A stretch of DNA of 64,000 nucleotides from Fibrobacter sp. (GTDB lineage Bacteria > Fibrobacterota > Fibrobacteria > Fibrobacterales > Fibrobacteraceae), in contig JAKSIL010000006.1 of NCBI GenBank assembly GCA_024398815.1, positions 1-64,000 of the forward strand. Direction: 5' to 3'. The notes under the pieces are model-generated. The model searched no databases. It saw only the letters and a program-made list of their open reading frames with translations, and was not told the DNA's origin. The translations under genes were made by a program, and so were the position numbers. Shown in pieces: positions 1 through 64,000 of the stretch; positions within the stretch are counted from its first letter, which is position 1, and every line of letters starts with the position of its first letter.

Positions 1-100
1 CCAAGTCGTTGGCGTCCATTCCCATTTCCTGAATTTTTTCTTCAAGCATTTCGCCCGGGGATGGCACGTACCAAAGTTCAAGTTCTTTTTTTCCAGCCAT
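1..100 (-). CDS. higA: HigA-type antitoxin, 3' end outside window
   Basis: Only the first 33 codons are inside the window. The peptide begins MAGKKELELWYVPSPGEML and continues with LEEKIQEMGMDAND, which matches the PGE-x-L-x-E-x-L start of HigA/VapI antitoxins just before their XRE-type helix-turn-helix. A strong Shine-Dalgarno (AGGAGG, minus strand, about 105-110) overlaps the stop codon of the preceding toxin gene, and only 9 bases separate the two genes, so translation is probably coupled. In this family the antitoxin binds the toxin and represses the operon. The helix-turn-helix itself lies beyond the window edge, so the call rests on the N-terminal motif and on the toxin neighbour. Confidence 0.7.
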   Translation of the reverse strand, partial: MAGKKELELWYVPSPGEMLEEKIQEMGMDANDL

Positions 101-109
101 AGATTCCTC

Positions 110-424
110 CTAATGGTAGTCTACGATTTCAAGTATTTCTGCTGTGGTAACCATGGACCAAACGATAATTTTGTTTGGTTCGGATCCCTTGATGATTAAA
201 CGGTAGGGCTGGTCCAGGTCGCAAGCCCATTCACCTTTCCGATTGCCTGTCAATTCGTGAAAGTTGCCGTTTGCGGCCCGTAATTCTTCAAAATTTAATG
301 AGAATCGCAGGGTCGCAATTCTTTTTGCATAGCTTTTGGCTCTTTTTTGCCCTAAATATCGCAAGGCGTATGCGGCATCTGTTGCGCACCGTTCCAAATT
401 CTTGTCAGCGAAGATAATTTCCAT
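110..424 (-). CDS. higB: HigB/RelE-superfamily mRNA-interferase toxin
   Basis: A 104-residue protein of the usual HigB length. The C-terminal half carries the family pattern: FHELTGNRKGEWACDLDQ, then YRLIIK, and a terminal EILEIVDYH, the ending typical of plasmid-maintenance killer proteins of the HigB group. Known HigB toxins cut mRNA at the ribosome. The toxin gene precedes the antitoxin gene, the order seen in higBA loci and the reverse of most toxin-antitoxin pairs. It sits alone, divergent from purD. The function is inferred from the family; catalytic residues were not checked against a structure. Confidence 0.8.
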   Translation of the reverse strand: MEIIFADKNLERCATDAAYALRYLGQKRAKSYAKRIATLRFSLNFEELRAANGNFHELTGNRKGEWACDLDQPYRLIIKGSEPNKIIVWSMVTTAEILEIVDYH

Positions 425-612
425 CGTCCTCCTTTGTTTCTGTTTTAAATATACAAATGTTTTTTAAATAAATCAATAGGTGTATTAAAAAACAAAAAAT
501 GGAATGGAATATATCAATCTCTTGCACGCATCGGATGCTAGTGACTATAGTGGATTACTCCTGTTTGTTGATTCCTGTGACCGTTTGGAATAATTCCGCG
601 CAGCGTTTTTTC

Positions 613-618
613 TATATT
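613..618 (+). promoter_or_regulatory. Possible -10 element (TATATT) upstream of purD
   Basis: TATATT lies 40 bases before the purD start in the 234-base divergent gap between higB and purD. The same hexamer occurs upstream of several other genes in this window. No good -35 is visible at 16-18 bases spacing. No riboswitch fold was recognised in the leader. Confidence 0.3.
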
Positions 619-658
619 GCCCTTAGAAAATTAAGACTTTCGTCTAAAAGGTAAAAAC

Positions 659-1942
659 ATGAATATTCTCGTAGTCGGTAGCGGCGGCCGTGAAAATGCA
701 ATCGCCCTCGCTGTAAAGAAGTCGCCCATGTGCGACACTCTCATTTGCGCCCCGGGTAACCCGGGCATGGCAAACCTCGGCAAGTGCATCCCCGTGGATG
801 TCGCAGATCCGAAGGCAATCGCCGACCTCGCAGTAGCAAACAACATTGACCTCGCCATCATCGGCCCGGAAATTCCGCTGGTCGCTGGTGTCGTGGATGA
901 ATTCCGCGCTCGCGGTCTCCGCGCTTTCGGCCCGACGGCAGCTGCCGCTGCCCTCGAAGGCTCCAAGGCTTTCAGCAAGGAAATCATGAAAAAGTACAAC
1001 GTGCCGACGGCAGCCTTCGAGACCTTCACGGATCTCGCCTCTGCCAAGAAGTTCCTCGCTGAACACCCGGCTCCGATCGTCGTGAAGGCGTCGGGCCTCG
1101 CTGCAGGCAAGGGCGCCATCGTGTGCATGACCGACAAGGAAGCCGCCGACGCTGTCGAAGAAATGCTCGGCGACAAGGCCGTGTTCGGCGAATCCGGCAA
1201 GACGGTCGTGATTGAAGAATTCATGGACGGCGAAGAAGCCTCCATCTTCGTTGTTTCCGACGGCAAGGATTACACCATCCTCTCTTCTGCTCAGGACCAC
1301 AAGCGCGTGTTTGACGACGACAAGGGCCCGAACACCGGTGGAATGGGCGCCTACTCTCCGGCTCCGGTCGTTACTGACGCTCTCCTCGACGAAGTCAAGA
1401 AGACGATTATCGAACCGACCCTCAAGGGCATGGCCGCCGAAGGCAAGCCTTACACGGGCGTTCTCTACGTGGGCATCATGGTCACTTCCAAGGGCCCGAA
1501 GGTCGTGGAATACAACTGCCGCCTCGGCGACCCCGAATGCCAGATTGTGCTCCCGCTTTACGATGGCGACGTGCTCGCCTTGTTCGATGCCGCCGAAAAG
1601 GGCGAACTCGCAAAGCTCGGTGCCCCGAAGGCTCCGAAGGGTTCCGCTGCAATCGTCGTGCTCGCCAGCAAGGGCTATCCGGGCTCCTACGAAAAGGGCA
1701 AGGTGGTCACGGGCATTGAAGAAGCCGAAAAGAACGGCGCCCAGGTGCTCCACGCCGGTACCAAGATGGTTGATGGCAAGCTCGTCACCAACGGCGGCCG
1801 CGTGTTCGGTGTCGTGGGCCATGGCGCAACGCTCCAGGCTGCTCTCGACGTGGCTTACGAAGCCTGCGAAAAGGTTCAGTTCGAAGGTAAGTTCTACCGC
1901 AAGGATATCGGCAAGAAGGGCTTGGCCCGTTTGAACAAGTAA
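659..1942 (+). CDS. purD: Phosphoribosylamine-glycine ligase (GARS)
   Basis: Catalyses ATP-dependent joining of glycine to 5-phosphoribosylamine, the second step of de novo purine synthesis, in the cytoplasm. The 427 residues match the family's usual length. Visible are the N-terminal VVGSGGRENAIA loop, the GPE of the N domain at residues 69-71, the ATP-grasp segment KASGLAAGKGAIV near 143-155, and NCRLGDPE in the C-terminal part, which includes metal ligands in this family. The ATG at 659 follows an A-rich leader. It is followed after a 45-base gap by purE, so the two are probably co-transcribed. Codon use is strongly biased towards the host's preferred codons. Confidence 0.97.
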   Translation: MNILVVGSGGRENAIALAVKKSPMCDTLICAPGNPGMANLGKCIPVDVADPKAIADLAVANNIDLAIIGPEIPLVAGVVDEFRARGLRAFGPTAAAAALEGSKAFSKEIMKKYNVPTAAFETFTDLASAKKFLAEHPAPIVVKASGLAAGKGAIVCMTDKEAADAVEEMLGDKAVFGESGKTVVIEEFMDGEEASIFVVSDGKDYTILSSAQDHKRVFDDDKGPNTGGMGAYSPAPVVTDALLDEVKKTIIEPTLKGMAAEGKPYTGVLYVGIMVTSKGPKVVEYNCRLGDPECQIVLPLYDGDVLALFDAAEKGELAKLGAPKAPKGSAAIVVLASKGYPGSYEKGKVVTGIEEAEKNGAQVLHAGTKMVDGKLVTNGGRVFGVVGHGATLQAALDVAYEACEKVQFEGKFYRKDIGKKGLARLNK

Positions 1943-1987
1943 GGGTTGCGCAGCCTCGCTTCGCGGCTCATTTTAAAAAGAGGTTTT

Positions 1988-2464
1988 ATGTTTAACTATA
2001 CTGAAAATGCAAAGGTCGGCATCGTCGCCGGCAGCAAGAGCGACCAGGAAGTGGTCGATAAAATCACCGCCGTGCTCGATAGCTTCGGTATCGTCTGGGA
2101 ATTCAACATTCTCTCCGCACACCGCACTCCGAACGCTACAGCCAAGTATGCGAAGGAAGCCGCCGACCGCGGTCTCCAGGTCATCATCGGTGTCGCTGGC
2201 CTCGCTGCAGCCCTCCCGGGCGTGCTCGCTGCCCACACCATCCTTCCGGTTATCGGTCTTCCGTGCGCCGGAGGCCCCTTGAACGGTGTCGACGCCCTCC
2301 ATTCTATCGTCCAGATGCCGGGTGGCATTCCTGTTGCAACGGTCGGTATCGGTAACGGCAAGAACGCCGGCTACCTCGCTGCTCACATCGTCGCCCTCTC
2401 CGACGCAAGCGTCAAGGAAAAACTTGTCGCCTACCGCAAGGGCCTGGGCGATATCGAAGGATAA
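1988..2464 (+). CDS. purE: N5-carboxyaminoimidazole ribonucleotide mutase
   Basis: Converts N5-CAIR to CAIR in purine synthesis. The 158-residue product shows the PurE signature GSKSDQEVV near the N-terminus, the SAHRTP loop, and SIVQMPGGIPVATVGIG towards the C-terminus. I start at the ATG at 1988, preceded by AGAGG, because an upstream in-frame ATG would add 14 residues of non-family sequence. The AGLAAALPG stretch differs from the usual AGAGGAAHLPG of class I enzymes, so the subclass is uncertain. It follows purD; no purK is seen here. Confidence 0.93.
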   Translation: MFNYTENAKVGIVAGSKSDQEVVDKITAVLDSFGIVWEFNILSAHRTPNATAKYAKEAADRGLQVIIGVAGLAAALPGVLAAHTILPVIGLPCAGGPLNGVDALHSIVQMPGGIPVATVGIGNGKNAGYLAAHIVALSDASVKEKLVAYRKGLGDIEG

Positions 2465-2471
2465 ATAGTAA

Positions 2472-2609
2472 TGAGGTCGCGACTTCGTCGCTTTGAGCGG
2501 TGAGGTTGCAGCTTTGCTGCTCTGAGGCTTTTGGTAGTTTTAGCCCAATGCTTCTGGCGTAGCCTTAGGTTCTTTTTCGTTATAGGGAACCTCAAAGGCA
2601 CGAAGTGCC
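2472..2609 (+). repeat. Intergenic mini-hairpin repeats after purE
   Basis: Two imperfect tandem copies, 2472-2497 and 2501-2526, share the frame TGAGGT...GAG. Each encloses a five-base-pair hairpin with a three-base loop: GCGAC-TTC-GTCGC (2479-2491) and GCAGC-TTT-GCTGC (2508-2520). The stems differ but both pair perfectly. A third hairpin of the same design, GGCAC-GAA-GTGCC, is at 2597-2609. Similar hairpins occur at 6475-6611. Function unknown. Confidence 0.6.
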
Positions 2610-2610
2610 G

Positions 2611-2721
2611 ACCTCATACCTCGTACCTCATACCTCCATGCTCCATCGTTTTTTGTCGTCTTTTGCTGCCTTGCGTCTTGCGCCTCGCGCCTCGCACCTC
2701 GTACCTCGCACCTCGTGCCTT
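2611..2721 (+). repeat. Degenerate heptamer tracts (consensus GYRCCTC)
   Basis: Four heptamers (ACCTCAT/ACCTCGT type) run from 2611 to 2638, ending on the start codon of the next gene, and six more (GCGCCTC, GCGCCTC, GCACCTC, GTACCTC, GCACCTC, GTGCCTT) run from 2680 to 2721 inside its signal-peptide region. A third tract with three units is at 24961-24981. The unit is seven bases, so a change in copy number would shift the reading frame. Confidence 0.75.
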
Positions 2722-3531
2722 GCTCTTGTGCTGTTTTTTGCCGTGGCCTGTTTAGCTCAGTCCGCGCAGCAGGCTCAGCCTGCTGTTCAATCTGCGCCGT
2801 CTAAGGCAGCTCCTTTGAAGTACTACGAACTTCCCGAGGTCAAGGCCCCGTGGATGAAGGGCGAACGCCTTGAGTTCAATCTTTGCTGGGGAATCATCAC
2901 CGCCGGTACGGCGACTTTGGAAGTCAAACCTTCCAAGGACGGCAAGACGGAGTTCTACACGCTCGCGCACGACAACGGAGCCCTCAAAAAACTCTATCCG
3001 GTGGCTGACACTATCTACACCCGAGTGCGCAACAAGGGACTCATGACGGAAGTCTTCCGCAAGTCTCTCCATGAAGGCAGCTTCCACAACAAGTCGCTGA
3101 TTCGTTTCGACCGCAGGGGCGAGAAGGCCTGGCTTTCGGACACAGTCTTCAAGGACCCGGTCAAGCACATCGTGAAGCGTTCCGCCGATACGGCGGTTGC
3201 CATCCAGGGCCTTGAGCACAGCATCATGTCTGCGTTCTACCTGGTGCGCACCATGCCACTTACGGTGGGGGACACTTCGCGTTTTTCGGCGGTGAGTGGC
3301 AAAAAACGCTATGAACTGAAGGTGCTGGTCCACGGTCGCGAAAAGATGAAGACGGCCTTGGGCGAGTTCAACACGGTCAAGGTGGAACCCGTGCTGGATG
3401 GAGACGGAATATTTAATTCCAAGGGCCGGATTTTTATCTGGCTCACGGACGATGACAAGCGAATTCCGGTGCTTATGCAGTGCGAAATTGCTCTTGGATC
3501 CATTAAAGCCAAGCTCGTCAAGATGGAATGA
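2638..3531 (+). CDS. DUF3108-family secreted protein
   Basis: 297 residues, probably exported. From the ATG at 2638 the N-terminus is basic and then hydrophobic, ending ALVLFFAVACLAQSA, consistent with a signal peptide; an ATG at 2605 would add residues encoded by repeat DNA only. The mature part contains KGERLEFNLCWGIITAGTA near residue 75, the conserved opening of DUF3108, and ends in a beta-rich stretch (RIFIWLTDDDKRIPVLMQ) also typical of that family. DUF3108 proteins are periplasmic or envelope proteins without a settled role. The odd feature is that residues of the signal peptide (RLAPRASHLVPRTSCLA) are encoded by a heptamer DNA repeat. Confidence 0.8.
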   Translation: MLHRFLSSFAALRLAPRASHLVPRTSCLALVLFFAVACLAQSAQQAQPAVQSAPSKAAPLKYYELPEVKAPWMKGERLEFNLCWGIITAGTATLEVKPSKDGKTEFYTLAHDNGALKKLYPVADTIYTRVRNKGLMTEVFRKSLHEGSFHNKSLIRFDRRGEKAWLSDTVFKDPVKHIVKRSADTAVAIQGLEHSIMSAFYLVRTMPLTVGDTSRFSAVSGKKRYELKVLVHGREKMKTALGEFNTVKVEPVLDGDGIFNSKGRIFIWLTDDDKRIPVLMQCEIALGSIKAKLVKME

Positions 3532-3604
3532 CCCCTTTGTAGGGGATGTTTGGGCAAAAAAAAGGGAATATGACAAAGATTAAGCAACTTTTACATCAAT
3601 TTTT

Positions 3605-3634
3605 TTGATAAAAAAAGCGATAATAAGTTATATT
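3605..3634 (+). promoter_or_regulatory. Likely sigma-70-type promoter
   Basis: TTGATA (3605-3610), an 18-base spacer and TATATT (3629-3634) lie 31 bases before the gene at 3666. A second TATATT at 3648-3653 is too close to the start codon to be the main element. Confidence 0.45.
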
Positions 3635-3665
3635 CCAAAGGTGAATTTATATTCTGAGGCTTTCA

Positions 3666-4607
3666 ATGCTTAAAAAACTTTGCATGTTCCTTTGTCTGTC
3701 CGCTTTCATGGCTTGGCCTGCTTTGGCCGCCCAGGACGATGATGACTTTGACGAGAGCGGTTTTGTTTCTGCAGATGGCTCCGATGCCAAGGATTCGACT
3801 GCGGCTCCTAAGGCAGCTTCTGCTGACGACGATGAAGAAGAGTTCAGCGAAGCCGACCAGACCGCCGGCATGACTCGCGCCCAAAAGGAAGATTACGAAG
3901 CCCGCAAAAAGTTCGAAGAAGACCAGCGTGCCGATGAATACGCTAACTCCGAACGTCGCCGCGACTGGCTCAAGGACCGCTTGATGCTTGAAGTCGGTAT
4001 GGGTTCCCGCTATCCGATCATGGGTGAAACTGGTATGGGCATGGGTCTTGGTATCGGTGCCGAATACATTACCCGTTGGCACATCGGTTTGTACGGATCC
4101 GTGGGTTGGCTCCCCAAGGGCGACGACAACGCTTTCGAAGGCCAGGAACTGGAAGGTGGCATGGGTTACAAAGTGGGTATCAACTACTACCTGTTCCCCA
4201 AGAACCCGCTTCACTTGGGTATTTCCGCTTCGTACGGTACCGTCTACTTCGATCATAACGTGGAACCTGATGAAAACGGTCTCCGTCCTTTGATCATGGT
4301 CAATGGTTACCAGTTCGATGCTCTTATCGCATACATGACGAACGAATGGTACTACCTGCAGTTCTCCTTCGGTATGTACTATTCTCCGGAACTCGGGACC
4401 GACACTCCTGAAGACAACCCCAGTCTCCGTTACCAGTCCGAAGGTAGCTCCAACATTATCTCCGCTGTCGAGAAAAAGAAGGGCATGGACAAGACCGGTC
4501 TTGTGTTCGGTATTGCCGTGGGCTACGCCTTCCCGGAATTCTTCCCGGACGATACCGAAAAGCGTCGCCGTCAGCGTGAAAAGGAACGCAAGCGCGGAAC
4601 CCGCTAA
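3666..4607 (+). CDS. Acidic exported protein, probable outer-membrane beta-barrel
   Basis: 313 residues. MLKKLCMFLCLSAFMAWPALAA is a clear signal peptide. It is followed by an acidic, low-complexity stretch (QDDDDFDESG and later DDDEEEFSE) up to about residue 65, then a charged helix rich in E, R and K. From about residue 100 the sequence alternates aromatic and small residues (MLEVGMGSRYP, MGLGIGAEYITRW, GLYGSVGWLP), the look of antiparallel beta-strands in a barrel. The last 20 residues are very basic (EKRRRQREKERKR). It has its own promoter-like sequence. I do not recognise the family; envelope localisation is inferred. Confidence 0.6.
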   Translation: MLKKLCMFLCLSAFMAWPALAAQDDDDFDESGFVSADGSDAKDSTAAPKAASADDDEEEFSEADQTAGMTRAQKEDYEARKKFEEDQRADEYANSERRRDWLKDRLMLEVGMGSRYPIMGETGMGMGLGIGAEYITRWHIGLYGSVGWLPKGDDNAFEGQELEGGMGYKVGINYYLFPKNPLHLGISASYGTVYFDHNVEPDENGLRPLIMVNGYQFDALIAYMTNEWYYLQFSFGMYYSPELGTDTPEDNPSLRYQSEGSSNIISAVEKKKGMDKTGLVFGIAVGYAFPEFFPDDTEKRRRQREKERKRGTR

Positions 4608-4675
4608 TTTTCTGAAAAAGTTTCTAGAGTCCGTTGGTTTTTCCAGCGGGCTTTTTTTCTACCTTTACAATCACT

Positions 4676-6460
4676 ATGGCAACTATTCCTACTCTTAAAG
4701 ACAATCTCGTTATTGAAAACATCCGTCCGCAGGTTGAAGGCGGGCGTTTTATGATTAAGCGTGAACCGGGCGACACGGTGACGCTCCAGGCGGACATCTT
4801 CCGCCACAGTCACGAAAAGTACGACGCCGCAATTTTCTACCGCCACGTGCCTGCAGAAACTCCTGCGAAGAAAACGGCGAAGTCCTCCAAGGCGGCAAAG
4901 CCCGCCACTGTCAAGTGGGAAAAGGCGCCGATGCACTTTGTGGATAACGACCTCTGGGAAGGTTCGTTCGTTGTAAATAACATCGGCTACTACGAATACA
5001 AGATTTGCGCATGGACGAAGGAACCGAAGGATGTTCCGACCGAAAGCCCCGTGATGAAACTCCGCGTAGACCCGACGTATTCTCGAGTGGGTACCTGGTA
5101 CGAAATGTGGCCGAAGAGCCAAGGCACGGACCCGAAGAAGAGCGCCACTTGGAAGGATTGCGAAAAGCAACTCGACTACATCGCAGACCTCGGCTTCGAT
5201 ACTGTTTACCTTGTGCCGATTCATCCGATTGGTGTCACGAATCGCAAGGGCGCAAACAACGCCCTGCATGCAAAGACCGACAAGAAGGGAAACCCGCTGG
5301 AGCCCGGTTGCCCGTATGCCGTTGGCAACAAGAATGGCGGCCACTATGACGTGGACCCCGAACTCGGCAGCATGAAGGACTTCGAACACTTCGCGAAGGC
5401 CGCCCGCAGTAAGGGCCTCCGCCTCGCCTTGGATATCGCCCTCAACTGCAGCCCCGACCATCCGTACGTCAAGTCACATCCAGAATGGTTCTACCACGAA
5501 CCGGATGGCTCCATCAAGTTTGCCGAAAACCCGCCCAAGAAGTACGAGGACATCTACCCGTTCGACTACTACAACAAGAACTACAAGGCTCTGTGGCAGG
5601 AAATCGAAAATATTATTTTGTTCTGGGCCGACAAGGGTGTTGAAATTTTCCGCATCGACAATCCGCATACCAAGCCGTTCCCGTTCTGGGAATGGCTCAT
5701 CGCCGACGTGAAGGAAAAGCGTCCGGAACTCGTGTTCCTCGCCGAAGCCTTCACGCGCCCGAAGATGATGCATCGCCTGGCCAAGTCCGGTTTCGACATG
5801 AGCTACACCTATTTCGCCTGGCGCAGCGCCAAGTGGGAATTCGAACAGTACTTGAAGGAACTCACCCAGAGTGACGCCAAGCAGTACATGCGCGGCATCT
5901 TCTTCCCGACGACTCCGGACATCTTCCCGAAGTACCTCGCTTACAAGGGCCCGAACGCTTTCAAGCAACGTTATTTCCTCGCCGCAACACTCTCCAGCCT
6001 TACTGGCATGTACAACGGCTACGAACTTTGCGAAAACATTCCGAGCCCTGTCAAGGAAGAACTCGCCGATAGCGAAAAGTACCAGTACAAGGTCCATAAC
6101 TGGGCTGGCCCCGGCATCCAGGACTTTATCCGCCGCGTGAACACCGCTCGCCAGGAACATGCTGCTTTGCAGGAATACGATAACCTCGACTTCCATTATG
6201 CGCAGAACGACCAGTTGATGGTTTATTCCAAGAAGACCGGCGACGACGTTATTTTGTGCGTATGCAACATGGACATGGATAACGCCCAGGAAGGCATCGT
6301 GGAGCTCGACATGGCAAAGCTCGGCCTTGAAAACGACGCCTTCTTCTTCTTGAAGGACGTTGTGACGGACGAAAGTTTCGTGTGGCGCGGAGGCAAGAAC
6401 TTTGTTCGCCTCGACCCCGCCAAGGCCCCCGGCCACATGTTCGTTTTGAAAAAAATCTAA
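4676..6460 (+). CDS. glgE: GlgE-type alpha-1,4-glucan:maltose-1-phosphate maltosyltransferase
   Basis: A 594-residue GH13-superfamily protein. The N-terminal domain opens with IENIRPQVEGGRFMIKR, as in GlgE. The catalytic domain has LVPIHPIGVTNRKG, AENPPKKYEDIYP, FRIDNPHTKPFPFWEWL with the nucleophile Asp328, and FLAEAFTRPK with the acid-base Glu357. These strings are characteristic of GlgE and not of ordinary amylases. The enzyme transfers maltosyl units from maltose-1-phosphate to glucans, or runs in reverse with phosphate. The ATG at 4676 is chosen because the family-like sequence begins there. No maltokinase or trehalose synthase gene is adjacent. Fibrobacter succinogenes is reported (from memory) to release maltodextrin-1-phosphates, which reverse GlgE activity could explain. 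Confidence 0.9.
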   Translation: MATIPTLKDNLVIENIRPQVEGGRFMIKREPGDTVTLQADIFRHSHEKYDAAIFYRHVPAETPAKKTAKSSKAAKPATVKWEKAPMHFVDNDLWEGSFVVNNIGYYEYKICAWTKEPKDVPTESPVMKLRVDPTYSRVGTWYEMWPKSQGTDPKKSATWKDCEKQLDYIADLGFDTVYLVPIHPIGVTNRKGANNALHAKTDKKGNPLEPGCPYAVGNKNGGHYDVDPELGSMKDFEHFAKAARSKGLRLALDIALNCSPDHPYVKSHPEWFYHEPDGSIKFAENPPKKYEDIYPFDYYNKNYKALWQEIENIILFWADKGVEIFRIDNPHTKPFPFWEWLIADVKEKRPELVFLAEAFTRPKMMHRLAKSGFDMSYTYFAWRSAKWEFEQYLKELTQSDAKQYMRGIFFPTTPDIFPKYLAYKGPNAFKQRYFLAATLSSLTGMYNGYELCENIPSPVKEELADSEKYQYKVHNWAGPGIQDFIRRVNTARQEHAALQEYDNLDFHYAQNDQLMVYSKKTGDDVILCVCNMDMDNAQEGIVELDMAKLGLENDAFFFLKDVVTDESFVWRGGKNFVRLDPAKAPGHMFVLKKI

Positions 6461-6638
6461 AAGCCGAGTGTCGCAAAAACATGCTTGCATGTTTTTATGA
6501 CCGAGGCGAAAGATTTAGCCCTGCTTCGCAGGGCCAAAATCTAAGGCGAGCGCAGCGACAGGCGAGCTTGCTCGCCTGGCATTGCCGAGCCGCAATTTTT
6601 AGCGCTTGCGCCAAAAAATCTAAAAGCCGAGTGTCGCA
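6450..6638 (+). repeat. Hairpin-rich segment flanked by 26-base direct repeats
   Basis: The 26-base sequence AAAAAATCTAAAAGCCGAGT + GTCGCA occurs at 6450-6475 and again at 6613-6638. The first copy contains the stop codon of glgE. Between the copies lie hairpins AAAAACATG-CTTG-CATGTTTTT (6475-6496), GCCCTGC-TTC-GCAGGGC (6518-6534), GGCGAG-CTTG-CTCGCC (6561-6576) and a shorter one near 6602-6611. The block resembles a small non-coding element or a local duplication. Confidence 0.7.
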
Positions 6639-6650
6639 CCTGTTATAAAA

Positions 6651-6677
6651 AGAGCCCGGCAATCGCCGGACTCTTTC
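6651..6677. terminator. Bidirectional terminator between glgE and the convergent lipoprotein gene
   Basis: AGAGCCCGGC-AATC-GCCGGACTCT forms a ten-base-pair stem with one mismatch, flanked by A-rich and T-rich sequence on the two sides. Confidence 0.6.
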
Positions 6678-6704
6678 TAGTTTTAAGCTTTTCCTGCTAA
6701 GTTG

Positions 6705-7514
6705 CTAGAACGTGAACGTCTTTCCGAAATACAGGTTGTAGTACATGTTCTTCACGAACGTCACGCCGCCGTGGAAACCGCTCGGGTGGAAGTACGAGAG
6801 CGTTACGGGAAGCACGCCTTCGTCGTTGTCGTCAACAATGTATTCGCGGGCGTAGTCCACCTGGGCGATTATGGAGCCGTTTTGCGCCTTGTCGCCGATG
6901 CGGAATCCGAGCCACAGCGAAACGGCGGGCGAGACTCCGAAACCGTCGTCCTTGTTGCGGACAGCGATTTCGTCTTCAAGTTCGTCGCGCTTGTCGTCGT
7001 ACGAGCCGCCGCCCTGGAACATGCGGGCGCCGGCAGCGAGGCCGAAGTTCATGAAGAAGCGCGTGTCGAATTCGGCGCCGACCATCACCTGCTCCTGGAT
7101 GGCCCAGAAGTTGTAGTCGTCTTTGCCGTCGTCGGTGCGCAGCCACTTCTCGAATCCGGACTTGCATCCGTTTTTGCCCATGCATTCGAAGTTCACCTTT
7201 CCGCCGAACCCTGCGACGTGGGCGGTGGCGAACAAGGGCGAGATGGAGCCGCCTGCGCGGTACGTGCCGCTTACGGCGCCTCCGCCACCGTAAATGTCGT
7301 TGGTATTGAGCCAACTCCCGTTCACGATGCCGAAGGCGTCGGCGGATACCGCCACCTCGGATTTCTCGCTGGTGGGGTCGAGCCTGGGCTGGTGTACCAG
7401 CGGGGTAGGCGTCGAGGCCATCGAGCGCAATGATGTGGATACACAGCCGCTCAGCACGAATGCCGCGCAGCATGTGGCCATTACGAAGATTTTAGATATG
7501 ATTCTGTTTTGCAT
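6705..7514 (-). CDS. Outer-membrane beta-barrel-like lipoprotein
   Basis: 269 residues from the ATG at 7514; an upstream GTG would add three residues. The N-terminus MQNRIISKIFVMATCCAAFVLSGC ends in a lipobox (LSGC), so the mature protein should be lipid-anchored. The rest alternates hydrophobic and polar residues with many Gly and aromatic residues, and the protein ends NLYFGKTFTF, a C-terminal phenylalanine typical of barrel proteins recognised by the BAM machinery. A lipidated barrel is unusual but occurs in the Fibrobacteres-Chlorobi-Bacteroidetes group. It is convergent with glgE and has no recognised family. Confidence 0.6.
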   Translation of the reverse strand: MQNRIISKIFVMATCCAAFVLSGCVSTSLRSMASTPTPLVHQPRLDPTSEKSEVAVSADAFGIVNGSWLNTNDIYGGGGAVSGTYRAGGSISPLFATAHVAGFGGKVNFECMGKNGCKSGFEKWLRTDDGKDDYNFWAIQEQVMVGAEFDTRFFMNFGLAAGARMFQGGGSYDDKRDELEDEIAVRNKDDGFGVSPAVSLWLGFRIGDKAQNGSIIAQVDYAREYIVDDNDEGVLPVTLSYFHPSGFHGGVTFVKNMYYNLYFGKTFTF

Positions 7515-7606
7515 TTTTACCACACTCCAAATTAAAGCCCCAACAACGGAAACTTTTTACGGAATGATAACAATGTAATAATTTCGTATTCATTTTGACA
7601 ATAGCC

Positions 7607-10078
7607 CTATTCAAGCGAAATGGACTTGATGGAGCACTTTTCGTTATCCCGGATAGCCTGCAAAGTCAAGCGTGACGCGGAAAGTCCGTGGTTCGGGGTC
7701 ACGTTTGTATTGATTAAATCGGACAAAGGTAAAATTTTGTAAACAGAGCCGTTTTGCAAACTACCGTTGACAAGTCTGTCGAATTGCGAGTCCTTGGAGT
7801 CAAAGAACAGTTCATAGCCTTCGCAGGTGCCCGAAACGTATTCGATGCGCAAGTTCTTGTACTTGTCCATGGAGAATGTTCCGCCGAGGTCGAAGTGCAT
7901 GCCGTCGAACTTGTCGGCATTGCTAATCTGCAAGATTCCGTTTGCGTCCTTGATGCTCATCGATTTCGACCACGGCACGATGGAAATGCTGCTGCTCGGA
8001 TAAATCTTGTTCGACGAAATGGCTTTGGGCGTTTCTGCAGCAAACGTCATGGCGCTGGTCAAGAGTCTTGGGTTCGAAAGCGTGACTTTGCCGCCTTCAG
8101 AGTTGATGACGAGTCTAAGCCAGCGATAGCGCTTCAGGGCGCCTTCGGCAGTCGGTAATTGCCAACGCAGCGTATGTGTGTTGCCGTCCATGTTGATGTT
8201 GTTTTCGGTCATTTGGATCTGGCCGCCGCCAGTTTTGTTGTAGGTCAGCAAAAGTTCCGATTTCATCCAGTTGCCTTTGTGGCTATCGACTTTCACATCA
8301 ATTTCAAAGATGGCTCCGGCGGGAATGTCGTAGTTGTTATCGAAAATGGCGACTTTTTGCCAACCGGCGGGTATATCGAACGAGACCTTGCTGCTGGATT
8401 CCGAGGCGCTAGACTTGAAATCGTAACGGGCGTAACCGAATGTCTTCTGCTGGCTCACGCCGCCGTTCTTGATAATCTGTGGCATGAGGCTTTGGTCCAT
8501 GCAACTTGAATTCTGCGAGAACTGTCCCAGGAGTTTCGCATTGCGGAATTTCTGGGTTGTGGAATCGTAGTCGGCCTTGGACAATTCGCAAAGTACGCGC
8601 CAGACGTCGACATGCATGCCATCAAGTACGTTCTGCTTGATTTCTCCACCACTGACAGGAGGTTCGATATGGCGTCCGCTGATGGATTCGCTGTATCGCG
8701 GATGTGTCGGATCGACGGCGTAAACGGCCTTGGCTGTGCTTCTGTCCTTTGGATTTTCAAAGGGAAAATCCTTGGAACTTTGGGTGAACGAGCATGTGTT
8801 TCGAATGGCTAAATCACCGTCGCACTGGAGGTCCATGGCGCTTGCGGTTGGGATGAATGTGCTATTTGCCTGGTAAAGGGTGTCATGGCTCCATTCTACA
8901 TTCAAGTCGACGCTGATTGGGCCAACTGTGATATTCATGTCGTCGGGAATGGCATCCTCGATACCGTCCCTCAGGCTTTCGTACAAAGTTTTTCCGAATG
9001 GGTAGGTGCTGCCCTGCACGAAGTCGAATACGGTACTGCCTTTTTGCTTGTCGTTGTGGTCGAAATCATCGAACTTGTATGTTCTGTTGAAAGAGTATTC
9101 CCCGGTATCGCTTGTCGAAAATCCCAGTTCGCTTTCTGCTCGCGCCCAAATGCCGCCAAACTTGCGCACGCTGCGGTTCAAATGGAAGTATTTGTTGTTG
9201 TGGTTAGGCATTTTACCCTTGAGCTGCCCTTGTGCAATCAAGGCTACGGGGAATCCCTTGTAGTCGCATGCCTTGCGGTATTCGCCAAAAAGGAATCTGT
9301 CGGAATTGACTTTCGCCTTGTAGGTCCCGTTCCCTTTCCGGGTGTCATAAATCAAGAGGTCGCGAGCGCCAGGGCCTGCGATAAGATCGTTGAAGGCTTC
9401 GGCCGGCGAAAGATTTTCGTTGTCTCCGCTTGCAGTTTCCTTCGCCCAGAAATCAAGGGACGAAATAAGGCTGCGAGGCAGCACTGCGCCCTGGTGGGGC
9501 GAATCCAAGGAGGCGAAGAATCGGATGGGAGCGTCGTTTTTCTCTCGATTCTTGTCGTAAAGGTACGAACCGTAACGACCGATGATACCGCCCTGGCTGA
9601 TGCCGAGAACGACGAATCCGTCTTCCGTCTTGTTCGGGAAGGGAAGTACGGTATTTTCGTTCAGGAACTTCAACAGTTCGCTGAAGGACTTGGAGTTGCT
9701 TTGAAGCGAAGTGGTGACGGTGTTCGGAAACTGTACCAGTACGGGAGTGTAGCCCAGGGATTCAAGAATCTTGGGTATGTCGAAGGCTTCGGTCTCTTCC
9801 TGGAACTGGGAGAGGGTTCTGGCTTCGTCGGTGCTCAAGTGGATTCCGTCAATAATAAAGAACGGCTTGTCAAGGTAATAGCCGGTTCCCGTGGCTTCGT
9901 TTTTCGGCGGATCGATCAAGCGGATACGCAAGTTGTGAAAGTTCCGGACCCAAGCCTGTGCCGAAAGGAGTGCAGCCTTTTCTGACGTGGGGTTCGAAAA
10001 AAAGTAGTCCTTGTGTTCGGCCTGGGCCATCGTGAACAGAAGTGCCGTCGCCGTGAGTGCTTTCAAGAGATTCTTCAT
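7607..10078 (-). CDS. Secreted alpha/beta-hydrolase (lipase/esterase-like) with C-terminal beta-domains
   Basis: 823 residues with signal peptide MKNLLKALTATALLFTMAQA. The N-terminal half has an alpha/beta-hydrolase core: KPFFIIDGIHLS, FVVLGISQGGIIGRYGSYL carrying a GxSxGG nucleophile elbow, and ASLDSPHQGA after it, as in lipases and PGAP1-like esterases. The C-terminal 350 residues look like two or three beta-sandwich modules, for example VSFDIPAGWQKVAIFDNNYDIP and FDLGGTFSMDKYKNLRIEYVSG, resembling carbohydrate-binding modules. The substrate is unknown. Its ATG overlaps by one base the TAA of the upstream gene (TAATG at 10076-10080), so the pair is probably translationally coupled and works together at the surface or outside the cell. 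Confidence 0.65.
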   Translation of the reverse strand: MKNLLKALTATALLFTMAQAEHKDYFFSNPTSEKAALLSAQAWVRNFHNLRIRLIDPPKNEATGTGYYLDKPFFIIDGIHLSTDEARTLSQFQEETEAFDIPKILESLGYTPVLVQFPNTVTTSLQSNSKSFSELLKFLNENTVLPFPNKTEDGFVVLGISQGGIIGRYGSYLYDKNREKNDAPIRFFASLDSPHQGAVLPRSLISSLDFWAKETASGDNENLSPAEAFNDLIAGPGARDLLIYDTRKGNGTYKAKVNSDRFLFGEYRKACDYKGFPVALIAQGQLKGKMPNHNNKYFHLNRSVRKFGGIWARAESELGFSTSDTGEYSFNRTYKFDDFDHNDKQKGSTVFDFVQGSTYPFGKTLYESLRDGIEDAIPDDMNITVGPISVDLNVEWSHDTLYQANSTFIPTASAMDLQCDGDLAIRNTCSFTQSSKDFPFENPKDRSTAKAVYAVDPTHPRYSESISGRHIEPPVSGGEIKQNVLDGMHVDVWRVLCELSKADYDSTTQKFRNAKLLGQFSQNSSCMDQSLMPQIIKNGGVSQQKTFGYARYDFKSSASESSSKVSFDIPAGWQKVAIFDNNYDIPAGAIFEIDVKVDSHKGNWMKSELLLTYNKTGGGQIQMTENNINMDGNTHTLRWQLPTAEGALKRYRWLRLVINSEGGKVTLSNPRLLTSAMTFAAETPKAISSNKIYPSSSISIVPWSKSMSIKDANGILQISNADKFDGMHFDLGGTFSMDKYKNLRIEYVSGTCEGYELFFDSKDSQFDRLVNGSLQNGSVYKILPLSDLINTNVTPNHGLSASRLTLQAIRDNEKCSIKSISLE

Positions 10079-11352
10079 TATTTAACCTCCACGAAAAGTT
10101 TTTGTTGAATGTTCGTCTTTTTGGACGAAAGTTTTATGGATATCGTCTTGGTTCCTGCCGATTCAAATTCGATATCGGCGCTTCCCTTGGGCGCAATCTG
10201 TTTGCAAGTTGTTTCTGCGCAGATTTCCATGGTCGGAAGTTCTGAACGCGTGGTCGCTACGAAATTCGGATCGTACACGAACTTGATTTTGGAACCTTGC
10301 ACATGTGTGACGGGAAGTCCGGCCAAAAGCAGGCTGTAGTCCTTTAATTCAGTGCCGCTGCAAGACGTGTCGGTGCAGACTTTGTAGGCGTAGTCCAGGT
10401 CTGCGACGAGAATCGGAATCACCCGATTGTCGTAGCCCGCAGCCATGGCGCCTGCGTCCAGGTACAGATTCTTCGGATTGGCGATGACACTGTCCCTGAG
10501 TCTGTTGGAGTTTACGAGGAACATGCTTTTGTACCAGCCTTCGCGGGATGCCTTGGGAGTCCGCGAAACCATGTCCTGGAATTTGAGGATTTGCTTATGT
10601 TCTGTTTCAGTGAGTACGAAGTTTGCGCTGGTGCGCTTTTTCAATTCGTGGCGCGAAGACTGCGAAAGTTTCTTCGAGGCTTCGGCTACGGGTTCGCCAC
10701 CGGTAAGTACAAGGCGTTCAGGTGAGGCGGGGGTCACGTCCGTAAACGTGTAATCGCCGCTTGTGCTGTTTGTCGCGTCGTTTGCGATTTCGTTTGCCGC
10801 AGCGCCCGCCTTCGCGACGCAAGTGAAGCTAACGTCGTCGATGAAAAGCGTGGTGTACTGGTATGCGGGGATATTAAAAATACCGACCCCAATCTTCTTT
10901 ACGCTCACGGTACCGCTTCCCTGGAGTTCGCTCAAAGGAATTTCGAGGGAATTTGTCGCATTGGCCGAAACCGTACGGTAAACAGTCTTGCTGTTGCCCG
11001 CGTCGGTCACGAGCCAGAATCCCAATTTGGCATTTTGCGTCGCGCGAACCTTGACCTTCAAATTTCCGCCCGAGACATTCAAGGGAAGGCCGTTGAAGTC
11101 GAGGGAGCCCTTCCAGTCGCTCTTTACCGATTTTTGGCCGGACAGCCTGATGTAAGGCGGAATCATTCCGTCCTGATTGCCCCAGTTGGTTTGCCATTCC
11201 GGCGCTTCTGGGAAACTGCGCGATGCTTCGTCCATTTTCCCGTTCATGCTGGATCCGTTGTACAGCATGGTTTCGTTGCATGTTTGTGCGTTTGCCCACA
11301 GGGCAAGGACTGCCCCTGTCGTGGCTACGCGTTTGAACATCCTATTTAACAT
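10078..11352 (-). CDS. Secreted protein with N-terminal carbohydrate-binding-like domain
   Basis: 424 residues starting at MLNRMFKRVATTGAVLALWANAQ, a signal peptide. An in-frame ATG 30 codons upstream is rejected because the added residues resemble untranslated leader. Residues about 25-180 form a beta-sandwich-like domain: WQTNWGNQDGMIPPYIRL, LKVKVRATQNAKLGFWLVTDAG, TLFIDDVSFTC. This has the layout of CBM11/CIA30-type modules. After a Ser/Thr-rich stretch comes a helical region (SSRHELKKRTSANFVLTETE) and a C-terminal region with paired cysteines (KVCTDTSCSG, MEICAETTCKQI). No enzyme motif is seen. It lies directly upstream of, and overlaps by one base with, the hydrolase gene; the two probably form one secreted unit. 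Confidence 0.5.
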   Translation of the reverse strand: MLNRMFKRVATTGAVLALWANAQTCNETMLYNGSSMNGKMDEASRSFPEAPEWQTNWGNQDGMIPPYIRLSGQKSVKSDWKGSLDFNGLPLNVSGGNLKVKVRATQNAKLGFWLVTDAGNSKTVYRTVSANATNSLEIPLSELQGSGTVSVKKIGVGIFNIPAYQYTTLFIDDVSFTCVAKAGAAANEIANDATNSTSGDYTFTDVTPASPERLVLTGGEPVAEASKKLSQSSRHELKKRTSANFVLTETEHKQILKFQDMVSRTPKASREGWYKSMFLVNSNRLRDSVIANPKNLYLDAGAMAAGYDNRVIPILVADLDYAYKVCTDTSCSGTELKDYSLLLAGLPVTHVQGSKIKFVYDPNFVATTRSELPTMEICAETTCKQIAPKGSADIEFESAGTKTISIKLSSKKTNIQQKLFVEVK

Positions 11353-11500
11353 ATAGGATTTCCTCCGATAAGGTTTGATGTAAAAAAACACGACCACCCG
11401 GTCGTAGCCAAGGCCTTTAAATAAAAAAGCACACCCGTCCATTGACGGAATGTGCTAATACACTATTTAAAACCTGCTCCTAAGATAAACAAAAAATTTT

Positions 11501-11514
11501 GGCCTGTAAAGGCC
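11501..11514 (-). terminator. Weak terminator after the histidine kinase gene
   Basis: GGCC-TGTAAA-GGCC followed on the minus strand by AAAATTTTTTG. A second hairpin in the same 177-base gap pairs GCACA...CCGTC with GACGG...TGTGC near 11430-11458. Confidence 0.4.
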
Positions 11515-11529
11515 TTTTCAAAAATTAAT

Positions 11530-12735
11530 TCATTTTGTCAACAGCAGTTTGCAGAAATAGGTTCCTCCGCGGTTTTCCGTAATCCATTCGTACTTGCCGG
11601 CGTACTGCAATTCCAGGCGCTTCTTGAGAGTCGATAGTCCGATGCCTCCCGACTTGGGCCCGGATTTGCGCGGAAAGTTCGAGTTCTCGGAAATGAATTC
11701 CACTTGGTCGTCGTGCTGGGTGATTGAAATGTGTGCAAAGCTTTTCCCTGCCGGGTTGATGCTGTGCTTGATGGCGTTCTCTACCAAAGGCATCACCATG
11801 AGGGGAGCCACTTGGAATTTGGGGTCCTGTATGTCTATATCGAACGTCAAGTCGTACGAAGGGTCGAGCCGCAGTTTTTCAAGCTCGGCGTACTTCTGCA
11901 AGATGTCGATGTCTTCGCCTATGGGAATGGTTTCGTCGCTAGTCTGGTAAAGCGTGATGCGCAAAAGCTTTGAAAGTTTATTCATGGAACTTTCTGCGCG
12001 CCTGGGGTCAATCTGGATAAGCGCCGAGATGTTGTTCAGCGTATTGAACAAAAAGTGTGGGCTCAGTTGGTTCTTCAAGAAGTCCAGTTCGTACTGGAGC
12101 GTGGCACGGCTTTTTTCGCGGATGATGAATGTACGGATGATTTGTCTTGAAAAAATATTGAACACGATGCAGAACATGCATACAAGTCCTTCGATGACCA
12201 CGAATGTAATCGGGGTCAGTATGCTGAAGTGTCCGCGGATGGTCGAAAAGCAGTATTCGTTCACAAAATAGGAGAGACTTTTGTTGGCGTCGGCTTCGAA
12301 GGCGAAATGGACTGCTTCGCGACCAATCAAAGTCACTAACAGCAAACATCCATTCCATACAAAATAACTTAAATATTTCTTCTTGAAAAAGCACTTGGGT
12401 ACAAGCAATCTCTGGTTAATGCCGAAAATTAAAATGGTGGAAACCAATGGCAAATAGTAAAAGGCAAGCCGCCTTGCCGTAATGGAAAGCTCCATCTGGC
12501 CGGCGGGTTCGCTGAAGAGTACAATCGGGAACAGCAGAATGAATATCCACACCAAAATCTCCAGGAAAAACGTAGGGACCGGGAACTGGTCCTTCTGTAT
12601 GTCCGATGCGTTCGGGCCCATAAGCTCGATAAGCTGCTTTTCTCCACGGTCGAAACTCGCTTCTTGCAAGTTTTCGAGTCGCTTTCGGTTCTTTTCGATG
12701 AACCTTCGTACGGGGTTTTGTGACTTTTTTGCCAT
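11530..12735 (-). CDS. LytS/AlgZ-type sensor histidine kinase
   Basis: 401 residues. Four hydrophobic segments (about 56-74, 92-108, 124-138 and 174-194) make a membrane domain. The His_kinase domain follows: LKNQLSPHFLFNTLNNISA with the phosphate-accepting His227, then an ATPase part with MPLVENAIKHS (N box), SGGIGLSTLKKRLE and GGTYFCKLLL. This is the PF06580 class, normally paired with a LytTR-type response regulator. No response regulator is adjacent: the next gene downstream on the same strand, after 177 bases, encodes a secreted protein, and the divergent neighbour is a sigma factor. The stimulus is unknown. Confidence 0.85.
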   Translation of the reverse strand: MAKKSQNPVRRFIEKNRKRLENLQEASFDRGEKQLIELMGPNASDIQKDQFPVPTFFLEILVWIFILLFPIVLFSEPAGQMELSITARRLAFYYLPLVSTILIFGINQRLLVPKCFFKKKYLSYFVWNGCLLLVTLIGREAVHFAFEADANKSLSYFVNEYCFSTIRGHFSILTPITFVVIEGLVCMFCIVFNIFSRQIIRTFIIREKSRATLQYELDFLKNQLSPHFLFNTLNNISALIQIDPRRAESSMNKLSKLLRITLYQTSDETIPIGEDIDILQKYAELEKLRLDPSYDLTFDIDIQDPKFQVAPLMVMPLVENAIKHSINPAGKSFAHISITQHDDQVEFISENSNFPRKSGPKSGGIGLSTLKKRLELQYAGKYEWITENRGGTYFCKLLLTK

Positions 12736-12937
12736 AATTTTCTCGGAATATCATAAAATTAAGTCAAAAATGACGAAAAAGGGGAGAAATATGACAAATA
12801 TATGACGAAATGCCCGAAATTTCCGACAAAAAACCAATTTAACTTTTGCAAGGACGGTTCCCACTGATGACATTGTAAGGTGCGAAAGGAGGTAAATTTG
12901 ATAATGTAAAACAAAATAATCAACAACAGAGGTCATT

Positions 12938-13792
12938 ATGAATACGAATACTTGCGCAAGGGAAGAAAGGGATATCTACTTTCAGTACCTAAGTGATATT
13001 TCCAGGTACCCTCTGCTTTCTAGAGAACAAGAAACTCTGCTCCTGAAGAAAATCAAGCAGGGTAGCCGCGAAGCCTTGGATTTGTTGGTGAAGTCCAATC
13101 TTCGCTTTGTCGTGAATATTGCCCGCCTTTATAAAGGACAGGGCCTTGAACTGGGCGAGCTCATTAGCGAAGGCAATCTTGGCCTTATCGAAGCCGCCCG
13201 TCGCTTTGATTCCAATCAGAAAATCAAGTTTATCAGCTATGCCGTGTGGTGGGTCCGTCAGAACATCACCCGCGCTATCGCCGAAAAGGGCCGCATGGTC
13301 CGCATCAGCGCCGAAAAGGAACTCGTTCTTCGCCGCTTCAACAAGAAGGGCGGGAAGCTTCGTCAGGTCGTCGGTGGCGGTTATGTTCTGGACCCTGATA
13401 GCCTCGTTGGTGTATCCAAGTACAAGGCCGATGATATCGAAAAGATTTTGATGATGGGTGCTCGTTCTTCGTCGCTTGATACTCCCGTGGGCGACGAAGA
13501 AAGCTCCACTCTTGGCGACTGCCTTGCTTCCGAAGATGCTCGCGCAGATGAGTTTGCCGAAACCAGGAATCGCGCCGAGGTTTTCGACAAAGTAATGAGC
13601 GAAAATCTTTCGACTCAGGAACGAGACGTTATCAAGCTTTACTTTGGCTTTAGTGTCGATACCGACCTGAACCTGAAGGAAATCGCCCCCATGGTCGGGC
13701 TTTCCAAGGAAAGGGTTCGCCAGCTTAAGGAAAACGCTTTGGCCAAGCTCAGGAACAATCAGATTGAAAGTTTGCTGAACGACGCCGCCTAA
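12938..13792 (+). CDS. RNA polymerase sigma-70 family factor (RpoD-like, no region 1.1)
   Basis: 284 residues, the length of Bacteroidetes-type sigma factors. Region 1.2/2.1: YFQYLSDISRYPLLSREQE; region 2.2-2.3: NLRFVVNIARLYKGQG and ISEGNLGLIEAARRFD; region 2.4: KFISYAVWWVRQNITRAIAE; region 4.2: LSKERVRQLKENALAKLR. The segment after region 2.4 (VRISAEKELVLRRFNKKGGKLRQ) departs from the usual VRIPLNK form, so region 3 is divergent and this may be an alternative factor instead of the housekeeping one. It is monocistronic, divergent from the histidine kinase, with GAGGT close to the ATG. Confidence 0.88.
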   Translation: MNTNTCAREERDIYFQYLSDISRYPLLSREQETLLLKKIKQGSREALDLLVKSNLRFVVNIARLYKGQGLELGELISEGNLGLIEAARRFDSNQKIKFISYAVWWVRQNITRAIAEKGRMVRISAEKELVLRRFNKKGGKLRQVVGGGYVLDPDSLVGVSKYKADDIEKILMMGARSSSLDTPVGDEESSTLGDCLASEDARADEFAETRNRAEVFDKVMSENLSTQERDVIKLYFGFSVDTDLNLKEIAPMVGLSKERVRQLKENALAKLRNNQIESLLNDAA

Positions 13793-13822
13793 AAATTTTT
13801 CTCTTTTCTCTCTCTTACTCTT

Positions 13823-13850
13823 AAAAACCGGTCCAAAGGACCGGTTTTTT
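13823..13850 (+). terminator. Rho-independent terminator after the sigma factor gene
   Basis: AAAAACCGGTCC-AAA-GGACCGGTTTTTT, a perfect stem with a T-run. Confidence 0.85.
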
Positions 13851-13895
13851 CTGTTTTTCGCCACCGCGTTTGCTGATAAATTGTATTTTTTTAGC

Positions 13896-15707
13896 ATGAA
13901 TTTTCGCATACTGAATTTCCGCAATCTTTTTATAGCCACTCTTTCTATGTTGTGCGTGGCGAATGCCGCCGACAAGAAGAACCCTCCCGGTGATTTTTAC
14001 GATGAAGTCTCTCGACTGAACAAGGTTCTTTCGGAAGTGAATCGCAAGTACGTAGAGGATGTGGACCCCACCGAGCTCGCCGATGCGGCTCTGGGTGGCA
14101 TTCGCAATATTCTTGACCCGCACACTACGGTGTTTACCCCGAAGGACTATGAGGGCCTCAAGGTCTCGATGGAAGGTAAGTTCGGTGGCGTGGGCATTAC
14201 CATCAGCCTTCGCGACAACATCCTCACTGTGATTTCTCCGCTTTCCGGGACTCCGGCATTCCGTCTGGGAATCCGTGCCGGTGACCGCATTAGGAAAATT
14301 GACGGCAAGGATACCAAGGGACTTTCTTTGGATGACGCCGTGAGCAAGCTTCGTGGCAAGATCGGTACCGACGTTACGATTTCCATCGAGCGCGAAGGCG
14401 TGCCGGAGCTGATGGACTTTACCATCACCCGTGCTGAAATCATTGTGCATGCCGTCCCTTATTATGGCATGGTTACTAAGGAAATCGGCTACATAAAGCT
14501 TGCCCAGTTTAGCGACAAGACGACGAGCGATGTGGAAAACGCCATCAAGAATCTGCAAAAGCAGGGCATGAAAAAGATTATCCTTGACATGCGCTACAAT
14601 CCGGGTGGACTTCTGAACCAGGCTATCGAGATTAGCGAACTCTTTTTGAAGCCGGGGGATGTCATCGTGAGCACTCGCGGCCGTACCCAGAGAACAGAAA
14701 GCCGCGCCCGTCGCAAGGGTATAGTCAAGCCCGAAGTGCCGATGGTGGTCCTTGTGAACCAGGGATCAGCCAGTGCCGCAGAAATTGTCTCGGGAGCACT
14801 TCAGGACTGGGACCGCGCCCTCATTGTCGGTAAGACTTCGTTTGGCAAGGGCTCCGTGCAGACCATATTCCCGCTCGATAACTTGGGCAACGCTCTCAAG
14901 CTCACGACGGCTTTCTATTACTTGCCTTTTGGACGCTGCATCAACAAGCCCGAAAATGGCATCAAGGGGCTGAAGTTGCAAGAGGAGGAAGCGGAAGAAG
15001 ATGCGGATGAAACCGCCGCCAAGACCGATTCCACGAAGCAGGACACCGTGAAGCGCGATACGTTCTACACCAATAACGGTCGTATGATGTTCGGCGGCGG
15101 CGGCATTACGCCTGACGTCGATGTGGAACTTTCTCCGATGCCTTGGGTGGTGCAGGTGCAGGAACGCATGGCTATGTACTTCAAGTTCGCCGTGAAGGTC
15201 CGTCCGGGTCTTGAAACCTCGGGTGCGAAGATTGACGTGGACTGGGTCGTGCCGGATTCCCTTTACACTCAGTTCAAGGATTTCTGCATGAAGGATACCA
15301 ACTTCATGAAAATCAAGAGTAACGCTCTGGTGGGCGTGGACCAGCTTGAAAAGAGCATCATTCACGAACAGAACTACATGGGCGATAGCTCCAAGACGGT
15401 GTCGGATTCTATCCTTGCCCAGCGGTTGAGTGAAATGCGCAAGGCGCTCGAGAACAATCGCGATGCCCAGTTCGACGAAAACAAGGATTACATCAAGGAC
15501 GGCATCAAGCGCGAACTCTTGACGGCCGTAGTGAACGATTCCGTGAGCACGGCGTTCTCCTTGAATCGCGACGAACAGCTTAAGGAAGCTATCAAGTACC
15601 TGAGCGACATGAACCTTTACAAGAAGGCCATTAGCGCTCCGTCCAAGGCTCCTGCCCAGAAAGAGGAAAAGGACAAGAAGGGCGGAAAGGCAAAAGGCAA
15701 GAAGTAG
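13896..15707 (+). CDS. S41 family C-terminal processing protease (CtpA-like)
   Basis: 603 residues. The ATG at 13896 gives MNFRILNFRNLFIATLSMLCVANAA, a signal peptide, so the enzyme acts in the periplasm. A PDZ domain (FGGVGITISLRDNILTVISP and AFRLGIRAGDRIRKIDG) spans about 90-180. The peptidase core has MRYNPGGLLNQA, then NQGSASAAEIVSG with the probable catalytic Ser293 and VGKTSFGKGSVQ with Lys318, 25 residues later as in the family. A C-terminal extension of about 250 residues ends in a Lys-rich tail (EEKDKKGGKAKGKK). It heads a plus-strand run with an MlaE-type permease, a DUF721 protein and gyrB. Such proteases trim exported proteins from their C-termini. Confidence 0.9.
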   Translation: MNFRILNFRNLFIATLSMLCVANAADKKNPPGDFYDEVSRLNKVLSEVNRKYVEDVDPTELADAALGGIRNILDPHTTVFTPKDYEGLKVSMEGKFGGVGITISLRDNILTVISPLSGTPAFRLGIRAGDRIRKIDGKDTKGLSLDDAVSKLRGKIGTDVTISIEREGVPELMDFTITRAEIIVHAVPYYGMVTKEIGYIKLAQFSDKTTSDVENAIKNLQKQGMKKIILDMRYNPGGLLNQAIEISELFLKPGDVIVSTRGRTQRTESRARRKGIVKPEVPMVVLVNQGSASAAEIVSGALQDWDRALIVGKTSFGKGSVQTIFPLDNLGNALKLTTAFYYLPFGRCINKPENGIKGLKLQEEEAEEDADETAAKTDSTKQDTVKRDTFYTNNGRMMFGGGGITPDVDVELSPMPWVVQVQERMAMYFKFAVKVRPGLETSGAKIDVDWVVPDSLYTQFKDFCMKDTNFMKIKSNALVGVDQLEKSIIHEQNYMGDSSKTVSDSILAQRLSEMRKALENNRDAQFDENKDYIKDGIKRELLTAVVNDSVSTAFSLNRDEQLKEAIKYLSDMNLYKKAISAPSKAPAQKEEKDKKGGKAKGKK

Positions 15708-15717
15708 CGGGTAGCAT

Positions 15718-16506
15718 TTGATTTCTTTGTTGAACAGCATGGCGGAAGCTCTTGGACGGTTTGTCCGGAGGTTCTTCCGCACGGTGGTGAGCTACTTGTT
15801 CTTCGTGTGGGAATTGTTCAAGAACATTCCTGGCGCATTTTCGAATCTACACACGACTATCGGCCAGATGCAGGTGGTGGGCATTACCAGTATCCCTGTG
15901 GTGGTGGCGGCTTCGCTTGCGACGGGCGCCGTGATGTCGTGGCAGCTCGCGTACCAGTTCGGTGACATGATTCCCTTGATGTTCCTGGGCATGGCCGTTG
16001 GAAAATCTGTGATGGTGGAACTTTGTCCGATTCTTACGGCTATGGTGCTTGCCGGTCGTATCGGGGCTTCCATGTGCTCGGAACTTGGGACTATGGCTGT
16101 TACGGAACAGTTGGATGCGTACAAAGTTCTTGGCCTGAATCCCTACAAGTTTTTGCTGGCTCCGCGCTTGATTGCGACGGTGATTATGCTGCCTGTGCTT
16201 ACGGTGTTGAGTATTTTCATCGGTATCGTCGGCGGGTACGAAGTGGCGCACCTTTACAAGGAAGTTTCGTTTTCGGTGTTCTTCTACGGTGTACGCATGT
16301 TCTACCAGGACTGGGACCTTGTGGTGGGCCTTATCAAGGCGACCCTTTACGGTTACTTTATTGCAAGCTATGCGTGCTTCTTCGGGTTCTTTACCCATAG
16401 CGGCGCAGAAGGCGTGGGCAAAAGCACCAAGGCTACCGTGGTGGCCGGTATGACGAGCATTTTGATTGGTGGATTTACGTTGTCCAAATTGCTTTTGGTC
16501 GACTAG
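15718..16506 (+). CDS. MlaE-family ABC transporter permease
   Basis: 262 residues with five or six membrane segments. The MlaE pattern is clear: VVAASLATGAVMSWQLAYQ, then ELCPILTAMVLAGRIGASMCSELGTM, and EQLDAYKVLGLNPYKFLLAPR. In Gram-negative bacteria MlaE works with the MlaF ATPase and the MlaD lipid-binding protein in phospholipid transport between membranes; neither partner is adjacent here. The start is uncertain: I use the TTG at 15718, ten bases after the protease stop, and the first ATG is at 15739 without a clear ribosome site. Confidence 0.85.
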   Translation: MISLLNSMAEALGRFVRRFFRTVVSYLFFVWELFKNIPGAFSNLHTTIGQMQVVGITSIPVVVAASLATGAVMSWQLAYQFGDMIPLMFLGMAVGKSVMVELCPILTAMVLAGRIGASMCSELGTMAVTEQLDAYKVLGLNPYKFLLAPRLIATVIMLPVLTVLSIFIGIVGGYEVAHLYKEVSFSVFFYGVRMFYQDWDLVVGLIKATLYGYFIASYACFFGFFTHSGAEGVGKSTKATVVAGMTSILIGGFTLSKLLLVD

Positions 16507-16528
16507 CGTTCGGCTTCTGGGGATGGCT

Positions 16529-16852
16529 ATGCCGGAATATTTCAAACGTCGAACGAAGAGTTCCACAGGTGGTCGGGTTGTCGATATCGCGGTGCTTTTG
16601 GAAAGGGTTTTGGACTCGAACCACATTGCCGAAGACATGAATTTCAAGACCCTTTCGGAGCGCTTTTCGGAGGTGGTCGGAGAGGCCGTTTTGCCCCATG
16701 TAAAGCCTGTAAAATTGGATAAGCGTACATTGGTGCTAAAGGCCGATAGTTCGGCCTGGAAAGCGGAACTCTTCATGCAAAAAAATGCTATTATTGACAA
16801 GTGTAATTCCCTGTTGGGGCGTCCTTTTGTGCGGGCTGTTCGGTTTGCCTAG
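16529..16852 (+). CDS. DUF721/DciA-like protein
   Basis: 107 residues from the ATG at 16529, which has GGGG six bases before it; an ATG at 16523 is also possible. The sequence LSERFSEVVGEAVLPHVKPVKLDKRTLVLKAD SSAWKAEL matches the DUF721 core (W-x-x-V-G...H..P..l..g.L.V...S..W..EL). DUF721 proteins include DciA, the helicase loader of bacteria that lack DnaC. The gene sits directly upstream of gyrB, a position common for DUF721 genes in many phyla, although dnaA, dnaN and recF are not here. Confidence 0.75.
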   Translation: MPEYFKRRTKSSTGGRVVDIAVLLERVLDSNHIAEDMNFKTLSERFSEVVGEAVLPHVKPVKLDKRTLVLKADSSAWKAELFMQKNAIIDKCNSLLGRPFVRAVRFA

Positions 16853-18826
<1,974 letters not shown>

Positions 18827-18831
18827 TTCTT

Positions 18832-19836
18832 ATGAGCCCTACAAAAGCCGATTTTCAGGTTGTCCTTGGACAGGCTCGCGAGCTTGTCCGTGATCAGCTG
18901 TCCATGACGGAAAACGTGATTATGCGGGTGGCGAAAACGGCCCCTGCAGGAATCTCCGACCGATTGATTTCGCTGTTCGGTCGCAAGGGTAAAAGAATCC
19001 GTTCGACGCTTTTGTGCTTGATTGCGAATTGCGGTGAACATGCTCCTGACATGGAGCGCGTGGCTCATGCGTGCGCCAGCGTGGAACTCTTGCATTTGGC
19101 AAGCCTTGTGCACGACGATATTATCGACGGTACGGAAGTCCGTCGCGGTCAAATTACGGCCCACAAGGAATGGGGGACGCAGGTGGCTGTGCTTGTTGGC
19201 GACTATGTGCTTTCCCAGGCCATGCGTTGCGTGATCGACGAACAGGCTCGCAATATCCCGGTGATTATTTCCGATGCCGCAGACAAGCTCATTGTCGGCG
19301 AAATCATGGAATTGGACCATACTGGTGAAATGAGCCTTTCCAGGGCCACCTACAACGAAATTATCGATGGTAAGACTGCGGCCTTGATTGATGCTGCCGC
19401 CCGCATTGGTGGCATCATGGCTGGTTTTGATGAAACTCTCGTGGACGATTGCGCTAGGATGGGAAGCCATTTTGGAATTGCGTTCCAGATTATCGACGAT
19501 TTGCTGGACTACGGTTTTGGCTCCAAGAATTTGGACAAGGCAAAGTTTACGGATTTGAGCAACGGCCTTATCACGCTGCCGCTTCTGTACTATTTTGAAG
19601 ATTGCGATGCCGCAGAACATGCTGAAATGGAAGAACTTGTCAAAAAAGCTTCCGAAGAAGGCGTGCCCGAAAAGATTCTCGAACGCTTGAACGCGAAGAA
19701 GAGTTTCGAAAAGGCGAAGGCCGAAGCTCAGGACCACTTGGAACAGGCTTTGCAGATTGCAGAAAAGTTCCCGAAGAACAACTTCACCGAAGAAATTGTC
19801 GCCATGTTCGCAAGCATGAGCGACAGAGGGAATTAA
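18832..19836 (+). CDS. ispB: Trans-polyprenyl diphosphate synthase (IspB/HepT-like)
   Basis: 334 residues. It elongates farnesyl diphosphate with isopentenyl diphosphate to make the side chain of quinones. Both aspartate-rich motifs are visible: LVHDDIIDGTEVRRG (first) and FQIIDDLLDYG (second), with KRIRSTLLCL before the first motif in place of the usual KxxRP. The residues before the first motif are LLHLAS, without bulky stop residues, which fits a long-chain product. It begins five bases after the gyrB stop and is likely co-transcribed. The exact chain length cannot be read from the sequence. Confidence 0.9.
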   Translation: MSPTKADFQVVLGQARELVRDQLSMTENVIMRVAKTAPAGISDRLISLFGRKGKRIRSTLLCLIANCGEHAPDMERVAHACASVELLHLASLVHDDIIDGTEVRRGQITAHKEWGTQVAVLVGDYVLSQAMRCVIDEQARNIPVIISDAADKLIVGEIMELDHTGEMSLSRATYNEIIDGKTAALIDAAARIGGIMAGFDETLVDDCARMGSHFGIAFQIIDDLLDYGFGSKNLDKAKFTDLSNGLITLPLLYYFEDCDAAEHAEMEELVKKASEEGVPEKILERLNAKKSFEKAKAEAQDHLEQALQIAEKFPKNNFTEEIVAMFASMSDRGN

Positions 19837-19849
19837 AAATTCAAGAAGA

Positions 19850-20770
19850 TTACTTCTTCCGCATCCACATGTTCATGAAGACGAACACGGAGAGAATACA
19901 GACGACGAGGATGCCCCAGAAGGCTAGCGGAGAACCGTCGCCCATGTCGAAGGGAAGCTTTACGTTCATGCCGAACAAGCTTGCGAAGAACGTCGGGAGC
20001 GAAATCGAAATCGTCACGATGGTCAAGTTTTTCATCAACGAGTTCACGTTGTTGTTGATGACGCTTGCTCGCGCATCCATCATGGACGTAAGAATGTTGG
20101 CATAGATGTTTGCCTGCTGCAGACTCTGGCCGTTTTCAATCTGGATATCTTCCAAAAGTTCGCGCTCGGCTTCGGTCCAGTTGAGGCTGCGGCCCAACTG
20201 AAGTTTGCGGAGAAGCGTGTCGTTGCTGTTGAGTGCGCTCACGTAGTAAATCAAGCCCTTGTTCAGGCTGAACATGGAAAGCAGGTACTTGTTTTCCATG
20301 GAGGTGTTCAGGCGCTGTTCCAGGTCGTCGTTGATGCGGTTGATGATTTTCAAGTGCTCGTTGAAGTGCGCGATGGCGAAACTCAAAACGCGAAGCACGA
20401 AGGTGTTCAGACTGTCAATTTTGGAGAAACGGCGCTCGTCCATCACGGGGATGTCGGAGTCGGTGAGGAGCAGCACCCAGTCCTTGAAAATGAATATGCC
20501 GAAAGATTCTACGCGGAACTGGAAGTTGTCTTCGGCGGAATAGTTTTTCGGCTTCTTGAACACGATGGTCGTGAAGTCGTCGTCGTACTCGATACGGGAA
20601 AGTTCGTCGGAGTCGAATGCGGAGGCTATGGTATGCTCGGTAATCTCGTATTCCTTGACCAGGATGCTGCGTTGTTCCTGGCTGAGGGAGCCCATCATCA
20701 CAACGTCCGCAGCTTCTTCGTTCGGAGCTACTGCGAGACGACCGGATTCGATTTTGTAATACTTGAGCAT
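19850..20770 (-). CDS. corA: CorA-family divalent metal ion channel
   Basis: 306 residues. A cytoplasmic alpha/beta N-terminal part is followed by a long helix and two C-terminal membrane segments. The family's signature sits after the first of these: SLPTFFASLFGMNVKLPF, with the invariant GMN at the pore mouth. The second segment is LAFWGILVVCILSVFVFMNMW, ending in a basic tail MRKK. CorA proteins carry Mg2+, and also Co2+ or Ni2+, across the inner membrane as pentamers. The gene is convergent with the polyprenyl synthase gene with only 13 bases between their stops. Confidence 0.9.
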   Translation of the reverse strand: MLKYYKIESGRLAVAPNEEAADVVMMGSLSQEQRSILVKEYEITEHTIASAFDSDELSRIEYDDDFTTIVFKKPKNYSAEDNFQFRVESFGIFIFKDWVLLLTDSDIPVMDERRFSKIDSLNTFVLRVLSFAIAHFNEHLKIINRINDDLEQRLNTSMENKYLLSMFSLNKGLIYYVSALNSNDTLLRKLQLGRSLNWTEAERELLEDIQIENGQSLQQANIYANILTSMMDARASVINNNVNSLMKNLTIVTISISLPTFFASLFGMNVKLPFDMGDGSPLAFWGILVVCILSVFVFMNMWMRKK

Positions 20771-20863
20771 GCGCGCCCCCTTTGATCGAACGGCAACAAA
20801 GATAGTAAAAAAAGTCTATTTGAGGCGGAATGCAAGAAAAACATTAGCTTTGATAGCAAAAAA

Positions 20864-20884
20864 GCCTCGGGTTAAACCCGAGGC
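20864..20884 (-). terminator. Terminator after secDF
   Basis: GCCTCGGGTT-TAACCCGAGGC (minus strand) is an almost perfect stem followed by TTTTTT on the minus strand. It lies just beyond the secDF stop. Confidence 0.8.
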
Positions 20885-20917
20885 CTTTGAAATATTAGCG
20901 TTTATGCGTTCGCAGGA

Positions 20918-23566
20918 TTACACACCCTTCTTGAACTTCTTGCTCCACCAAAGAACGATGGGAGAGCAGACGCACACGGAGGAGTAGGTACCGATGAGGA
21001 TACCGAAGCACTGCACGAGACCGAAGTCGCGGATGGAGGAACCGCCCTTTACAGAGAGGATCACGCACACGAACAAGGTGGTGAGGGAGGTAATCATGGT
21101 ACGGCTGAAGCACTGGTTCAGGGAGTTGTTGATGGTCTGTGCAAAGTTTGCAGAACCGAACAACGCAGTGTTTTCACGAATACGGTCGAAGTTCACGATG
21201 GTATCGTTCACGGAGTAACCGATCATCGTAAGGAGGGATGCAATCAAGGCACCGTCGAAGGAAAGGCCGAAGGCGCTGATGAAGCCGAGAGTGATGATGG
21301 TATCGTGGATAAGGCCGAGCACTGCGGAAACACCGAAGCCAAGACCAAGTTTACCGAATCGGAACCACACGTACAGGGCGATGCCAAGCCATGCGAGAAT
21401 CACGGAGAGGATTGCGTTCAAACGAAGTTCAGCACCGATGGTCGGACCCACGGTGTCCTTGGCCACGATTTCGCACTTCTGATTGGCGGCTTCGAAAGCC
21501 TGAGCCATCTTGAGTTCGAACTGGGTGTCTTCGGAAGCGCGCATGCTCACTTGGTAGGAGTTGGCGGAAGTACCGCCCAAGGTGCGGACCTTGGCTCCCT
21601 TGATGTTTGCCTTTTCAAGAGCGCTGCTCAAGTCGCGTTCATGCTTGGCGGCGTCTTCGTACTGCACGGTGTAAACCTGACCACCGGTGAAGTCGATACT
21701 GAAGTCAAATCCCTTCACGGCGATGCAGGCGATGCTTGCAATGATGAGGATTGTGGAGAGAATGCCGAACTTTTTGCGGTTCGGGATAATCTGGAGGTTG
21801 GCTTCGTTGAGCCACCTGAAACCGGAGCCGATGGAGAGAGTCGTTGCGTCACGCTTGGCAAGTTTCCAGTCGAGGATGGCACGGGTAACGGTAATGGCGC
21901 AGAAGAGAGAAGTGAGAATACCGATCGTAAGAGTAAGACCGAAACCCTTCACGGAACCGGTACCGATTTTGTACAAAATAAGACCAGTAAGAACGGTTGT
22001 CAAGTTGGAGTCCAAAATGGCGCTGAAGGCGCGTTCGTAACCCTTGGCCACGGCGGCGCGGGCGGTAAGGCCGTTCTTCAATTCTTCACGGATACGTTCG
22101 TAAATAATCACGTTGGCGTCGAGAGACATACCCACCACGAGGATGAAGCCTGCGATACCAGGGAGAGTCAAGGTGGCGTTGAACACGGACATCACGGCGG
22201 CGGTCACCAATGTGTTGATGAACATACCGATGCTCGCGATGAAACCACCGAGGCGGTAGTAGGCGACCATGAACACCAAGCAGATGAGGAGGCCGATGGC
22301 GCCGGAGCCGAAGCCCTGAACGATGTTTTCTTCACCGAGGGTTGCACCCACGCTGCGGCTTTCGATGATGTTCATTGGAGCCTTGAGGGCGCCAGCGCGG
22401 AGAACGACAGCGAGGCGGTTGGCTTCGGCCATGTCGTCGAGACCGGTAATCTGGGCTTCGCCGTTCGGGATACGGTCACGGATGACCGGGGCGCTGATGA
22501 CCTGGTTGTCAAGAACGATGGCCATCTGCTTGCCGATGTTGGCGGCGGTAACTGCAGAGAACTTCTTGGGGCCGATGCCGCCGAACTTGAGGCTTACGGC
22601 CACTTCGCCGGCGCTCACACCGTCGGATACGCGGTACGGATGTGCGTCGGTAATGTCGTCACCGCCCATTTCGGCGCGGCGGCGGAGCAGGTAAAGGCGC
22701 TTGGCTTTGATCTTGGAGTCGCGCTGCATCGGTTCGAGACCGCTGCCGAAGGCAAAGGCCACGTCACGAGGAATCAACTTTTGAACGCCTTCGGTTTCGA
22801 GGAGCTTCTTCACCTTTTCGACATTCTCTTCGGCGATGAAGCCGCCGTTGCCGTAGCTGATGTAATAAGCGCTGAGAGCCATCCCGACCTCGGATGCCGG
22901 TGCGGCTTCGGTCTTGGCGGAATCTTCGGCCTTGGCGACTTCTGCTTCAGGAGCCTTGCCTCCGAGAAGTTCTTCGTCGGAGAGCTGCTTTGCGGTGTCG
23001 ACGGCAGCGACGGTGCTGTCCTTGGCGCTATCCTTGACGGCAGCGGTCGTGTCGGCAGCCGTGGAGTCGGCAACGATATCGGTGGTCTGACGGGTCAGGT
23101 AGTTGTCGATGACCGTAACAACCTGCGTGAACTTTTCGGATTCAGCCAAAATCTTGAATTCGAGCTTTGCAGTCGAACCCACGAGGGCCTTTGCGGTAGA
23201 ATCGTCTACACCGGCCAGTTCAACCAAGATGCGGTCGTCGCCGCTGGGAGAAATCTGCGGTTCAGAAAGACCGTACTGGTCAACGCGGTTACGGATGATT
23301 TCCAAGGACTGAGCCTGGATGTCTTTGATATCGTCGTTGGCCTTGAGACCGGACTTGTCGATCTGGAGGGTGATGCTGGTACCGCCCGCAAGGTCCAAAC
23401 CGAAGTTAATGGACTTGGCGCCCATTTTCGGATTTTCCTTGAGGAAGGTTTGCTTTTCTTCACCCTTCTTGGAGTGAACCTGGATAGAGGGCCATACAGT
23501 GTAGGCCGAGAGAGCAATGACTAGGAGAATGATGAATTCTCGCATGCCGAATTTATGTTTATTCAT
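20918..23566 (-). CDS. secDF: Fused protein translocase subunit SecDF
   Basis: 882 residues from the ATG at 23566, where MNKHKFGMREFIILLVIALSAYTV gives the first membrane segment. SecD motifs: FGLDLAGGTSITLQI, RNRVDQYGLSEPQI and ELAGVDDSTAKALVG; GFILVVGMSLDANVIIYERI is the conserved SecD membrane motif. SecF part: FSIDFTGGQVYTVQYE and TMIGYSVNDTIVNFDRIRE. The complex uses the proton gradient to pull exported proteins through SecYEG. Between the first head-domain section and the P1 domain there is an Ala/Asp/Lys-rich, low-complexity insertion of about 70 residues (TAADTTAAVKDSAKDSTVAA), not usual for SecD. Fusion of SecD and SecF is found in several phyla. Confidence 0.95.
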   Translation of the reverse strand: MNKHKFGMREFIILLVIALSAYTVWPSIQVHSKKGEEKQTFLKENPKMGAKSINFGLDLAGGTSITLQIDKSGLKANDDIKDIQAQSLEIIRNRVDQYGLSEPQISPSGDDRILVELAGVDDSTAKALVGSTAKLEFKILAESEKFTQVVTVIDNYLTRQTTDIVADSTAADTTAAVKDSAKDSTVAAVDTAKQLSDEELLGGKAPEAEVAKAEDSAKTEAAPASEVGMALSAYYISYGNGGFIAEENVEKVKKLLETEGVQKLIPRDVAFAFGSGLEPMQRDSKIKAKRLYLLRRRAEMGGDDITDAHPYRVSDGVSAGEVAVSLKFGGIGPKKFSAVTAANIGKQMAIVLDNQVISAPVIRDRIPNGEAQITGLDDMAEANRLAVVLRAGALKAPMNIIESRSVGATLGEENIVQGFGSGAIGLLICLVFMVAYYRLGGFIASIGMFINTLVTAAVMSVFNATLTLPGIAGFILVVGMSLDANVIIYERIREELKNGLTARAAVAKGYERAFSAILDSNLTTVLTGLILYKIGTGSVKGFGLTLTIGILTSLFCAITVTRAILDWKLAKRDATTLSIGSGFRWLNEANLQIIPNRKKFGILSTILIIASIACIAVKGFDFSIDFTGGQVYTVQYEDAAKHERDLSSALEKANIKGAKVRTLGGTSANSYQVSMRASEDTQFELKMAQAFEAANQKCEIVAKDTVGPTIGAELRLNAILSVILAWLGIALYVWFRFGKLGLGFGVSAVLGLIHDTIITLGFISAFGLSFDGALIASLLTMIGYSVNDTIVNFDRIRENTALFGSANFAQTINNSLNQCFSRTMITSLTTLFVCVILSVKGGSSIRDFGLVQCFGILIGTYSSVCVCSPIVLWWSKKFKKGV

Positions 23567-23669
23567 TTGTAATCCCTTAAAAGGCATTAAACGCTAAGTA
23601 AAGCGCATTTTTCGAAAAAAATACACTTGCGTGCGCAAAGATAGTAAAAATGGGGCGTGTCCGGGGGCT

Positions 23670-24953
23670 TTAAATACCGTCGAACGTTATGGAAAAAGCC
23701 TTTTCGCAGTTTTTTAGACTGCCGTCGATACGTAGCTCGGCGTGAGCGCCCTTGAAATTTCTTGAAATCGTCAAAATGCCGTTTTCCAAGGCTATTTTCA
23801 GGTCTCCTTGGCGAAGTACGGCATTCTTGTTCCGAAGGGCTATAAGGCTTTTCACGAACGCATAAACGGGCTGTTTCTTGGCTTGGGGAAGTGTATCCCA
23901 AGGGAATGTGCGGCGGTTGTCCGGATCCTTGCCGCCTTCCATGCCGATTTCGTCGCCGTAATAGACGCATGGCGTCCCCGGCAAAAAGAACATGAGGGCG
24001 TATGCCAACTTTATGCGGTCAAAACTGCTCATGGGGAGGCTCGCGAGCCGCGTGGTGTCGTGGCTTCCGAGCAAGTTCATCTGCACTCCGAAACGGTCTT
24101 TGGGGAATGCTGCCGTGAGTCGCTTGCAAAATTCGTCAGTGTCTATGGGCGCGTTTTCGAACAGGTAGGCCATGACCGCCTTGCGGAAGGGATAGTTCAT
24201 GACTCCGTCGAACTGGTCGCCTTGAAGCCAGCGGGAGGGCTCGTCCCAGATTTCACCGACGATATAGGCGTCTTTATTGATGCGTTTTACGCGTCGGCGG
24301 AATTCCTGCCAAAAGCTGTCGTCATCGATTTCGTTCGGAACGTCCAGACGCCATCCGTCGATTCCGCGCCTAGTCCAGTATTCGGCGACGCTGAAAAGGT
24401 ATTCGCGGACGTCCTTGCAGTCCGTATTGAATTTCGGAAGCGCCGGGTAGCCCCACCAGCATTCGTAATTGGGCTTGCCTTGGTAGGCGCGGATAGGCCA
24501 GGAATGCACATGGAACCAGTCGCGGTAGGGGGATTCTTCTCCCAATTCCATGAGACTGTTGAACTGGAAGAATCCGCGGGAACAGTGATTGAATACGCCG
24601 TCCAGAATAATGCGGAGTCCGAGCTTGTGCGCCTTGGATACGAGCTTGTCGAAGTCTTCCAGAGTTCCAAGGACCGGGTCGATTTCGAAGTAGTCGACCG
24701 TGTGATAGCGGTGGTTGGAGTTGCTCTTGAAAATGGGACAGAGGTAAATGGCATTTACCCCTAGACTTTTGATGTAATTTAATTTGTCTGTAATTCCGGC
24801 GAGATTTCCGCCGAACATGTTTTCACGGTTGGGCCGAGTTTTCCAATCAACGAATTTCCCGACGGCATTGTATTTCCCGGACCTGCAAAAACGGTCTGGG
24901 AAAATCTGATAGAATATCGCATCTTTCACCCATGCCGGAGCGGATTTTTTCAT
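23670..24953 (-). CDS. GH13 alpha-amylase family enzyme (neopullulanase/maltodextrin-glucosidase type)
   Basis: 427 residues from the ATG at 24953; the longer frame would start inside malQ and translate repeat DNA. It opens directly with DAIFYQIFPDRF, so there is no signal peptide and the enzyme is cytoplasmic. GH13 regions: DGVFNHCSRGF, DGWRLDVPNEID (nucleophile Asp), IVGEIWDEPSRW (acid-base Glu) and LLGSHDTTRL (transition-state Asp). The YQIFPDRF start and short length are typical of cyclomaltodextrinase and neopullulanase relatives lacking the N-terminal domain. It lies 34 bases downstream of malQ, so both should act on the same pool of glycogen-derived maltodextrins. Confidence 0.88.
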   Translation of the reverse strand: MKKSAPAWVKDAIFYQIFPDRFCRSGKYNAVGKFVDWKTRPNRENMFGGNLAGITDKLNYIKSLGVNAIYLCPIFKSNSNHRYHTVDYFEIDPVLGTLEDFDKLVSKAHKLGLRIILDGVFNHCSRGFFQFNSLMELGEESPYRDWFHVHSWPIRAYQGKPNYECWWGYPALPKFNTDCKDVREYLFSVAEYWTRRGIDGWRLDVPNEIDDDSFWQEFRRRVKRINKDAYIVGEIWDEPSRWLQGDQFDGVMNYPFRKAVMAYLFENAPIDTDEFCKRLTAAFPKDRFGVQMNLLGSHDTTRLASLPMSSFDRIKLAYALMFFLPGTPCVYYGDEIGMEGGKDPDNRRTFPWDTLPQAKKQPVYAFVKSLIALRNKNAVLRQGDLKIALENGILTISRNFKGAHAELRIDGSLKNCEKAFSITFDGI

Positions 24954-24960
24954 GGTTCGA

Positions 24961-24981
24961 ACCTCGCGCCTCGCACCTCGC
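24961..24981 (+). repeat. Three heptamers (ACCTCGC type) between malQ and the GH13 gene
   Basis: ACCTCGC, GCCTCGC and ACCTCGC fill most of the 34-base spacer between the malQ stop and the GH13 start. The unit is the same as in the tracts at 2611-2721. Confidence 0.7.
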
Positions 24982-24987
24982 TCTAAA

Positions 24988-26961
24988 CTAGATTTTCCAC
25001 ATGGGGCGGCGTTTGCGGACGTCAACCAACTTGCGAATTTCGGAGCTTAGGCTCTTGTTTTCAAGCAGTTCTTCGACAGAACAGGGCAGACGGTAAGTCC
25101 AGTTGGCTCCACCGACGGTTCCTGGAATGTTGACGCGTTCCTGCTCGGGTGGAACTTCGGACAGTGTTGATGAAAGGGCGAAGAAATCCTGAACCGGCGG
25201 AATGCAGAACAGACTGTTGGTGCTGAACACGTGCGAAAGAATGTTGCGTACGACAGAAGGCGTTAATTCCTCGGGTGCGGCTCCAGTCAGATGCGCGTGC
25301 GACCAGTAAAGGTTCTTGTCGAAATCGCTCTCCTTCCACAGACCTCTGAGCGAAGACGTGTCGTGGCAGCTGGTGGTGCAAACGGAAAGTCTCGGATATT
25401 CCTCCATGTCGTAGTAGGGCGAATAGGGGGCGTTCCAGTTGCGGGCCCAGCGTTCGATGCGAAGCGACAGAATGTTGAGCTTGTTCAAGACGGTCGGGAC
25501 GCACTTGGGTACGGCTCCCAGGTCTTCGGCGCAAACCAGCATGTCGGTCTCTTTCGAAAGCACTGTCAACAGCTTGGTGGCGTTCTCTTCCCACAGGGAA
25601 TCCTGGGCGGATTCGTTCTGGTGGATGATGTCCTTGAGCTTCTGCTGCTCGTTTTCGGGGAGCGTGTAAAGCACCGGTTGGTTGTACCAGTACCAGAAAG
25701 GATAGAATGTGTTTTCGTCGCCGCTCGGGATGAATATGCGGTTCCAGTAAACCTTCAGAAGGGCGTCCTTTACCGATTGCGGTTCGTCCAGGCCGGTAAT
25801 GGCCTTTTCGGAGTAGAATTCGGGCTTGAGCACGAATCGGGAAGCTTCGTTCGGCAGACTTTCAAAGTACACGGATACCATGTTTTCGGTATCGTCGCCG
25901 AAAAATTCACGGAGCTGGTCCACGGAATAGTTGGGATGACGCAGGTATTCCAGGGTCTCGCGATAGAAACCGGCTGCGTGGAGCGATTCCCACGTGAGCG
26001 GAATGCAGGGGTTGAACCTTCCCAGAATTCCGGTGACCTCGTTTTCGGGGATGCACCAGATGCGGAAAAATCCCAGCACGTGATCGATTCTGTAGGCGTG
26101 ATAGAACTTGCTCGCCTGAGCCAGGCGCTGCTTCCACCAGCTGAAACCGTCTTTTTCCAGGTTGTCCCAGCGGTAAGTGGGGAATCCCCAGTTCTGTCCG
26201 CTGTAGCTGAACATGTCGGGAGGGGCGCCGGCGCGGTCGTCAAGCGAGAAGTAGTTGCGGTTCGCCCAGGCGTCGGCGCTGTCTTCGTTAATAAGTATGG
26301 GAATGTCGCCCTTGATGCGGACTCCCGTCTTTGAAACCTCGGTCACTGCCGCCGAGAACTGGGTCTCGGCGATGAACTGCATCCAGGCCTGGTACAGGTT
26401 GTCCTTGATGAACTTCGTCCAGAGTTTGTCGATGTCCTTTTCGGTGGGCTCGCTGTATTTTTTCCAGTCCTTCCAGCTGGCTTCGTTATTTTGTGCCTTG
26501 AGTGTGCAGTAGACGCAGTAGGACTTTGCCCAAGAGTTCTGCTCGATCCACTTGGCAAGGACCTTGTCCTTTTTGAGTTCGTCGTAGCGGCTGTCAAAAA
26601 TTTTGCGGAGGATGGAACGCTTCCACGAGGAAATCTTGTAGAAGTCGATTCTGGAAAGATTGTCGAAACTTTCCTTGGCTTCCGCGATTTCGTCTTCGAA
26701 TTCCGAGGAGCCCTGCACCGACTGGATATTGATGAAAACCGGATTCAGGGCGAATGCACTGCGGGCGCTATAAGGGCTGGATTCAGCCCCGGTATCGTTT
26801 ACCGGCAAAAGCTGGATGATGTTGAAGTCGCAAAGTTCTGCCCAACGTGCAAAGGGGATCAAATCCAAAAATTCACCGATACCGATGCTGGTCTTGCTGT
26901 GCAAACTGAAAAGAGGAACGGCCGTGCCGCTCTGGAATGTTGAAATATCACCGTAACGCAT
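24988..26961 (-). CDS. malQ: 4-alpha-glucanotransferase (GH77, amylomaltase)
   Basis: 657 residues from the ATG at 26961, where MRYGDISTFQSGTAVPLFSL begins; the open frame upstream is leader. It moves alpha-1,4-glucan segments between maltodextrins in the cytoplasm. GH77 signatures: FNIIQLLPVNDTG with SSPYSARSAFALNP, YRIDHVLGFFRIWCIP carrying the nucleophile Asp, LVCAEDLGAVPKCVP carrying the acid-base Glu, and SCHDTSSLRGLW. It is first in a two-gene operon with the GH13 enzyme. Together with glgE at 4676 this gives the cell three maltodextrin enzymes in one region of the chromosome. Confidence 0.93.
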   Translation of the reverse strand: MRYGDISTFQSGTAVPLFSLHSKTSIGIGEFLDLIPFARWAELCDFNIIQLLPVNDTGAESSPYSARSAFALNPVFINIQSVQGSSEFEDEIAEAKESFDNLSRIDFYKISSWKRSILRKIFDSRYDELKKDKVLAKWIEQNSWAKSYCVYCTLKAQNNEASWKDWKKYSEPTEKDIDKLWTKFIKDNLYQAWMQFIAETQFSAAVTEVSKTGVRIKGDIPILINEDSADAWANRNYFSLDDRAGAPPDMFSYSGQNWGFPTYRWDNLEKDGFSWWKQRLAQASKFYHAYRIDHVLGFFRIWCIPENEVTGILGRFNPCIPLTWESLHAAGFYRETLEYLRHPNYSVDQLREFFGDDTENMVSVYFESLPNEASRFVLKPEFYSEKAITGLDEPQSVKDALLKVYWNRIFIPSGDENTFYPFWYWYNQPVLYTLPENEQQKLKDIIHQNESAQDSLWEENATKLLTVLSKETDMLVCAEDLGAVPKCVPTVLNKLNILSLRIERWARNWNAPYSPYYDMEEYPRLSVCTTSCHDTSSLRGLWKESDFDKNLYWSHAHLTGAAPEELTPSVVRNILSHVFSTNSLFCIPPVQDFFALSSTLSEVPPEQERVNIPGTVGGANWTYRLPCSVEELLENKSLSSEIRKLVDVRKRRPMWKI

Positions 26962-27048
26962 ATAGACAAATATAACTACAGATAAGGTTATAGTGGGTAA
27001 AACAAGGAATAAATGTGGAAATTGGGAGTATTTTGTTATATTGGAAGT

Positions 27049-27195
27049 ATGAGTTGGGAATGCAAGTATCTTCGCGAGACCTTTTGTGACAAGCGCAAGC
27101 AGGAGTGCAACCCCGGTGCCCCCGGTTGCGTGCTCCAGGGACGGTTTGCTTTCCCGTTGAAGCCTTCGGAGTCTCCCCAAAAGACAAAAAAATAA
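27049..27195 (+). CDS. Small four-cysteine protein
   Basis: 48 residues, divergent from malQ. The cysteines are at 5, 13, 21 and 27 (C-x7-C-x7-C-x5-C) in ECKYLRETFCDKRKQECNPG and APGCVLQGRF, which suggests a small metal-binding or disulfide-knotted protein. Similar short proteins with a K-x-C-x-PG-x-x-GC-V-L pattern exist in several Gram-negative phyla as far as I recall, without a known role. GGAAG precedes the ATG, and a TATATT hexamer ends only seven bases before it, so the message may be leaderless or nearly so. An ATG at 27013 in frame is possible but would translate promoter-like sequence. Confidence 0.6.
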   Translation: MSWECKYLRETFCDKRKQECNPGAPGCVLQGRFAFPLKPSESPQKTKK

Positions 27196-27215
27196 CCCGT
27201 AGCGTTGGCTACGGG
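27196..27215. terminator. Terminator shared by two convergent genes
   Basis: CCCGTAGC-GTTG-GCTACGGG is a perfect eight-base-pair stem. The minus strand continues into TTATTTTTTT, which serves the AlkD-like gene best; the plus strand has only a weak T-tract farther on. Confidence 0.75.
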
Positions 27216-27237
27216 CTAAAAAATTGCTTTTTTTCTA

Positions 27238-27900
27238 TTAAATGAGTCTCAGGATTTCCTGGGCGGTCTGTTCGGCAAAGACATTGTCTTGAACCAGACG
27301 GCGGACTTCGCTCGGGTTGATTCGTGCGTATTCCGAAAGAGCCCTGCCGATGCCGTTACGAATATAGTAGTCGTCGTCCTTGGCGCAGGTGAGACAGAAC
27401 TGGCGGAGCAGCGGCCAGTCGGTGCGGTCCTTGTACTGGATCTGGAAAATGATGGCACTGCGGCGAACCCAGATGTTCGGGTCGCGAATCCATGCGGCAA
27501 TCTTTGAACGGAGTGCCGGAAGGCGCCAGGCCAGGTCTCCCAAGATGCAGGCTGCCAGAGTATCGACAGTGTCGCGCCAGGCGCGAGTCTTGATGAGTTT
27601 TTTCAAAAAGTTCAAGTGTTGTCCGCCGAGCATGTCCTTGTGCTTGAACAGGTAGTCGCAGGCCGCGTACTGAATTTCGCGGTAGGGTTGCGACCACATG
27701 TCTTCTACTCGGGATATGAGCTCGTCACCATCCTTGGGCGGGTTCCTATCGAAAATAGGATAGGTCACTTCGCGGCGGGGGACAAGGCGGATACCCAGGA
27801 AGTCGAACTGTTCACGAGCCTTCTTGGACATCTCGTGGGCTTCTTCTTCATTGGAAATTGCGCGTAGCGCGAGCAGAATTTCTTGAGTAAAGCGTAACAT
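27238..27900 (-). CDS. AlkD-like DNA alkylation repair / HEAT-repeat protein
   Basis: 220 residues, all helical HEAT-like repeats. The sequence WSQPYREIQYAACDYL, KTRAWRDTVDTLAACILGDL and PNIWVRRSAIIFQIQYK follows the DNA alkylation repair family (PF08713), including the D in the W..D.VD segment that corresponds to the catalytic aspartate of AlkD. Such glycosylases remove N3- and N7-alkylated purines without flipping the base. The tryptophan before it is followed by R where AlkD has W, so activity is not certain. It is divergent from the gene at 28048 across a 147-base AT-rich gap that contains two TTGACA hexamers. Confidence 0.78.
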   Translation of the reverse strand: MLRFTQEILLALRAISNEEEAHEMSKKAREQFDFLGIRLVPRREVTYPIFDRNPPKDGDELISRVEDMWSQPYREIQYAACDYLFKHKDMLGGQHLNFLKKLIKTRAWRDTVDTLAACILGDLAWRLPALRSKIAAWIRDPNIWVRRSAIIFQIQYKDRTDWPLLRQFCLTCAKDDDYYIRNGIGRALSEYARINPSEVRRLVQDNVFAEQTAQEILRLI

Positions 27901-28011
27901 TACTTACAAAAATAGTCCAGAAACAAATTATTTTCTAGACCTTGACAAACAATTTTTTCATTTTTTTTTAGATTTGCACTGAAATTTTGCAAAAAAAATG
28001 CAAAAAAACTC

Positions 28012-28017
28012 TTGACA
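28012..28017 (+). promoter_or_regulatory. Possible -35 hexamer (TTGACA)
   Basis: TTGACA 30 bases before the gene at 28048; another is at 27942-27947. No good -10 is visible, only T-runs, so the promoter is tentative. Confidence 0.25.
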
Positions 28018-28047
28018 AATCAGAAATTAGTGTTTTTTTAAGAAAAT

Positions 28048-28674
28048 ATGCCTAAAAATCTTGCTGAATGCGATTTACCCGTCATAGAGGTCCCGCCGGA
28101 GCTCCGCGGCCCCAGTGATGAAGAAATTTTGGCCAGGGAAGGCAGTAAGGACTCCCCGAAACGGCGTCGTGCAGCCCGCAGGCCTTCGAAAAGGGAACGC
28201 CTGGCGGCTAAAATGCGTAAAGAGATGGCGAACATGGCTCGTATTGCTAGGGTCGCCGAAACGAAGCCTGAACCCAGGATGGCGAAGTCCGCCTTTGAAG
28301 AACCCAGACGCCCGTATGTTTCCCCGATGGGCGAAAAGTCCGACGCCCGCAAAAAGTTGGATTCCCTCTTTACGAAACCCGTCAAGGCGGAACCCATCTC
28401 CATTCCGAGGCCGGAGCTCAAGATGCCCACTTCGGGACGTGTGCTCAAGGGCGCATTTGGCGCAAACATTGCTGAAAAACCGAAGACGGTCGTGGTTTCC
28501 GCAGCCGAGCTTTTGAAACAGCGCATGGAGGAGCGCGCCAAAAAAGTACGCGAGGCGCTGATGGCGAAGAAACGCTCCCTGACTGGAATTTCTGCCGAAG
28601 AACCGGCGACGACTGCCGATGGAACTCCGGTCAAGCGCGGTCGCGGCCGTCCGAGAAAGAATCCCATAGCATAG
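28048..28674 (+). CDS. Basic protein with a C-terminal AT-hook
   Basis: 208 residues, rich in Lys, Arg, Glu and Pro and with little predicted fold. The C-terminus reads GTPVKRGRGRPRKNPIA, a textbook AT-hook (RGRPRK core) that binds the minor groove of AT-rich DNA. The middle includes charged repeats such as RRRAARRPSKRERLAAKMRK and a helical section SAAELLKQRMEERAKKVREA. There are no cysteines, no signal peptide and no membrane segment. It may be a nucleoid-associated or regulatory protein; that is inference from the AT-hook alone. It is monocistronic. Confidence 0.6.
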   Translation: MPKNLAECDLPVIEVPPELRGPSDEEILAREGSKDSPKRRRAARRPSKRERLAAKMRKEMANMARIARVAETKPEPRMAKSAFEEPRRPYVSPMGEKSDARKKLDSLFTKPVKAEPISIPRPELKMPTSGRVLKGAFGANIAEKPKTVVVSAAELLKQRMEERAKKVREALMAKKRSLTGISAEEPATTADGTPVKRGRGRPRKNPIA

Positions 28675-28752
28675 CGGTGCGATTGCGCAAGTCGTCGAAA
28701 ACTGGACGGGCCTGCCGCCGAAAGCTAAACGAAAATTGAAAAAAGAAAAAGA

Positions 28753-28768
28753 CCTTCCTTCCGGAAGG
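28753..28768. terminator. Bidirectional terminator between the AT-hook gene and tRNA-Cys
   Basis: CCTTCC-TTCC-GGAAGG, flanked by A-runs on the left and T-runs on the right. Confidence 0.65.
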
Positions 28769-28779
28769 CCTTTTTTAAG

Positions 28780-28852
28780 AGGCAACGATCAGACTCGAAC
28801 TGATGAATAAGGCTTTTGCAGAGCCGCCCCTTACCAACTTGGGTACGTCGCC
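28780..28852 (-). tRNA. tRNA-Cys (GCA)
   Basis: Read on the minus strand it begins GGCGACGTACCCAAG and ends CGTTGCCT. The acceptor stem pairs over seven bases with one G-U. The anticodon loop is CTGCAAA, giving GCA. The T arm is ATCAG-TTCGAGT-CTGAT. The discriminator is T, as expected for tRNA-Cys. One pair at the top of the anticodon stem is mismatched. CCA is not encoded. Confidence 0.93.
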
Positions 28853-28925
28853 ATTGTGAGCGCTAATATAGGTAATGAAAGCCGTTTTGCCAAGGGTTCC
28901 GGTCCAAAAAAACTAAATTTTGGTC

Positions 28926-29456
28926 ATGTCGGCGGACTTTAAGGTCAAATTCTTGTCATTTTTGGCGGCCCTGTGGATAAGGAGCCTCAGGGTGCGGTTC
29001 TCGGTGCCCGAGGGCTATGGCCCGGGAGTCCTGGGACTTTGGCACCAGGATCTTCTGGCGAGCTGTGCCGCGTTCAAGGACAAGGACGTACACGTGCTCA
29101 TCTCGGAATCCGGCGATGGCGAACTTTTCGCGAAGACGACCGAACGCTTGGGATACCGTGTTTCTCGGGGCTCCGATACCCATGGTTCGCTGAACGTGCG
29201 CCACTTGGCGAAAACCCTGAAAGAAGGCGGCTTTGTGGGAATGGCCCTGGACGGGCCGAAAGGGCCTGCACTGGAAGTCAAGCCGGGGTCGTTGTGGCTT
29301 TCGCAGGTTTCCGGGAGACCGCTTTGGCAAATCTGTGTCCGCTACGGATTGCATTTCCGTTTAAAAACGTGGGATAATTTCATTGTTCCGCTGCCACTGT
29401 CAACAATTGACGTTCAAATTAAGTATTTTTTAGAAGTCAACGAGAATAAACCGTAA
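28926..29456 (+). CDS. DUF374 / lysophospholipid-acyltransferase-like protein
   Basis: 176 residues from the ATG at 28926. The pattern GPGVLGLWHQDLLASCAAFKD, then VLISESGDGELFAKTTERLGY, then RGSDTHGS, and GFVGMALDGPKGPALEVKPG is that of DUF374 proteins, which are distant members of the lysophospholipid acyltransferase superfamily related to LpxL-type enzymes of lipid A synthesis. The H of LWHQD corresponds to the catalytic His position in these proteins. The GxSxG-like and DGPKGP motifs are well kept. The product probably acylates an envelope lipid at the inner membrane. A dnaQ-like gene follows after 16 bases. Confidence 0.75.
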   Translation: MSADFKVKFLSFLAALWIRSLRVRFSVPEGYGPGVLGLWHQDLLASCAAFKDKDVHVLISESGDGELFAKTTERLGYRVSRGSDTHGSLNVRHLAKTLKEGGFVGMALDGPKGPALEVKPGSLWLSQVSGRPLWQICVRYGLHFRLKTWDNFIVPLPLSTIDVQIKYFLEVNENKP

Positions 29457-29472
29457 AAAAGGAAATAGAGTC

Positions 29473-30123
29473 GTGATAGCATTACCTCCAAAATTTGTCG
29501 CATTCGACTTGGAAACGACTGGTCTTAACAATCAGAAAGACGAAATCATTGAAATCGGTGCAGTGAAGTTCACCGTCATGACGGACCCCAAGGGCCGAGT
29601 GGTTCCCAAGAACCTCGGTGAATTCAACATGCTGGTGAAGCCCAACATGCTGATTCCTGCCGAAGCCTCCAGCGTGAACCACATTACCGACGACATGGTG
29701 GAAAACGCACCTCCCGTTGGCGAATGCCTTAGAAAGTTCACTGCCTTCTGCGGCCAGGGCTCCATTCTGCTCGCACACAACGCCAACTTCGACTCCAGTT
29801 TTTTGCGCGTGGCCTACCAGAAGAACCCGCAGTTGATTCCTGGCAACCCGGTCATCGACAGTCTCGTGATGGCGCGTACCATCATGCCGGAACTGGAAAA
29901 CCACAAGTTGGGAAACATTGCGAACATGTTCATGCGCCGTAACGAGTTTTCTATGAAAATCGACCCCGAAAAGATGCACCGCGCCGTCTACGACTGCGAA
30001 ATGCTCATGGAAGTGTTCGTCGCCCTGCTCCGCAAGCGCCTCAAAGAAAAAGATTGGGAGATGGGCAACATCATGGCCGCCATGGCGAAGTACAAGGGCG
30101 TGCCGCAATTCATCAACAAATAA
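29473..30123 (+). CDS. DnaQ-family 3'-5' exonuclease
   Basis: 216 residues starting at a GTG (29473) preceded by GGAAATAGAG. The three exonuclease motifs are present: ExoI FVAFDLETTGLNNQKDEIIE, ExoII LAHNANFDSSFLRVAY, and ExoIII HRAVYDCEML with the H-x4-D arrangement of the DEDDh class. The protein has the size of the proofreading subunit epsilon of DNA polymerase III but lacks a clear C-terminal alpha-binding tail, so it may be the epsilon subunit or a separate exonuclease. It is the last gene of a two-gene unit with the DUF374 gene. Confidence 0.88.
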   Translation: MIALPPKFVAFDLETTGLNNQKDEIIEIGAVKFTVMTDPKGRVVPKNLGEFNMLVKPNMLIPAEASSVNHITDDMVENAPPVGECLRKFTAFCGQGSILLAHNANFDSSFLRVAYQKNPQLIPGNPVIDSLVMARTIMPELENHKLGNIANMFMRRNEFSMKIDPEKMHRAVYDCEMLMEVFVALLRKRLKEKDWEMGNIMAAMAKYKGVPQFINK

Positions 30124-30130
30124 AAAAAAG

Positions 30131-30155
30131 CGCGGAGCGAATCCGCGTTTTTTTT
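30131..30155 (+). terminator. Terminator after the exonuclease gene
   Basis: CGCGGA-GCGAA-TCCGCG followed by eight T residues. Confidence 0.85.
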
Positions 30156-30375
30156 ATGGTTCCAGGTAGGCGCTGGGGTCGTCACAGATGGTTACCCAGT
30201 ATTCGCCGTCGCACCCGGATGTGCAATGCCCTGCGTGTGTTTTCGACCGGTCCAGCTTAATCACGTTGTCGCCGCGGCACTTGTCGCTTTTTGACCACTG
30301 TTCAGAATAGGATTCCGGCGCACAGGCGACAATAAATCCAAACAAAACACACAAAACACCGCCATGCACCAGCAT
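30154..30375 (-). CDS. Small cysteine-rich lipoprotein
   Basis: 73 residues from the ATG at 30375. MLVHGGVLCVLFGFIVAC looks like a short lipoprotein signal with the lipid-bearing Cys18. The mature part has four more cysteines (DKCRGDN, HAGHCTSGCDGE, VTICDDP), a pattern that allows two disulfides in the periplasm. Longer open frames reach into rpmB but do not give a better start. It follows rpmB by 31 bases on the same strand. No family is recognised; the short length and weak ribosome site keep confidence moderate. Confidence 0.5.
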   Translation of the reverse strand: MLVHGGVLCVLFGFIVACAPESYSEQWSKSDKCRGDNVIKLDRSKTHAGHCTSGCDGEYWVTICDDPSAYLEP

Positions 30376-30406
30376 AGCGGCTTTTATGAAATTTTCCTTG
30401 TAGGAA

Positions 30407-30628
30407 TTAGATTCCGAGTTCCTGAGCAACAGCCTGGATTCCGCACTTGTTGATGGTACGGAGACCAGCGGCGCTGACGCGGAGCGTGACCCAGCGGTCT
30501 TCTTCAGGAATGTAGAAGCGCTTCTTCTGGAGGTTCGGAAGCTGCTTCATCAACTTCTTACGATTGGAGTGGGAAACCATGTTACCCACGAGGCCGGCTT
30601 TCCCGGTGACTTCACAAATACGGCTCAT
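30407..30628 (-). CDS. rpmB: 50S ribosomal protein L28
   Basis: 73 residues. MSRICEVTGKAGLVGNMVSH, then LPNLQKKRFYIPEEDRWVTL and RVSAAGLRTINKCGI are the hallmarks of bacterial L28, in the order and length expected. The start at 30628 is chosen because the family begins with M-S-R-x-C-x-x-T-G-K; an upstream ATG adds 11 residues. It lacks the CxxC pair of the zinc-binding form. It lies downstream of ispH with a 70-base gap, an unusual neighbour since rpmB is often next to rpmG. Confidence 0.95.
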   Translation of the reverse strand: MSRICEVTGKAGLVGNMVSHSNRKKLMKQLPNLQKKRFYIPEEDRWVTLRVSAAGLRTINKCGIQAVAQELGI

Positions 30629-30698
30629 AATAAAACTCCGTTGTTTTTTTACGGACACCAATTTTAGATAAAAATTAGTGAACTGTCAAGGTGTAACT

Positions 30699-31631
30699 TT
30701 AGTCTTGTAGTGCCTTTGGAAGGTTAAATTTGGTATTTTCGACCAATTTTACAAGATTTTCAACTTTTACAGGGTTAAATTTTTCTTTTATCCAGTCCAC
30801 GACCTCCTGGACCAGCACTTCGGGAGCGCTGGCTCCGCTCGAAATACCGACGGTTTCGATGTTTTCGAACCAGGTCGGGTCCAGGTCTTTGACGGTCGCG
30901 ATAAGATGGCTCTTGATGCCTTGTTCAAGTCCCAGCTCCATGAGTCGGGAGGAATTGGACGAGTTCTTGGCGCCTACCACGAGGAGCATGTCGACTTGCT
31001 GGCAGAGGTCCAGTACTGCGGCCTGGCGGTTCCCGGTGGCATAGCACAGGTCTCCGGCGTCGGGACCGATGATGTTCGGGAACTTGCTCTTGAGGGCGTC
31101 GATAATCTTGCGGGTCTCGGCGACCGAGAGCGTGGTCTGGGTGATGTAGGCCAGTTCCTTGTCTTCGGGGACCTTTACGGTGGCGACGTCGGCTTCGTTA
31201 CGGATGAGCGTGATGGCGCCGTCGGGAAGCTGGCCGATTGTGCCTTCCACTTCGGCGTGGCCCGCGTGTCCGATCAAGATGATGTGGCGGCCTGCGTTAA
31301 AGTGGCGCTTGGCGCTGTAGTGGACCTTGAGCACCAGCGGGCAACTTGCGTCCAGCACTTGAAGATGGCGTTCTTCGGCATCGGCGTAGATGTGCTCGGC
31401 GACTCCGTGCGCCGAGAATATGACGACGGAGCCTTCGGGGACTTCGTTTACTTCGTCCACGAAGATGACGCCCTTGTCTTTCAGGGTGTCTACCACGAAC
31501 TGGTTGTGCACGATTTCGTGGCGGACGTATATGGGAGCCCCGAATTTTTCAAGAGCCTTTTCTACAACGTGAATGGCGCGGTCCACTCCGGCGCAGAATC
31601 CGCGGGGGGTGGCTAGAACGATTTTTTTCAT
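30699..31631 (-). CDS. ispH: 4-hydroxy-3-methylbut-2-enyl diphosphate reductase
   Basis: 310 residues. The last enzyme of the methylerythritol phosphate pathway, a cytoplasmic iron-sulfur protein making IPP and DMAPP. The three cluster cysteines are visible: ATPRGFCAGVDRAI, LDASCPLVLKVH and GDLCYATGNRQAAV. Other family strings are VRHEIVHNQFVV, VIFSAHGV, GHAGHAEVEGTIGQ and VVGAKNSSNSSRLMEL. It is 17 bases downstream of waaA. Its product feeds the polyprenyl synthase encoded at 18832. Confidence 0.96.
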   Translation of the reverse strand: MKKIVLATPRGFCAGVDRAIHVVEKALEKFGAPIYVRHEIVHNQFVVDTLKDKGVIFVDEVNEVPEGSVVIFSAHGVAEHIYADAEERHLQVLDASCPLVLKVHYSAKRHFNAGRHIILIGHAGHAEVEGTIGQLPDGAITLIRNEADVATVKVPEDKELAYITQTTLSVAETRKIIDALKSKFPNIIGPDAGDLCYATGNRQAAVLDLCQQVDMLLVVGAKNSSNSSRLMELGLEQGIKSHLIATVKDLDPTWFENIETVGISSGASAPEVLVQEVVDWIKEKFNPVKVENLVKLVENTKFNLPKALQD

Positions 31632-31648
31632 GGTCTGTTCCTGTTAAT

Positions 31649-32827
31649 TTATTGGAGCAGTTTCTTTAAGAAGTCAAGAAGTTGATCGTAGGAGTCCTGG
31701 ATTTTGGTGCGTTCGTGCGCGAGGAACGTACTTACGAGTCGGACATCCGGGATGTTTCGTCTGGAGTACCCGGCGGTGGACTGCAATTGCGTGATGACCC
31801 CTTCGCGGACAAGGCTTGCCACGTTTTCTTTTTGACCGGTGGAGAACGGCCCAACGCAGGTGGCTACGCCTGCTTGCAGGGGTTCCCAGAAGTCGTGGAC
31901 TCCGAGACCACGGCTAAAGGACCCGCCGACGACGGCGGTTTTTGCAGTGGCCAGGACTTCTTTCGTTTGGCCGTACTTGCTGACCATGGATACGGCGCCT
32001 TTTTGCACCAGAGGCCATTCTACGACCATCAGTTCCTGGTCGCGGAGGGCTTTGCGGAAAGCGTCGACTTCGGTAAGCCGACGAGGTATGAGCACCACGG
32101 ATTCCTGGCGCTTGATGCTCGATACGATCATGCGGCAGAGGCTTGCCCATTCGGCCATGTGCATCGATACGAACGCTGTGTCGACTGTCGGGTTTTCGGG
32201 CAGCTTGACATCCTGGTTGGACTTGACCCAGGGGAGCAGTTTCCAGTCGCCGCCAATCATCATCTTGGAAATGTTGGCTCTGGAGGCTACATTCAAGAAG
32301 CGCGAAAGGTCTTCGCCGGTTTGCATGCTGGCAAAGCCTACGCCCGAAAAGTCAATGCCTGGAAGGGAACTGCGGTAACGCCCGGAGACTACGGCCACGG
32401 CGGGCTTTACGGACAGCTTGCGCATAGCGCCCAAGTAGCCCGGCCACAGTTCGTTTTCGGCGAGGATTAGCCCCACGGGCTTGACCTTGAGGACGAAATT
32501 CTTGAGTGCGGCGGGAGTGTCGGCGGGGGCGATGGCGGCTTCGATGTTGTAGCCCGATTCCTTGAGAAACTTTACAACTTCGACCTTTTGCGTGGTGATG
32601 AGAATTTTGGGGCAGCTCTCTAAGTCTTCCTGCAGAAACTTTGAAAGATTCAAAAGCATCTTGCATTCGCCGAGGCTCGCCCCGTGGAGCCAAAGGAACG
32701 GGCCTTCGGGCCACGGCCCGCAAAGGCGTTCCGTAATATGGAACTTGTTGTCGACGGCAGGGACCTTGGTGGCGGCTTTGGCCGCTGTTCCTATTGCCTG
32801 GCGTGCTATGCTCAAAATATTAAACAT
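31649..32827 (-). CDS. waaA: 3-deoxy-D-manno-octulosonic acid transferase
   Basis: 392 residues. Adds Kdo to lipid IV-A at the cytoplasmic face of the inner membrane, which shows that the organism builds lipopolysaccharide. Family strings: FLWLHGASLGECKMLLNL, ILITTQKVEVVKFL, LILAENELWPGYL and AVVSGRYRSSLP in the N-terminal half; VLIPRRLTEVDAFRKAL, AVVGGSFSRGLGVHDFWEPL and AGVATCVGPFST in the nucleotide-sugar half. The N-terminal hydrophobic anchor is shorter than in enterobacterial enzymes. The gene lies nine bases after the methyltransferase gene. Confidence 0.93.
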   Translation of the reverse strand: MFNILSIARQAIGTAAKAATKVPAVDNKFHITERLCGPWPEGPFLWLHGASLGECKMLLNLSKFLQEDLESCPKILITTQKVEVVKFLKESGYNIEAAIAPADTPAALKNFVLKVKPVGLILAENELWPGYLGAMRKLSVKPAVAVVSGRYRSSLPGIDFSGVGFASMQTGEDLSRFLNVASRANISKMMIGGDWKLLPWVKSNQDVKLPENPTVDTAFVSMHMAEWASLCRMIVSSIKRQESVVLIPRRLTEVDAFRKALRDQELMVVEWPLVQKGAVSMVSKYGQTKEVLATAKTAVVGGSFSRGLGVHDFWEPLQAGVATCVGPFSTGQKENVASLVREGVITQLQSTAGYSRRNIPDVRLVSTFLAHERTKIQDSYDQLLDFLKKLLQ

Positions 32828-32836
32828 CTGAACCTT

Positions 32837-33490
32837 CTAGGTAAGATATATTTTCGTCAAAACAATCAATAAATTAAAAAACAATAGCCATACCCATGTA
32901 GAGCAATCTGCACAAAATGATTGCCAAACCGTGCGAACTGGCTTTTTTGCAAAATATTTGGCCCTTGCCTCTTCCTTTCCGCTACCGAAAAATGGATTGC
33001 GACCGAAGTTCAGGGCGGGAACTTCCCTGGCCCACGATTCCCATTCCTCGCCGAATTTTTCGTGGAGGAACTTGTCCTCGATGCGCGAAAGAGCCCATTC
33101 GAACAAGACGATGGCGAAAAGGAATGGAATAAGTATCGGGGATGGACCCAGGTGTATAAAGGCGAAGAAGATGGCGATGCTCATGTTGGAGTAATACAAT
33201 GGATGCCGAATCAGGGCGTAAGGCCCCCAAGTGACAAGGGTTTCCGCCTGGTGGACGGAGCCGCGGGTATGGTTTCCGATGTACTGCCTTGTCTTGATTC
33301 GGAGAGCTACTCCTATGAAGAACAAGACGAGTGCGAAGACATCCCATTTGGCGACGACGTGCCTGTATTTGTCGGAACAGTTTGTCAAATCCCAGGGGAA
33401 AGGTTCTGCGGGCATGGCGAGGAGTGCAAGGGCCAAGGCTCCGAGGATGATTCCACGAAAACGGTACAGCAGCTGGGCAGATTTAGACAT
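32837..33490 (-). CDS. Isoprenylcysteine/phospholipid methyltransferase-family membrane protein
   Basis: 217 residues with four or five membrane segments. The stretch LVTWGPYALIRHPLYYSNMSIA matches the G-P-Y-x-x-x-R-H-P-x-Y motif of the ICMT/PEMT family, and SRIEDKFLHEKFGEEWESWAREVP matches the E-x-x-x-x-F-x-x-Y-x-x-Y end of it. These enzymes methylate membrane lipids or prenylated substrates using S-adenosylmethionine. Its ATG at 33490 overlaps the end of the ABC transporter gene by eight bases, so translation is coupled. The substrate is unknown; a lipid is likely given the neighbours waaA and ABC exporter. Confidence 0.75.
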   Translation of the reverse strand: MSKSAQLLYRFRGIILGALALALLAMPAEPFPWDLTNCSDKYRHVVAKWDVFALVLFFIGVALRIKTRQYIGNHTRGSVHQAETLVTWGPYALIRHPLYYSNMSIAIFFAFIHLGPSPILIPFLFAIVLFEWALSRIEDKFLHEKFGEEWESWAREVPALNFGRNPFFGSGKEEARAKYFAKKPVRTVWQSFCADCSTWVWLLFFNLLIVLTKIYLT

Positions 33491-35030
33491 GGTCCATGTC
33501 CATGATGCGGAACTGCTTTTCAAGCTCCTGTGGAAGTTCGTCGTGGCTTGCGATGACGACCCACTTGTCTTGCTTTCGGGCTGTTTCGAGGAATGCGCTA
33601 AGGAGAGGACCGCGGTCGTTCAAGGCTACTGCGGCGAAGGGCTCGTCGAGCAAAATCGCGTGTGCCTTGCTGGCTAGAGCCCATACAAGTGCGACTCTCG
33701 CTCGTTCTCCGCCAGAAAGTCCTTCTTTTTTCAGAAGCTTGCGGGCGTTCGCCAATTGGATGAATTGCTCAATTTCGGGGTTCGGTTCCTGGTCGAGCAG
33801 TTGCTGCAACAGATTCCGCGGGGGAAGTTCCAAGTCTTGCGCCACGAAAAAGATGCCGCGCATTCTCGACTTGGCCATGATTTTCATTTGTCCCAAGTCC
33901 CATTCTTCGAGTTCGGCCAGAAGTCTGAGCAGGGTGGATTTGCCGCTGCCGTTCTTGCCCCTTAAAAGTACGGGAACGTCTTCGCTGAAATTTTCATTCA
34001 GGCCCATGAAAACGTGGGTGTCGGAATTGCTATAGCCGAATCCAGCGTCCTTGATGCAAAGGTCTGTGCCGGAAGCCGGAATGTGCATGTCCTTTTGCGG
34101 AAGGTGGCTGAACTTGATTAAAAGCCTGTAGGCGCTGAGGGTGGAACGGAACTGCGGGAGCGCCCGTGCGCATTCCTTGACCGGTTTGTAGCAGAGCAAT
34201 AGTGCTGAGCAGAACATGACGAGTCCGGTTCCGTCCATCCAGTTCTTGGAAATCAGGAAGGCACAAAACGCGAGTACCAATACCATGGAGAGAACGGAAA
34301 CCGTTTCCATGGTAAGCGAAAGACCGTTTTTGCGGATGCTGGCTTTCAGGCTGCGCTCGCCGAGCACGCGGGCGTCATTGCGCAGGGAACTCGTGATGGA
34401 AGATCTTTCGAAAAGGCTGCTCCAGTAGCGATAAAGTCTACGAGTCCTATTCAAATCGGCCCTGTACTTTGACTTGGCATACAGAAGGGATTCCTCTTCG
34501 GGGCCCATGGCGTGGAGTTTACGCTGAATCCATGCGACTAGCGGGACGATAACCGCAAAAAGGAACAGGGTAAGGGGCCATGAAATGAAAAGCAGTACCG
34601 GCAAAAAAATGGCCAGCTGCAAAACGGCTTGAACGGCCTGGAAAAAGACTCCGCCGTTGTTCTGCAGGACGATGGTGGAGTCGTAGGCGGCTTCGACCAT
34701 CGAATCTCCCTCGGAAGTGTGGAATAATTTGGGCGAAAGGCTTCGGATGGTATGTAGGAACCAGTTGGCGATGTTCGTACCTGTGTCGTACAGGAACGAT
34801 TCCGACGACTTGGTCTTTGCAAAAAGGAAGAGGAGGCGAAGAGTGGTCAAGAGGGCCATTATCGCAACCCATTCGGCAAGCGTGAATACGGATTCGCTGT
34901 TCAGCAAATCCATAAAGGAGCGGATTCCCCATAGCATGGCGGCGTCGGCGACACTTGCCAGCAGCGCTAAGGGTAAAAATCGCAAAATCCCGGCAAAAAG
35001 GGACTTTTTTAACCACTTTTGAATGTTCAC
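33483..35030 (-). CDS. ABC exporter, fused membrane and ATPase domains
   Basis: 515 residues. The N-terminal 300 residues contain five or six hydrophobic segments of an exporter-type membrane domain. The ATPase domain has LLRGKNGSGKSTLLRLLAE (Walker A), VAQDLELPPRNLL (Q loop), LSGGERARVALVWALASK (signature) and AILLDEPFAAV (Walker B), followed by VIASHDELP (H loop). The substrate is unknown. The short ATPase domain and its position first in an operon with an ICMT-like methyltransferase and waaA suggest an envelope lipid or a CydC/D-like role; neither is shown. The start is preceded by a poly-A stretch rather than a good ribosome site. Confidence 0.85.
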   Translation of the reverse strand: MNIQKWLKKSLFAGILRFLPLALLASVADAAMLWGIRSFMDLLNSESVFTLAEWVAIMALLTTLRLLFLFAKTKSSESFLYDTGTNIANWFLHTIRSLSPKLFHTSEGDSMVEAAYDSTIVLQNNGGVFFQAVQAVLQLAIFLPVLLFISWPLTLFLFAVIVPLVAWIQRKLHAMGPEEESLLYAKSKYRADLNRTRRLYRYWSSLFERSSITSSLRNDARVLGERSLKASIRKNGLSLTMETVSVLSMVLVLAFCAFLISKNWMDGTGLVMFCSALLLCYKPVKECARALPQFRSTLSAYRLLIKFSHLPQKDMHIPASGTDLCIKDAGFGYSNSDTHVFMGLNENFSEDVPVLLRGKNGSGKSTLLRLLAELEEWDLGQMKIMAKSRMRGIFFVAQDLELPPRNLLQQLLDQEPNPEIEQFIQLANARKLLKKEGLSGGERARVALVWALASKAHAILLDEPFAAVALNDRGPLLSAFLETARKQDKWVVIASHDELPQELEKQFRIMDMDHV

Positions 35031-35063
35031 GAAAAAAAAATAAAAAAAAGTTGCCGGGCCCCC

Positions 35064-35091
35064 TTTACAAAAACAAGATAATATCTATATT
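35064..35091 (+). promoter_or_regulatory. Promoter of tRNA-Glu
   Basis: TTTACA (35064-35069), a 16-base spacer and TATATT (35086-35091), ending 16 bases before the tRNA. This is the best-formed promoter in the window and supports TATATT as a usable -10 in this genome. Confidence 0.7.
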
Positions 35092-35107
35092 TGGCCCTAC
35101 ACAAGAC

Positions 35108-35180
35108 GCCCCTATCGTCTAGTGGCCTAGGACTCGGGATTTTCATTCCCGCAACAGCAGTTCAAACCTGCTTGGGGGTA
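35108..35180 (+). tRNA. tRNA-Glu (UUC)
   Basis: Begins GCCCCTATCGTCTAG and ends TGGGGGTA. The anticodon stem CGGGA/TCCCG encloses TTTTCAT, giving TTC. The T arm is AGCAG-TTCAAAC-CTGCT. The acceptor pairs over seven bases with two G-U wobbles. CCA is not encoded. Confidence 0.95.
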
Positions 35181-35188
35181 TAAAAAAA

Positions 35189-35217
35189 GAGCTCGCGAAA
35201 GCGGGCTCTTTTTTTTA
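35189..35217 (+). terminator. Terminator after tRNA-Glu
   Basis: AGAGCTCGC-GAAA-GCGGGCTCT with a GNRA-type loop, followed by eight T residues. Confidence 0.85.
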
Positions 35218-35576
35218 CCCCAATCTGCCCAGGGCGGTATAAAAAGGACCTCTCCGAAAAAATGCTCTTTTAAATGCTCTTTTTTGTCGAAATATACCGG
35301 CTAAATTCAATAAAATTGGAATTTAGCTGGTGTGTTTGTTACGTTATGTGCATAAAACCTGCGGCAATTAGCGAAATTCTCGCGATATTTCTGCTGTTTG
35401 TTGCCAAAAGATGGACCGTGTTCCGCAAATTTCGCCACTCTGTTGCGTACAAACTAAAATTTATACGGGCCAAATTACGGAATTTTCATTTTTGGCTGGT
35501 GTCTTTTTAAAGAATGGAGCAAATTGGCGCCTCTCTAAGCCGCACGCAATTTTTTGAAAACGAATCTGCACGAAAA
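35218..35576. other. Gene-free stretch between tRNA-Glu and the carboxyltransferase gene
   Basis: About 360 AT-rich bases. AAATGCTCTTTT occurs twice in tandem near 35262-35284. GCTGGTGT(G/C)TTT occurs twice, near 35326 and 35498. A 78-codon open frame at 35274-35510 has no ribosome site and a non-protein-like composition, so I do not call it. I recognise no RNA gene here. Confidence 0.5.
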
Positions 35577-35600
35577 AGCCCCGGACTTAAGTCCGAGGCT
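35577..35600 (-). terminator. Terminator after the carboxyltransferase gene
   Basis: AGCCTCGGACTT-AAGTCCGGGGCT (minus strand), a 12-base-pair stem with one mismatch, followed by TTTTTCG. Confidence 0.8.
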
Positions 35601-35656
35601 TTTCAATTGCCTTGTCGCTTCGACTTGCGGGCTAGGACCGCAGGCCTATGCTGCAA

Positions 35657-37231
35657 TTACTTGCTGAGGGTCTGAACCTGCACATCCCAGCTCTGGTTGC
35701 CGAGAGCAATGCGGTAGGTGCTTGCTGCACCGGCCTTCATGTTCTTGGTGTCCACGGCAGGAGCGGCGTTCGGGTCCTTCTTCGGCACGCCAATGTGGCG
35801 GTTGCCCTTGAGGAATTCGATACCCTTGTTGCCAGCCTTCGTCTGGAGGCAGCCCACGATGAAGATGTTTTCGTCGTTGACCGGAAGACCGTTTTCTTCG
35901 AGGAGCTTCTTGGCGGCCGGGATGCCCGGTTCGAGAATTTCTTCGGCGCACTGCACGCCCGGATGAGCTTCCTTGAACGGACGCATGCCGAGCTGGTCTG
36001 CTGCAATCTTCACGAGTTCCGGATCCGGTTCGCAAGGAGTCTTGCCCTGGTAGCCGAGGAGCATCTTGCCGTAGCCTTCGGTCATCTTGAACCACGTGTC
36101 GCGGCCTGCGGCTTGGTTCAAGGTGTTCATGTAAGCCTGCTGGAAGTAGAACTGGGAAACCGGCGTCACGGAGGAGGCAAAGCCACCGCGGCGGACGCAT
36201 TCGCTCATGTTCTCGATAACCTTCGGGAACAGGTGGAAGGTCTTGGTTTCGCGCATCATGAGGGTGTTGGCGGTAAGAGCGCCACCCGGCATGGGGCTGA
36301 AGATAACGTCGGTCGTAATCTGACGGGCTTCAGGCGGGAAGTTGTAATCCTTGAGGCATTCGACGGCGACGTTGTTTGCTTCCATGAGCTTAGGAATGGC
36401 GTTTTCATCGACGATGCCGTCTTCGCCGAGGGCGAGGACGTAGTCGGTGCCCTTCAAAGCGTGGAACATGGAGAAGAGGTCCGGCTGGGCCGTACCGCCG
36501 GAAAGCGGCTTGCGGCCGAGGTCCACACCATTTGCGCCACCTTCGATAGCAGCCTTGTACTGGGCTACACCGGTACCGCAGGTGTCATGGCTGTGGATGC
36601 GGAGTTCGGCATCTTCGCCGAGGAGCTTGCGGGCGCGCTTGAAGGTTTCGTAAACCTTGCTCGGATTGGCCGTACCGGAAGCGTCCTTGAAGCAGACAGA
36701 CTTGAACGGAACGCCTGCGTCCAAAATGTTGCGGAGGATGCGTTCGTAGAAGTCCGGGTCGTGAGCACCCTTACAACCGAGCGGAAGTTCCATCATGGTG
36801 ATGACGACTTCGTGTTCCAGTCCGGCGTCGGTAATGCACTTGCCGGAGTAGATGAGGTTGTTGACGTCGTTCAGGGCGTCGAAGTTACGAATGCGGGTCA
36901 TGCCGTGCTTCTTGAACATGTCGGCATGGAGCTTGATCATGTCGCGCGGCTGCGGAGCGAGGGCCACGACGTTAATACCACGAGCGAGAGTCTGAAGACG
37001 GACATTCGGACCCACGACGCGACGGAATTCGTCCATCATGTCGAAAGCGTCTTCACCGCAGTTCTGGTAAAGAGCCTGGAAGCGGGCGCCACCACCTGCT
37101 TCAAAGTGAGTAATGCCAGCATGGCAAGCGGCTTCAACAGCCGGCATGAAGTCCTTCATGAACACGCGGGCGCCGAAAATCGACTGGAAACCATCGCGGA
37201 ACGAGGTATCTTGGAACAGAATCTTCTTCAT
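35657..37231 (-). CDS. Biotin-dependent carboxyltransferase subunit (pyruvate carboxylase B / oxaloacetate decarboxylase alpha type)
   Basis: 524 residues. An HMGL-like TIM barrel: ILFQDTSFRDGFQS at the N-terminus, FEAGGGARFQAL, VCFKDASGTANPSKV with the lysine that is carbamylated in the family, and RIHSHDTCGTGVAQY with the metal-binding His pair. GVDLGRKPLSGGTAQPDL and DVIFSPMPGGALTAN belong to the same family. The C-terminus ends WDVQVQTLSK with no biotinyl (MKM) domain, so the biotin carrier must be a separate protein. The enzyme moves CO2 between carboxybiotin and pyruvate/oxaloacetate, which fits a succinate-producing fermenter. It stands alone; partner subunits are not in the window. 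Confidence 0.88.
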   Translation of the reverse strand: MKKILFQDTSFRDGFQSIFGARVFMKDFMPAVEAACHAGITHFEAGGGARFQALYQNCGEDAFDMMDEFRRVVGPNVRLQTLARGINVVALAPQPRDMIKLHADMFKKHGMTRIRNFDALNDVNNLIYSGKCITDAGLEHEVVITMMELPLGCKGAHDPDFYERILRNILDAGVPFKSVCFKDASGTANPSKVYETFKRARKLLGEDAELRIHSHDTCGTGVAQYKAAIEGGANGVDLGRKPLSGGTAQPDLFSMFHALKGTDYVLALGEDGIVDENAIPKLMEANNVAVECLKDYNFPPEARQITTDVIFSPMPGGALTANTLMMRETKTFHLFPKVIENMSECVRRGGFASSVTPVSQFYFQQAYMNTLNQAAGRDTWFKMTEGYGKMLLGYQGKTPCEPDPELVKIAADQLGMRPFKEAHPGVQCAEEILEPGIPAAKKLLEENGLPVNDENIFIVGCLQTKAGNKGIEFLKGNRHIGVPKKDPNAAPAVDTKNMKAGAASTYRIALGNQSWDVQVQTLSK

Positions 37232-37428
37232 AGTGTTTCCTTATGGGACTGGGTCCCTTGTTTACTGTACTTTAAAATACGGGTGGAAAGATAGATAATT
37301 TAGGGGGAAGACAATAGGAAAAAAACGATAGATAGGCGCAAAATGCGGAAAAATCCATCGTTCTTTGTCTGATTTGGGCCCGTAGGCTGCAGGTAGACCT
37401 CGAGGCGAGTGTCGCGAGCGTCTGCCCC

Positions 37429-38253
37429 CTAAATGAACATCATCGTGTTCAACTTGGCGCGGTACTTCCAGGTGAGTTCGTGCTTCGGACCGAGGACTCC
37501 GAACAACGTAAGCATGGCCTTCTTGGCGGCGCCATCGTTCCATTCCGGGGCTTCTATGTACAAATTAAGGAATGCCTGGAGGGATTCTTCGAACTGTTCG
37601 TCGGCGGCTAGAATGCAGGCCTGCTGGTACACGACGGCTTCCTTGCCTTGAACATCCTTCTTGGCGGCTTCGGCATGGAAATCCAACAATTCCAAAAGGG
37701 ATTTGGCTTCGCGGTACTGGTCGTCGGCTTCGGTGAACTTCTTCAGGAGTTCCTTGGCCTTTTCGGTGTCGCCAAGGCCGAGGCTTGCCTTTGCCCACAG
37801 AAGCTGGAGTTTCTTGTCGTCGGGGGCTTTCTTGAGGGCTTCGTCGAGTGTCGGGAGGGCTTCGTCGAAGTTCTTCTGTGCAATCGCTTCTTCGATTTCC
37901 ATCATCATGCGGGCTTCGTCCGAAACGAAGAACTTTTCGAGGCGCTTCTTGAGGTCGGCTTCAGGGAGCACTCCCTGGATGACGTCGCCGATTTCGCCCT
38001 TGCTCACCACGTGGACTTCGGGGACGCTTTGTACGCGGAATGCCTGGATTAAGCGCATATTCTCGCGGTCGTCGCAGCTGACGACGCCCAAGGTGAAGTC
38101 CATGCTTGTGGAAAGGGAGCCGAGCAACTGGGAGTAGGGGGCGCAATCCGGATATTCTGCCGAAGAGAAGAGGACGGCGACTGCGCGGGTTTCGGAGGCC
38201 TGGATGACCTCGGTTTCAAAATTTTCAGCGGTGATCTGTACAACTTTTGCCAT
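37429..38253 (-). CDS. CnoX/YbbN-like thioredoxin-fold protein with TPR tail
   Basis: 274 residues from the ATG at 38253. Residues 1-110 have a thioredoxin fold: ENFETEVIQASETRAVAVLF, SSAEYPDCAPYSQLLGSLS and GVVSCDDRENMRLIQAFRVQ, then SVPEVHVVSKG with the cis-Pro. The usual CGPC centre is replaced by YPDC, so only the second cysteine remains. Residues 120-270 form helical repeats (EIEEAIAQKNFDEALPTLDE), as in the chaperone-like protein CnoX, which protects clients with GroEL. The upstream in-frame extension lacks a plausible start. It is monocistronic and divergent from the zinc-ribbon gene. Confidence 0.78.
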   Translation of the reverse strand: MAKVVQITAENFETEVIQASETRAVAVLFSSAEYPDCAPYSQLLGSLSTSMDFTLGVVSCDDRENMRLIQAFRVQSVPEVHVVSKGEIGDVIQGVLPEADLKKRLEKFFVSDEARMMMEIEEAIAQKNFDEALPTLDEALKKAPDDKKLQLLWAKASLGLGDTEKAKELLKKFTEADDQYREAKSLLELLDFHAEAAKKDVQGKEAVVYQQACILAADEQFEESLQAFLNLYIEAPEWNDGAAKKAMLTLFGVLGPKHELTWKYRAKLNTMMFI

Positions 38254-38380
38254 GACGTAAATATAGTAATGAGTTGAGGACTGCGAGCTCTGGGTTGCGG
38301 TTGGGGCTATAGGGTAATAGTAGAGGGTTGGCGAGGGCGGCTTGTAATTTCGCGAACCATTGTTTGCTATATTGCAAAGC

Positions 38381-38884
38381 ATGAGTAAGTGTCCTTTTTG
38401 CGGCTCGGAAGTAGCCGAAGTGAAAATTCATCACCTGGATATGCGGATTTGCCCCAAGTGCTATTCCACGTTTTTCCCGTGTGACCAGACAATGGCGCTC
38501 CGTTGCGATATTACGGACCGTTCCCGTGAAATGTGGTACAATGCTCTCAAGGCGAAAAATCCGCAGGACCCCGACATGACGAACGCGTGCTGCATCGACC
38601 ACGGCGAACCGCTGGTGGACGGCAAACTTCCGGATTACGGGATTGATGGCAAGGTGACGACATGCTGTAAGATGTTCCACTTGCCCCCGTCGCTTGTGTT
38701 GCAGATTTTAAAGAGGACGTTGGATGCCCCTTTCCAGAATCCCAATGCGCACGGGAAGCATCATTTCTTTTTTATTCGCTGGATAGACGCCTTGGTTTCA
38801 AAGATGTTTGGAGAAAAAATGCCCGAGGTGGATCCCTTGGACGAATTGCAGTATAACCTCCATTTGAAAAAGTTCTTTGAGTAG
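38381..38884 (+). CDS. Zinc-ribbon protein of unknown function
   Basis: 167 residues. The N-terminus MSKCPFCGSEVAEVK followed by MRICPKCYSTFFPCD makes a four-cysteine zinc ribbon. Further cysteines occur at NACCIDHGE and TTCCKMFHLPPSLV. The C-terminal third is helical. TATATT (38368-38373) ends seven bases before the ATG, with no Shine-Dalgarno between, so the message may be leaderless; an upstream ATG at 38360 would lie inside that promoter-like sequence. The stop is one base before the next gene, so this is the first gene of a four-gene unit ending with an AI-2E-type permease. No family recognised. Confidence 0.6.
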   Translation: MSKCPFCGSEVAEVKIHHLDMRICPKCYSTFFPCDQTMALRCDITDRSREMWYNALKAKNPQDPDMTNACCIDHGEPLVDGKLPDYGIDGKVTTCCKMFHLPPSLVLQILKRTLDAPFQNPNAHGKHHFFFIRWIDALVSKMFGEKMPEVDPLDELQYNLHLKKFFE

Positions 38885-38885
38885 T

Positions 38886-39617
38886 ATGAAGAAAACATAC
38901 ACGATACTGGCGGCCATTGCTGCTATTGTGCTGATTATTTATGCGTTGTTGCCCGACCGTAGTTTCGAGGAATCGGTGTTTCCTCTCGAAGAGGGCGTTA
39001 CCGTTTTTGGCTATGACGACAACACTGATGGCGGAGAATCCGTTGTCCGTACCGACATTCTCGATTCGGTACTCTCTTTTGATTGCACTCTTGGTGAAGA
39101 CACGTTGAAGAGTGCCTGGTGCGGCATTCTTTGGAATGCTGACCCGGATAGTGCGCAGGCTTATCGCAACTGGACCTTTGTCGATTCCTTGATTCTGGAC
39201 GTGGAAGCTCAGGGCACCAACGAAATTCTTTTGAAGATTTGGGCGTACGACCCTGATGTGACCGACATCAGCAAACCCAAGACCTTCCGTCTGCTGATGA
39301 AGGAAATCCATTTGCTATCAGGGCGCCGTCGCGTGGCTATTCCTATGGCACATTTCTATATCCCGAATTTCTGGTACGACGACAACAAAGTGGACAGAAA
39401 CTTGAAACAGCGCCACCAGGAAACCATCGCGCGTGTAGAAATCGCACCCGGTTGGAACCAGCCCCGCGGGAAGAAGTTCTCTCTTAAAATCTATGGTGTC
39501 AAGGCGGTAGGAGTGAGTAACTTCTATTTTGGCATTGTCCTTGGCGTTTTCCTTTTGCTCACGATTGTCGCCGTTGGTCGCAGGCATCATTTAAAAAACG
39601 ATGAAGACGAAACGTAA
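38886..39617 (+). CDS. Membrane-anchored periplasmic sensor-like protein (partner of the AraC-type regulator)
   Basis: 243 residues. Membrane segment 1 is about 7-23 and segment 2 about 213-231, with a roughly 185-residue exported domain between them and only 12 residues of cytoplasmic tail. The exported domain has DDNTDGGESVVRTDILDSVL, NWTFVDSLILDVEAQG, VAIPMAHFYIPNFWYDD and SLKIYGVKAVG. This order of motifs is shared with the next protein (DNEAGGFS, FDFSKYDSMAVVATAG, TPLSKFKTAEWW, IRLWGVNRD), so the two are paralogues. The layout resembles CIA30/CBM11-type beta-sandwiches. Its end overlaps the next gene by 17 bases. Confidence 0.6.
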   Translation: MKKTYTILAAIAAIVLIIYALLPDRSFEESVFPLEEGVTVFGYDDNTDGGESVVRTDILDSVLSFDCTLGEDTLKSAWCGILWNADPDSAQAYRNWTFVDSLILDVEAQGTNEILLKIWAYDPDVTDISKPKTFRLLMKEIHLLSGRRRVAIPMAHFYIPNFWYDDNKVDRNLKQRHQETIARVEIAPGWNQPRGKKFSLKIYGVKAVGVSNFYFGIVLGVFLLLTIVAVGRRHHLKNDEDET

Positions 39618-40509
39618 AGTTGTTGGCATAGTCTTTTTTGCAATAGCTTTTTCTGTTTGGGGATGGCTTTTTTGCTCATTTCGCGAAGCCCATGCTGTAG
39701 TTTTCCCTGCAGGTGGCTTTGAAGTCTATACGCTTACCGATAACGAGGCCGGCGGATTTTCGACATCGGAACTTTCCGTTTCGGATTCTTTGGTTGCCGC
39801 CCATGTGAACATTCGCAGCGGAAAGGCGTTCCCCTATGCGGGGATGGGCTTTAACCTCATGTCGTTGAACGGCAGGCCCGTCGGCTTTTTTGATTTCTCG
39901 AAGTATGATTCCATGGCGGTTGTCGCGACTGCCGGAAGAATGCGCTCCATCACCTTTAGATTGTTGACCGATGACCCTGTTTATTCAAAGCAGGGGATGT
40001 ACTTGAGCTACAGGCCGCTGGAATGCTCTTTGCCGATTACCAATTCCTATGGTGAAGTGAAAACGCCTCTTTCCAAGTTCAAAACAGCGGAGTGGTGGCT
40101 GGCGAGCCAAGGCTTGGAAAATGATGATGGCTTGACCTATTTTTACAGGACAACGTTGTTTGAAATATACAATGGCGAAGGCGCCCTTCGCGGAATTCCT
40201 GACGATATTGAAGTCAAACAGATTCGCTTGTGGGGTGTAAACAGGGATTTTGAAAAGGGCATGATTTTTGCCGTGGTGCTCTTGTGCGCTCTCTTGGCGG
40301 TGTTTGTCTTCTTTGCCGTGCGCAAGCCTTGCGACAAGGATTTGCTTAAAAAGCAGATGTCCGAGGCGGCACGCCTTTTGAAAACGACCGACAAGTCCAT
40401 TGCCGAAATCGCTATTGCGGTGGGTGCAAAATCGACTTCGAAACTTGAACGCGACTTCTATAAAGTGCATGGGAAAAAAGTCAAGGACTACAGGAGGAAA
40501 AATGTATAG
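39601..40509 (+). CDS. Membrane-bound AraC-type transcription regulator
   Basis: 302 residues. Membrane segment 1 is about 8-26, an exported beta-rich domain runs from 27 to 218, segment 2 is about 220-240, and the cytoplasmic part is only about 60 residues. That part, EAARLLKTTDKSIAEIAIAV through STSKLERDFYKVHGKKVKDYRR, is one AraC/XylS-type helix-turn-helix (A..L..t..sI.eIA...G......f.r.F....G.....yR). The usual AraC domain has two such units; here the first is partial. A protein that senses outside and binds DNA directly from the membrane is implied. It overlaps both neighbours: 17 bases with its paralogue and eight with the permease gene, so all three are coupled. Confidence 0.68.
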   Translation: MKTKRKVVGIVFFAIAFSVWGWLFCSFREAHAVVFPAGGFEVYTLTDNEAGGFSTSELSVSDSLVAAHVNIRSGKAFPYAGMGFNLMSLNGRPVGFFDFSKYDSMAVVATAGRMRSITFRLLTDDPVYSKQGMYLSYRPLECSLPITNSYGEVKTPLSKFKTAEWWLASQGLENDDGLTYFYRTTLFEIYNGEGALRGIPDDIEVKQIRLWGVNRDFEKGMIFAVVLLCALLAVFVFFAVRKPCDKDLLKKQMSEAARLLKTTDKSIAEIAIAVGAKSTSKLERDFYKVHGKKVKDYRRKNV

Positions 40510-41629
40510 ACGCTGGACTCTTGACAGAGTGATGCACTTCATCTTGATGATTTCGTGCATTGTCGTTGCTCTCCTTTTGGTGAACTATTTGCGTGGCGTC
40601 CTGTTCCCGTTCTTTGCCGCGTTCTTGCTGGCTTACATTGTGGACCCGCTTGTGAATAAATTGCAGGTCAAGGTAAAACACAGAATTGTCGCTGTCATTA
40701 TAGTCCTTGTCGGTGCCGTATTGGTCATTGGCGGTTCGCTTAGGTTGTTCGTACCGATGGTAGTGAGCGAAGTCCGGAACCTGGGCGTGCTCATCCAAAA
40801 GATGTTCAACGATTCCGAATGGTCTTCCAGGATTGCAAACTTGATGCCGGGTGATTTGTACCAAACTATTCGCGACATGGTCTCGTGGGAACAGATTGCC
40901 GGGGCTATGCAGAGCCTCGACTTCTGGAACGAAGTGCAGAACGTCGCCGGTAAGGTCTTGCCCGGTGCGTGGGGCGTGTTATCTTATACGGGATCCGCTC
41001 TCTTGTGGTGCTCGGGAGCAGCCGTGATATTCATGTACCTTGTCTTCATTATGCTTGATATGCCGAAGCTTCGTAGCGCTGTGTTGAGCCTTTTCCCGCG
41101 CCGTTTGAAGGCCGAGGCTAGCTCCTTTGCCGCAGAGACGGATCGCTTCATGGGCACGTATTTCCGTGCGCAATCCTTGGTCGCTTTGATCGTCGGTATT
41201 TTGTATGCAATCGGCTTTGGCGTGATGGGACTGCCTATGGGGGTTGCCTTTGGACTTTTCTCCGGAGCGCTCAATATGATCCCTTACATGCAGCTCACGA
41301 CCATTCCCTTGGCCCTACTGCTGGCGGTGGTCTATACGCTGAATACAGGCATGCCCTTCTGGGAAGTCGTTCTTATCATTGCCGCGATTTATCTGGCGGT
41401 GCAGGTCTTCCAGGACTTTTTCCTGGTGCCCCATATCGTCGGGAAGTCAATGAATCTGCCGCCTGTAGGCATTCTGTTGAGCCTTTCCGTGTGGGGTAAG
41501 TTGTTGGGTTTCTTAGGGTTACTTGTCGCTATTCCCTTTACCTGCCTGTGTTTGGTGTATGTCCGCAAGATACAGAACAGGGCTGAGTTTGTGAGGGAGT
41601 CCGCGCCCGAACCTCCCCCCGAGGCTTGA
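40502..41629 (+). CDS. AI-2E family (PerM/TqsA-like) membrane transporter
   Basis: 375 residues with about eight membrane segments. Motifs typical of the family: FFAAFLLAYIVDPLVNKLQ near the N-terminus, a long periplasmic/cytoplasmic section with amphipathic helices (EVRNLGVLIQKMFND), GVAFGLFSGALNMIPYMQ and VAIPFTCLCLVYVRK near the end. The start at 40502 has a strong AGGAGG nearby and overlaps the regulator gene by eight bases. Family members export small molecules or act as Na+/H+ antiporters; the substrate is unknown. Coupling with a membrane-bound regulator suggests that the regulator controls, or senses through, this transporter. Confidence 0.85.
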   Translation: MYRRWTLDRVMHFILMISCIVVALLLVNYLRGVLFPFFAAFLLAYIVDPLVNKLQVKVKHRIVAVIIVLVGAVLVIGGSLRLFVPMVVSEVRNLGVLIQKMFNDSEWSSRIANLMPGDLYQTIRDMVSWEQIAGAMQSLDFWNEVQNVAGKVLPGAWGVLSYTGSALLWCSGAAVIFMYLVFIMLDMPKLRSAVLSLFPRRLKAEASSFAAETDRFMGTYFRAQSLVALIVGILYAIGFGVMGLPMGVAFGLFSGALNMIPYMQLTTIPLALLLAVVYTLNTGMPFWEVVLIIAAIYLAVQVFQDFFLVPHIVGKSMNLPPVGILLSLSVWGKLLGFLGLLVAIPFTCLCLVYVRKIQNRAEFVRESAPEPPPEA

Positions 41630-41666
41630 TTTTATAGGCTTTCAGCGAAATTTTTTAAAAAAAAGT

Positions 41667-41695
41667 TTTCCACATGTGAAAAAAAAAGGTATAAT
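41667..41695 (+). promoter_or_regulatory. Promoter of the HU gene
   Basis: TTTCCA (41667-41672), a 17-base spacer and a perfect TATAAT (41690-41695). AAGGAG at 41721-41726 is a good ribosome site seven bases before the ATG. Confidence 0.65.
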
Positions 41696-41733
41696 AACAC
41701 CATACTAAACTTAACCTCTCAAGGAGTTGTAAA

Positions 41734-42033
41734 ATGAATAAACAAGATCTCATTGACGCCATGCTCGCTAACAAGGAAGCTGGTTTTGAATCCAAGGCTG
41801 CTGCTGGCCGCGCTGTTGACGCCGTTCTCGACGCCATCGCCGCCGGTATCAAGAAGGACGGCAACGTTCAGTTGATCGGCTTCGGCACCTTCGCTGTCAA
41901 GACCCGCGCTGCCCGTACTGGCCGCAATCCGCAGACTGGCGCCACCATCAAGATCAAGGCTTCCAAGACTGTCGGCTTCAAGGCCGGTGCAGCTCTCAAG
42001 GCCGACGCTGCCAAGAGCAAGGCTAAGAAGTAA
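41734..42033 (+). CDS. hup: HU-family DNA-binding protein
   Basis: 99 residues. MNKQDLIDAMLANKEAGFES is the helical dimerisation part, and VQLIGFGTFAVKTRAARTGR followed by NPQTGATIKIKASKTVGFKA is the DNA-binding beta-arm, with the conserved RxGRNPxTG. The C-terminal tail is Ala/Lys rich (ALKADAAKSKAKK). HU bends DNA and helps organise the nucleoid. The strong promoter and codon bias agree with high expression. It is monocistronic, with its own terminator. Confidence 0.96.
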   Translation: MNKQDLIDAMLANKEAGFESKAAAGRAVDAVLDAIAAGIKKDGNVQLIGFGTFAVKTRAARTGRNPQTGATIKIKASKTVGFKAGAALKADAAKSKAKK

Positions 42034-42063
42034 TCTTAGTTGTTCGTAATAAGCGAATTGAAA

Positions 42064-42097
42064 GGAACCGCCCCTCAAGGACGGTTTCTTTTTTTTT
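42064..42097 (+). terminator. Terminator after HU
   Basis: GGAACCGCCC-CTCAA-GGACGGTTTC with one mismatch, followed by a long T-run. Confidence 0.8.
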
Positions 42098-42154
42098 GTT
42101 TGAAATTTTTGGAGATGACGAATTCCGCGTTTACAGTTTATTCGGAAATAAAAA

Positions 42155-42175
42155 AACCTCGCAAGTAGCGAGGTT
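42155..42175 (-). terminator. Terminator after tRNA-Val
   Basis: AACCTCGC-TACTT-GCGAGGTT (minus strand) followed by TTTTTTT. Confidence 0.8.
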
Positions 42176-42182
42176 TTTTCAG

Positions 42183-42256
<74 letters not shown>

Positions 42257-42336
42257 ATTAAGGTAGCCCAATAGTAGCAACTTGATGGTTGTTTGTCAAG
42301 GGCTTTTATGTTTTTTCGCAATTATCCGTTATTTTT

Positions 42337-42864
42337 TTAGCGGTCTTCCGGTGAAATCCAGTAGCGGAACCTGCCGTTGATGTGTATCGGCGGCAGAGAA
42401 TCGGGGCAGGAGTCAATATGGCAGTCCTTGGCGTACAGGTCAAGGTCGGCTGTCCATGTGGAATCGTCCTTCTGGTCTATTTTGACGATGCTCTTTTCGG
42501 CGAGAATTCTGCCCGGGGAGGATTTCTTGTGCACAAACCAGGAATATTGCCCTTGGACGGGCTGGTTTTCACCAAGAACGGGCCTGTTGACCATTATCGA
42601 GAACTGGTCGCCGACGGAACTTTCCTCGGTGCGAGTCTTTATCAAAAGGTAGCGGTGGCTGTTCTTGATGAAGGGAATCTCGACGTCCTTGCGCGCAAGT
42701 TCGATAGTGTGGCTGGATTCGTTTCCGACGCTGTACTTGATGTAGCCGCCGCCTTTTGCTTCCCAGCTGTCGTTGATGCCGCTACAGGCGAATAACGACG
42801 CCATAAGACCGACGGCCGCGATGGCAGCTGTTGATAGCTTTGTGGAGTACGTTAGGCGTTTCAC
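42337..42864 (-). CDS. Lipoprotein of unknown function
   Basis: 175 residues. MKRLTYSTKLSTAAIAAVGL is followed by MASLFAC, giving a lipobox with Cys27. The mature domain is beta-rich: GGGYIKYSVGNESSHTIELA, YLLIKTRTEESSVGDQFSIM, STWTADLDLYAKDC and IHINGRFRYWISPED at the end. There are two cysteines close together (DCHIDSC). No family recognised. It is downstream of the DUF6941-like gene by 15 bases and of the giant lipoprotein gene, all on the minus strand, so the three are likely one envelope operon. Confidence 0.65.
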   Translation of the reverse strand: MKRLTYSTKLSTAAIAAVGLMASLFACSGINDSWEAKGGGYIKYSVGNESSHTIELARKDVEIPFIKNSHRYLLIKTRTEESSVGDQFSIMVNRPVLGENQPVQGQYSWFVHKKSSPGRILAEKSIVKIDQKDDSTWTADLDLYAKDCHIDSCPDSLPPIHINGRFRYWISPEDR

Positions 42865-42879
42865 GGCTTGCTTGAGGGC

Positions 42880-43320
42880 TTAATTGCGGATGTTGTCGGG
42901 ATTGCTCGCCTTTTTAACCCTGGGGTCTTCAAGGATGTAAATGGGAAGCACGACGATTTCTTCTTCGTCGATGAACAGGCGTACCATGTACTTGTCGGGG
43001 CGTGCAATCTGCAGACGCTGCATGTTGAGCACGAGGTTCACGGCTGCCGTGTCGAAACCCTGTGCGACGGGCTCGAAGGGAATTGCCGATTCCATCGGAG
43101 GTACGATGGCGTGGCCGCAGACGTCCTCGATGGTAAGTGTCAGCTTGTGCGTGCCCGCTTCGGCCCTCTGATACCTGATTCTGAAGGCCGCGGAACATTG
43201 CGGTATGATAAAGGGGAACTGCTGCGGGAAAGCCCTGTCAAAAGCTCCAAGAATGTTGAGTCGTCCGCCAGCGCCGTTGGCGGTGGCTGCATCGCAGATG
43301 GCTGCTATTTCGATATTCAT
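42880..43320 (-). CDS. DUF6941-like cytoplasmic protein
   Basis: 146 residues with no signal peptide. MNIEIAAICDAATANGAGGR then LNILGAFDRAFPQQFPFIIP, with FRIRYQRAEAGTHKLTLTIED, matches small proteins of the DUF6941 type, which typically read ...CDAA....gkl.ilG.fd.i......P....l..r.......g.h.l.....d..G. The role of the family is unknown. Its ATG overlaps the TGA of the 1810-residue lipoprotein gene (TGATG at 43318-43322), so translation is coupled. Confidence 0.6.
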   Translation of the reverse strand: MNIEIAAICDAATANGAGGRLNILGAFDRAFPQQFPFIIPQCSAAFRIRYQRAEAGTHKLTLTIEDVCGHAIVPPMESAIPFEPVAQGFDTAAVNLVLNMQRLQIARPDKYMVRLFIDEEEIVVLPIYILEDPRVKKASNPDNIRN

Positions 43321-46300
43321 CAGTGTACCGTCCATGAATCGGCCACATACTTCATGACGATGGGGCCGAAGTTTTTACCGCTTCCGCCGGCATTTTCCCA
43401 GGCCAACATCGAAATGTAGACCTTGCCCTCGCTAGAAATGGCGATTTGGGGTACAGCTCCGCGGAGGAAGTAGTTGTGTTTAGTGTAGAAATTGTTTTTA
43501 AAGTAAGGCAATTCGTTTTCGCCGTAGTGCTTCCACTTGCTGCCGTCCAGATAGTATGCGTGGCTTTGGGCAAGAGATGTACGTCCGTTGTCGTCGATGA
43601 TGGCGAAAAGCTTTCCGGACGATGCGGCGAGGCTGATGTGGTAGGCGAGTTGACCTTCATGAAGCGATTGCCCGAATGCGCCGGATGTCGTCCACGAGAT
43701 GGAATTGCTGCCGACCGTTCCCTTGTGTACGTACGGACCGTACTTTTCTGTGTCACGGTTCAGATAGCCCATGTAGATGTCGCTTCCATCGATGGCAAGG
43801 CTTATGCCGTTCACGTTCTGCGCGATTTTTTCGTCTTTTTTCAAAACGGTGTAGCTGCTGTTGAAGAGCACGTAGTAAGCCTGATATTTGGAAGTCGTGT
43901 CGACGTAGATGATGGCGAGGTCTCCGCTCGAAAGGAACTTCGACTGCATTTCGCGGACCTTCATGTAGTTGTAGGTGTACGTGGTGTCGCAAATTCTCTT
44001 TCGGTTCCTTCTGATGGTCGTATCCCTGCAATTACTGGTGGTGTATGTTTTGCCGGATTGCATTGTGGGAATGTCTTCGGTTTCCCAAGCGGATCCGTTC
44101 CAGTGTATGAGAACAGGGAGCTTTGTAGTCGTTTCGATGTAAGTGATTACAGGCTCTCCCGAGGATGGATTGCTTGTGATGGCTACGCTGCTTGCGTTTT
44201 CGATGGCGCTTCCCAGGTGGGCCCAAGCGGATGTTCCGCCTGCAGACTTGTAAATGTTCAGGCTCTTGTCGCTTGCGAGGACTGCGAGAATCAAGTCGCT
44301 TCCGGTTGACGCGAGCGTGAGTGACGTGATGGAATCGGTTGCGGAAATGCTCGAGGTGCTGAGTTTTTTCCATTCGCTTCCGTTATAGTACGAGGTGGTC
44401 ACCTGGGTGTTGCCGGTGAGGTAGGCCACCACGGGCTTCTTGTCTATTGTCGCGAGTGCCGGGGCTGTAGAGAACTTCGCCGTTTCAAGAACAGTGTCGG
44501 TGGCGAGGTTGCGCCAGGCCTTGCTGAAATATACCTTGCGGCAGGTTTCTTCGGCCCTGTGCCTTGTGTAGAAGGCGAGAGTCGGTACGTCGGTCGTACT
44601 GTCACGGTAGTCGAGGCAAATTGTCAATGCTCCGCTACCGCTTGCCGTGCTTTCGCGGGTGCTGCGGATGAATGCCGAGTTGAACTGCTCGATGGTCGTG
44701 TCCAAAGTGCCGTCGGAATTTCCTTGGTAGAAGTTTCCGTCGACATTGCTGAAGCTCCACCAGAATTGCTGTTCGTCTTCGTCGCCGATGGTCCCGAGCT
44801 TCGAATTCATGCCGCCCCATTCATCGCTGTAGAAGTAAAGGGCTTCGTCAGAAACGGATTCGTCGCCGCTCCAGGGATATACGGTGTCTGCAGCCGTGAT
44901 GACGCCTTGGGGCGGATTTTTGAGAATGCGCACCAGCATGGTATCGCTGAACGTGGCCTTTGTGCTGGATTCTTCTGCCGTCACGATACACTTGAGGTCT
45001 TTTCCCTTGGCGGAGAATTCCTCGTCGCGGAAGTCGTAGAAGCTGGAACCGTTCTTGTAGTAGTCGTACTTCGTCACCTTCGGTTCCAGGCTCTTTCCGC
45101 TGGAGGCGTCGATGCATTCCCAGGTGAACCAACTGATTCCCTGCCATACGTTGTTCACGGAGGCGTTCATTTCAAACTTTTCGCCGGGAAGTACGTAGAT
45201 TTCTTCGTCTTGTACGGCGATGAGTGGAATGTCCGTAGAGAATGTGATGGTCATGGTGTCAGTGGCGATGTTGCCATCGTCGTCTGTTGCGCGTGCAACG
45301 CAGTAGAACAGCACGGACGCAGCCGGAGCCTTCCAGACGGTGTCGTACTGTGAAACTGTTTTCCAATTGTTGTCGATGTCGGAGGGCGTTCCGCAACTCC
45401 ATTCGCGCTTGTCGATGTAACCCGGATAGTCAGGGTAGTCGCTTGCGCTTGCGTTCAGTACGATGTTGTAGCCTTCGCGAACGATTGCGCTCTTGTTCGT
45501 AACGGAGATGGAGGGCGGCGCGAGAATGATGTTGATGTGCGTGGTATCCTTGGCCGTGTTGCCGTCGTCGTCCGTGACTCGAATGATGCAGAGGTAGTCG
45601 TCCTGTGCGGTCGAGGGCATTACAGCGTTGTAGCTGGGCGAATTCGAGGACTTGTATGTAAATCCGATGTTGTCGGATTCATGTGAACCGCATCCCCATT
45701 CGTACTGCACGATTTTGCCCATCTTGTCGTAGGCCATGGCGTCGAGCCCGACGGTGTCCTTGATGGTGACGGTGTAATCGCCAAGGACCTGAACTGTCGG
45801 CGGATCCAGCAAGACGGTGTAGGTGGCGGTATCGCTTGTCTTGTTGTCGTCATCGTCCGTGACGCGGATGGCGCAGTACCAAGTGCAGGCCTGCGGCGGC
45901 ATGGTGAGCGTCATGTTGCTTGAATTGAATTCAATCCATTCGTCCTTGAGATTCTTCTTGACGCTGTCGCAGGCGTACTCGTACTTGACGATGCGACCGA
46001 GGGTGTCCTTGGCGACGAACTGGAACGGAACCTGGTCCTTTATGGTGACTTCAAGTTGCTTTGTGTTGAGCGAAACATAGGGAAGGTCTTGGACGGCGAT
46101 AAAGGTGAGACTGTCGCTTGCGGATTCTCCGTCGTCGTCGATAGCCTTGAATACGCACTTGTAGTTGTCTGTCGCAGTTCCCGGCAAAAGTACGTTGAAA
46201 CTCATGTTCGAGAAACTCTTTTGCGGAGTGGTGAAAGTCGTGTCGAAGTCGAAGTTCACCTTGCCGTTGCTGCAGCCCCAGGTGACTTTGTTGATGGTTC

Positions 46301-48752
46301 CGAACTTGTCGCTTGCGGATACTTCTACGCTGACGGTAGAGTTGATCTTGTGTTTGCCTGTAATGTCGGTCGAGCTCAAGCGAATCGTGGGCGGGTCCGA
46401 AATAACTTTTACTCTCAATGTGTCGGAGGCCTTCTTGCCGTCGGCGTTAGTAATGGTGACCGCCAATTTCTGGTCGCCCGTCTTGGTCCATGCGACAGCT
46501 CCTTCGGTGGTGCCTTCTGCCGGACATTTTTCCAGACCGGTTCCGGAGCAGGTCCAGACGATGGTCTTCGTTTCGTTAGTCGGGTCCGCATTGTTGGCGA
46601 AAACTTCCAGGTTGAAACGGATGGAATCGTTCATCGTGATGACGGTGTCATTTGACGGGTATTCGAAGTAGATGGAAGGCCCGTCGCTGTAGTAGCCGAA
46701 TCTGACCTTGTTGGAACTGTTTCCGTCCTTGGTCTTGACGACCATCTCGTAGAGCAAAGCCGCAGCGATGGTGTCGGGCAACATGTCCTTGCTCAAGACG
46801 AGCGTGGCGACGCTATCGACGACCGCCGACTTGAACACCTTTGCGTCCTTGATATTCGTTTCCCACGATACGGAATCGGGCATCGGGCTTGCGTTGAGAA
46901 TCTTTGCCGTAAAGGTGAGCTTTTGTGCGGTGTTGACCATCTTTGATGTCTTGCCGTCCACATTCAAGTTTATGGAGGTGGCGTCGACAACAAACGAGTA
47001 CTTGAGCGTATCGGAGACGAGCCCGGCGCTGTCCTTTACGGTCAAGGCGAATTTGTGGACTCCATCGGTGAGGTTTTCGAGATTCAAGGCGAAACTGTTT
47101 GTACTTAGGTACGAAAGTTCAGTTTCCTTATTGTCGAACCATGCGGTGGCGCTTTCGACCTGCGAACCGAAGTCATAAAGCTTTCCTGCAATTTGGTAGT
47201 CACGGACATTGATGGTGTCGACTTTGTCGGTAAAGTAGATGATGGGGCTTGAAGTGTCCTTCAAGGTGACCGGGTTCAGAAGTACGTTGTCGCCGGTTTC
47301 AACATGCTGGTACGAAAGGGAATCCGATGCAAATCTGTAACTTGTGGTATCGTTTGCCCACATGCGGTATGAACCAGGCGGCACGTCGATGCTGTAGTAG
47401 CCCTTGTCGTTTGTGCTGCCGTAGTAGCTGTTGCCAACGGAGTCCTTGAGGGTGATGCGAATGCCCTGGTGATGGCTCCATCCTTCGTATTTTGCGTAGC
47501 CGTACATCTCGCCGGTCGTCTTGTCCGGGTCGCCCAGGAAGAAAGTCCAGGGTCTTGTCGTTTTGCCGTCTTTAACATGTTCGGCGAAAACCGTATCGTA
47601 ACCGTCGGTGACCCAGACGTCCCAATAGATGCGCCCGGCCAGATTGATAAGGTTCTTCCCCGAAGCGGTGACAGCCTCGAAACTCTTTTCCTTGATTCCT
47701 TCGGCAATGAGGTCGTTGTCGGTCAGCACGGGCGGCTTGCCGCTGTTGTCGCGGCTCTTGGCGGCGCGGATGAAATAGCGGAGCGAAGCCGGATTGTCGG
47801 AGTCTTCGGCCTTGTAATAGAATGCGAAACGTTCCTTGTTGCTGAACTTGGAACCGTCCATGGGCTGCAACAGTTCAATGGTCGGAGGCCTGTTGTAGTG
47901 GATGATGACACTGTCTGTGGTTTCATTGTCGTCGTCGTCGATGGCGATGACGTAAATCTTTTGATTGCCCAAGGAATCGATATACTTTTCGTTGTAGTCA
48001 ATGGTCACAATCAAAGTGTCGCCACCGGCGGGCTCGAAGTCCCACTTTTGCGGCTTGGTCTTTCCGCTTGCGTCCGGGTCAATCTTCAAGGAGACAATCG
48101 TGCCGAAGGAGTCTCTTGCGGCGATGGGGAAGCTGACTTGACCAACGGAGTCCTTCGGATTTTCCAGGAAACCTTTGGAGCGAGTCCAAATAGTGTCGTG
48201 CGGAACTTCAAGAATCGGAGAGGTGTTGATGACGCGTATGTACTGACGAATGCCAGCCGTATCGCGGGCGTTGTTTCCGTCAACGGCGATGAAGAGTGCC
48301 TTGTAGAAGGATTCCTTGGGGAACGACCAGGACTGAACGGAACCGTTTGCCCCGCTGACTGTCGTGTCTATTTCCGCCTTGTCCTCTGTGCTTACCTTGA
48401 AACCGTACTTCAAAAGTTCGACGGAGTCTTCCGAGTCAAGTTCGCTTGTAAAGCGCCAGGCGTAGCGGTATATTTTTTCGGAATTGTAGCGCAGGAAGCC
48501 GACGAAATAGACGGGGTCGTTGATAGTCACCGTAAGGGTGTCGAAGGCAAGCACCGAGTCGGGGTTTGCGAGGTTCGCGATAGAATCGGCGAAGGCCTCT
48601 TCGTCTTCGATGGGCTCGTTAAACGCAAAGACAACGGAATGGTTGTTTTTCAGGTTTGCGTTTTCTTTGATGGAGGATTCCCTGGAACATCCGAAAAGGG
48701 ATGCCAGACAGAGAGACAGTCCTGCGAATAGACAAATTTTTCTCAGTTGCAT
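43320..48752 (-). CDS. Giant modular surface lipoprotein with PKD/Ig-like repeats
   Basis: 1810 residues from the ATG at 48752. MQLRKICLFAGLSLCLASLFGC is a lipoprotein signal with Cys22. Several beta-sandwich modules follow, with DDDDNETTDSV-type acidic ends. Around residues 450-540 there is a carboxypeptidase-regulatory-like domain (GYYSIDVPPGSYRMWAND). Then at least four PKD-like modules carry a cysteine pair: an inner W-x-C or Y-x-C (EYACDS, EWGCGSH, EWSCGTP) and a later [YC]-C before [IVA]xxxDDD[DG]N. The last 400 residues look like a beta-propeller (YYNGSEWKKL, HWNGSAWETED, YYLDGSKWKHYG). A role in adhesion or display is plausible but not shown. It is translationally coupled to the DUF6941-like gene. 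Confidence 0.75.
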   Translation of the reverse strand: MQLRKICLFAGLSLCLASLFGCSRESSIKENANLKNNHSVVFAFNEPIEDEEAFADSIANLANPDSVLAFDTLTVTINDPVYFVGFLRYNSEKIYRYAWRFTSELDSEDSVELLKYGFKVSTEDKAEIDTTVSGANGSVQSWSFPKESFYKALFIAVDGNNARDTAGIRQYIRVINTSPILEVPHDTIWTRSKGFLENPKDSVGQVSFPIAARDSFGTIVSLKIDPDASGKTKPQKWDFEPAGGDTLIVTIDYNEKYIDSLGNQKIYVIAIDDDDNETTDSVIIHYNRPPTIELLQPMDGSKFSNKERFAFYYKAEDSDNPASLRYFIRAAKSRDNSGKPPVLTDNDLIAEGIKEKSFEAVTASGKNLINLAGRIYWDVWVTDGYDTVFAEHVKDGKTTRPWTFFLGDPDKTTGEMYGYAKYEGWSHHQGIRITLKDSVGNSYYGSTNDKGYYSIDVPPGSYRMWANDTTSYRFASDSLSYQHVETGDNVLLNPVTLKDTSSPIIYFTDKVDTINVRDYQIAGKLYDFGSQVESATAWFDNKETELSYLSTNSFALNLENLTDGVHKFALTVKDSAGLVSDTLKYSFVVDATSINLNVDGKTSKMVNTAQKLTFTAKILNASPMPDSVSWETNIKDAKVFKSAVVDSVATLVLSKDMLPDTIAAALLYEMVVKTKDGNSSNKVRFGYYSDGPSIYFEYPSNDTVITMNDSIRFNLEVFANNADPTNETKTIVWTCSGTGLEKCPAEGTTEGAVAWTKTGDQKLAVTITNADGKKASDTLRVKVISDPPTIRLSSTDITGKHKINSTVSVEVSASDKFGTINKVTWGCSNGKVNFDFDTTFTTPQKSFSNMSFNVLLPGTATDNYKCVFKAIDDDGESASDSLTFIAVQDLPYVSLNTKQLEVTIKDQVPFQFVAKDTLGRIVKYEYACDSVKKNLKDEWIEFNSSNMTLTMPPQACTWYCAIRVTDDDDNKTSDTATYTVLLDPPTVQVLGDYTVTIKDTVGLDAMAYDKMGKIVQYEWGCGSHESDNIGFTYKSSNSPSYNAVMPSTAQDDYLCIIRVTDDDGNTAKDTTHINIILAPPSISVTNKSAIVREGYNIVLNASASDYPDYPGYIDKREWSCGTPSDIDNNWKTVSQYDTVWKAPAASVLFYCVARATDDDGNIATDTMTITFSTDIPLIAVQDEEIYVLPGEKFEMNASVNNVWQGISWFTWECIDASSGKSLEPKVTKYDYYKNGSSFYDFRDEEFSAKGKDLKCIVTAEESSTKATFSDTMLVRILKNPPQGVITAADTVYPWSGDESVSDEALYFYSDEWGGMNSKLGTIGDEDEQQFWWSFSNVDGNFYQGNSDGTLDTTIEQFNSAFIRSTRESTASGSGALTICLDYRDSTTDVPTLAFYTRHRAEETCRKVYFSKAWRNLATDTVLETAKFSTAPALATIDKKPVVAYLTGNTQVTTSYYNGSEWKKLSTSSISATDSITSLTLASTGSDLILAVLASDKSLNIYKSAGGTSAWAHLGSAIENASSVAITSNPSSGEPVITYIETTTKLPVLIHWNGSAWETEDIPTMQSGKTYTTSNCRDTTIRRNRKRICDTTYTYNYMKVREMQSKFLSSGDLAIIYVDTTSKYQAYYVLFNSSYTVLKKDEKIAQNVNGISLAIDGSDIYMGYLNRDTEKYGPYVHKGTVGSNSISWTTSGAFGQSLHEGQLAYHISLAASSGKLFAIIDDNGRTSLAQSHAYYLDGSKWKHYGENELPYFKNNFYTKHNYFLRGAVPQIAISSEGKVYISMLAWENAGGSGKNFGPIVMKYVADSWTVH

Positions 48753-48889
48753 AAGTTTCCTCAAACGACCTAAACCGCGCTTTTTGAATGAAAAGCGTTC
48801 CACAGAATTAAATTTATCTTTTTAATTGAAAAAACAAACACTATATTAGTGTATATATATTCTTGAATGTACTAGTTTGAGGCTTTTTT

Positions 48890-49774
48890 ATGCAAGATAT
48901 CCCACTTTGGTATTGGTTAATCGTTTTTTTTGCACTGGGCGCCTGTGTTGGGAGCTTCTATAACGTAATCGTTTACCGCATGCCGAGAGGCATTTCGCTC
49001 ATCAATCCGCCGAGCCACTGTCCGCTTTGCAAAAAACACATCCCCATCCGCTACAATCTGCCTATCGTGGGGTGGCTGTGGCTTCGGGGCAAAAGCGCCT
49101 GCTGCAAGCAGCCCATCAGTGTTATTTACCCCATCGGCGAAAGCCTTTGTGGTCTCTTGGGCGCACTTTCGCTTTTTGCGGCTGTCGCGGTGGGTTATGG
49201 CGCCGTGGTGCCGGAACTCTTTAGTGCCCCGGTGACGAACCCTGCGGTTTGGGCTAATGCCCTTGCTCTTTTCTGGCTGCTGCTGGGTGCCTACCCAGTT
49301 TGCGCGGTGGACTGCCAGTACAAGCTTATTCCCGATTCCATTTCGGTCGGTGGCATTGTGGCGGGCCTATTGATTTCGTTTATCCCTGGTGGAGTAACGC
49401 CGCTCCAGAGCCTTATCGGGGCTGTGGCTGCCGGTGGTGGACTTTATTTGCTTGGCTTAATCGCTTCGAAGGTATTGAAGAAAGAGGCCATGGGCTTTGG
49501 CGATGTGAAACTTTTGGCGGGCTATGGCGCCTTGATGGGCCTTACTGGCGCGGTGGAAACGCTTGTGGTCGCCGCCATTCTTGGACTCCTCGTGATGGTG
49601 CCTTATGGAAAAATTTCTGCGCGCAAGGCAGAACGCGCAAACGCTTCTGCAGATGATGCGCAGACGGCCGGCCAGATTCCCTTCGGGCCATTCCTTGCAG
49701 TGGCCGCCCCGTTCATGTACTTGTGGGGCGAACCGCTGTTCCAGATGTACTTGAAGTTCGTGCTCGGCGAATAA
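48890..49774 (+). CDS. pilD: Prepilin peptidase (A24A, PilD/GspO-like)
   Basis: 294 residues with about seven membrane segments. Cleaves and may methylate type IV prepilins or pseudopilins at the inner membrane. The N-terminal part has GACVGSFYNVIVYRMPRG and the cytoplasmic loop with HCPLCKKHIPIRYNLPI and SACCKQPISVIYPIGE, giving a four-cysteine zinc site. The two catalytic aspartates are in AVDCQYKLIPDSISVGG and AMGFGDVKLLAGYGA. It is alone here, without pil or gsp genes, as is common. It is divergent from the giant lipoprotein gene, with TATATT-like sequences in the shared AT-rich gap. Confidence 0.93.
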   Translation: MQDIPLWYWLIVFFALGACVGSFYNVIVYRMPRGISLINPPSHCPLCKKHIPIRYNLPIVGWLWLRGKSACCKQPISVIYPIGESLCGLLGALSLFAAVAVGYGAVVPELFSAPVTNPAVWANALALFWLLLGAYPVCAVDCQYKLIPDSISVGGIVAGLLISFIPGGVTPLQSLIGAVAAGGGLYLLGLIASKVLKKEAMGFGDVKLLAGYGALMGLTGAVETLVVAAILGLLVMVPYGKISARKAERANASADDAQTAGQIPFGPFLAVAAPFMYLWGEPLFQMYLKFVLGE

Positions 49775-49814
49775 TGCCTTGTTCGCCCTAGATTCCTTGG
49801 TCGACAAAAAAATG

Positions 49815-49881
49815 AAAACGCGCGGGATTGTTCTGCGCGTTTTATTTTTGCGAATTTTTATTCACGCTTTTTTTTGCGTGA
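49815..49881. terminator. Two terminator hairpins between convergent genes
   Basis: AAAACGCGC...GCGCGTTTT (49815-49843) serves the prepilin peptidase gene. TCACGC-TTTTTTTT-GCGTGA (49862-49881) lies just past the stop of the pectin methylesterase gene on the minus strand. Confidence 0.65.
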
Positions 49882-49884
49882 TTT

Positions 49885-52023
49885 TTATTCCACGCGGATG
49901 GTGCGCTGGCTTGAATAGCCCTTGCCGATAGTCTTGATGAGGTAGATTCCCGGCTGGAGCCCGCTTGTGTTCACGGAAGCCCCGACGGACTGGCGGACCA
50001 GTTGGCCGTTCACGGTGAAGAGCAGTTCCTTGGCGGGTTTGTTTGCGAGATCCGCTTCGGGTTTCGCCAATGTTCCGGGGATTAGTGCTAATCCATTTCC
50101 GCCGCACTCTATAGATTCGCAAAGCACGGGGTCCTCTTCGACGTTGACAGGTTCCAGGACAATCTGGTCCAGGTTCGGGCCGTCGTTTCCGCCGACAATC
50201 GAGAAGGTGATGTAACTTGCGCCTTTCTTCAGTTGCATGGAAAGTTCCTTGGTGAGGTAAGTGGTCCACGCGCCTGTGGCTTCGAATGACATTTCTTCGT
50301 TGGTGCCGGCGTCGGTAGAAATGGAAAGGCTGCGGGCGCTGCCAGAACCGTTTGCGTACGAGAACGTCGCTTTGTACTCGCCGTTCGCCGCCACGTACAC
50401 GGGGACTTTTACCGAGGAGGTGCCTGTGCCGAAGTTGATGTATCCTGAGCCCTTGAAGCCTGCGTTAGTGCTTTCGATAATCGCATTTTCTATAGTGCCG
50501 GATTCCGCCTGGAAAGTATTTGAGCCATCGCCTGTGAACTTCGCTCCGATTTCGATGTCTGCAGCGGCTGTCGTTGTCCATGTGTCGCTAGCGCCTGCGT
50601 CTGCTGCGTTCTTGCCGGTCCAGCCTGCGAATTTCCAGCCGTCGTTTGCAATCGCGGTGAACGTCACCTTTGTGCCTTCCGCGACTTTTTCGCGGTTCGG
50701 GCTCATCTGGATTTCACCGCCGATTTCTGCGCTGGTTTTCACGGTAACGTAGTCGACATTCGCTTCCAGGACTTCGATTTCATTGGAGGCGCTTCCGAGG
50801 CCGCCCATGGAGTTTGCGGCTCTCACGGTCACCTTGGAACCGGCGGAAATGTCGCCTACGTCGATGCTTGGCGAGGTTGTGTTGCTGTGGTACTTGCCGT
50901 TCACGAACACGACCCAGCAGATGGCGTTATCGTCGTCACTCCATTCAATGTTCGCACCTTGTTGCGAAATTTTCGGGGCGCCTACTTGCTTCGTGAATTT
51001 TGTCGGATCCCAGTTGTCCGAGCCGCCAAGGACGTTTGCAAGCGTGTACTTTGCAGCGTCGCTTGCATTCCACACGGTCTTGAGGGTAGTAGCCGTAGAA
51101 CCGTCCTTGCCACCGTCAAATCGCGTTTTGCGGCTGTTGGTATTCACTGCGTTTCCGTTGCCGTCCTTGCTGTTGTATTCGCCAAAGACGACGGGTGCGG
51201 AATTCATGTCGGGGCCCCAGCCTTCGGCCTTGGGCTGCGCTACCATTTTCGTGTTCAAAAATACCGTTTTCGCATGCCCCCAGGAGCGTCCCAAGTAGAA
51301 CGTGCCGTTGTAGCTGCCGTTGCTCACTTCGATAGTCGTGTTGTTGAATACGTAGCCCCAGTCGGTGCTGTTCTGCGAGGCAGTGATGTAGCCGCCGCTT
51401 CTATCCATGGTGAGTTTCGTGCCTTCGAAAAATACGTCGCCGTCACCGCAAATAAAGTCAACCGTTCCCTTGATTTGACCGCCTTCCCAGTATGTCTTGG
51501 AACCGCCGTTCTTCTTGGTGTAGTAGGTGTCCTGGCCGCTCAAGAGTTTTACGTTCTTGTAGATGAACTTGTCGCCGATTTGCTGGATGGCCACTTGGCG
51601 GCCGGCTTCCGAAGTCTTGAAGGTGCTCCTGTTCTGCACCGTCAAATCCTGCATGTAGATGTCTGAATTTTTCGGGAAGTACAGGGTGGCTGTGACGCTG
51701 ATGCCTTCGGTGTCCGTCGTGTTCCAGATGACGGACTTGTCGGCGGATTGCCCGATGAACGAAACGTGCGATGTGCTGAACGTGGTCTTGCCGTGTTCAT
51801 CGCCGGTGAGCTTCGTGAGTTCGTATTCGCCGTCGGGGAAGAAGATGATGAAACGCTTGCTTTCGCTCGCGCCCGATGCGGCTGCCTTCGCCATGGCGGC
51901 CTTGAAGTCGCCGTCTTTGCCTACGACGAAATCGATGCCGTGCTTTGCAACGGCAAAAGCGTTCGAGGCGAGCATCAATGCGAGTGCGCTGATCGAGAAT
52001 GTTCCTGAAAATTTTGTGTTCAT
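49885..52023 (-). CDS. Secreted pectin methylesterase (CE8) with CBM and C-terminal sorting-type module
   Basis: 712 residues. Signal peptide to about residue 25 (FSISALALMLASNAFA). CE8 beta-helix to about 330: KLLSGQDTYYTKK, GTVDFICGDGDVFFEG with the catalytic aspartates, and TFYLGRSWG. Then an Fn3-like domain (IEWSDDDNAICWVVFVNG), a bacterial repeat domain (WKFAGWTGKNAADAG) and a CBM35/CBM6-type domain (TFQAESGTIENAIIES to NLDQIVLEP). The last 75 residues, ending LQPGIYLIKTIGKGYSSQR and TIRVE, resemble type IX secretion C-terminal domains. The enzyme removes methyl esters from homogalacturonan. It lies six bases downstream of the pectate lyase gene in one operon. Confidence 0.9.
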   Translation of the reverse strand: MNTKFSGTFSISALALMLASNAFAVAKHGIDFVVGKDGDFKAAMAKAAASGASESKRFIIFFPDGEYELTKLTGDEHGKTTFSTSHVSFIGQSADKSVIWNTTDTEGISVTATLYFPKNSDIYMQDLTVQNRSTFKTSEAGRQVAIQQIGDKFIYKNVKLLSGQDTYYTKKNGGSKTYWEGGQIKGTVDFICGDGDVFFEGTKLTMDRSGGYITASQNSTDWGYVFNNTTIEVSNGSYNGTFYLGRSWGHAKTVFLNTKMVAQPKAEGWGPDMNSAPVVFGEYNSKDGNGNAVNTNSRKTRFDGGKDGSTATTLKTVWNASDAAKYTLANVLGGSDNWDPTKFTKQVGAPKISQQGANIEWSDDDNAICWVVFVNGKYHSNTTSPSIDVGDISAGSKVTVRAANSMGGLGSASNEIEVLEANVDYVTVKTSAEIGGEIQMSPNREKVAEGTKVTFTAIANDGWKFAGWTGKNAADAGASDTWTTTAAADIEIGAKFTGDGSNTFQAESGTIENAIIESTNAGFKGSGYINFGTGTSSVKVPVYVAANGEYKATFSYANGSGSARSLSISTDAGTNEEMSFEATGAWTTYLTKELSMQLKKGASYITFSIVGGNDGPNLDQIVLEPVNVEEDPVLCESIECGGNGLALIPGTLAKPEADLANKPAKELLFTVNGQLVRQSVGASVNTSGLQPGIYLIKTIGKGYSSQRTIRVE

Positions 52024-52029
52024 GTTCGC

Positions 52030-53817
52030 CTACTTTCTGATAATATTTTTCTTTAAAGTCTTGCCGTCTTTTTTGACAATCGTTATGTACACGCCTTTTT
52101 CCAGATTTTCAGGAAGGGCGTTTGGAGTATTTGCACGGAAACGCTTGACGAGGTTCCCTTTGATGTCGTGAATTTGAATGGTGTAAGTGCTTGAGCCCAG
52201 CTGCGGTGCGCTTGTGAGAATGGCTTGGGGAGGTTCGTCGCCTTCTGTTGTGTCGACGTTTCCGGCGAAAAGTTTGTCGCTCATCCAGCCGATGTAATCG
52301 ATGTTCGCCATGCCCTCGCTTGAGGTGCTTACGAACGTGATTTCGCTGTAGCCTTCGGGAAGTTCCACTTCGAAGGAAATGTTTTTCCAAGTGGTCCAGG
52401 AGTCGGTGGATTCCATGACGATTTCTTCGACGGCAGTTTTATCGCCGACCTTGAGGCTTGCTGTGCGGGTACCCTTGCCGTTTGCGAATTGCAGATAGAT
52501 GGTGTACTTGCCCGCTTCTTTTGCGGTGAGGCCGTACTTTACGGTAGATCCGCTTTTGTTGTCGACGTTCGCGTAGCCGTCTCCGGAGAATCCTCCGTTC
52601 GTCGCTTCCTTGACGCCTACGATTTCCAAAAATTCTTCGCCCTGGATGAAGCCTTTGCAGGTATCGGAGCCACACATTGTCGGTGGCGGTGGAGGCGGTT
52701 CGTAGTCGTCGTCCATCATGGCGAGCGCCTGTTCGTACGGGGCTTCTGCGCTCAGGAGGGCTGTGCCGTAGTCGCCTGCCCACTGGTAGCCCGTGCGGCG
52801 TTCTTCGCTAATCTTTGTGAAGTCCTGTGTCTTGGTGCTCGCACCGTCGCGGTCGCAGAAGAAGTAATTGTCGTTGTTCACTTCGTAAAAACGGTACCAT
52901 AGCACGTTGCCGTCGCGCTTCTCGAACGTTCCCGCCTTCTTGTTGAAATAGAGCCCTGTGACCTTTGTCTTTTTGTACCAGGCGATGGCGCTTTTTACGG
53001 CCTTCTGGATTTCGGCGGTTTGTTCGGGCCAGTTCATCAAGAACCATACGGCGCCTGCGGATTCGCTGCCGGACTTGCTTGCGAGTTCGTAGGCGCGGGC
53101 TCCGACGGGAGCCATGCTGCTGGTGTCGTGCTGGGCGCACCATACCGTAGGCGTTCCGTTGTTCACAATCTGCGCCTTGAGCAGAAAGTCTACTGCCTTG
53201 TTCAAAGCCGAACTCATCTTGCTGCGGGTGGCTTCGTCGATGATATCCGAGTCGAATGGGCTTGCGGAATTGGCGATGTCCATCATGAGCACCATGGCGC
53301 GAATCATCGCGTTGTCATTCAAGGTAATCTGGTCGCTGTAATTGCCGCGCTTGGGCCACACTTGCGGGATTCCACCGTTCGCGCGCTGCATGGTCAGCAA
53401 AAAATTCAGGGCCTTGTTGAAGTTTGTTTTAAAGGTGTTCTTGTAATTGGAATTCGTAGTTTCCTTGTAACGTACGGCGAGTAGTCGCATTTCCTGGATG
53501 GTCGCATCGTTGTCGATGGTTCCCAGGTCGCCATTATCCTTGCTGCGCCATTCCGATTTCTGGCCTCCGCTGTAGGCGCTTTTGTACTTGTCGGCCATGG
53601 CCTTGTAAAAACCGCCGTTCGCAATTTGCCAGGTGGTCATGTTGTAGGTGTACTGGTCGATGTCCATGCCGCTTGCGGCACTTGTAAGTTCCGAGTAACT
53701 GCGGTAGCTGTTGATTTTCGAAGTTGCGTTGCTTGGGGGAACATAGCTTGCCGCGTTCGCAAAAGTTGCGATTCCGAGTAGGCAAGCTGCCAAATATCCA
53801 AACCTGAGTTTTCCCAT
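52030..53817 (-). CDS. Secreted pectate lyase (PL10) with CBM and C-terminal sorting-type module
   Basis: 595 residues. Signal peptide MGKLRFGYLAACLLGIATFANA. The PL10 domain runs to about 370: MTTWQIANGGFYKAMADKYK, IPQVWPKRGNYSDQITLNDN, AMIRAMVLMMDIA, and SEERRTGYQWAGDYG near the catalytic arginine. A hexaproline linker (EPPPPPPTMCG) joins a CBM35/6-type module (FIQGEEFLEIVGVKEATNGG to NIDYIGWM). The C-terminal part, with YTIQIHDIKGNLVKRFRAN and GVYITIVKKDGKTLKKN, is of the same sorting type as in its neighbours. It cleaves de-esterified polygalacturonate by beta-elimination, which complements the CE8 esterase encoded directly after it. Confidence 0.9.
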   Translation of the reverse strand: MGKLRFGYLAACLLGIATFANAASYVPPSNATSKINSYRSYSELTSAASGMDIDQYTYNMTTWQIANGGFYKAMADKYKSAYSGGQKSEWRSKDNGDLGTIDNDATIQEMRLLAVRYKETTNSNYKNTFKTNFNKALNFLLTMQRANGGIPQVWPKRGNYSDQITLNDNAMIRAMVLMMDIANSASPFDSDIIDEATRSKMSSALNKAVDFLLKAQIVNNGTPTVWCAQHDTSSMAPVGARAYELASKSGSESAGAVWFLMNWPEQTAEIQKAVKSAIAWYKKTKVTGLYFNKKAGTFEKRDGNVLWYRFYEVNNDNYFFCDRDGASTKTQDFTKISEERRTGYQWAGDYGTALLSAEAPYEQALAMMDDDYEPPPPPPTMCGSDTCKGFIQGEEFLEIVGVKEATNGGFSGDGYANVDNKSGSTVKYGLTAKEAGKYTIYLQFANGKGTRTASLKVGDKTAVEEIVMESTDSWTTWKNISFEVELPEGYSEITFVSTSSEGMANIDYIGWMSDKLFAGNVDTTEGDEPPQAILTSAPQLGSSTYTIQIHDIKGNLVKRFRANTPNALPENLEKGVYITIVKKDGKTLKKNIIRK

Positions 53818-54170
53818 AAAACCCCTTTTATGTGGTTAACACCAAATTTTTTGATGACTGCTAAAGGGATTAAATTTTTTTACCCCAAACAGCCCAATTA
53901 AAATCTCCTTTTTTAAAATTAGGTTATTTTTATGAAATTTTTGGTAAAATTTTGGATGATAGCATTGCCTTTTTGTCAAGAAAACCGTTAAAAGAATCGT
54001 TTTTTTTTGTTTAATCTACGCAAAATCTGCGTTAATTGTACGGCTCTGGAACTTTTTGTCCTATTTTTTCAAGGCCCGTCCCAGGTCAAAATTTGGAAAA
54101 AGGGCCTTTTGAAAGTATTTTTAGCCTGGGTTACCTCGGTTATCGGAGAAATAATAGGAGGTAATAAGTC
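53818..54170. other. Divergent AT-rich control region between pectinase operon and xylanase gene
   Basis: 353 bases, strongly AT-rich. The pectate lyase start has AAGGGG close upstream (minus). A TTGACA on the minus strand (53974-53979) lacks a properly spaced -10. CAAGGCCC (54069-54076) and GGGCCTTTTG (54102-54111) could pair. AGGAGG at 54156-54161 is the ribosome site of the xylanase gene. No open frame of interest. Confidence 0.5.
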
Positions 54171-55685
54171 GTGAAATTTACTCGACTCACATCTGGGGTA
54201 GTGCTTGCCGCTACTGTTATTGGTTTGGGGGCGTCCGTTGCCGGTGCCCAGGAAACTCTTCGTGGCTTGGCCGAGGAACGCGGCCGCTATGTAGGGTCTA
54301 TTCTTAATTCCCAGTGGTTCAGTGGTGGCCTTCCGGGCAACTACGAAGAAACCCAAAAAAGGGAATTCAATGCTGTGGTTTGCGAAAACGAAATGAAGTT
54401 CGACGCCACGGAACCCAGCCAAAACAATTTCAACTTCAACAATGGCGATAGAATGGTCAAGTACGCAAAGCAGAATGGCATGCGTGCGCGTGGCCATGCT
54501 CTCGCCTGGCACAGCCAGGTCCCGAACTGGGTCAATAGCCACAAAAATAAGCAGGAACTGCTTGGCATCCTCAAGAACCACATCGAAAAGACCGTTGGCC
54601 ATTTCAAGGGTCAAATCGACGAATGGGACGTGGTGAACGAAGCCGTGAATGACAACGATCCGCATGACTGGCGTGCCACTGCGACAAACAGCCGCCCAGG
54701 TTCCGTCTGGTTCGACAACATCGGTGCCGAATTCCTCGATTCCGCCTTCGTTTGGACGCACCGCGTGGATCCGGATGCCGAGCTCTGCTACAACGACTAC
54801 AACCTGGAACAGGGCATTGGCGAAGGCTCCAAGGCAGGCTTCGTGCTGAAGCAGGTCAAGCGCTGGAAAGAAATGGGCATTCCTATAACCTGCGTGGGTT
54901 CCCAGACGCACGTCGAAGATACCACTACGGCTCCTGAATTCAATGGCGCCGCCGAAAATCTCCGTGCCTTTGCCAAGGAACTTGCGAAACTCGGTGTCAA
55001 GTTGAACATCACCGAACTTGACATTGGCATCAAGAGCGGTATGCCGGTCGATGCGGCTGCCCTCGCTCGCCAGGGCCATTTCTATCGCCAGTTCATGGAT
55101 GTGTTCCTCGAAGAACCGAACATGGGCGAATTCGTGATTTGGGGAGTTTCCGACAAGTGGAGTTGGCTCGGTGGATTGAACAGACAGGCCGGTCTCATTT
55201 TCAATGACAATTTGCAGAAGAAGCCTGCTTACGACAGCCTTATCGCAAGTCTCAAGGCTCACGCTCCCGAAACCGTGTTCAACCCGTACAAGGACGATTT
55301 TACAAAGCTCGATTCCATCGCCAAGGCCGACTCTATCGCGAAAGCTGATTCTGTAGCTAAAGCGGTTGCGGATTCCATCGCGAAGGCAAACCCTGTTGTC
55401 GAGGATACCTCCAAGCAAATCGAACCGATTGCTCCTGCCGATTCCACCGAAGTGCTTCTTAGCCGTGCCTACGGAGTTTTCGGCGTGAAGGTCTCCGGTC
55501 GTACGCTTAACATCAGCGGTGATGCTAGCGCCAAGGTGCAGGTGTTCGACATGCAGGGCCGCCCTGTGTTCAGTGACAAGGCCGTGAAGGGTTCTGTAAG
55601 CCTCGCTACGGTGCCGAACGGAATCTACATGGTGCGCGTGACCTCGGGTACATCTAGCCTCGTCCGTCGCATCGCTCTCAAGTAA
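54171..55685 (+). CDS. Secreted GH10 endo-1,4-beta-xylanase with C-terminal sorting-type module
   Basis: 504 residues starting at a GTG with AGGAGG nine bases before it. Signal peptide MKFTRLTSGVVLAATVIGLG to ASVAGA. GH10 barrel to about 365: VVCENEMKFDATEPSQ, ARGHALAWHSQVPNWV, WDVVNEAVND with acid-base Glu157, VGSQTHVED, and NITELDIGI with nucleophile Glu282. A linker of about 35 residues repeats the unit D-S-[IV]-A-K-A five times. The last 75 residues (VQVFDMQGRPVFSDKAVKGS, NGIYMVRVTSGTSSLVRRIA) are again a type IX-like C-terminal module. It cuts xylan backbones outside the cell. No carbohydrate-binding domain is seen. Confidence 0.94.
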   Translation: MKFTRLTSGVVLAATVIGLGASVAGAQETLRGLAEERGRYVGSILNSQWFSGGLPGNYEETQKREFNAVVCENEMKFDATEPSQNNFNFNNGDRMVKYAKQNGMRARGHALAWHSQVPNWVNSHKNKQELLGILKNHIEKTVGHFKGQIDEWDVVNEAVNDNDPHDWRATATNSRPGSVWFDNIGAEFLDSAFVWTHRVDPDAELCYNDYNLEQGIGEGSKAGFVLKQVKRWKEMGIPITCVGSQTHVEDTTTAPEFNGAAENLRAFAKELAKLGVKLNITELDIGIKSGMPVDAAALARQGHFYRQFMDVFLEEPNMGEFVIWGVSDKWSWLGGLNRQAGLIFNDNLQKKPAYDSLIASLKAHAPETVFNPYKDDFTKLDSIAKADSIAKADSVAKAVADSIAKANPVVEDTSKQIEPIAPADSTEVLLSRAYGVFGVKVSGRTLNISGDASAKVQVFDMQGRPVFSDKAVKGSVSLATVPNGIYMVRVTSGTSSLVRRIALK

Positions 55686-55696
55686 GACCGTCGCAG

Positions 55697-55798
55697 GCGT
55701 GTCATCCAGAGCGCTCGGAATCTGAATCGTGCTCACAAGCGTGTCATCCAGAGCGCTCGGAATCTGAATCGTGCTCACAAGCGTGTCATCCAGAGCGC
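55697..55798 (+). repeat. 42-base tandem repeat, 2.4 copies
   Basis: Two identical 42-base units, 55697-55738 and 55739-55780, begin GCGTGTCATCCAGAGCGCTC. A third copy (55781-55798) keeps 18 bases and then continues GGAGCGCGAAGGATCT. The motif GTCATCC-GAGCGC...GAAGGATCT resembles intergenic repeat sequences known from many bacterial genomes. It lies between the xylanase stop and its terminator. Confidence 0.85.
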
Positions 55799-55823
55799 GG
55801 AGCGCGAAGGATCTAAAAAAATG

Positions 55824-55856
55824 AAAACCGCATCGTTCAGAGAACGGTGCGGTTTT
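55824..55856 (+). terminator. Terminator after the xylanase gene
   Basis: AAAACCGCATCGTTC-AGA-GAACGGTGCGGTTTT, a 15-pair stem with one wobble, followed by TTTTTG. It sits beyond the 42-base repeats, so those are probably transcribed. Confidence 0.85.
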
Positions 55857-55930
55857 TTTGTATTTAATTGTCTTGAATTTTGCAGGTCATGTCTTGCCGA
55901 TATTGTTTCGCTGATTTCGTTTCGTCGGCT

Positions 55931-57298
55931 TTATTTCTTTTTGCGCTTGCCCGGCGGGCCCGGCATGAATGGACTTTGTGCGTCGGACTTTTCGAACTTG
56001 GTCGTAGCTGCGGATTCCTGACCGACGACCACGGAGTCGCCGACGCTCAGACCTTTCAAAATCTGGATGTTCACGCCGTCGCTGATGCCTGTCTTGACTG
56101 GGCGCGGGGCGCACTTGCCGTCGATGCTCACCCAGACCATGTCGCCCTTGAACTGCGGACGTTTCTTCTTGCCGTTCGGGCCGCTGAAACCGGGGAATCC
56201 GCCAGGTCCGCCTGGAGGGCCGCCTGCGCCCATGCCGGGTGGAGGCGGGGGCATTTCTCCGTTTTTGCCGCCAGGGGGCGGGCCGAATTTGCCGGGGCCG
56301 CCGGGGAATCCGTCTTTTCCGCCGAAACCATGGGGCGGGCGCGGCATGTCTTTTGGATCGGCCATCGGAGTGCCTTCGGCGGGAGTAAACTTGAGCGCTT
56401 TCACAGGGATGGCGATGGCGTCAGGAATTTCCTGCGTTACGATGGTGCAGGTGGCCGTCATGCCTGGTAAAAGTTTCTGGTCCGGATTGTCGGCGGTAAT
56501 CACGACAGTATAGGTGACCACGTTGCTTGTGGTCGTCGGATTCAAGCGAACTTCCTGCACCTTGCCGCTGAATTTTTCGTCTTGGAAGGCGTCTACGGTG
56601 AATTCTACGCGTTGGCCGGATTTGACTTGGCCGATGTCCGCTTCGTCTACGTCGGCCATGACTTTCATTTGGCTCAAGTCTTTTGCAATGATGAACAAAG
56701 TAGGTGTGCTCATGGAGGCGGCGACCGTTTGGCCCACGTCTACGGCGCGCTGCAACACGACTCCATCGATCGGGCTCTTGATGGTGGCGTAGCTCAGGTT
56801 GAGCCTTGCCTGGTCCACTTCGTTCTTGCTCCTTTCCATGGAGAGCTTGGCCGAGTTCACATTGTATTCTGCGGATTCCAGGTCGACGGCGCTTGCGCTT
56901 CCGGATTCGGCCAGCTTTTTGGTGCGTTCAAAAGTGCTCTGTTTGTACTTGTAGTCGTTTTCGGCCGATTTGTAGGCGATTTCGGTCTGGGCGAGAGTCG
57001 CCTTGAGTTTGCTCTTGTCGAGCTCGGCGATGACCTGGCCTTTTTTGACCTTGGAATTGAAGTCGACGAAAATCTTTGCGATGTCGCCCGAAACCTGGGT
57101 GCCCACTTCAACCTGGTCGACGGGTTCGAGGCTACCTGTTGCCGAAATGGTGGTGGATATGGTTTCGTTCGTCACTTTGACGCTGATGAGGGCCCCGGGA
57201 GCGGCCTGGGCTTCGCTTTTTGCCAAAAAGGTCTTTACACCGAAGGCGATAGCGGCGACGATTACCAAAAAAATCAGGATTTTTACGAGTTTTTTCAT
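55931..57298 (-). CDS. HlyD/MacA-type periplasmic adaptor with Gly/Pro-rich insertion
   Basis: 455 residues from the ATG at 57298; MKKLVKILIFLVIVAAIAFG is the inner-membrane anchor. The lipoyl half (VGTQVSGDIAKIFVDFNSKV KKGQVIAELD) and ATIKSPIDGVVLQRAVDVGQ flank a helical hairpin (LESAEYNVNSAKLSMERSKN), and the beta-barrel VMADVDEADIGQVKSGQ follows, as in adaptors of tripartite efflux pumps. Between about 340 and 405 there is an insertion very rich in Gly and Pro (GFGGKDGFPGGPGKFGPPPG), with FPGF- and GPPGG-type triplets, and the C-terminus also ends in PGPPGKRKKK. No pump ATPase, RND protein or outer-membrane channel is adjacent. Divergent from the CDF gene. Confidence 0.88.
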   Translation of the reverse strand: MKKLVKILIFLVIVAAIAFGVKTFLAKSEAQAAPGALISVKVTNETISTTISATGSLEPVDQVEVGTQVSGDIAKIFVDFNSKVKKGQVIAELDKSKLKATLAQTEIAYKSAENDYKYKQSTFERTKKLAESGSASAVDLESAEYNVNSAKLSMERSKNEVDQARLNLSYATIKSPIDGVVLQRAVDVGQTVAASMSTPTLFIIAKDLSQMKVMADVDEADIGQVKSGQRVEFTVDAFQDEKFSGKVQEVRLNPTTTSNVVTYTVVITADNPDQKLLPGMTATCTIVTQEIPDAIAIPVKALKFTPAEGTPMADPKDMPRPPHGFGGKDGFPGGPGKFGPPPGGKNGEMPPPPPGMGAGGPPGGPGGFPGFSGPNGKKKRPQFKGDMVWVSIDGKCAPRPVKTGISDGVNIQILKGLSVGDSVVVGQESAATTKFEKSDAQSPFMPGPPGKRKKK

Positions 57299-57414
57299 CT
57301 TATGATTAAAAAAATAGAAAGAAATTTGCTTTTTTTCTGTTATTTGGATGCTTGATTCCGATAAAGGGTTGCAGGTTTGCAAGTTTCTGTTCAATTTGTT
57401 AGATTAAAAGCATA

Positions 57415-58344
57415 ATGACTCGAGTTCGTAAAAAAGATGACGGTGCGGATGTCCGCAAGGTGACTTGGGTAGGGCTGTTCTGGAACGCTGCCCTGTCGGT
57501 TGCCAAGTTCGTCGTGGGCGTTTTCGGAAATTCCCAGGCCCTCGTGGCTGACGCCATCCACAGTGCGAGCGATTTTGCGACAGACATTGCCGTTATCGTA
57601 GGGAGCCGTTACTGGAATTCACCGCCCGATGCGGAACACCCGTATGGTCACCGTCGTTTTGAAACTTTGATTACCATTGGCATTGGTCTTGCCGTTGCCG
57701 CCGTGGGTGTGGGTATCGGCTACAATGCTGTTCTTGGGCTTCTGTCGGGCGAAGGGAGTCATCCGGAATATATCGTCGCCGTCATGGCGACCGCATCCAT
57801 CGTCATCAAGGAAATCCTTTTCCGTTATACTCGTGCCGCAGGGCGAAAAATTCGCAGCCAGGCTTTGGAGGCGAATGCCTGGCATCATAGGAGCGATGCC
57901 TTCAGTTCGATTCCTGTGCTTATCGCCGTCGTTTTTGCAATCGTGCTTCCTCAGCTCTGGTTTGCCGATAGCGTGGGCGCCTTGATTGTCGCTTTCTTCA
58001 TCTTGCACTCCGCTTACGAAATCGCTTGGCCTGGCGTGCACCAGCTGGCAGATCGCGGCGCAAGTGCCGAAATTCAAGATAAATTAAAGGGCGTGGCGCT
58101 TTCGCACCCGAAGGTTATAAGCCTTCACGGATTCCGTTCGCGCTATGTGGGCAGCGATTTGCATGTGGATGTACACATCGTTGTCGATTCTCTTATGACC
58201 TTGAAAGATGCGCACGACGTGGCCGAGGAAGTCGAGGAAATGCTTATCGACTCTGGCGAGAACGTGGTGGACGCTCTCGTGCATATCGATCCTTTCAATC
58301 CGGCAAAGGCTCATAGCAAGGGAATCAAGACTATCGACAGATAG
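57415..58344 (+). CDS. Cation diffusion facilitator (FieF/YiiP-like) metal exporter
   Basis: 309 residues with six membrane segments. The metal-binding motifs are visible: QALVADAIHSASDFATD in segment 2 (Asp-x3-His-x3-Asp type), and EANAWHHRSDAFSSIPVL in segment 5. HPYGHRRFETLITI follows the loop typical of the family, and the C-terminal cytoplasmic part (VISLHGFRSRYVGSDLHVDV HIVVD) is the dimerisation domain. CDF proteins export Zn2+, Fe2+ or Mn2+ in exchange for protons. It is divergent from the HlyD-type gene across 116 bases; the adaptor and exporter are probably not one system. Confidence 0.92.
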   Translation: MTRVRKKDDGADVRKVTWVGLFWNAALSVAKFVVGVFGNSQALVADAIHSASDFATDIAVIVGSRYWNSPPDAEHPYGHRRFETLITIGIGLAVAAVGVGIGYNAVLGLLSGEGSHPEYIVAVMATASIVIKEILFRYTRAAGRKIRSQALEANAWHHRSDAFSSIPVLIAVVFAIVLPQLWFADSVGALIVAFFILHSAYEIAWPGVHQLADRGASAEIQDKLKGVALSHPKVISLHGFRSRYVGSDLHVDVHIVVDSLMTLKDAHDVAEEVEEMLIDSGENVVDALVHIDPFNPAKAHSKGIKTIDR

Positions 58345-58360
58345 AAGTGAAAGATTAAAA

Positions 58361-58388
58361 AAAGAGGCTCGCTTGGAGCCTCTTTTTT
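58361..58388. terminator. Terminator between CDF and esterase genes
   Basis: AAAGAGGCTC-GCTT-GGAGCCTCTTT, an eleven-pair stem with T-runs on the plus strand and A-rich sequence before it. It serves both convergent genes. Confidence 0.8.
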
Positions 58389-58417
58389 CTGTTCTATGAT
58401 TTGAATTTTTCGATAGC

Positions 58418-59983
58418 TTAGAACTGTTCGAAGAACTTGTGGACTTCTTCGGGGACCCAGGTCTGTTCCCAGTTCCAGCCGACTCCCATGTTGCCTTCGT
58501 CGTGAGCGGTCCACTGATGGTCTCCGGGCCAGGTGCACCACTTGACCGGGAAGCGTTCGTCAACCGTCTTGAAATCGTAGCAGACGTGGCCGGTGTTACC
58601 CTGGTTTTCGGTGGGCTTTTCTGCACTGGCGTCGGTGAAGTTTCCGTTTGCATCGGCCTTGCCGTTACGCTTGAGGACTCTCGGAAGTGCGCTTGAAACG
58701 GCACGGCTGTAATCGCAACGGCCGTCATTTTTGCCATGAACGTTCATCCAGGCGACAGGCAGGTTCTTCTGGTTCTGTTCTTCAGGCAGCCAAATGTTGA
58801 AATCGGCCACAGCGTAGGTGGCGGCAGCACGGACGCGGTCCTGGTAATCCTGCATCAGGGAGTAGGAGAACATGGCTCCGTAACTGAAGCCCGTGATGAA
58901 CACGCGGCTCGTATCGATGCAGTAGTTGTCTTCGATAGTCGTAAGCATCTTGCCGAAGAAGTCGTGGTCGGCTTGGCCCTGGCTCCACAAGCCGTTAATC
59001 GCCTGTGCCGAAGCGAAGATGTAGTCACCGTTCTTGTCGAGAACCTGCTGGCCGTAGTACGGAGTCGGATGGTCATAGTCCGCGGCATGGTGGACAAAGT
59101 CTTCGGCGCTACTGCCGTAGCAGTGGAGCGCAATGAGCAGTTTGTACTTCTTGTTGTTGTCGTAGTTCTGAGGCAAGGTGATGAAGTATTCGCGGTTCGT
59201 GCCGTTTACGTTCACCACGTGGTGCTCACCGTTTTCGACCTTCCTGTCGGTCTTCAAGGTGGTATTGGTGCCGCAGCCCTTACTCGGCGTCGGTTCGTTA
59301 CCCAATGCGTAACCGAACTTGAACGCAGGGGCGCTTGCTGTAAGCTGCAATGCGAGCGTCGTGTCGAGGCTTGTGAGCGGCACGTTCAAGGTGTCGAAGC
59401 CGCTTGCGATGACTTGCAAAGTTTCCCCTGGGGTCGCTGCTTTCATCAGGGCGCTGTTGGTTGCCTGGGTGCTGCTGTAATGACCGTTTGTGGTGAATTT
59501 GATGCACTGCGTGGCGGAACCGACACGGACCTTTGCGATGTATGCGCCTTGGGCGCTGATGCCGTTGCGAAGGTCTAACTGACCTGCGCCCTGCAGGGAC
59601 TTGCTCATGACCTGGTTTCCCATCATGTCGAAAATCTTGACTTGTACGGGGTTCGTACTGCTTTGCGAATAAGAGAGAATGCCTTTACTTATGTTGATGA
59701 AGCCGGGGGTGTATGCGCCGTGGACTGCCTCTGTAGCACCGTTTGGGTTTTCGTTGCCCTGGCTCGGGTTGGTTGGGCTTGCTTCGTCTTCGTGAATGGT
59801 GAATTTGCCGTCTTTGTCGGTTTTTGCGGTCTTGCCTTCCTTAACGAGGCTCACCGATGCGTCGGCGACTGCTTTCCCATCGGCTTTGTTTGTGACTGTT
59901 CCCTGTACCGTATAGGCGAAAGCCGAGGTGCACAAGGCTGTTGCTAGCGCAATCGGCGCAGCACGAAAAACGGAATTTCTCAT
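58418..59983 (-). CDS. Secreted CE1/feruloyl-esterase-type hydrolase with internal sorting-type module
   Basis: 521 residues. Signal peptide MRNSVFRAAPIALATALCTS to AFA. Residues 24-70 are a carboxypeptidase-regulatory-like domain (VQGTVTNKADGKAVADASVS). Residues about 90-175 (VQVKIFDMMGNQVMSKSLQG, AQGAYIAKVRVG) resemble the C-terminal sorting module of the neighbouring enzymes but sit internally. The esterase core follows: LLIALHCYGSSAEDFVHHA, VFITGFSYGAMFSYSLM with the nucleophile Ser, NVHGKNDGRCDYS, and WPGDHQWTAHD with the likely catalytic His. Such LpqC/CE1 enzymes release ferulate or acetate from xylan, which suits the xylanase nearby. The exact ester is not determined. Confidence 0.87.
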   Translation of the reverse strand: MRNSVFRAAPIALATALCTSAFAYTVQGTVTNKADGKAVADASVSLVKEGKTAKTDKDGKFTIHEDEASPTNPSQGNENPNGATEAVHGAYTPGFINISKGILSYSQSSTNPVQVKIFDMMGNQVMSKSLQGAGQLDLRNGISAQGAYIAKVRVGSATQCIKFTTNGHYSSTQATNSALMKAATPGETLQVIASGFDTLNVPLTSLDTTLALQLTASAPAFKFGYALGNEPTPSKGCGTNTTLKTDRKVENGEHHVVNVNGTNREYFITLPQNYDNNKKYKLLIALHCYGSSAEDFVHHAADYDHPTPYYGQQVLDKNGDYIFASAQAINGLWSQGQADHDFFGKMLTTIEDNYCIDTSRVFITGFSYGAMFSYSLMQDYQDRVRAAATYAVADFNIWLPEEQNQKNLPVAWMNVHGKNDGRCDYSRAVSSALPRVLKRNGKADANGNFTDASAEKPTENQGNTGHVCYDFKTVDERFPVKWCTWPGDHQWTAHDEGNMGVGWNWEQTWVPEEVHKFFEQF

Positions 59984-60221
59984 TTAACACTCCTTTTATG
60001 TTTAACCCCTAAACGTTTCTAATTTAAATTGAAATGATGAAATTGTTGCCGAGGATGGAAGGCTCGCTGTTGATAAATAATCTATAACGAAAAGTTTACG
60101 AATCGATGGCGTGGGCGTCAAAGGCCTGGAATTGAAGCCTTCTGGAATCGCGATTTCCGCAAAAATTTTCGCATTTGTCTCTTATTGACATACGGATTTA
60201 TCTATATTCCATAGCAAATAA
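59984..60221. other. Upstream region of esterase and first ncRNA-like element
   Basis: AT-rich. TTGACA at 60185-60190 and TATATT at 60203-60208 lie just before the first element, but the spacer is only 12 bases. No open frame is convincing. Confidence 0.4.
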
Positions 60222-60461
60222 AGAGTTTTTGCTCTTGTTCTCCATCTGAAACTTCGACAATTTCCGCGACGAGAACGAGGCAGACGCTCACGTCTGCGAT
60301 AGGTTACCCTACCGCATCGTCCTGCTACATTGGTATTCTGTATATCGGTTTGCCTGTGCGCAGTGCGGCCTTTTGGGGGCGTGGGTTGTTTGCGTTTATC
60401 GTTGCAGGCAGTCGAAGGCCCCAGATGGGTAAGCGCATTCAATCCCTCCGCCCTTTTTTTT
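60222..60461 (+). ncRNA. Candidate structured RNA, copy A
   Basis: About 240 bases. It opens with a 44-base block (60223-60267: GAGTTTTTGCTCTTGTTCTC, then CATCTGAAACTTCGACAATT, TCCGC) shared with copy B at 60509. Next comes the hairpin GCAGAC-GCTCAC-GTCTGC. TACCCT and CTGTATATCGG follow, which copy B also has in near-identical form. TTACCC can pair with GGGTAA (60426-60431). Near the 3' end GGGCG and GGG (60377-60385) pair with CCC and CGCCC (60444-60453), followed by eight T residues, like an intrinsic terminator. No protein-like frame. Function unknown. Confidence 0.6.
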
Positions 60462-60508
60462 GTATCCAGAGCGCAGGAGAATGCTCAACAAGAGTAACGA
60501 TTCTTGGT

Positions 60509-60705
60509 GAGTTTTGCTCTTGTTCTCCGTCTGAAACTTCGACACTTTCCGCAACGCGAATAAGACATTGCTCGTAATGTCCCGTGCGCACACGGGCGTA
60601 TTGTACCCTGGGCGGACTGTATCCGGTAGGGTCGGCGAGTCGTGTTTTGATTTGTAGAATGTCTCGATTTTAGGCGAGGTGCAGCAGTGCTCCCCGCCTT
60701 TTTTT
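60509..60705 (+). ncRNA. Candidate structured RNA, copy B
   Basis: About 197 bases. It repeats the 44-base opening block of copy A with four differences. The hairpin after it is GACATT-GCTCGT-AATGTC: every stem pair is changed relative to copy A, but the loop start GCTC is kept. Then a second hairpin CCGTG-CGCA-CACGG, the ACCCT...AGGGT pairing, CTGTATCCGG, and a terminator-like stem GGCGAGG...CCCCGCC followed by seven T residues (60699-60705). The element ends 150 bases before the methyltransferase gene. No matching family comes to mind. Confidence 0.6.
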
Positions 60706-60855
60706 GTGCCGCCCGAAACCTGCGCAAAATGCCGTCGCGAAAATCGCTGACAGCGCCGCAGACTAATCCGTTCGCCGGAACCGCTCAAAAATCGCGCTCG
60801 GAACATCGCTCCCGAATGAGGGTGAACTCGTTCACTTTCAACTCGAGGAGCGAGT

Positions 60856-61902
60856 GTGACCGCAAAGAAGACTATAAAGGTCTTTGAAGGCTTTGCCGGA
60901 TATGGTGGAGCTTCTTTTGGCTTGAAAAGAGCTAAGGCCGCCTTAAAAAATTTTGATTACAAAGTCATTGGATATTCTGAGTTTGACAAATTTGCATCAA
61001 AACTTTTTGACGCAAATCATAAAGACGAACATGGAAATCCAATAAAAAATTGGGGCGATATAACAAAGATTGATCCGAATGAATTGCCTGATTTTGATTT
61101 TTTCATGGGTGGTTTTCCTTGTCAACCTTTTTCTTCTGCGGGTATGCAGCTTGGTACGGAAGACCCGTATGGTCGAGGAGCAATGCTTGGTCATATCATT
61201 CGAATTTGTCGAGTGAAAAAGCCGAAGTATCTGTTGCTTGAAAATGTGAAGGGTTTTACATCTGGGAAGTTCAAGCCAATTCACGATCAGTTGGTAAAGG
61301 ATTTGATTGAAATGGGGTATGGTACGACTCCGGAAAACACTTTAGCAAAAGCTGTTTTGAATTCTAAGGATTATGGTGTTCCGCAAAACAGAGAACGCTT
61401 GTGGATGTTTGCTCGTCTTGGTGGCTTGCCAGAAAATTTCAGCATGATTCCACCTACTATTGAAAGTTCTTTGAAAATGGGTGATTTTTTAGATTTTTCT
61501 CCAGACAAAACACTTTATTTGTCCGATGATCAAATTGCTCATTTAAAGGTGAAACACAATATTGATTCTTTTGTTGTGAAAACGCCTCTTTGTTTTGACG
61601 TGTACAATAAAAAAATTAAGACTGACGGTTACAGTATTACAATTACACAACCGGAACACAATAGTTTACGCGTTATTGAGCCGCCTAAAAAAATGGGAAA
61701 AAACAAAGGCAAAGAAATTGTTCGCAAAATGTCCGTTCATGAACAATTCCGTTTAATGGGCTTTGACATCTCAAGAGATTTAAAACATTGCGAAATCAAC
61801 TTTGATGGGCAATCCTATTCGCAGCTTTCTAAGAGAGCTGGCAACGGATGGGATGTCAACGTAGTTGGAATTCTTTTAACGCATATCTGGGGGCAATTAT
61901 GA
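60856..61902 (+). CDS. DNA (cytosine-5)-methyltransferase
   Basis: 348 residues, GTG start with GAGGAG five bases before it. Motifs in order: VFEGFAGYGGASFGL (motif I, SAM binding), GGFPCQPFSSAG (motif IV, nucleophile Cys89), LLLENVKGF (motif VI), VPQNRERLWMFA (motif VIII), and a C-terminal RAGNGWDVNVV (motif X). The target-recognition region between motifs VIII and IX is short, about 95 residues, which fits a type II enzyme. Its stop overlaps the start of the McrB-like gene (ATGA, 61899-61902). The gene is AT-rich (near 30-40 percent GC by eye) compared with its flanks, a sign of transfer. Role: protects host DNA from the partner nuclease. Confidence 0.93.
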   Translation: MTAKKTIKVFEGFAGYGGASFGLKRAKAALKNFDYKVIGYSEFDKFASKLFDANHKDEHGNPIKNWGDITKIDPNELPDFDFFMGGFPCQPFSSAGMQLGTEDPYGRGAMLGHIIRICRVKKPKYLLLENVKGFTSGKFKPIHDQLVKDLIEMGYGTTPENTLAKAVLNSKDYGVPQNRERLWMFARLGGLPENFSMIPPTIESSLKMGDFLDFSPDKTLYLSDDQIAHLKVKHNIDSFVVKTPLCFDVYNKKIKTDGYSITITQPEHNSLRVIEPPKKMGKNKGKEIVRKMSVHEQFRLMGFDISRDLKHCEINFDGQSYSQLSKRAGNGWDVNVVGILLTHIWGQL

Positions 61903-63602
61903 GATTAGATCAAGGGTCTCTCATTTTTAATCCGCTTAATGGGGAATGTCCCTCGTGGGAAACTGCTTTGGGACAGTCTCATGAAGGTAAAGGTGATTTA
62001 CCTCCGTATCACTTTAAAGCGGAAGGCTATGAAAATCTTCTAAAGGGAGTTTTTTTCAATGCTGTTCCTTTAAATACTGTTTCATGTATTCTTGGTAAAA
62101 CAAAAATTGCTGTAGACGCAGATACGTCGTCGCTTTACCCGAAAAATCAAGAAATTCAACTTGCGGGAAAATTTGATAAAGTTGTTGTGCACTTGGGGGG
62201 TGAAGAAAACAGTTTTTCTGATGCTCCTATAACATTATTGCTGACGAAGATTCAGGATCAAGAAAAATTTCATTACGGCAGACGGTCTATAAAATATTCG
62301 CCGCATACATCTGTTGGTGGAGTGAAAAATTCAACGTCTTTTGAACGGATCCAATCAAGATTTAGTATTCGACTAGCCTGCTATGGAATATTTGTAGAAC
62401 ATTTTGACACTCTTCATATGTATTGTGTTGATGCTGATGAATCCCATGATAAGAATGATTGGAAAGAACTCTCTTTACCAGAGACTGAGTGGACGGATTG
62501 GGCTGAATGGGAAAAGAATGAACGTGAAAAAAATGGTGATTTATTGGAAAATTCTGAAAATTCAATAAAATCAATTGAAAAATATTCTTTTACTCCTTCT
62601 CAAGTCATCTACTACGGTGTTCCTGGCAGTGGCAAGAGCAATAAAATCAAGGAATTGCTGAAAGATGTTCCGGATGAGCGGAAAGAACGTGTCGTGTTCC
62701 ATCCGGAATACACGAATGCGGATTTTGTAGGCCAGATTCTTCCGGTTGTTCATGATGGCGTTGATTACAAGTTCACTCCGGGTCCGTTCACGAAAATGGT
62801 TGCTAAGGCGTACAAGTCCTTTGCCAGTGAAAATCCGGAACAATTCTACCTTGTGATTGAAGAAATTAACCGCGGAAATGCTGCTGCGATTTTTGGCGAT
62901 GTGTTCCAGTTGCTCGATCGCATCAAACCGGGTGAAACAGATTCATCCCTCGGGAATGGTTCCGTTTATACTGAAGGGTGGAGTCAATACTTTGTTTACA
63001 ACGAAGACATCGACAGTAAGATTTTGGAACTTGCTGGAGTGTCTGAACTTGAAATGGGTTCTGTCAAATTTACGAAGGATTCTGGCATCCGTCTCCCGCC
63101 GAATCTTTCCATTCTCGCTACGATGAATACGAGCGACCAGAACGTCTTCACGCTCGACAACGCATTCCAGCGTCGCTTTGATATGGAACTTGTTCGCAAT
63201 GAATTCGAAAAAGGCGATGTCGATGGTTTCAAAGATGCCTCCGTCAAGGCTCAGCATAATGCTCTCATCGAAGGTACGGATTGCACTTGGGGCGACTTCT
63301 GGGAAAAGATGAACGGAAAAATCGTTTCTCTCAACCGAGGCCTCGCAAGTACCGAGGATAAACGACTCGGTCCGTGGTTCGTCTGCAGCATCGCTGGCGG
63401 TTCGGACGACGCCCCTCGCATAATTCCTGCAAAGGTTTTCGCTGAAAAGGTTCTCAAGTACCTTTGGGATGACGCGTTCAAGTTCAAGCGTCCGCAGGTT
63501 TTTGCCGATGGTCTTTCGAGCCTTGAACAGGTCGTGAAAAAATTCGAGGAAGCGTCGGGTGGCAATTTGGAAAAATTGAAGGCCATTTTCAAGGAATATT
63601 AG
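61899..63602 (+). CDS. McrB-like GTPase/AAA+ restriction subunit (LlaJI/BsuMI type)
   Basis: 567 residues from the ATG at 61899. Residues 1-230 form an N-terminal domain I do not recognise; its position fits a DNA-recognition domain. The AAA+ part has VIYYGVPGSGKSNKIKELL (Walker A, 240-247), FYLVIEEINRGNAAAIFGDV (Walker B) and ATMNTSDQNVFTLDNAFQRR, the M-N-T-x-D signature of McrB GTPases, with an arginine finger region after it. A McrC-type nuclease partner is expected next but is absent within the window. Base composition rises from about 40 percent to about 50 percent or more GC near 62600, at the start of the AAA+ domain. Confidence 0.85.
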   Translation: MRLDQGSLIFNPLNGECPSWETALGQSHEGKGDLPPYHFKAEGYENLLKGVFFNAVPLNTVSCILGKTKIAVDADTSSLYPKNQEIQLAGKFDKVVVHLGGEENSFSDAPITLLLTKIQDQEKFHYGRRSIKYSPHTSVGGVKNSTSFERIQSRFSIRLACYGIFVEHFDTLHMYCVDADESHDKNDWKELSLPETEWTDWAEWEKNEREKNGDLLENSENSIKSIEKYSFTPSQVIYYGVPGSGKSNKIKELLKDVPDERKERVVFHPEYTNADFVGQILPVVHDGVDYKFTPGPFTKMVAKAYKSFASENPEQFYLVIEEINRGNAAAIFGDVFQLLDRIKPGETDSSLGNGSVYTEGWSQYFVYNEDIDSKILELAGVSELEMGSVKFTKDSGIRLPPNLSILATMNTSDQNVFTLDNAFQRRFDMELVRNEFEKGDVDGFKDASVKAQHNALIEGTDCTWGDFWEKMNGKIVSLNRGLASTEDKRLGPWFVCSIAGGSDDAPRIIPAKVFAEKVLKYLWDDAFKFKRPQVFADGLSSLEQVVKKFEEASGGNLEKLKAIFKEY

Positions 63603-63707
63603 TCCTTCGAAGAGGCTTCTTGACGATTGTGACTAGGAATTCCAAGTGAATTGGAAAAGGCTTGTTAAAAACGGGACTATCCCAAAAGGAATCGCCCCGT
63701 TTTCATT

Positions 63708-64000
63708 TTACGCATCTTTCAAAGCAAGGACTTCTGCTTCTGTAAGTTTAGAAGCTTGTGCAATTTCTGCAACAGAAAGTTTCCCAAGATCAAGCATTGC
63801 CTTCGCGATGACGTATTTGGCTTCTTGAAATCCTTCTGCCACGCCTTCTTTCCGACCTTCTTCCCGGCCTTCTCTTTTCCCTTGCAGGTAGGAGCCCTGC
63901 TTTTCGTAAAGCATGTCTGTCATGTTGTCTACCTCAAGAAGTAAAAGTTCATCGGTGTACCCTTTAAAATTTACATCTTTTGCGAAGTCTTTGTCAAGAA
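63708..64000 (-). CDS. Rpn-family PD-(D/E)XK nuclease, 5' end outside window
   Basis: The 97 C-terminal codons are present and the frame is open to the window edge. The sequence LDKDFAKDVNFKGYTDELLL then DNMTDMLYEKQGSYLQGKRE, GREEGRKEGVAEGFQEAKYV and LSVAEIAQASKLTEAEVLAL is the repetitive Gly/Glu/Lys-rich tail and C-terminal helix-turn-helix-like end of the Rpn/PDDEXK recombination-promoting nuclease family. The catalytic domain lies outside. Such proteins are common in mobile or variable chromosomal regions. Confidence 0.8.
   Translation of the reverse strand, partial: LDKDFAKDVNFKGYTDELLLLEVDNMTDMLYEKQGSYLQGKREGREEGRKEGVAEGFQEAKYVIAKAMLDLGKLSVAEIAQASKLTEAEVLALKDA

Follow-up and report, generated by a model that had tools for sequence, protein, structure and literature searches.

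Results

The locus

The window, the whole 64,000-nucleotide stretch of Fibrobacter DNA that was analysed, carries near its end a restriction-modification (R-M) operon preceded by a repeated element, both on the plus strand. The operon encodes a C5 cytosine DNA methyltransferase of 348 aa with a GTG start (60856..61902; PF00145, E 6e-53) and its restriction partner, an McrB-like AAA_5 protein of 584 aa (61848..63602; PF07728, E 3.3e-10; PADLOC REase_II, E 1.2e-67). Further along, at 63708-63998 on the minus strand, a fragment (MTDMLYEKQGSYLQGKREGREEGRKEG) resembles by eye the C-terminus of an Rpn/PD-(D/E)XK transposase-like protein.

An earlier note on this DNA described a repeated block upstream of the operon as the start of two tandem candidate structured RNAs. 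The block is indeed present twice (60227-60275 and 60512-60560; 49 bases, 91.8% identity, blastn E ~6e-15), and each copy ends, as described, in a GC-rich stem followed by a T run (T8 at 60454-60461, T7 at 60699-60705). The repeat is real but the two RNAs are not equals. They are alike only in their 5' part, the remainder being unrelated: in copy 1 the unit is complete, running from promoter-like boxes through a hairpin and a variable tip to an intrinsic terminator, while copy 2 is an extra 5' hairpin joined to an unrelated tail. The fold of the first (RNA1) beats 200 of 200 dinucleotide shuffles (z -4.1), and that of the second (RNA2) is weaker (z -2.6).

RNA1 spans about 242 nt from its putative start to the end of the terminator T run (60220..60461, delimited from a 31-copy alignment and the fold score), with a covariance model match at 60365-60460. 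Upstream are the promoter-like boxes TTGACA (60185-60190) and TATATT (60203-60208). Their 12-nt spacing is unusual for sigma70, and the alignment shows the TATATT-type box and the spacing kept among the class I copies described below; transcription would start near 60220. Four strands and two loops make up the unit. Strand 1 (CTCTTGTTCTC, 60232..60242), recognised from 1:2 pairing counts, is the 5' arm of the 5' hairpin, whose loop (60242..60271) contains K1a (CCATCTG, 60242-60248), K2a (CTTCGAC, 60252-60258) and K3a (CGCGACG, 60265-60271) and is complementary to 60400-60428. Strand 2 (60271..60295, from GAGAACGAG at 60271-60279 to CTCACG at 60287-60292) can pair either with strand 1 or, as an antiterminator, with strand 3. 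Strand 3 (GGGGGCGTGGGTTG TTTGCGTTTATC, 60375..60400), placed by alignments and pair counts, is in turn either the partner of strand 2 or the 5' arm of terminator 1. The terminator loop (60400..60428) holds K3b (CGTTGC, 60400-60405), K2b (GTCGAAG, 60411-60417) and K1b (CAGATGG, 60422-60428), as identified from native and swapped duplexes and pair counts. Strand 4 with its T run (GTAAGCGCATTCAATCCCTCCGCCC plus T8, 60429..60461), also supported by pair counts, is the 3' arm of this intrinsic terminator.

Block 2, the second copy of the 5' hairpin (60508..60569) and the start of the second RNA in the earlier note, coincides with a second match of the 5'-block model at 60511-60574. It is followed by the RNA2 tail (60570..60705), in which an alignment of 28 class I loci shows conserved TACCCTGGGCGNACTGTATCC. 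A second terminator-like stem closes the tail (60673-60705) in the window and is missing from some class I loci. Short repeats of the ATTGCGAACC...GGGTGAAGCAAT type are inserted at one site of the tail in several class I loci, for example L133, L113, L119 and L107. Neither the alignment of 28 class I loci for copy 2 nor the alignments read between the RNA1 terminator and the gene contain a conserved promoter-like sequence. Just before the GTG start, CGCTCC (60807-60812) and GGAGCG (60847-60852) form a possible pair that would sequester the Shine-Dalgarno (SD) sequence (60807..60852), a candidate suggested by the SD-arm counts below.

Distribution and classes

Judged by sequence comparison, the element belongs to a large, undescribed family of structured RNAs restricted to Fibrobacteraceae. 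Using 60200-60720 as query, blastn found it in all 37 same-genus genomes, the window's own included, and in none of 24 outside the genus. R1, a covariance model of the RNA1 3' domain, matched 60 of 61 genomes of the genus and, across the phylum Fibrobacterota, 89 of 168, with as many as 22 copies in a genome; its matches fall in only 4 of 41 genera, all of one family. Records that carry the RNA and have a name belong to Fibrobacter and Fibrobacteraceae, among them F. intestinalis ATCC 43854. In the genome of the window there are two tandem-type units, one in the window itself and one at C1:11781, and no fewer than two of the compact type (C24:495 and C80:1238).

As the earlier note had supposed, the element has no Rfam counterpart: no family scored above its curated gathering threshold for it in the whole window or at 17 other loci, and in 60000-60900 all matches at E up to 10 were far below threshold. 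A literature search turned up no description of this RNA from Fibrobacter, which is weak evidence, as subscription papers were thinly covered. Viral contigs were considered as carriers and rejected; there were nine exact 17-mer matches, only two of them with a marginal 19-22 bits, and we take these as chance. The RNA also appears on short MAG contigs labelled Bacilli, Lachnospiraceae and Bacteroidales (L155, L179, L196, L202 and L206; 67-92 bits), which are probably mis-binned Fibrobacter.

A 5'-block HMM divided 81 loci into class I (45 loci), with a second 5' block about 45 nt past the RNA1 terminator, and class II (36 loci), with RNA1 alone. Because loci were sampled from the best model matches, these two classes are over-represented relative to divergent copies. 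The compact class III has lower R1 scores and only a 4-5 nt tip between strands 2 and 3; it keeps the switch without the tip domain, and no conserved domain is left beyond it. The tips of class I are unlike those of class II, and both hold conserved stretches that look single-stranded, such as GCATCGTTTTGCTA and CAGTTTGCTGTA.

Two mutually exclusive folds

The covariance-model search and covariation test found homologues with compensatory pairing in Fibrobacterota genomes, and the idea of a functional structured RNA is borne out, in a different part of the molecule from that first proposed. The earlier note had taken a GCAGAC/GTCTGC-type hairpin with a replaced stem as the signature, but a stem of at least 5 bp occurs in only 11 of 43 class I and 0 of 36 class II copies. 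We therefore rejected it as a family feature, as the stem is not conserved across copies; the conserved pairing is that of the 5' hairpin loop with the terminator loop. Its two conserved motifs fared unevenly: TACCCT and CTGTAT..CGG are kept in the RNA2 tail but not in RNA1, where TACCCT sits in a variable loop. A GGCC/GGCC pseudoknot beside the terminator was likewise rejected as not conserved.

RNAalifold returned two incompatible consensus folds, and the choice between them depends on the scoring. Fold B has the 5' hairpin (strands 1:2) and the terminator (3:4); fold A is a long-range rod. The 5' hairpin loop is complementary to the terminator loop over its whole length, through K1, K2 and K3. 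Native loop duplexes have mean energies of -25.9, -24.4 and -36.8 kcal/mol in classes I, II and III, against -14.5, -12.0 and -16.9 kcal/mol with swapped partners; 0 of 10000 permutations reached the native pairing in each of the three classes, a comparison uncorrected for the kinship of the genomes. Across 28 aligned copies, 91.6% of cells are paired, compared with 39-49% when the partner is slid by 1-3 columns, and 103 double-change cells were observed against 39.9 after shuffling (0/500). K1 pairs in 98.7% of cells and shows double changes at five of its six pairs; K2 pairs in 95.9%. The figure for K3 is only 50%, which reflects gaps that misalign it; K3 pairs sequence by sequence when judged by eye. 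In the same 28 copies the 5' hairpin (1:2) is paired in 98.0% of cells, with double changes at two pairs, and the terminator helices in 92-100%.

The CTCACG:CGTGRG pairing between strands 2 and 3 is present in 28 of 28 copies with one-sided changes only; it is nearly invariant in classes I and II and so yields no covariation. Divergent copies are more informative. In nine of them, chosen by hand, both strand 2 and strand 4 track strand 3 (permutations 2/20000 for 2:3 and 7/20000 for 3:4), as in L298, where strands 2, 3 and 4 read CTCGCGC, GCGCGAG and CTCGCGC. An antiterminator mutually exclusive with the terminator and supported by covariation is what an attenuator should have, as is a terminator hairpin followed by a T run, seen in the alignments of the classes; the exclusivity of the loop-loop pairing rests on geometry. 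Since K1 and K3 directly abut strands 1-4, a full loop-loop helix should exclude coexistence with both hairpins, though partial loop-loop kissing may occur alongside a formed terminator.

In computation the RNA is bistable, the two folds being near-equal in stability. RNAs ending before strand 4 took the long-range fold in 77 of 81 cases, while full-length minimum free energy structures had the terminator in 49 of 81 and the long-range fold in 31 of 81.

Genes behind the leader

Gene starts were called with a simple ORF finder. Of 100 units, 96 share their strand with the next ORF downstream, at a median of 231 nt. This is the position of a 5' leader, as expected of an attenuator. The first genes of 44 class I loci comprise 26 C5 methyltransferases, six EcoRI-type N6A methyltransferases, five Tsp45I-type restriction endonucleases and two D12 methyltransferases; the exceptions include a hydrolase (L136) and a locus with no ORF past the filter (L108). 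Second genes include 16 AAA_5 McrB-like and six GmrSD/HNH proteins, as well as NgoPII, EcoRII, Eco47II and NgoBV restriction endonucleases. The tandem form thus heads R-M operons of many unrelated types, and the genes behind the element have no common pathway. Class III heads R-M systems of type I (L291, L293), type IIG (L278, L284), type III (L287, L288, L292) and C5 type (L294), plus genes of no assigned type. Class II mostly heads Fib_succ_major-domain lipoproteins, radical-SAM/SPASM proteins, TM2 proteins and others, with a JukA-like gene downstream at L289. By our reading of 10 genomes, a unit stands before about half of the C5 methyltransferase genes; the leader is thus frequent without being required.

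The leader stays while the cargo changes, since loci are homologous only as far as the end of the RNA or the start codon and the genes behind differ. Over 993 bases L008 and L009 are 92% identical, the match stopping no more than 10 bases from the methyltransferase start, and their methyltransferases differ; at the ffh locus (L085, L086, L088) homology stops at the RNA1 terminator and the cargo behind it differs. Conserved sequence extends past the terminator up to the start codon. In class I, 25 of 42 genes have an upstream arm that pairs over the SD sequence for at least 6 bp, against 1% of control genes; a recount of SD arms gave 17/32 for class I, 7/25 for class II and 1/70 for controls.

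Several neighbouring genes deserve mention in their own right. At L277, L285, L287 and L290, a conserved three-gene cassette (~224, 139 and 119 aa; a weak DUF4417 match in the first) is flanked by two leader RNAs spaced about 1.8 kb and precedes R-M genes; it could be an undescribed defence system. At L083 (G028:C4:34500-40500) the leader precedes a truncated EcoRI-type methyltransferase interrupted by opposite-strand genes resembling a diversity-generating retroelement (reverse transcriptase and accessory). An 805-aa protein starting MSLFERLQKASSEEDVK lies behind the leader at L283:5978-8392 and L300; it matches no Pfam family and has a marginal PADLOC methyltransferase match (E 0.0004). In the window's own genome, the compact copy on C80 is followed by this N-terminus as well. 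Near two leader loci are an Rfam abiF RNA (L105:730-766) and a DUF3800-XI RNA (L095:4110-4160), consistent with defence-rich surroundings.

Discussion

Covarying, mutually exclusive pairings, a terminator, a leader position, two folds of near-equal computed stability and an association with R-M genes come together in this element. We think it rather probable that it is a cis-acting, bistable transcription-attenuation leader, whatever its trigger. As one of two mutually exclusive folds contains a transcription stop signal, the leader is probably, as far as sequence can tell, an on/off switch of the bacterium's defence genes. Transcription would start near 60220. During synthesis the 5' hairpin loop and strand 2 would join the terminator loop and strand 3 in one long rod, blocking the terminator and letting RNA polymerase read through into the R-M operon. 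Alternatively, strands 1:2 and 3:4 would pair, the terminator would form and a small RNA some 240 nt long would be released. We infer from this that the rod is the ON state and that read-through is regulated. At R-M loci block 2, the tail, sometimes a second terminator and the SD-covering hairpin may add control after read-through, with block 2 perhaps a second target or a decoy for the terminator loop of RNA1.

The defence-associated regulatory role suggested earlier agrees with our finding that the leader precedes R-M operons genus-wide. The housekeeping role then held equally possible we judge unlikely, because the copies are scattered outside the genus, a single genome can hold up to 22 of them, and the cargo behind them has been swapped.

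A purely cis-acting RNA1 gives no reason for block 2 to stay complementary to the RNA1 terminator loop. In the window the block 2 loop forms a duplex of -25.2 kcal/mol with this loop, and across class I the native value is -24.8 against -14.8 swapped (0/10000). Block 2 as partner of its own downstream tail is ruled out by near-identical native and swapped energies (-16.9 and -17.4). A trans component is plausible because of this match, which holds despite K1 regions that differ between blocks 1 and 2 in 33 of 45 loci: RNA1 might also, or mainly, act in trans, the terminator loop of the terminated 240-nt RNA pairing with block 1 of new transcripts and with block 2. Through such pairing each locus would feed back negatively on itself and control for dosage, with, for instance, high expression when an R-M operon enters a naive cell. 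The hypervariability of K1 among paralogues also fits, but cross-pairing between paralogues of one genome is not depleted (permutation fraction at least 0.14 in all comparisons), there is no significant signal of selection for K1 orthogonality among them, and the match could also have arisen through concerted evolution of the two blocks. The 5'-block covariance model R2, run on 10 genomes, gave no convincing free-standing 5' block that could serve as a dedicated regulator. Ten R2 matches, most without a nearby above-threshold R1 match, proved to be divergent complete units except for one deleted (L297) and one degenerate (L304) copy, and we therefore rejected orphan 5' blocks as trans regulators. 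Apparent lone blocks being complete units or remnants, the two halves of the element travel together; in these 10 genomes we found no separate trans-acting complementary RNA of the ctRNA kind, only complete units, block 2 and deleted or degenerate copies. On balance we regard action of RNA1 in trans as unlikely.

A riboswitch, in which the tip between strands 2 and 3 senses a metabolite or protein and sets the balance, would account for the conserved single-stranded-looking stretches in the tips of classes I and II. We find it quite improbable, given that these tips differ, that class III keeps the switch with a tip of 4-5 nt and that the downstream genes share no pathway. Very unlikely, too, is an autonomous small RNA with targets of its own and the neighbouring gene as passenger. 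Promoter-like sequence and a strong terminator do bound a small transcript, but a same-strand gene follows in 96 of 100 cases, the tandem form is specific to R-M and conservation runs past the terminator to the start codon. Finally, a DNA-level site for cassette exchange or recombination, its inverted repeats folding as single-stranded DNA as in integron attC, would suit the exchange of many types of cargo at sharp homology boundaries, but is extremely unlikely given T runs straight after the terminator stem, an upstream promoter-like box, SD-covering hairpins, a strand 4 kept complementary to strand 3 on top of the inverted repeat, and a single unit before each gene in place of a flanking pair (one per locus at 80 non-window loci, with no integrase noticed in the ORF lists of the units read).

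The cis-acting attenuation leader can be extended to a broader picture, which we offer as doubtful: a lineage-wide RNA switch may bring much of the acquired defence (type I, II, IIG and III R-M, JukA-like and other cargo) into a shared on/off regulon, which new defence genes would enter by gaining or retaining the leader, while RNA1 would in addition act in trans on block 2 and so set the timing of R-M establishment. The known means by which bacteria silence, time or induce R-M and other defence genes that are expensive to carry are for the most part proteins, each dedicated to a single system. In Fibrobacter, a genus with an important part in cellulose breakdown in the rumen, R-M systems that otherwise have no common traits share a single architecture of RNA leader. 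A leader common to unrelated R-M systems and kept through cargo exchange allows the idea that a whole defence repertoire is controlled at the RNA level to be put to the test. It also supplies a covariation-supported, putatively bistable RNA for structural study and a handle on R-M barriers in Fibrobacter genetics.

Several known systems resemble parts of this arrangement. Rfam abiF and DUF3800 RNAs are also structured RNAs beside defence genes, but the Fibrobacter RNA has no match to their models and differs in size and fold. In trp/pheST-type attenuator leaders, 1:2 and 3:4 (terminator) pairing and 2:3 (antiterminator) pairing are mutually exclusive. The Fibrobacter element has the same four-strand exclusive pairing in a 5' leader, but its hairpin loops are hypervariable and complementary throughout, no leader peptide is evident, it sits before unrelated defence genes and a second 5' hairpin lies downstream. 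Complementary hypervariable loops and switching between terminator and antiterminator are features of pT181-type ctRNA attenuation, which the Fibrobacter leader shares; here, however, both complementary partners are on one transcript, and no trans partner was found in 10 genomes. Antisense RNA controls the EcoRI and Eco29kI R-M systems through reverse promoters inside one R-M system (PMC3874152); this too is RNA-based R-M control, whereas the Fibrobacter leader is on the sense strand and common to many unrelated R-M types. A further parallel is RptR, a repressor of diverse R-M systems in defence islands (PMC12255303). As with RptR, one regulator family stands over diverse R-M systems, but RptR is a protein and the Fibrobacter element an RNA leader.
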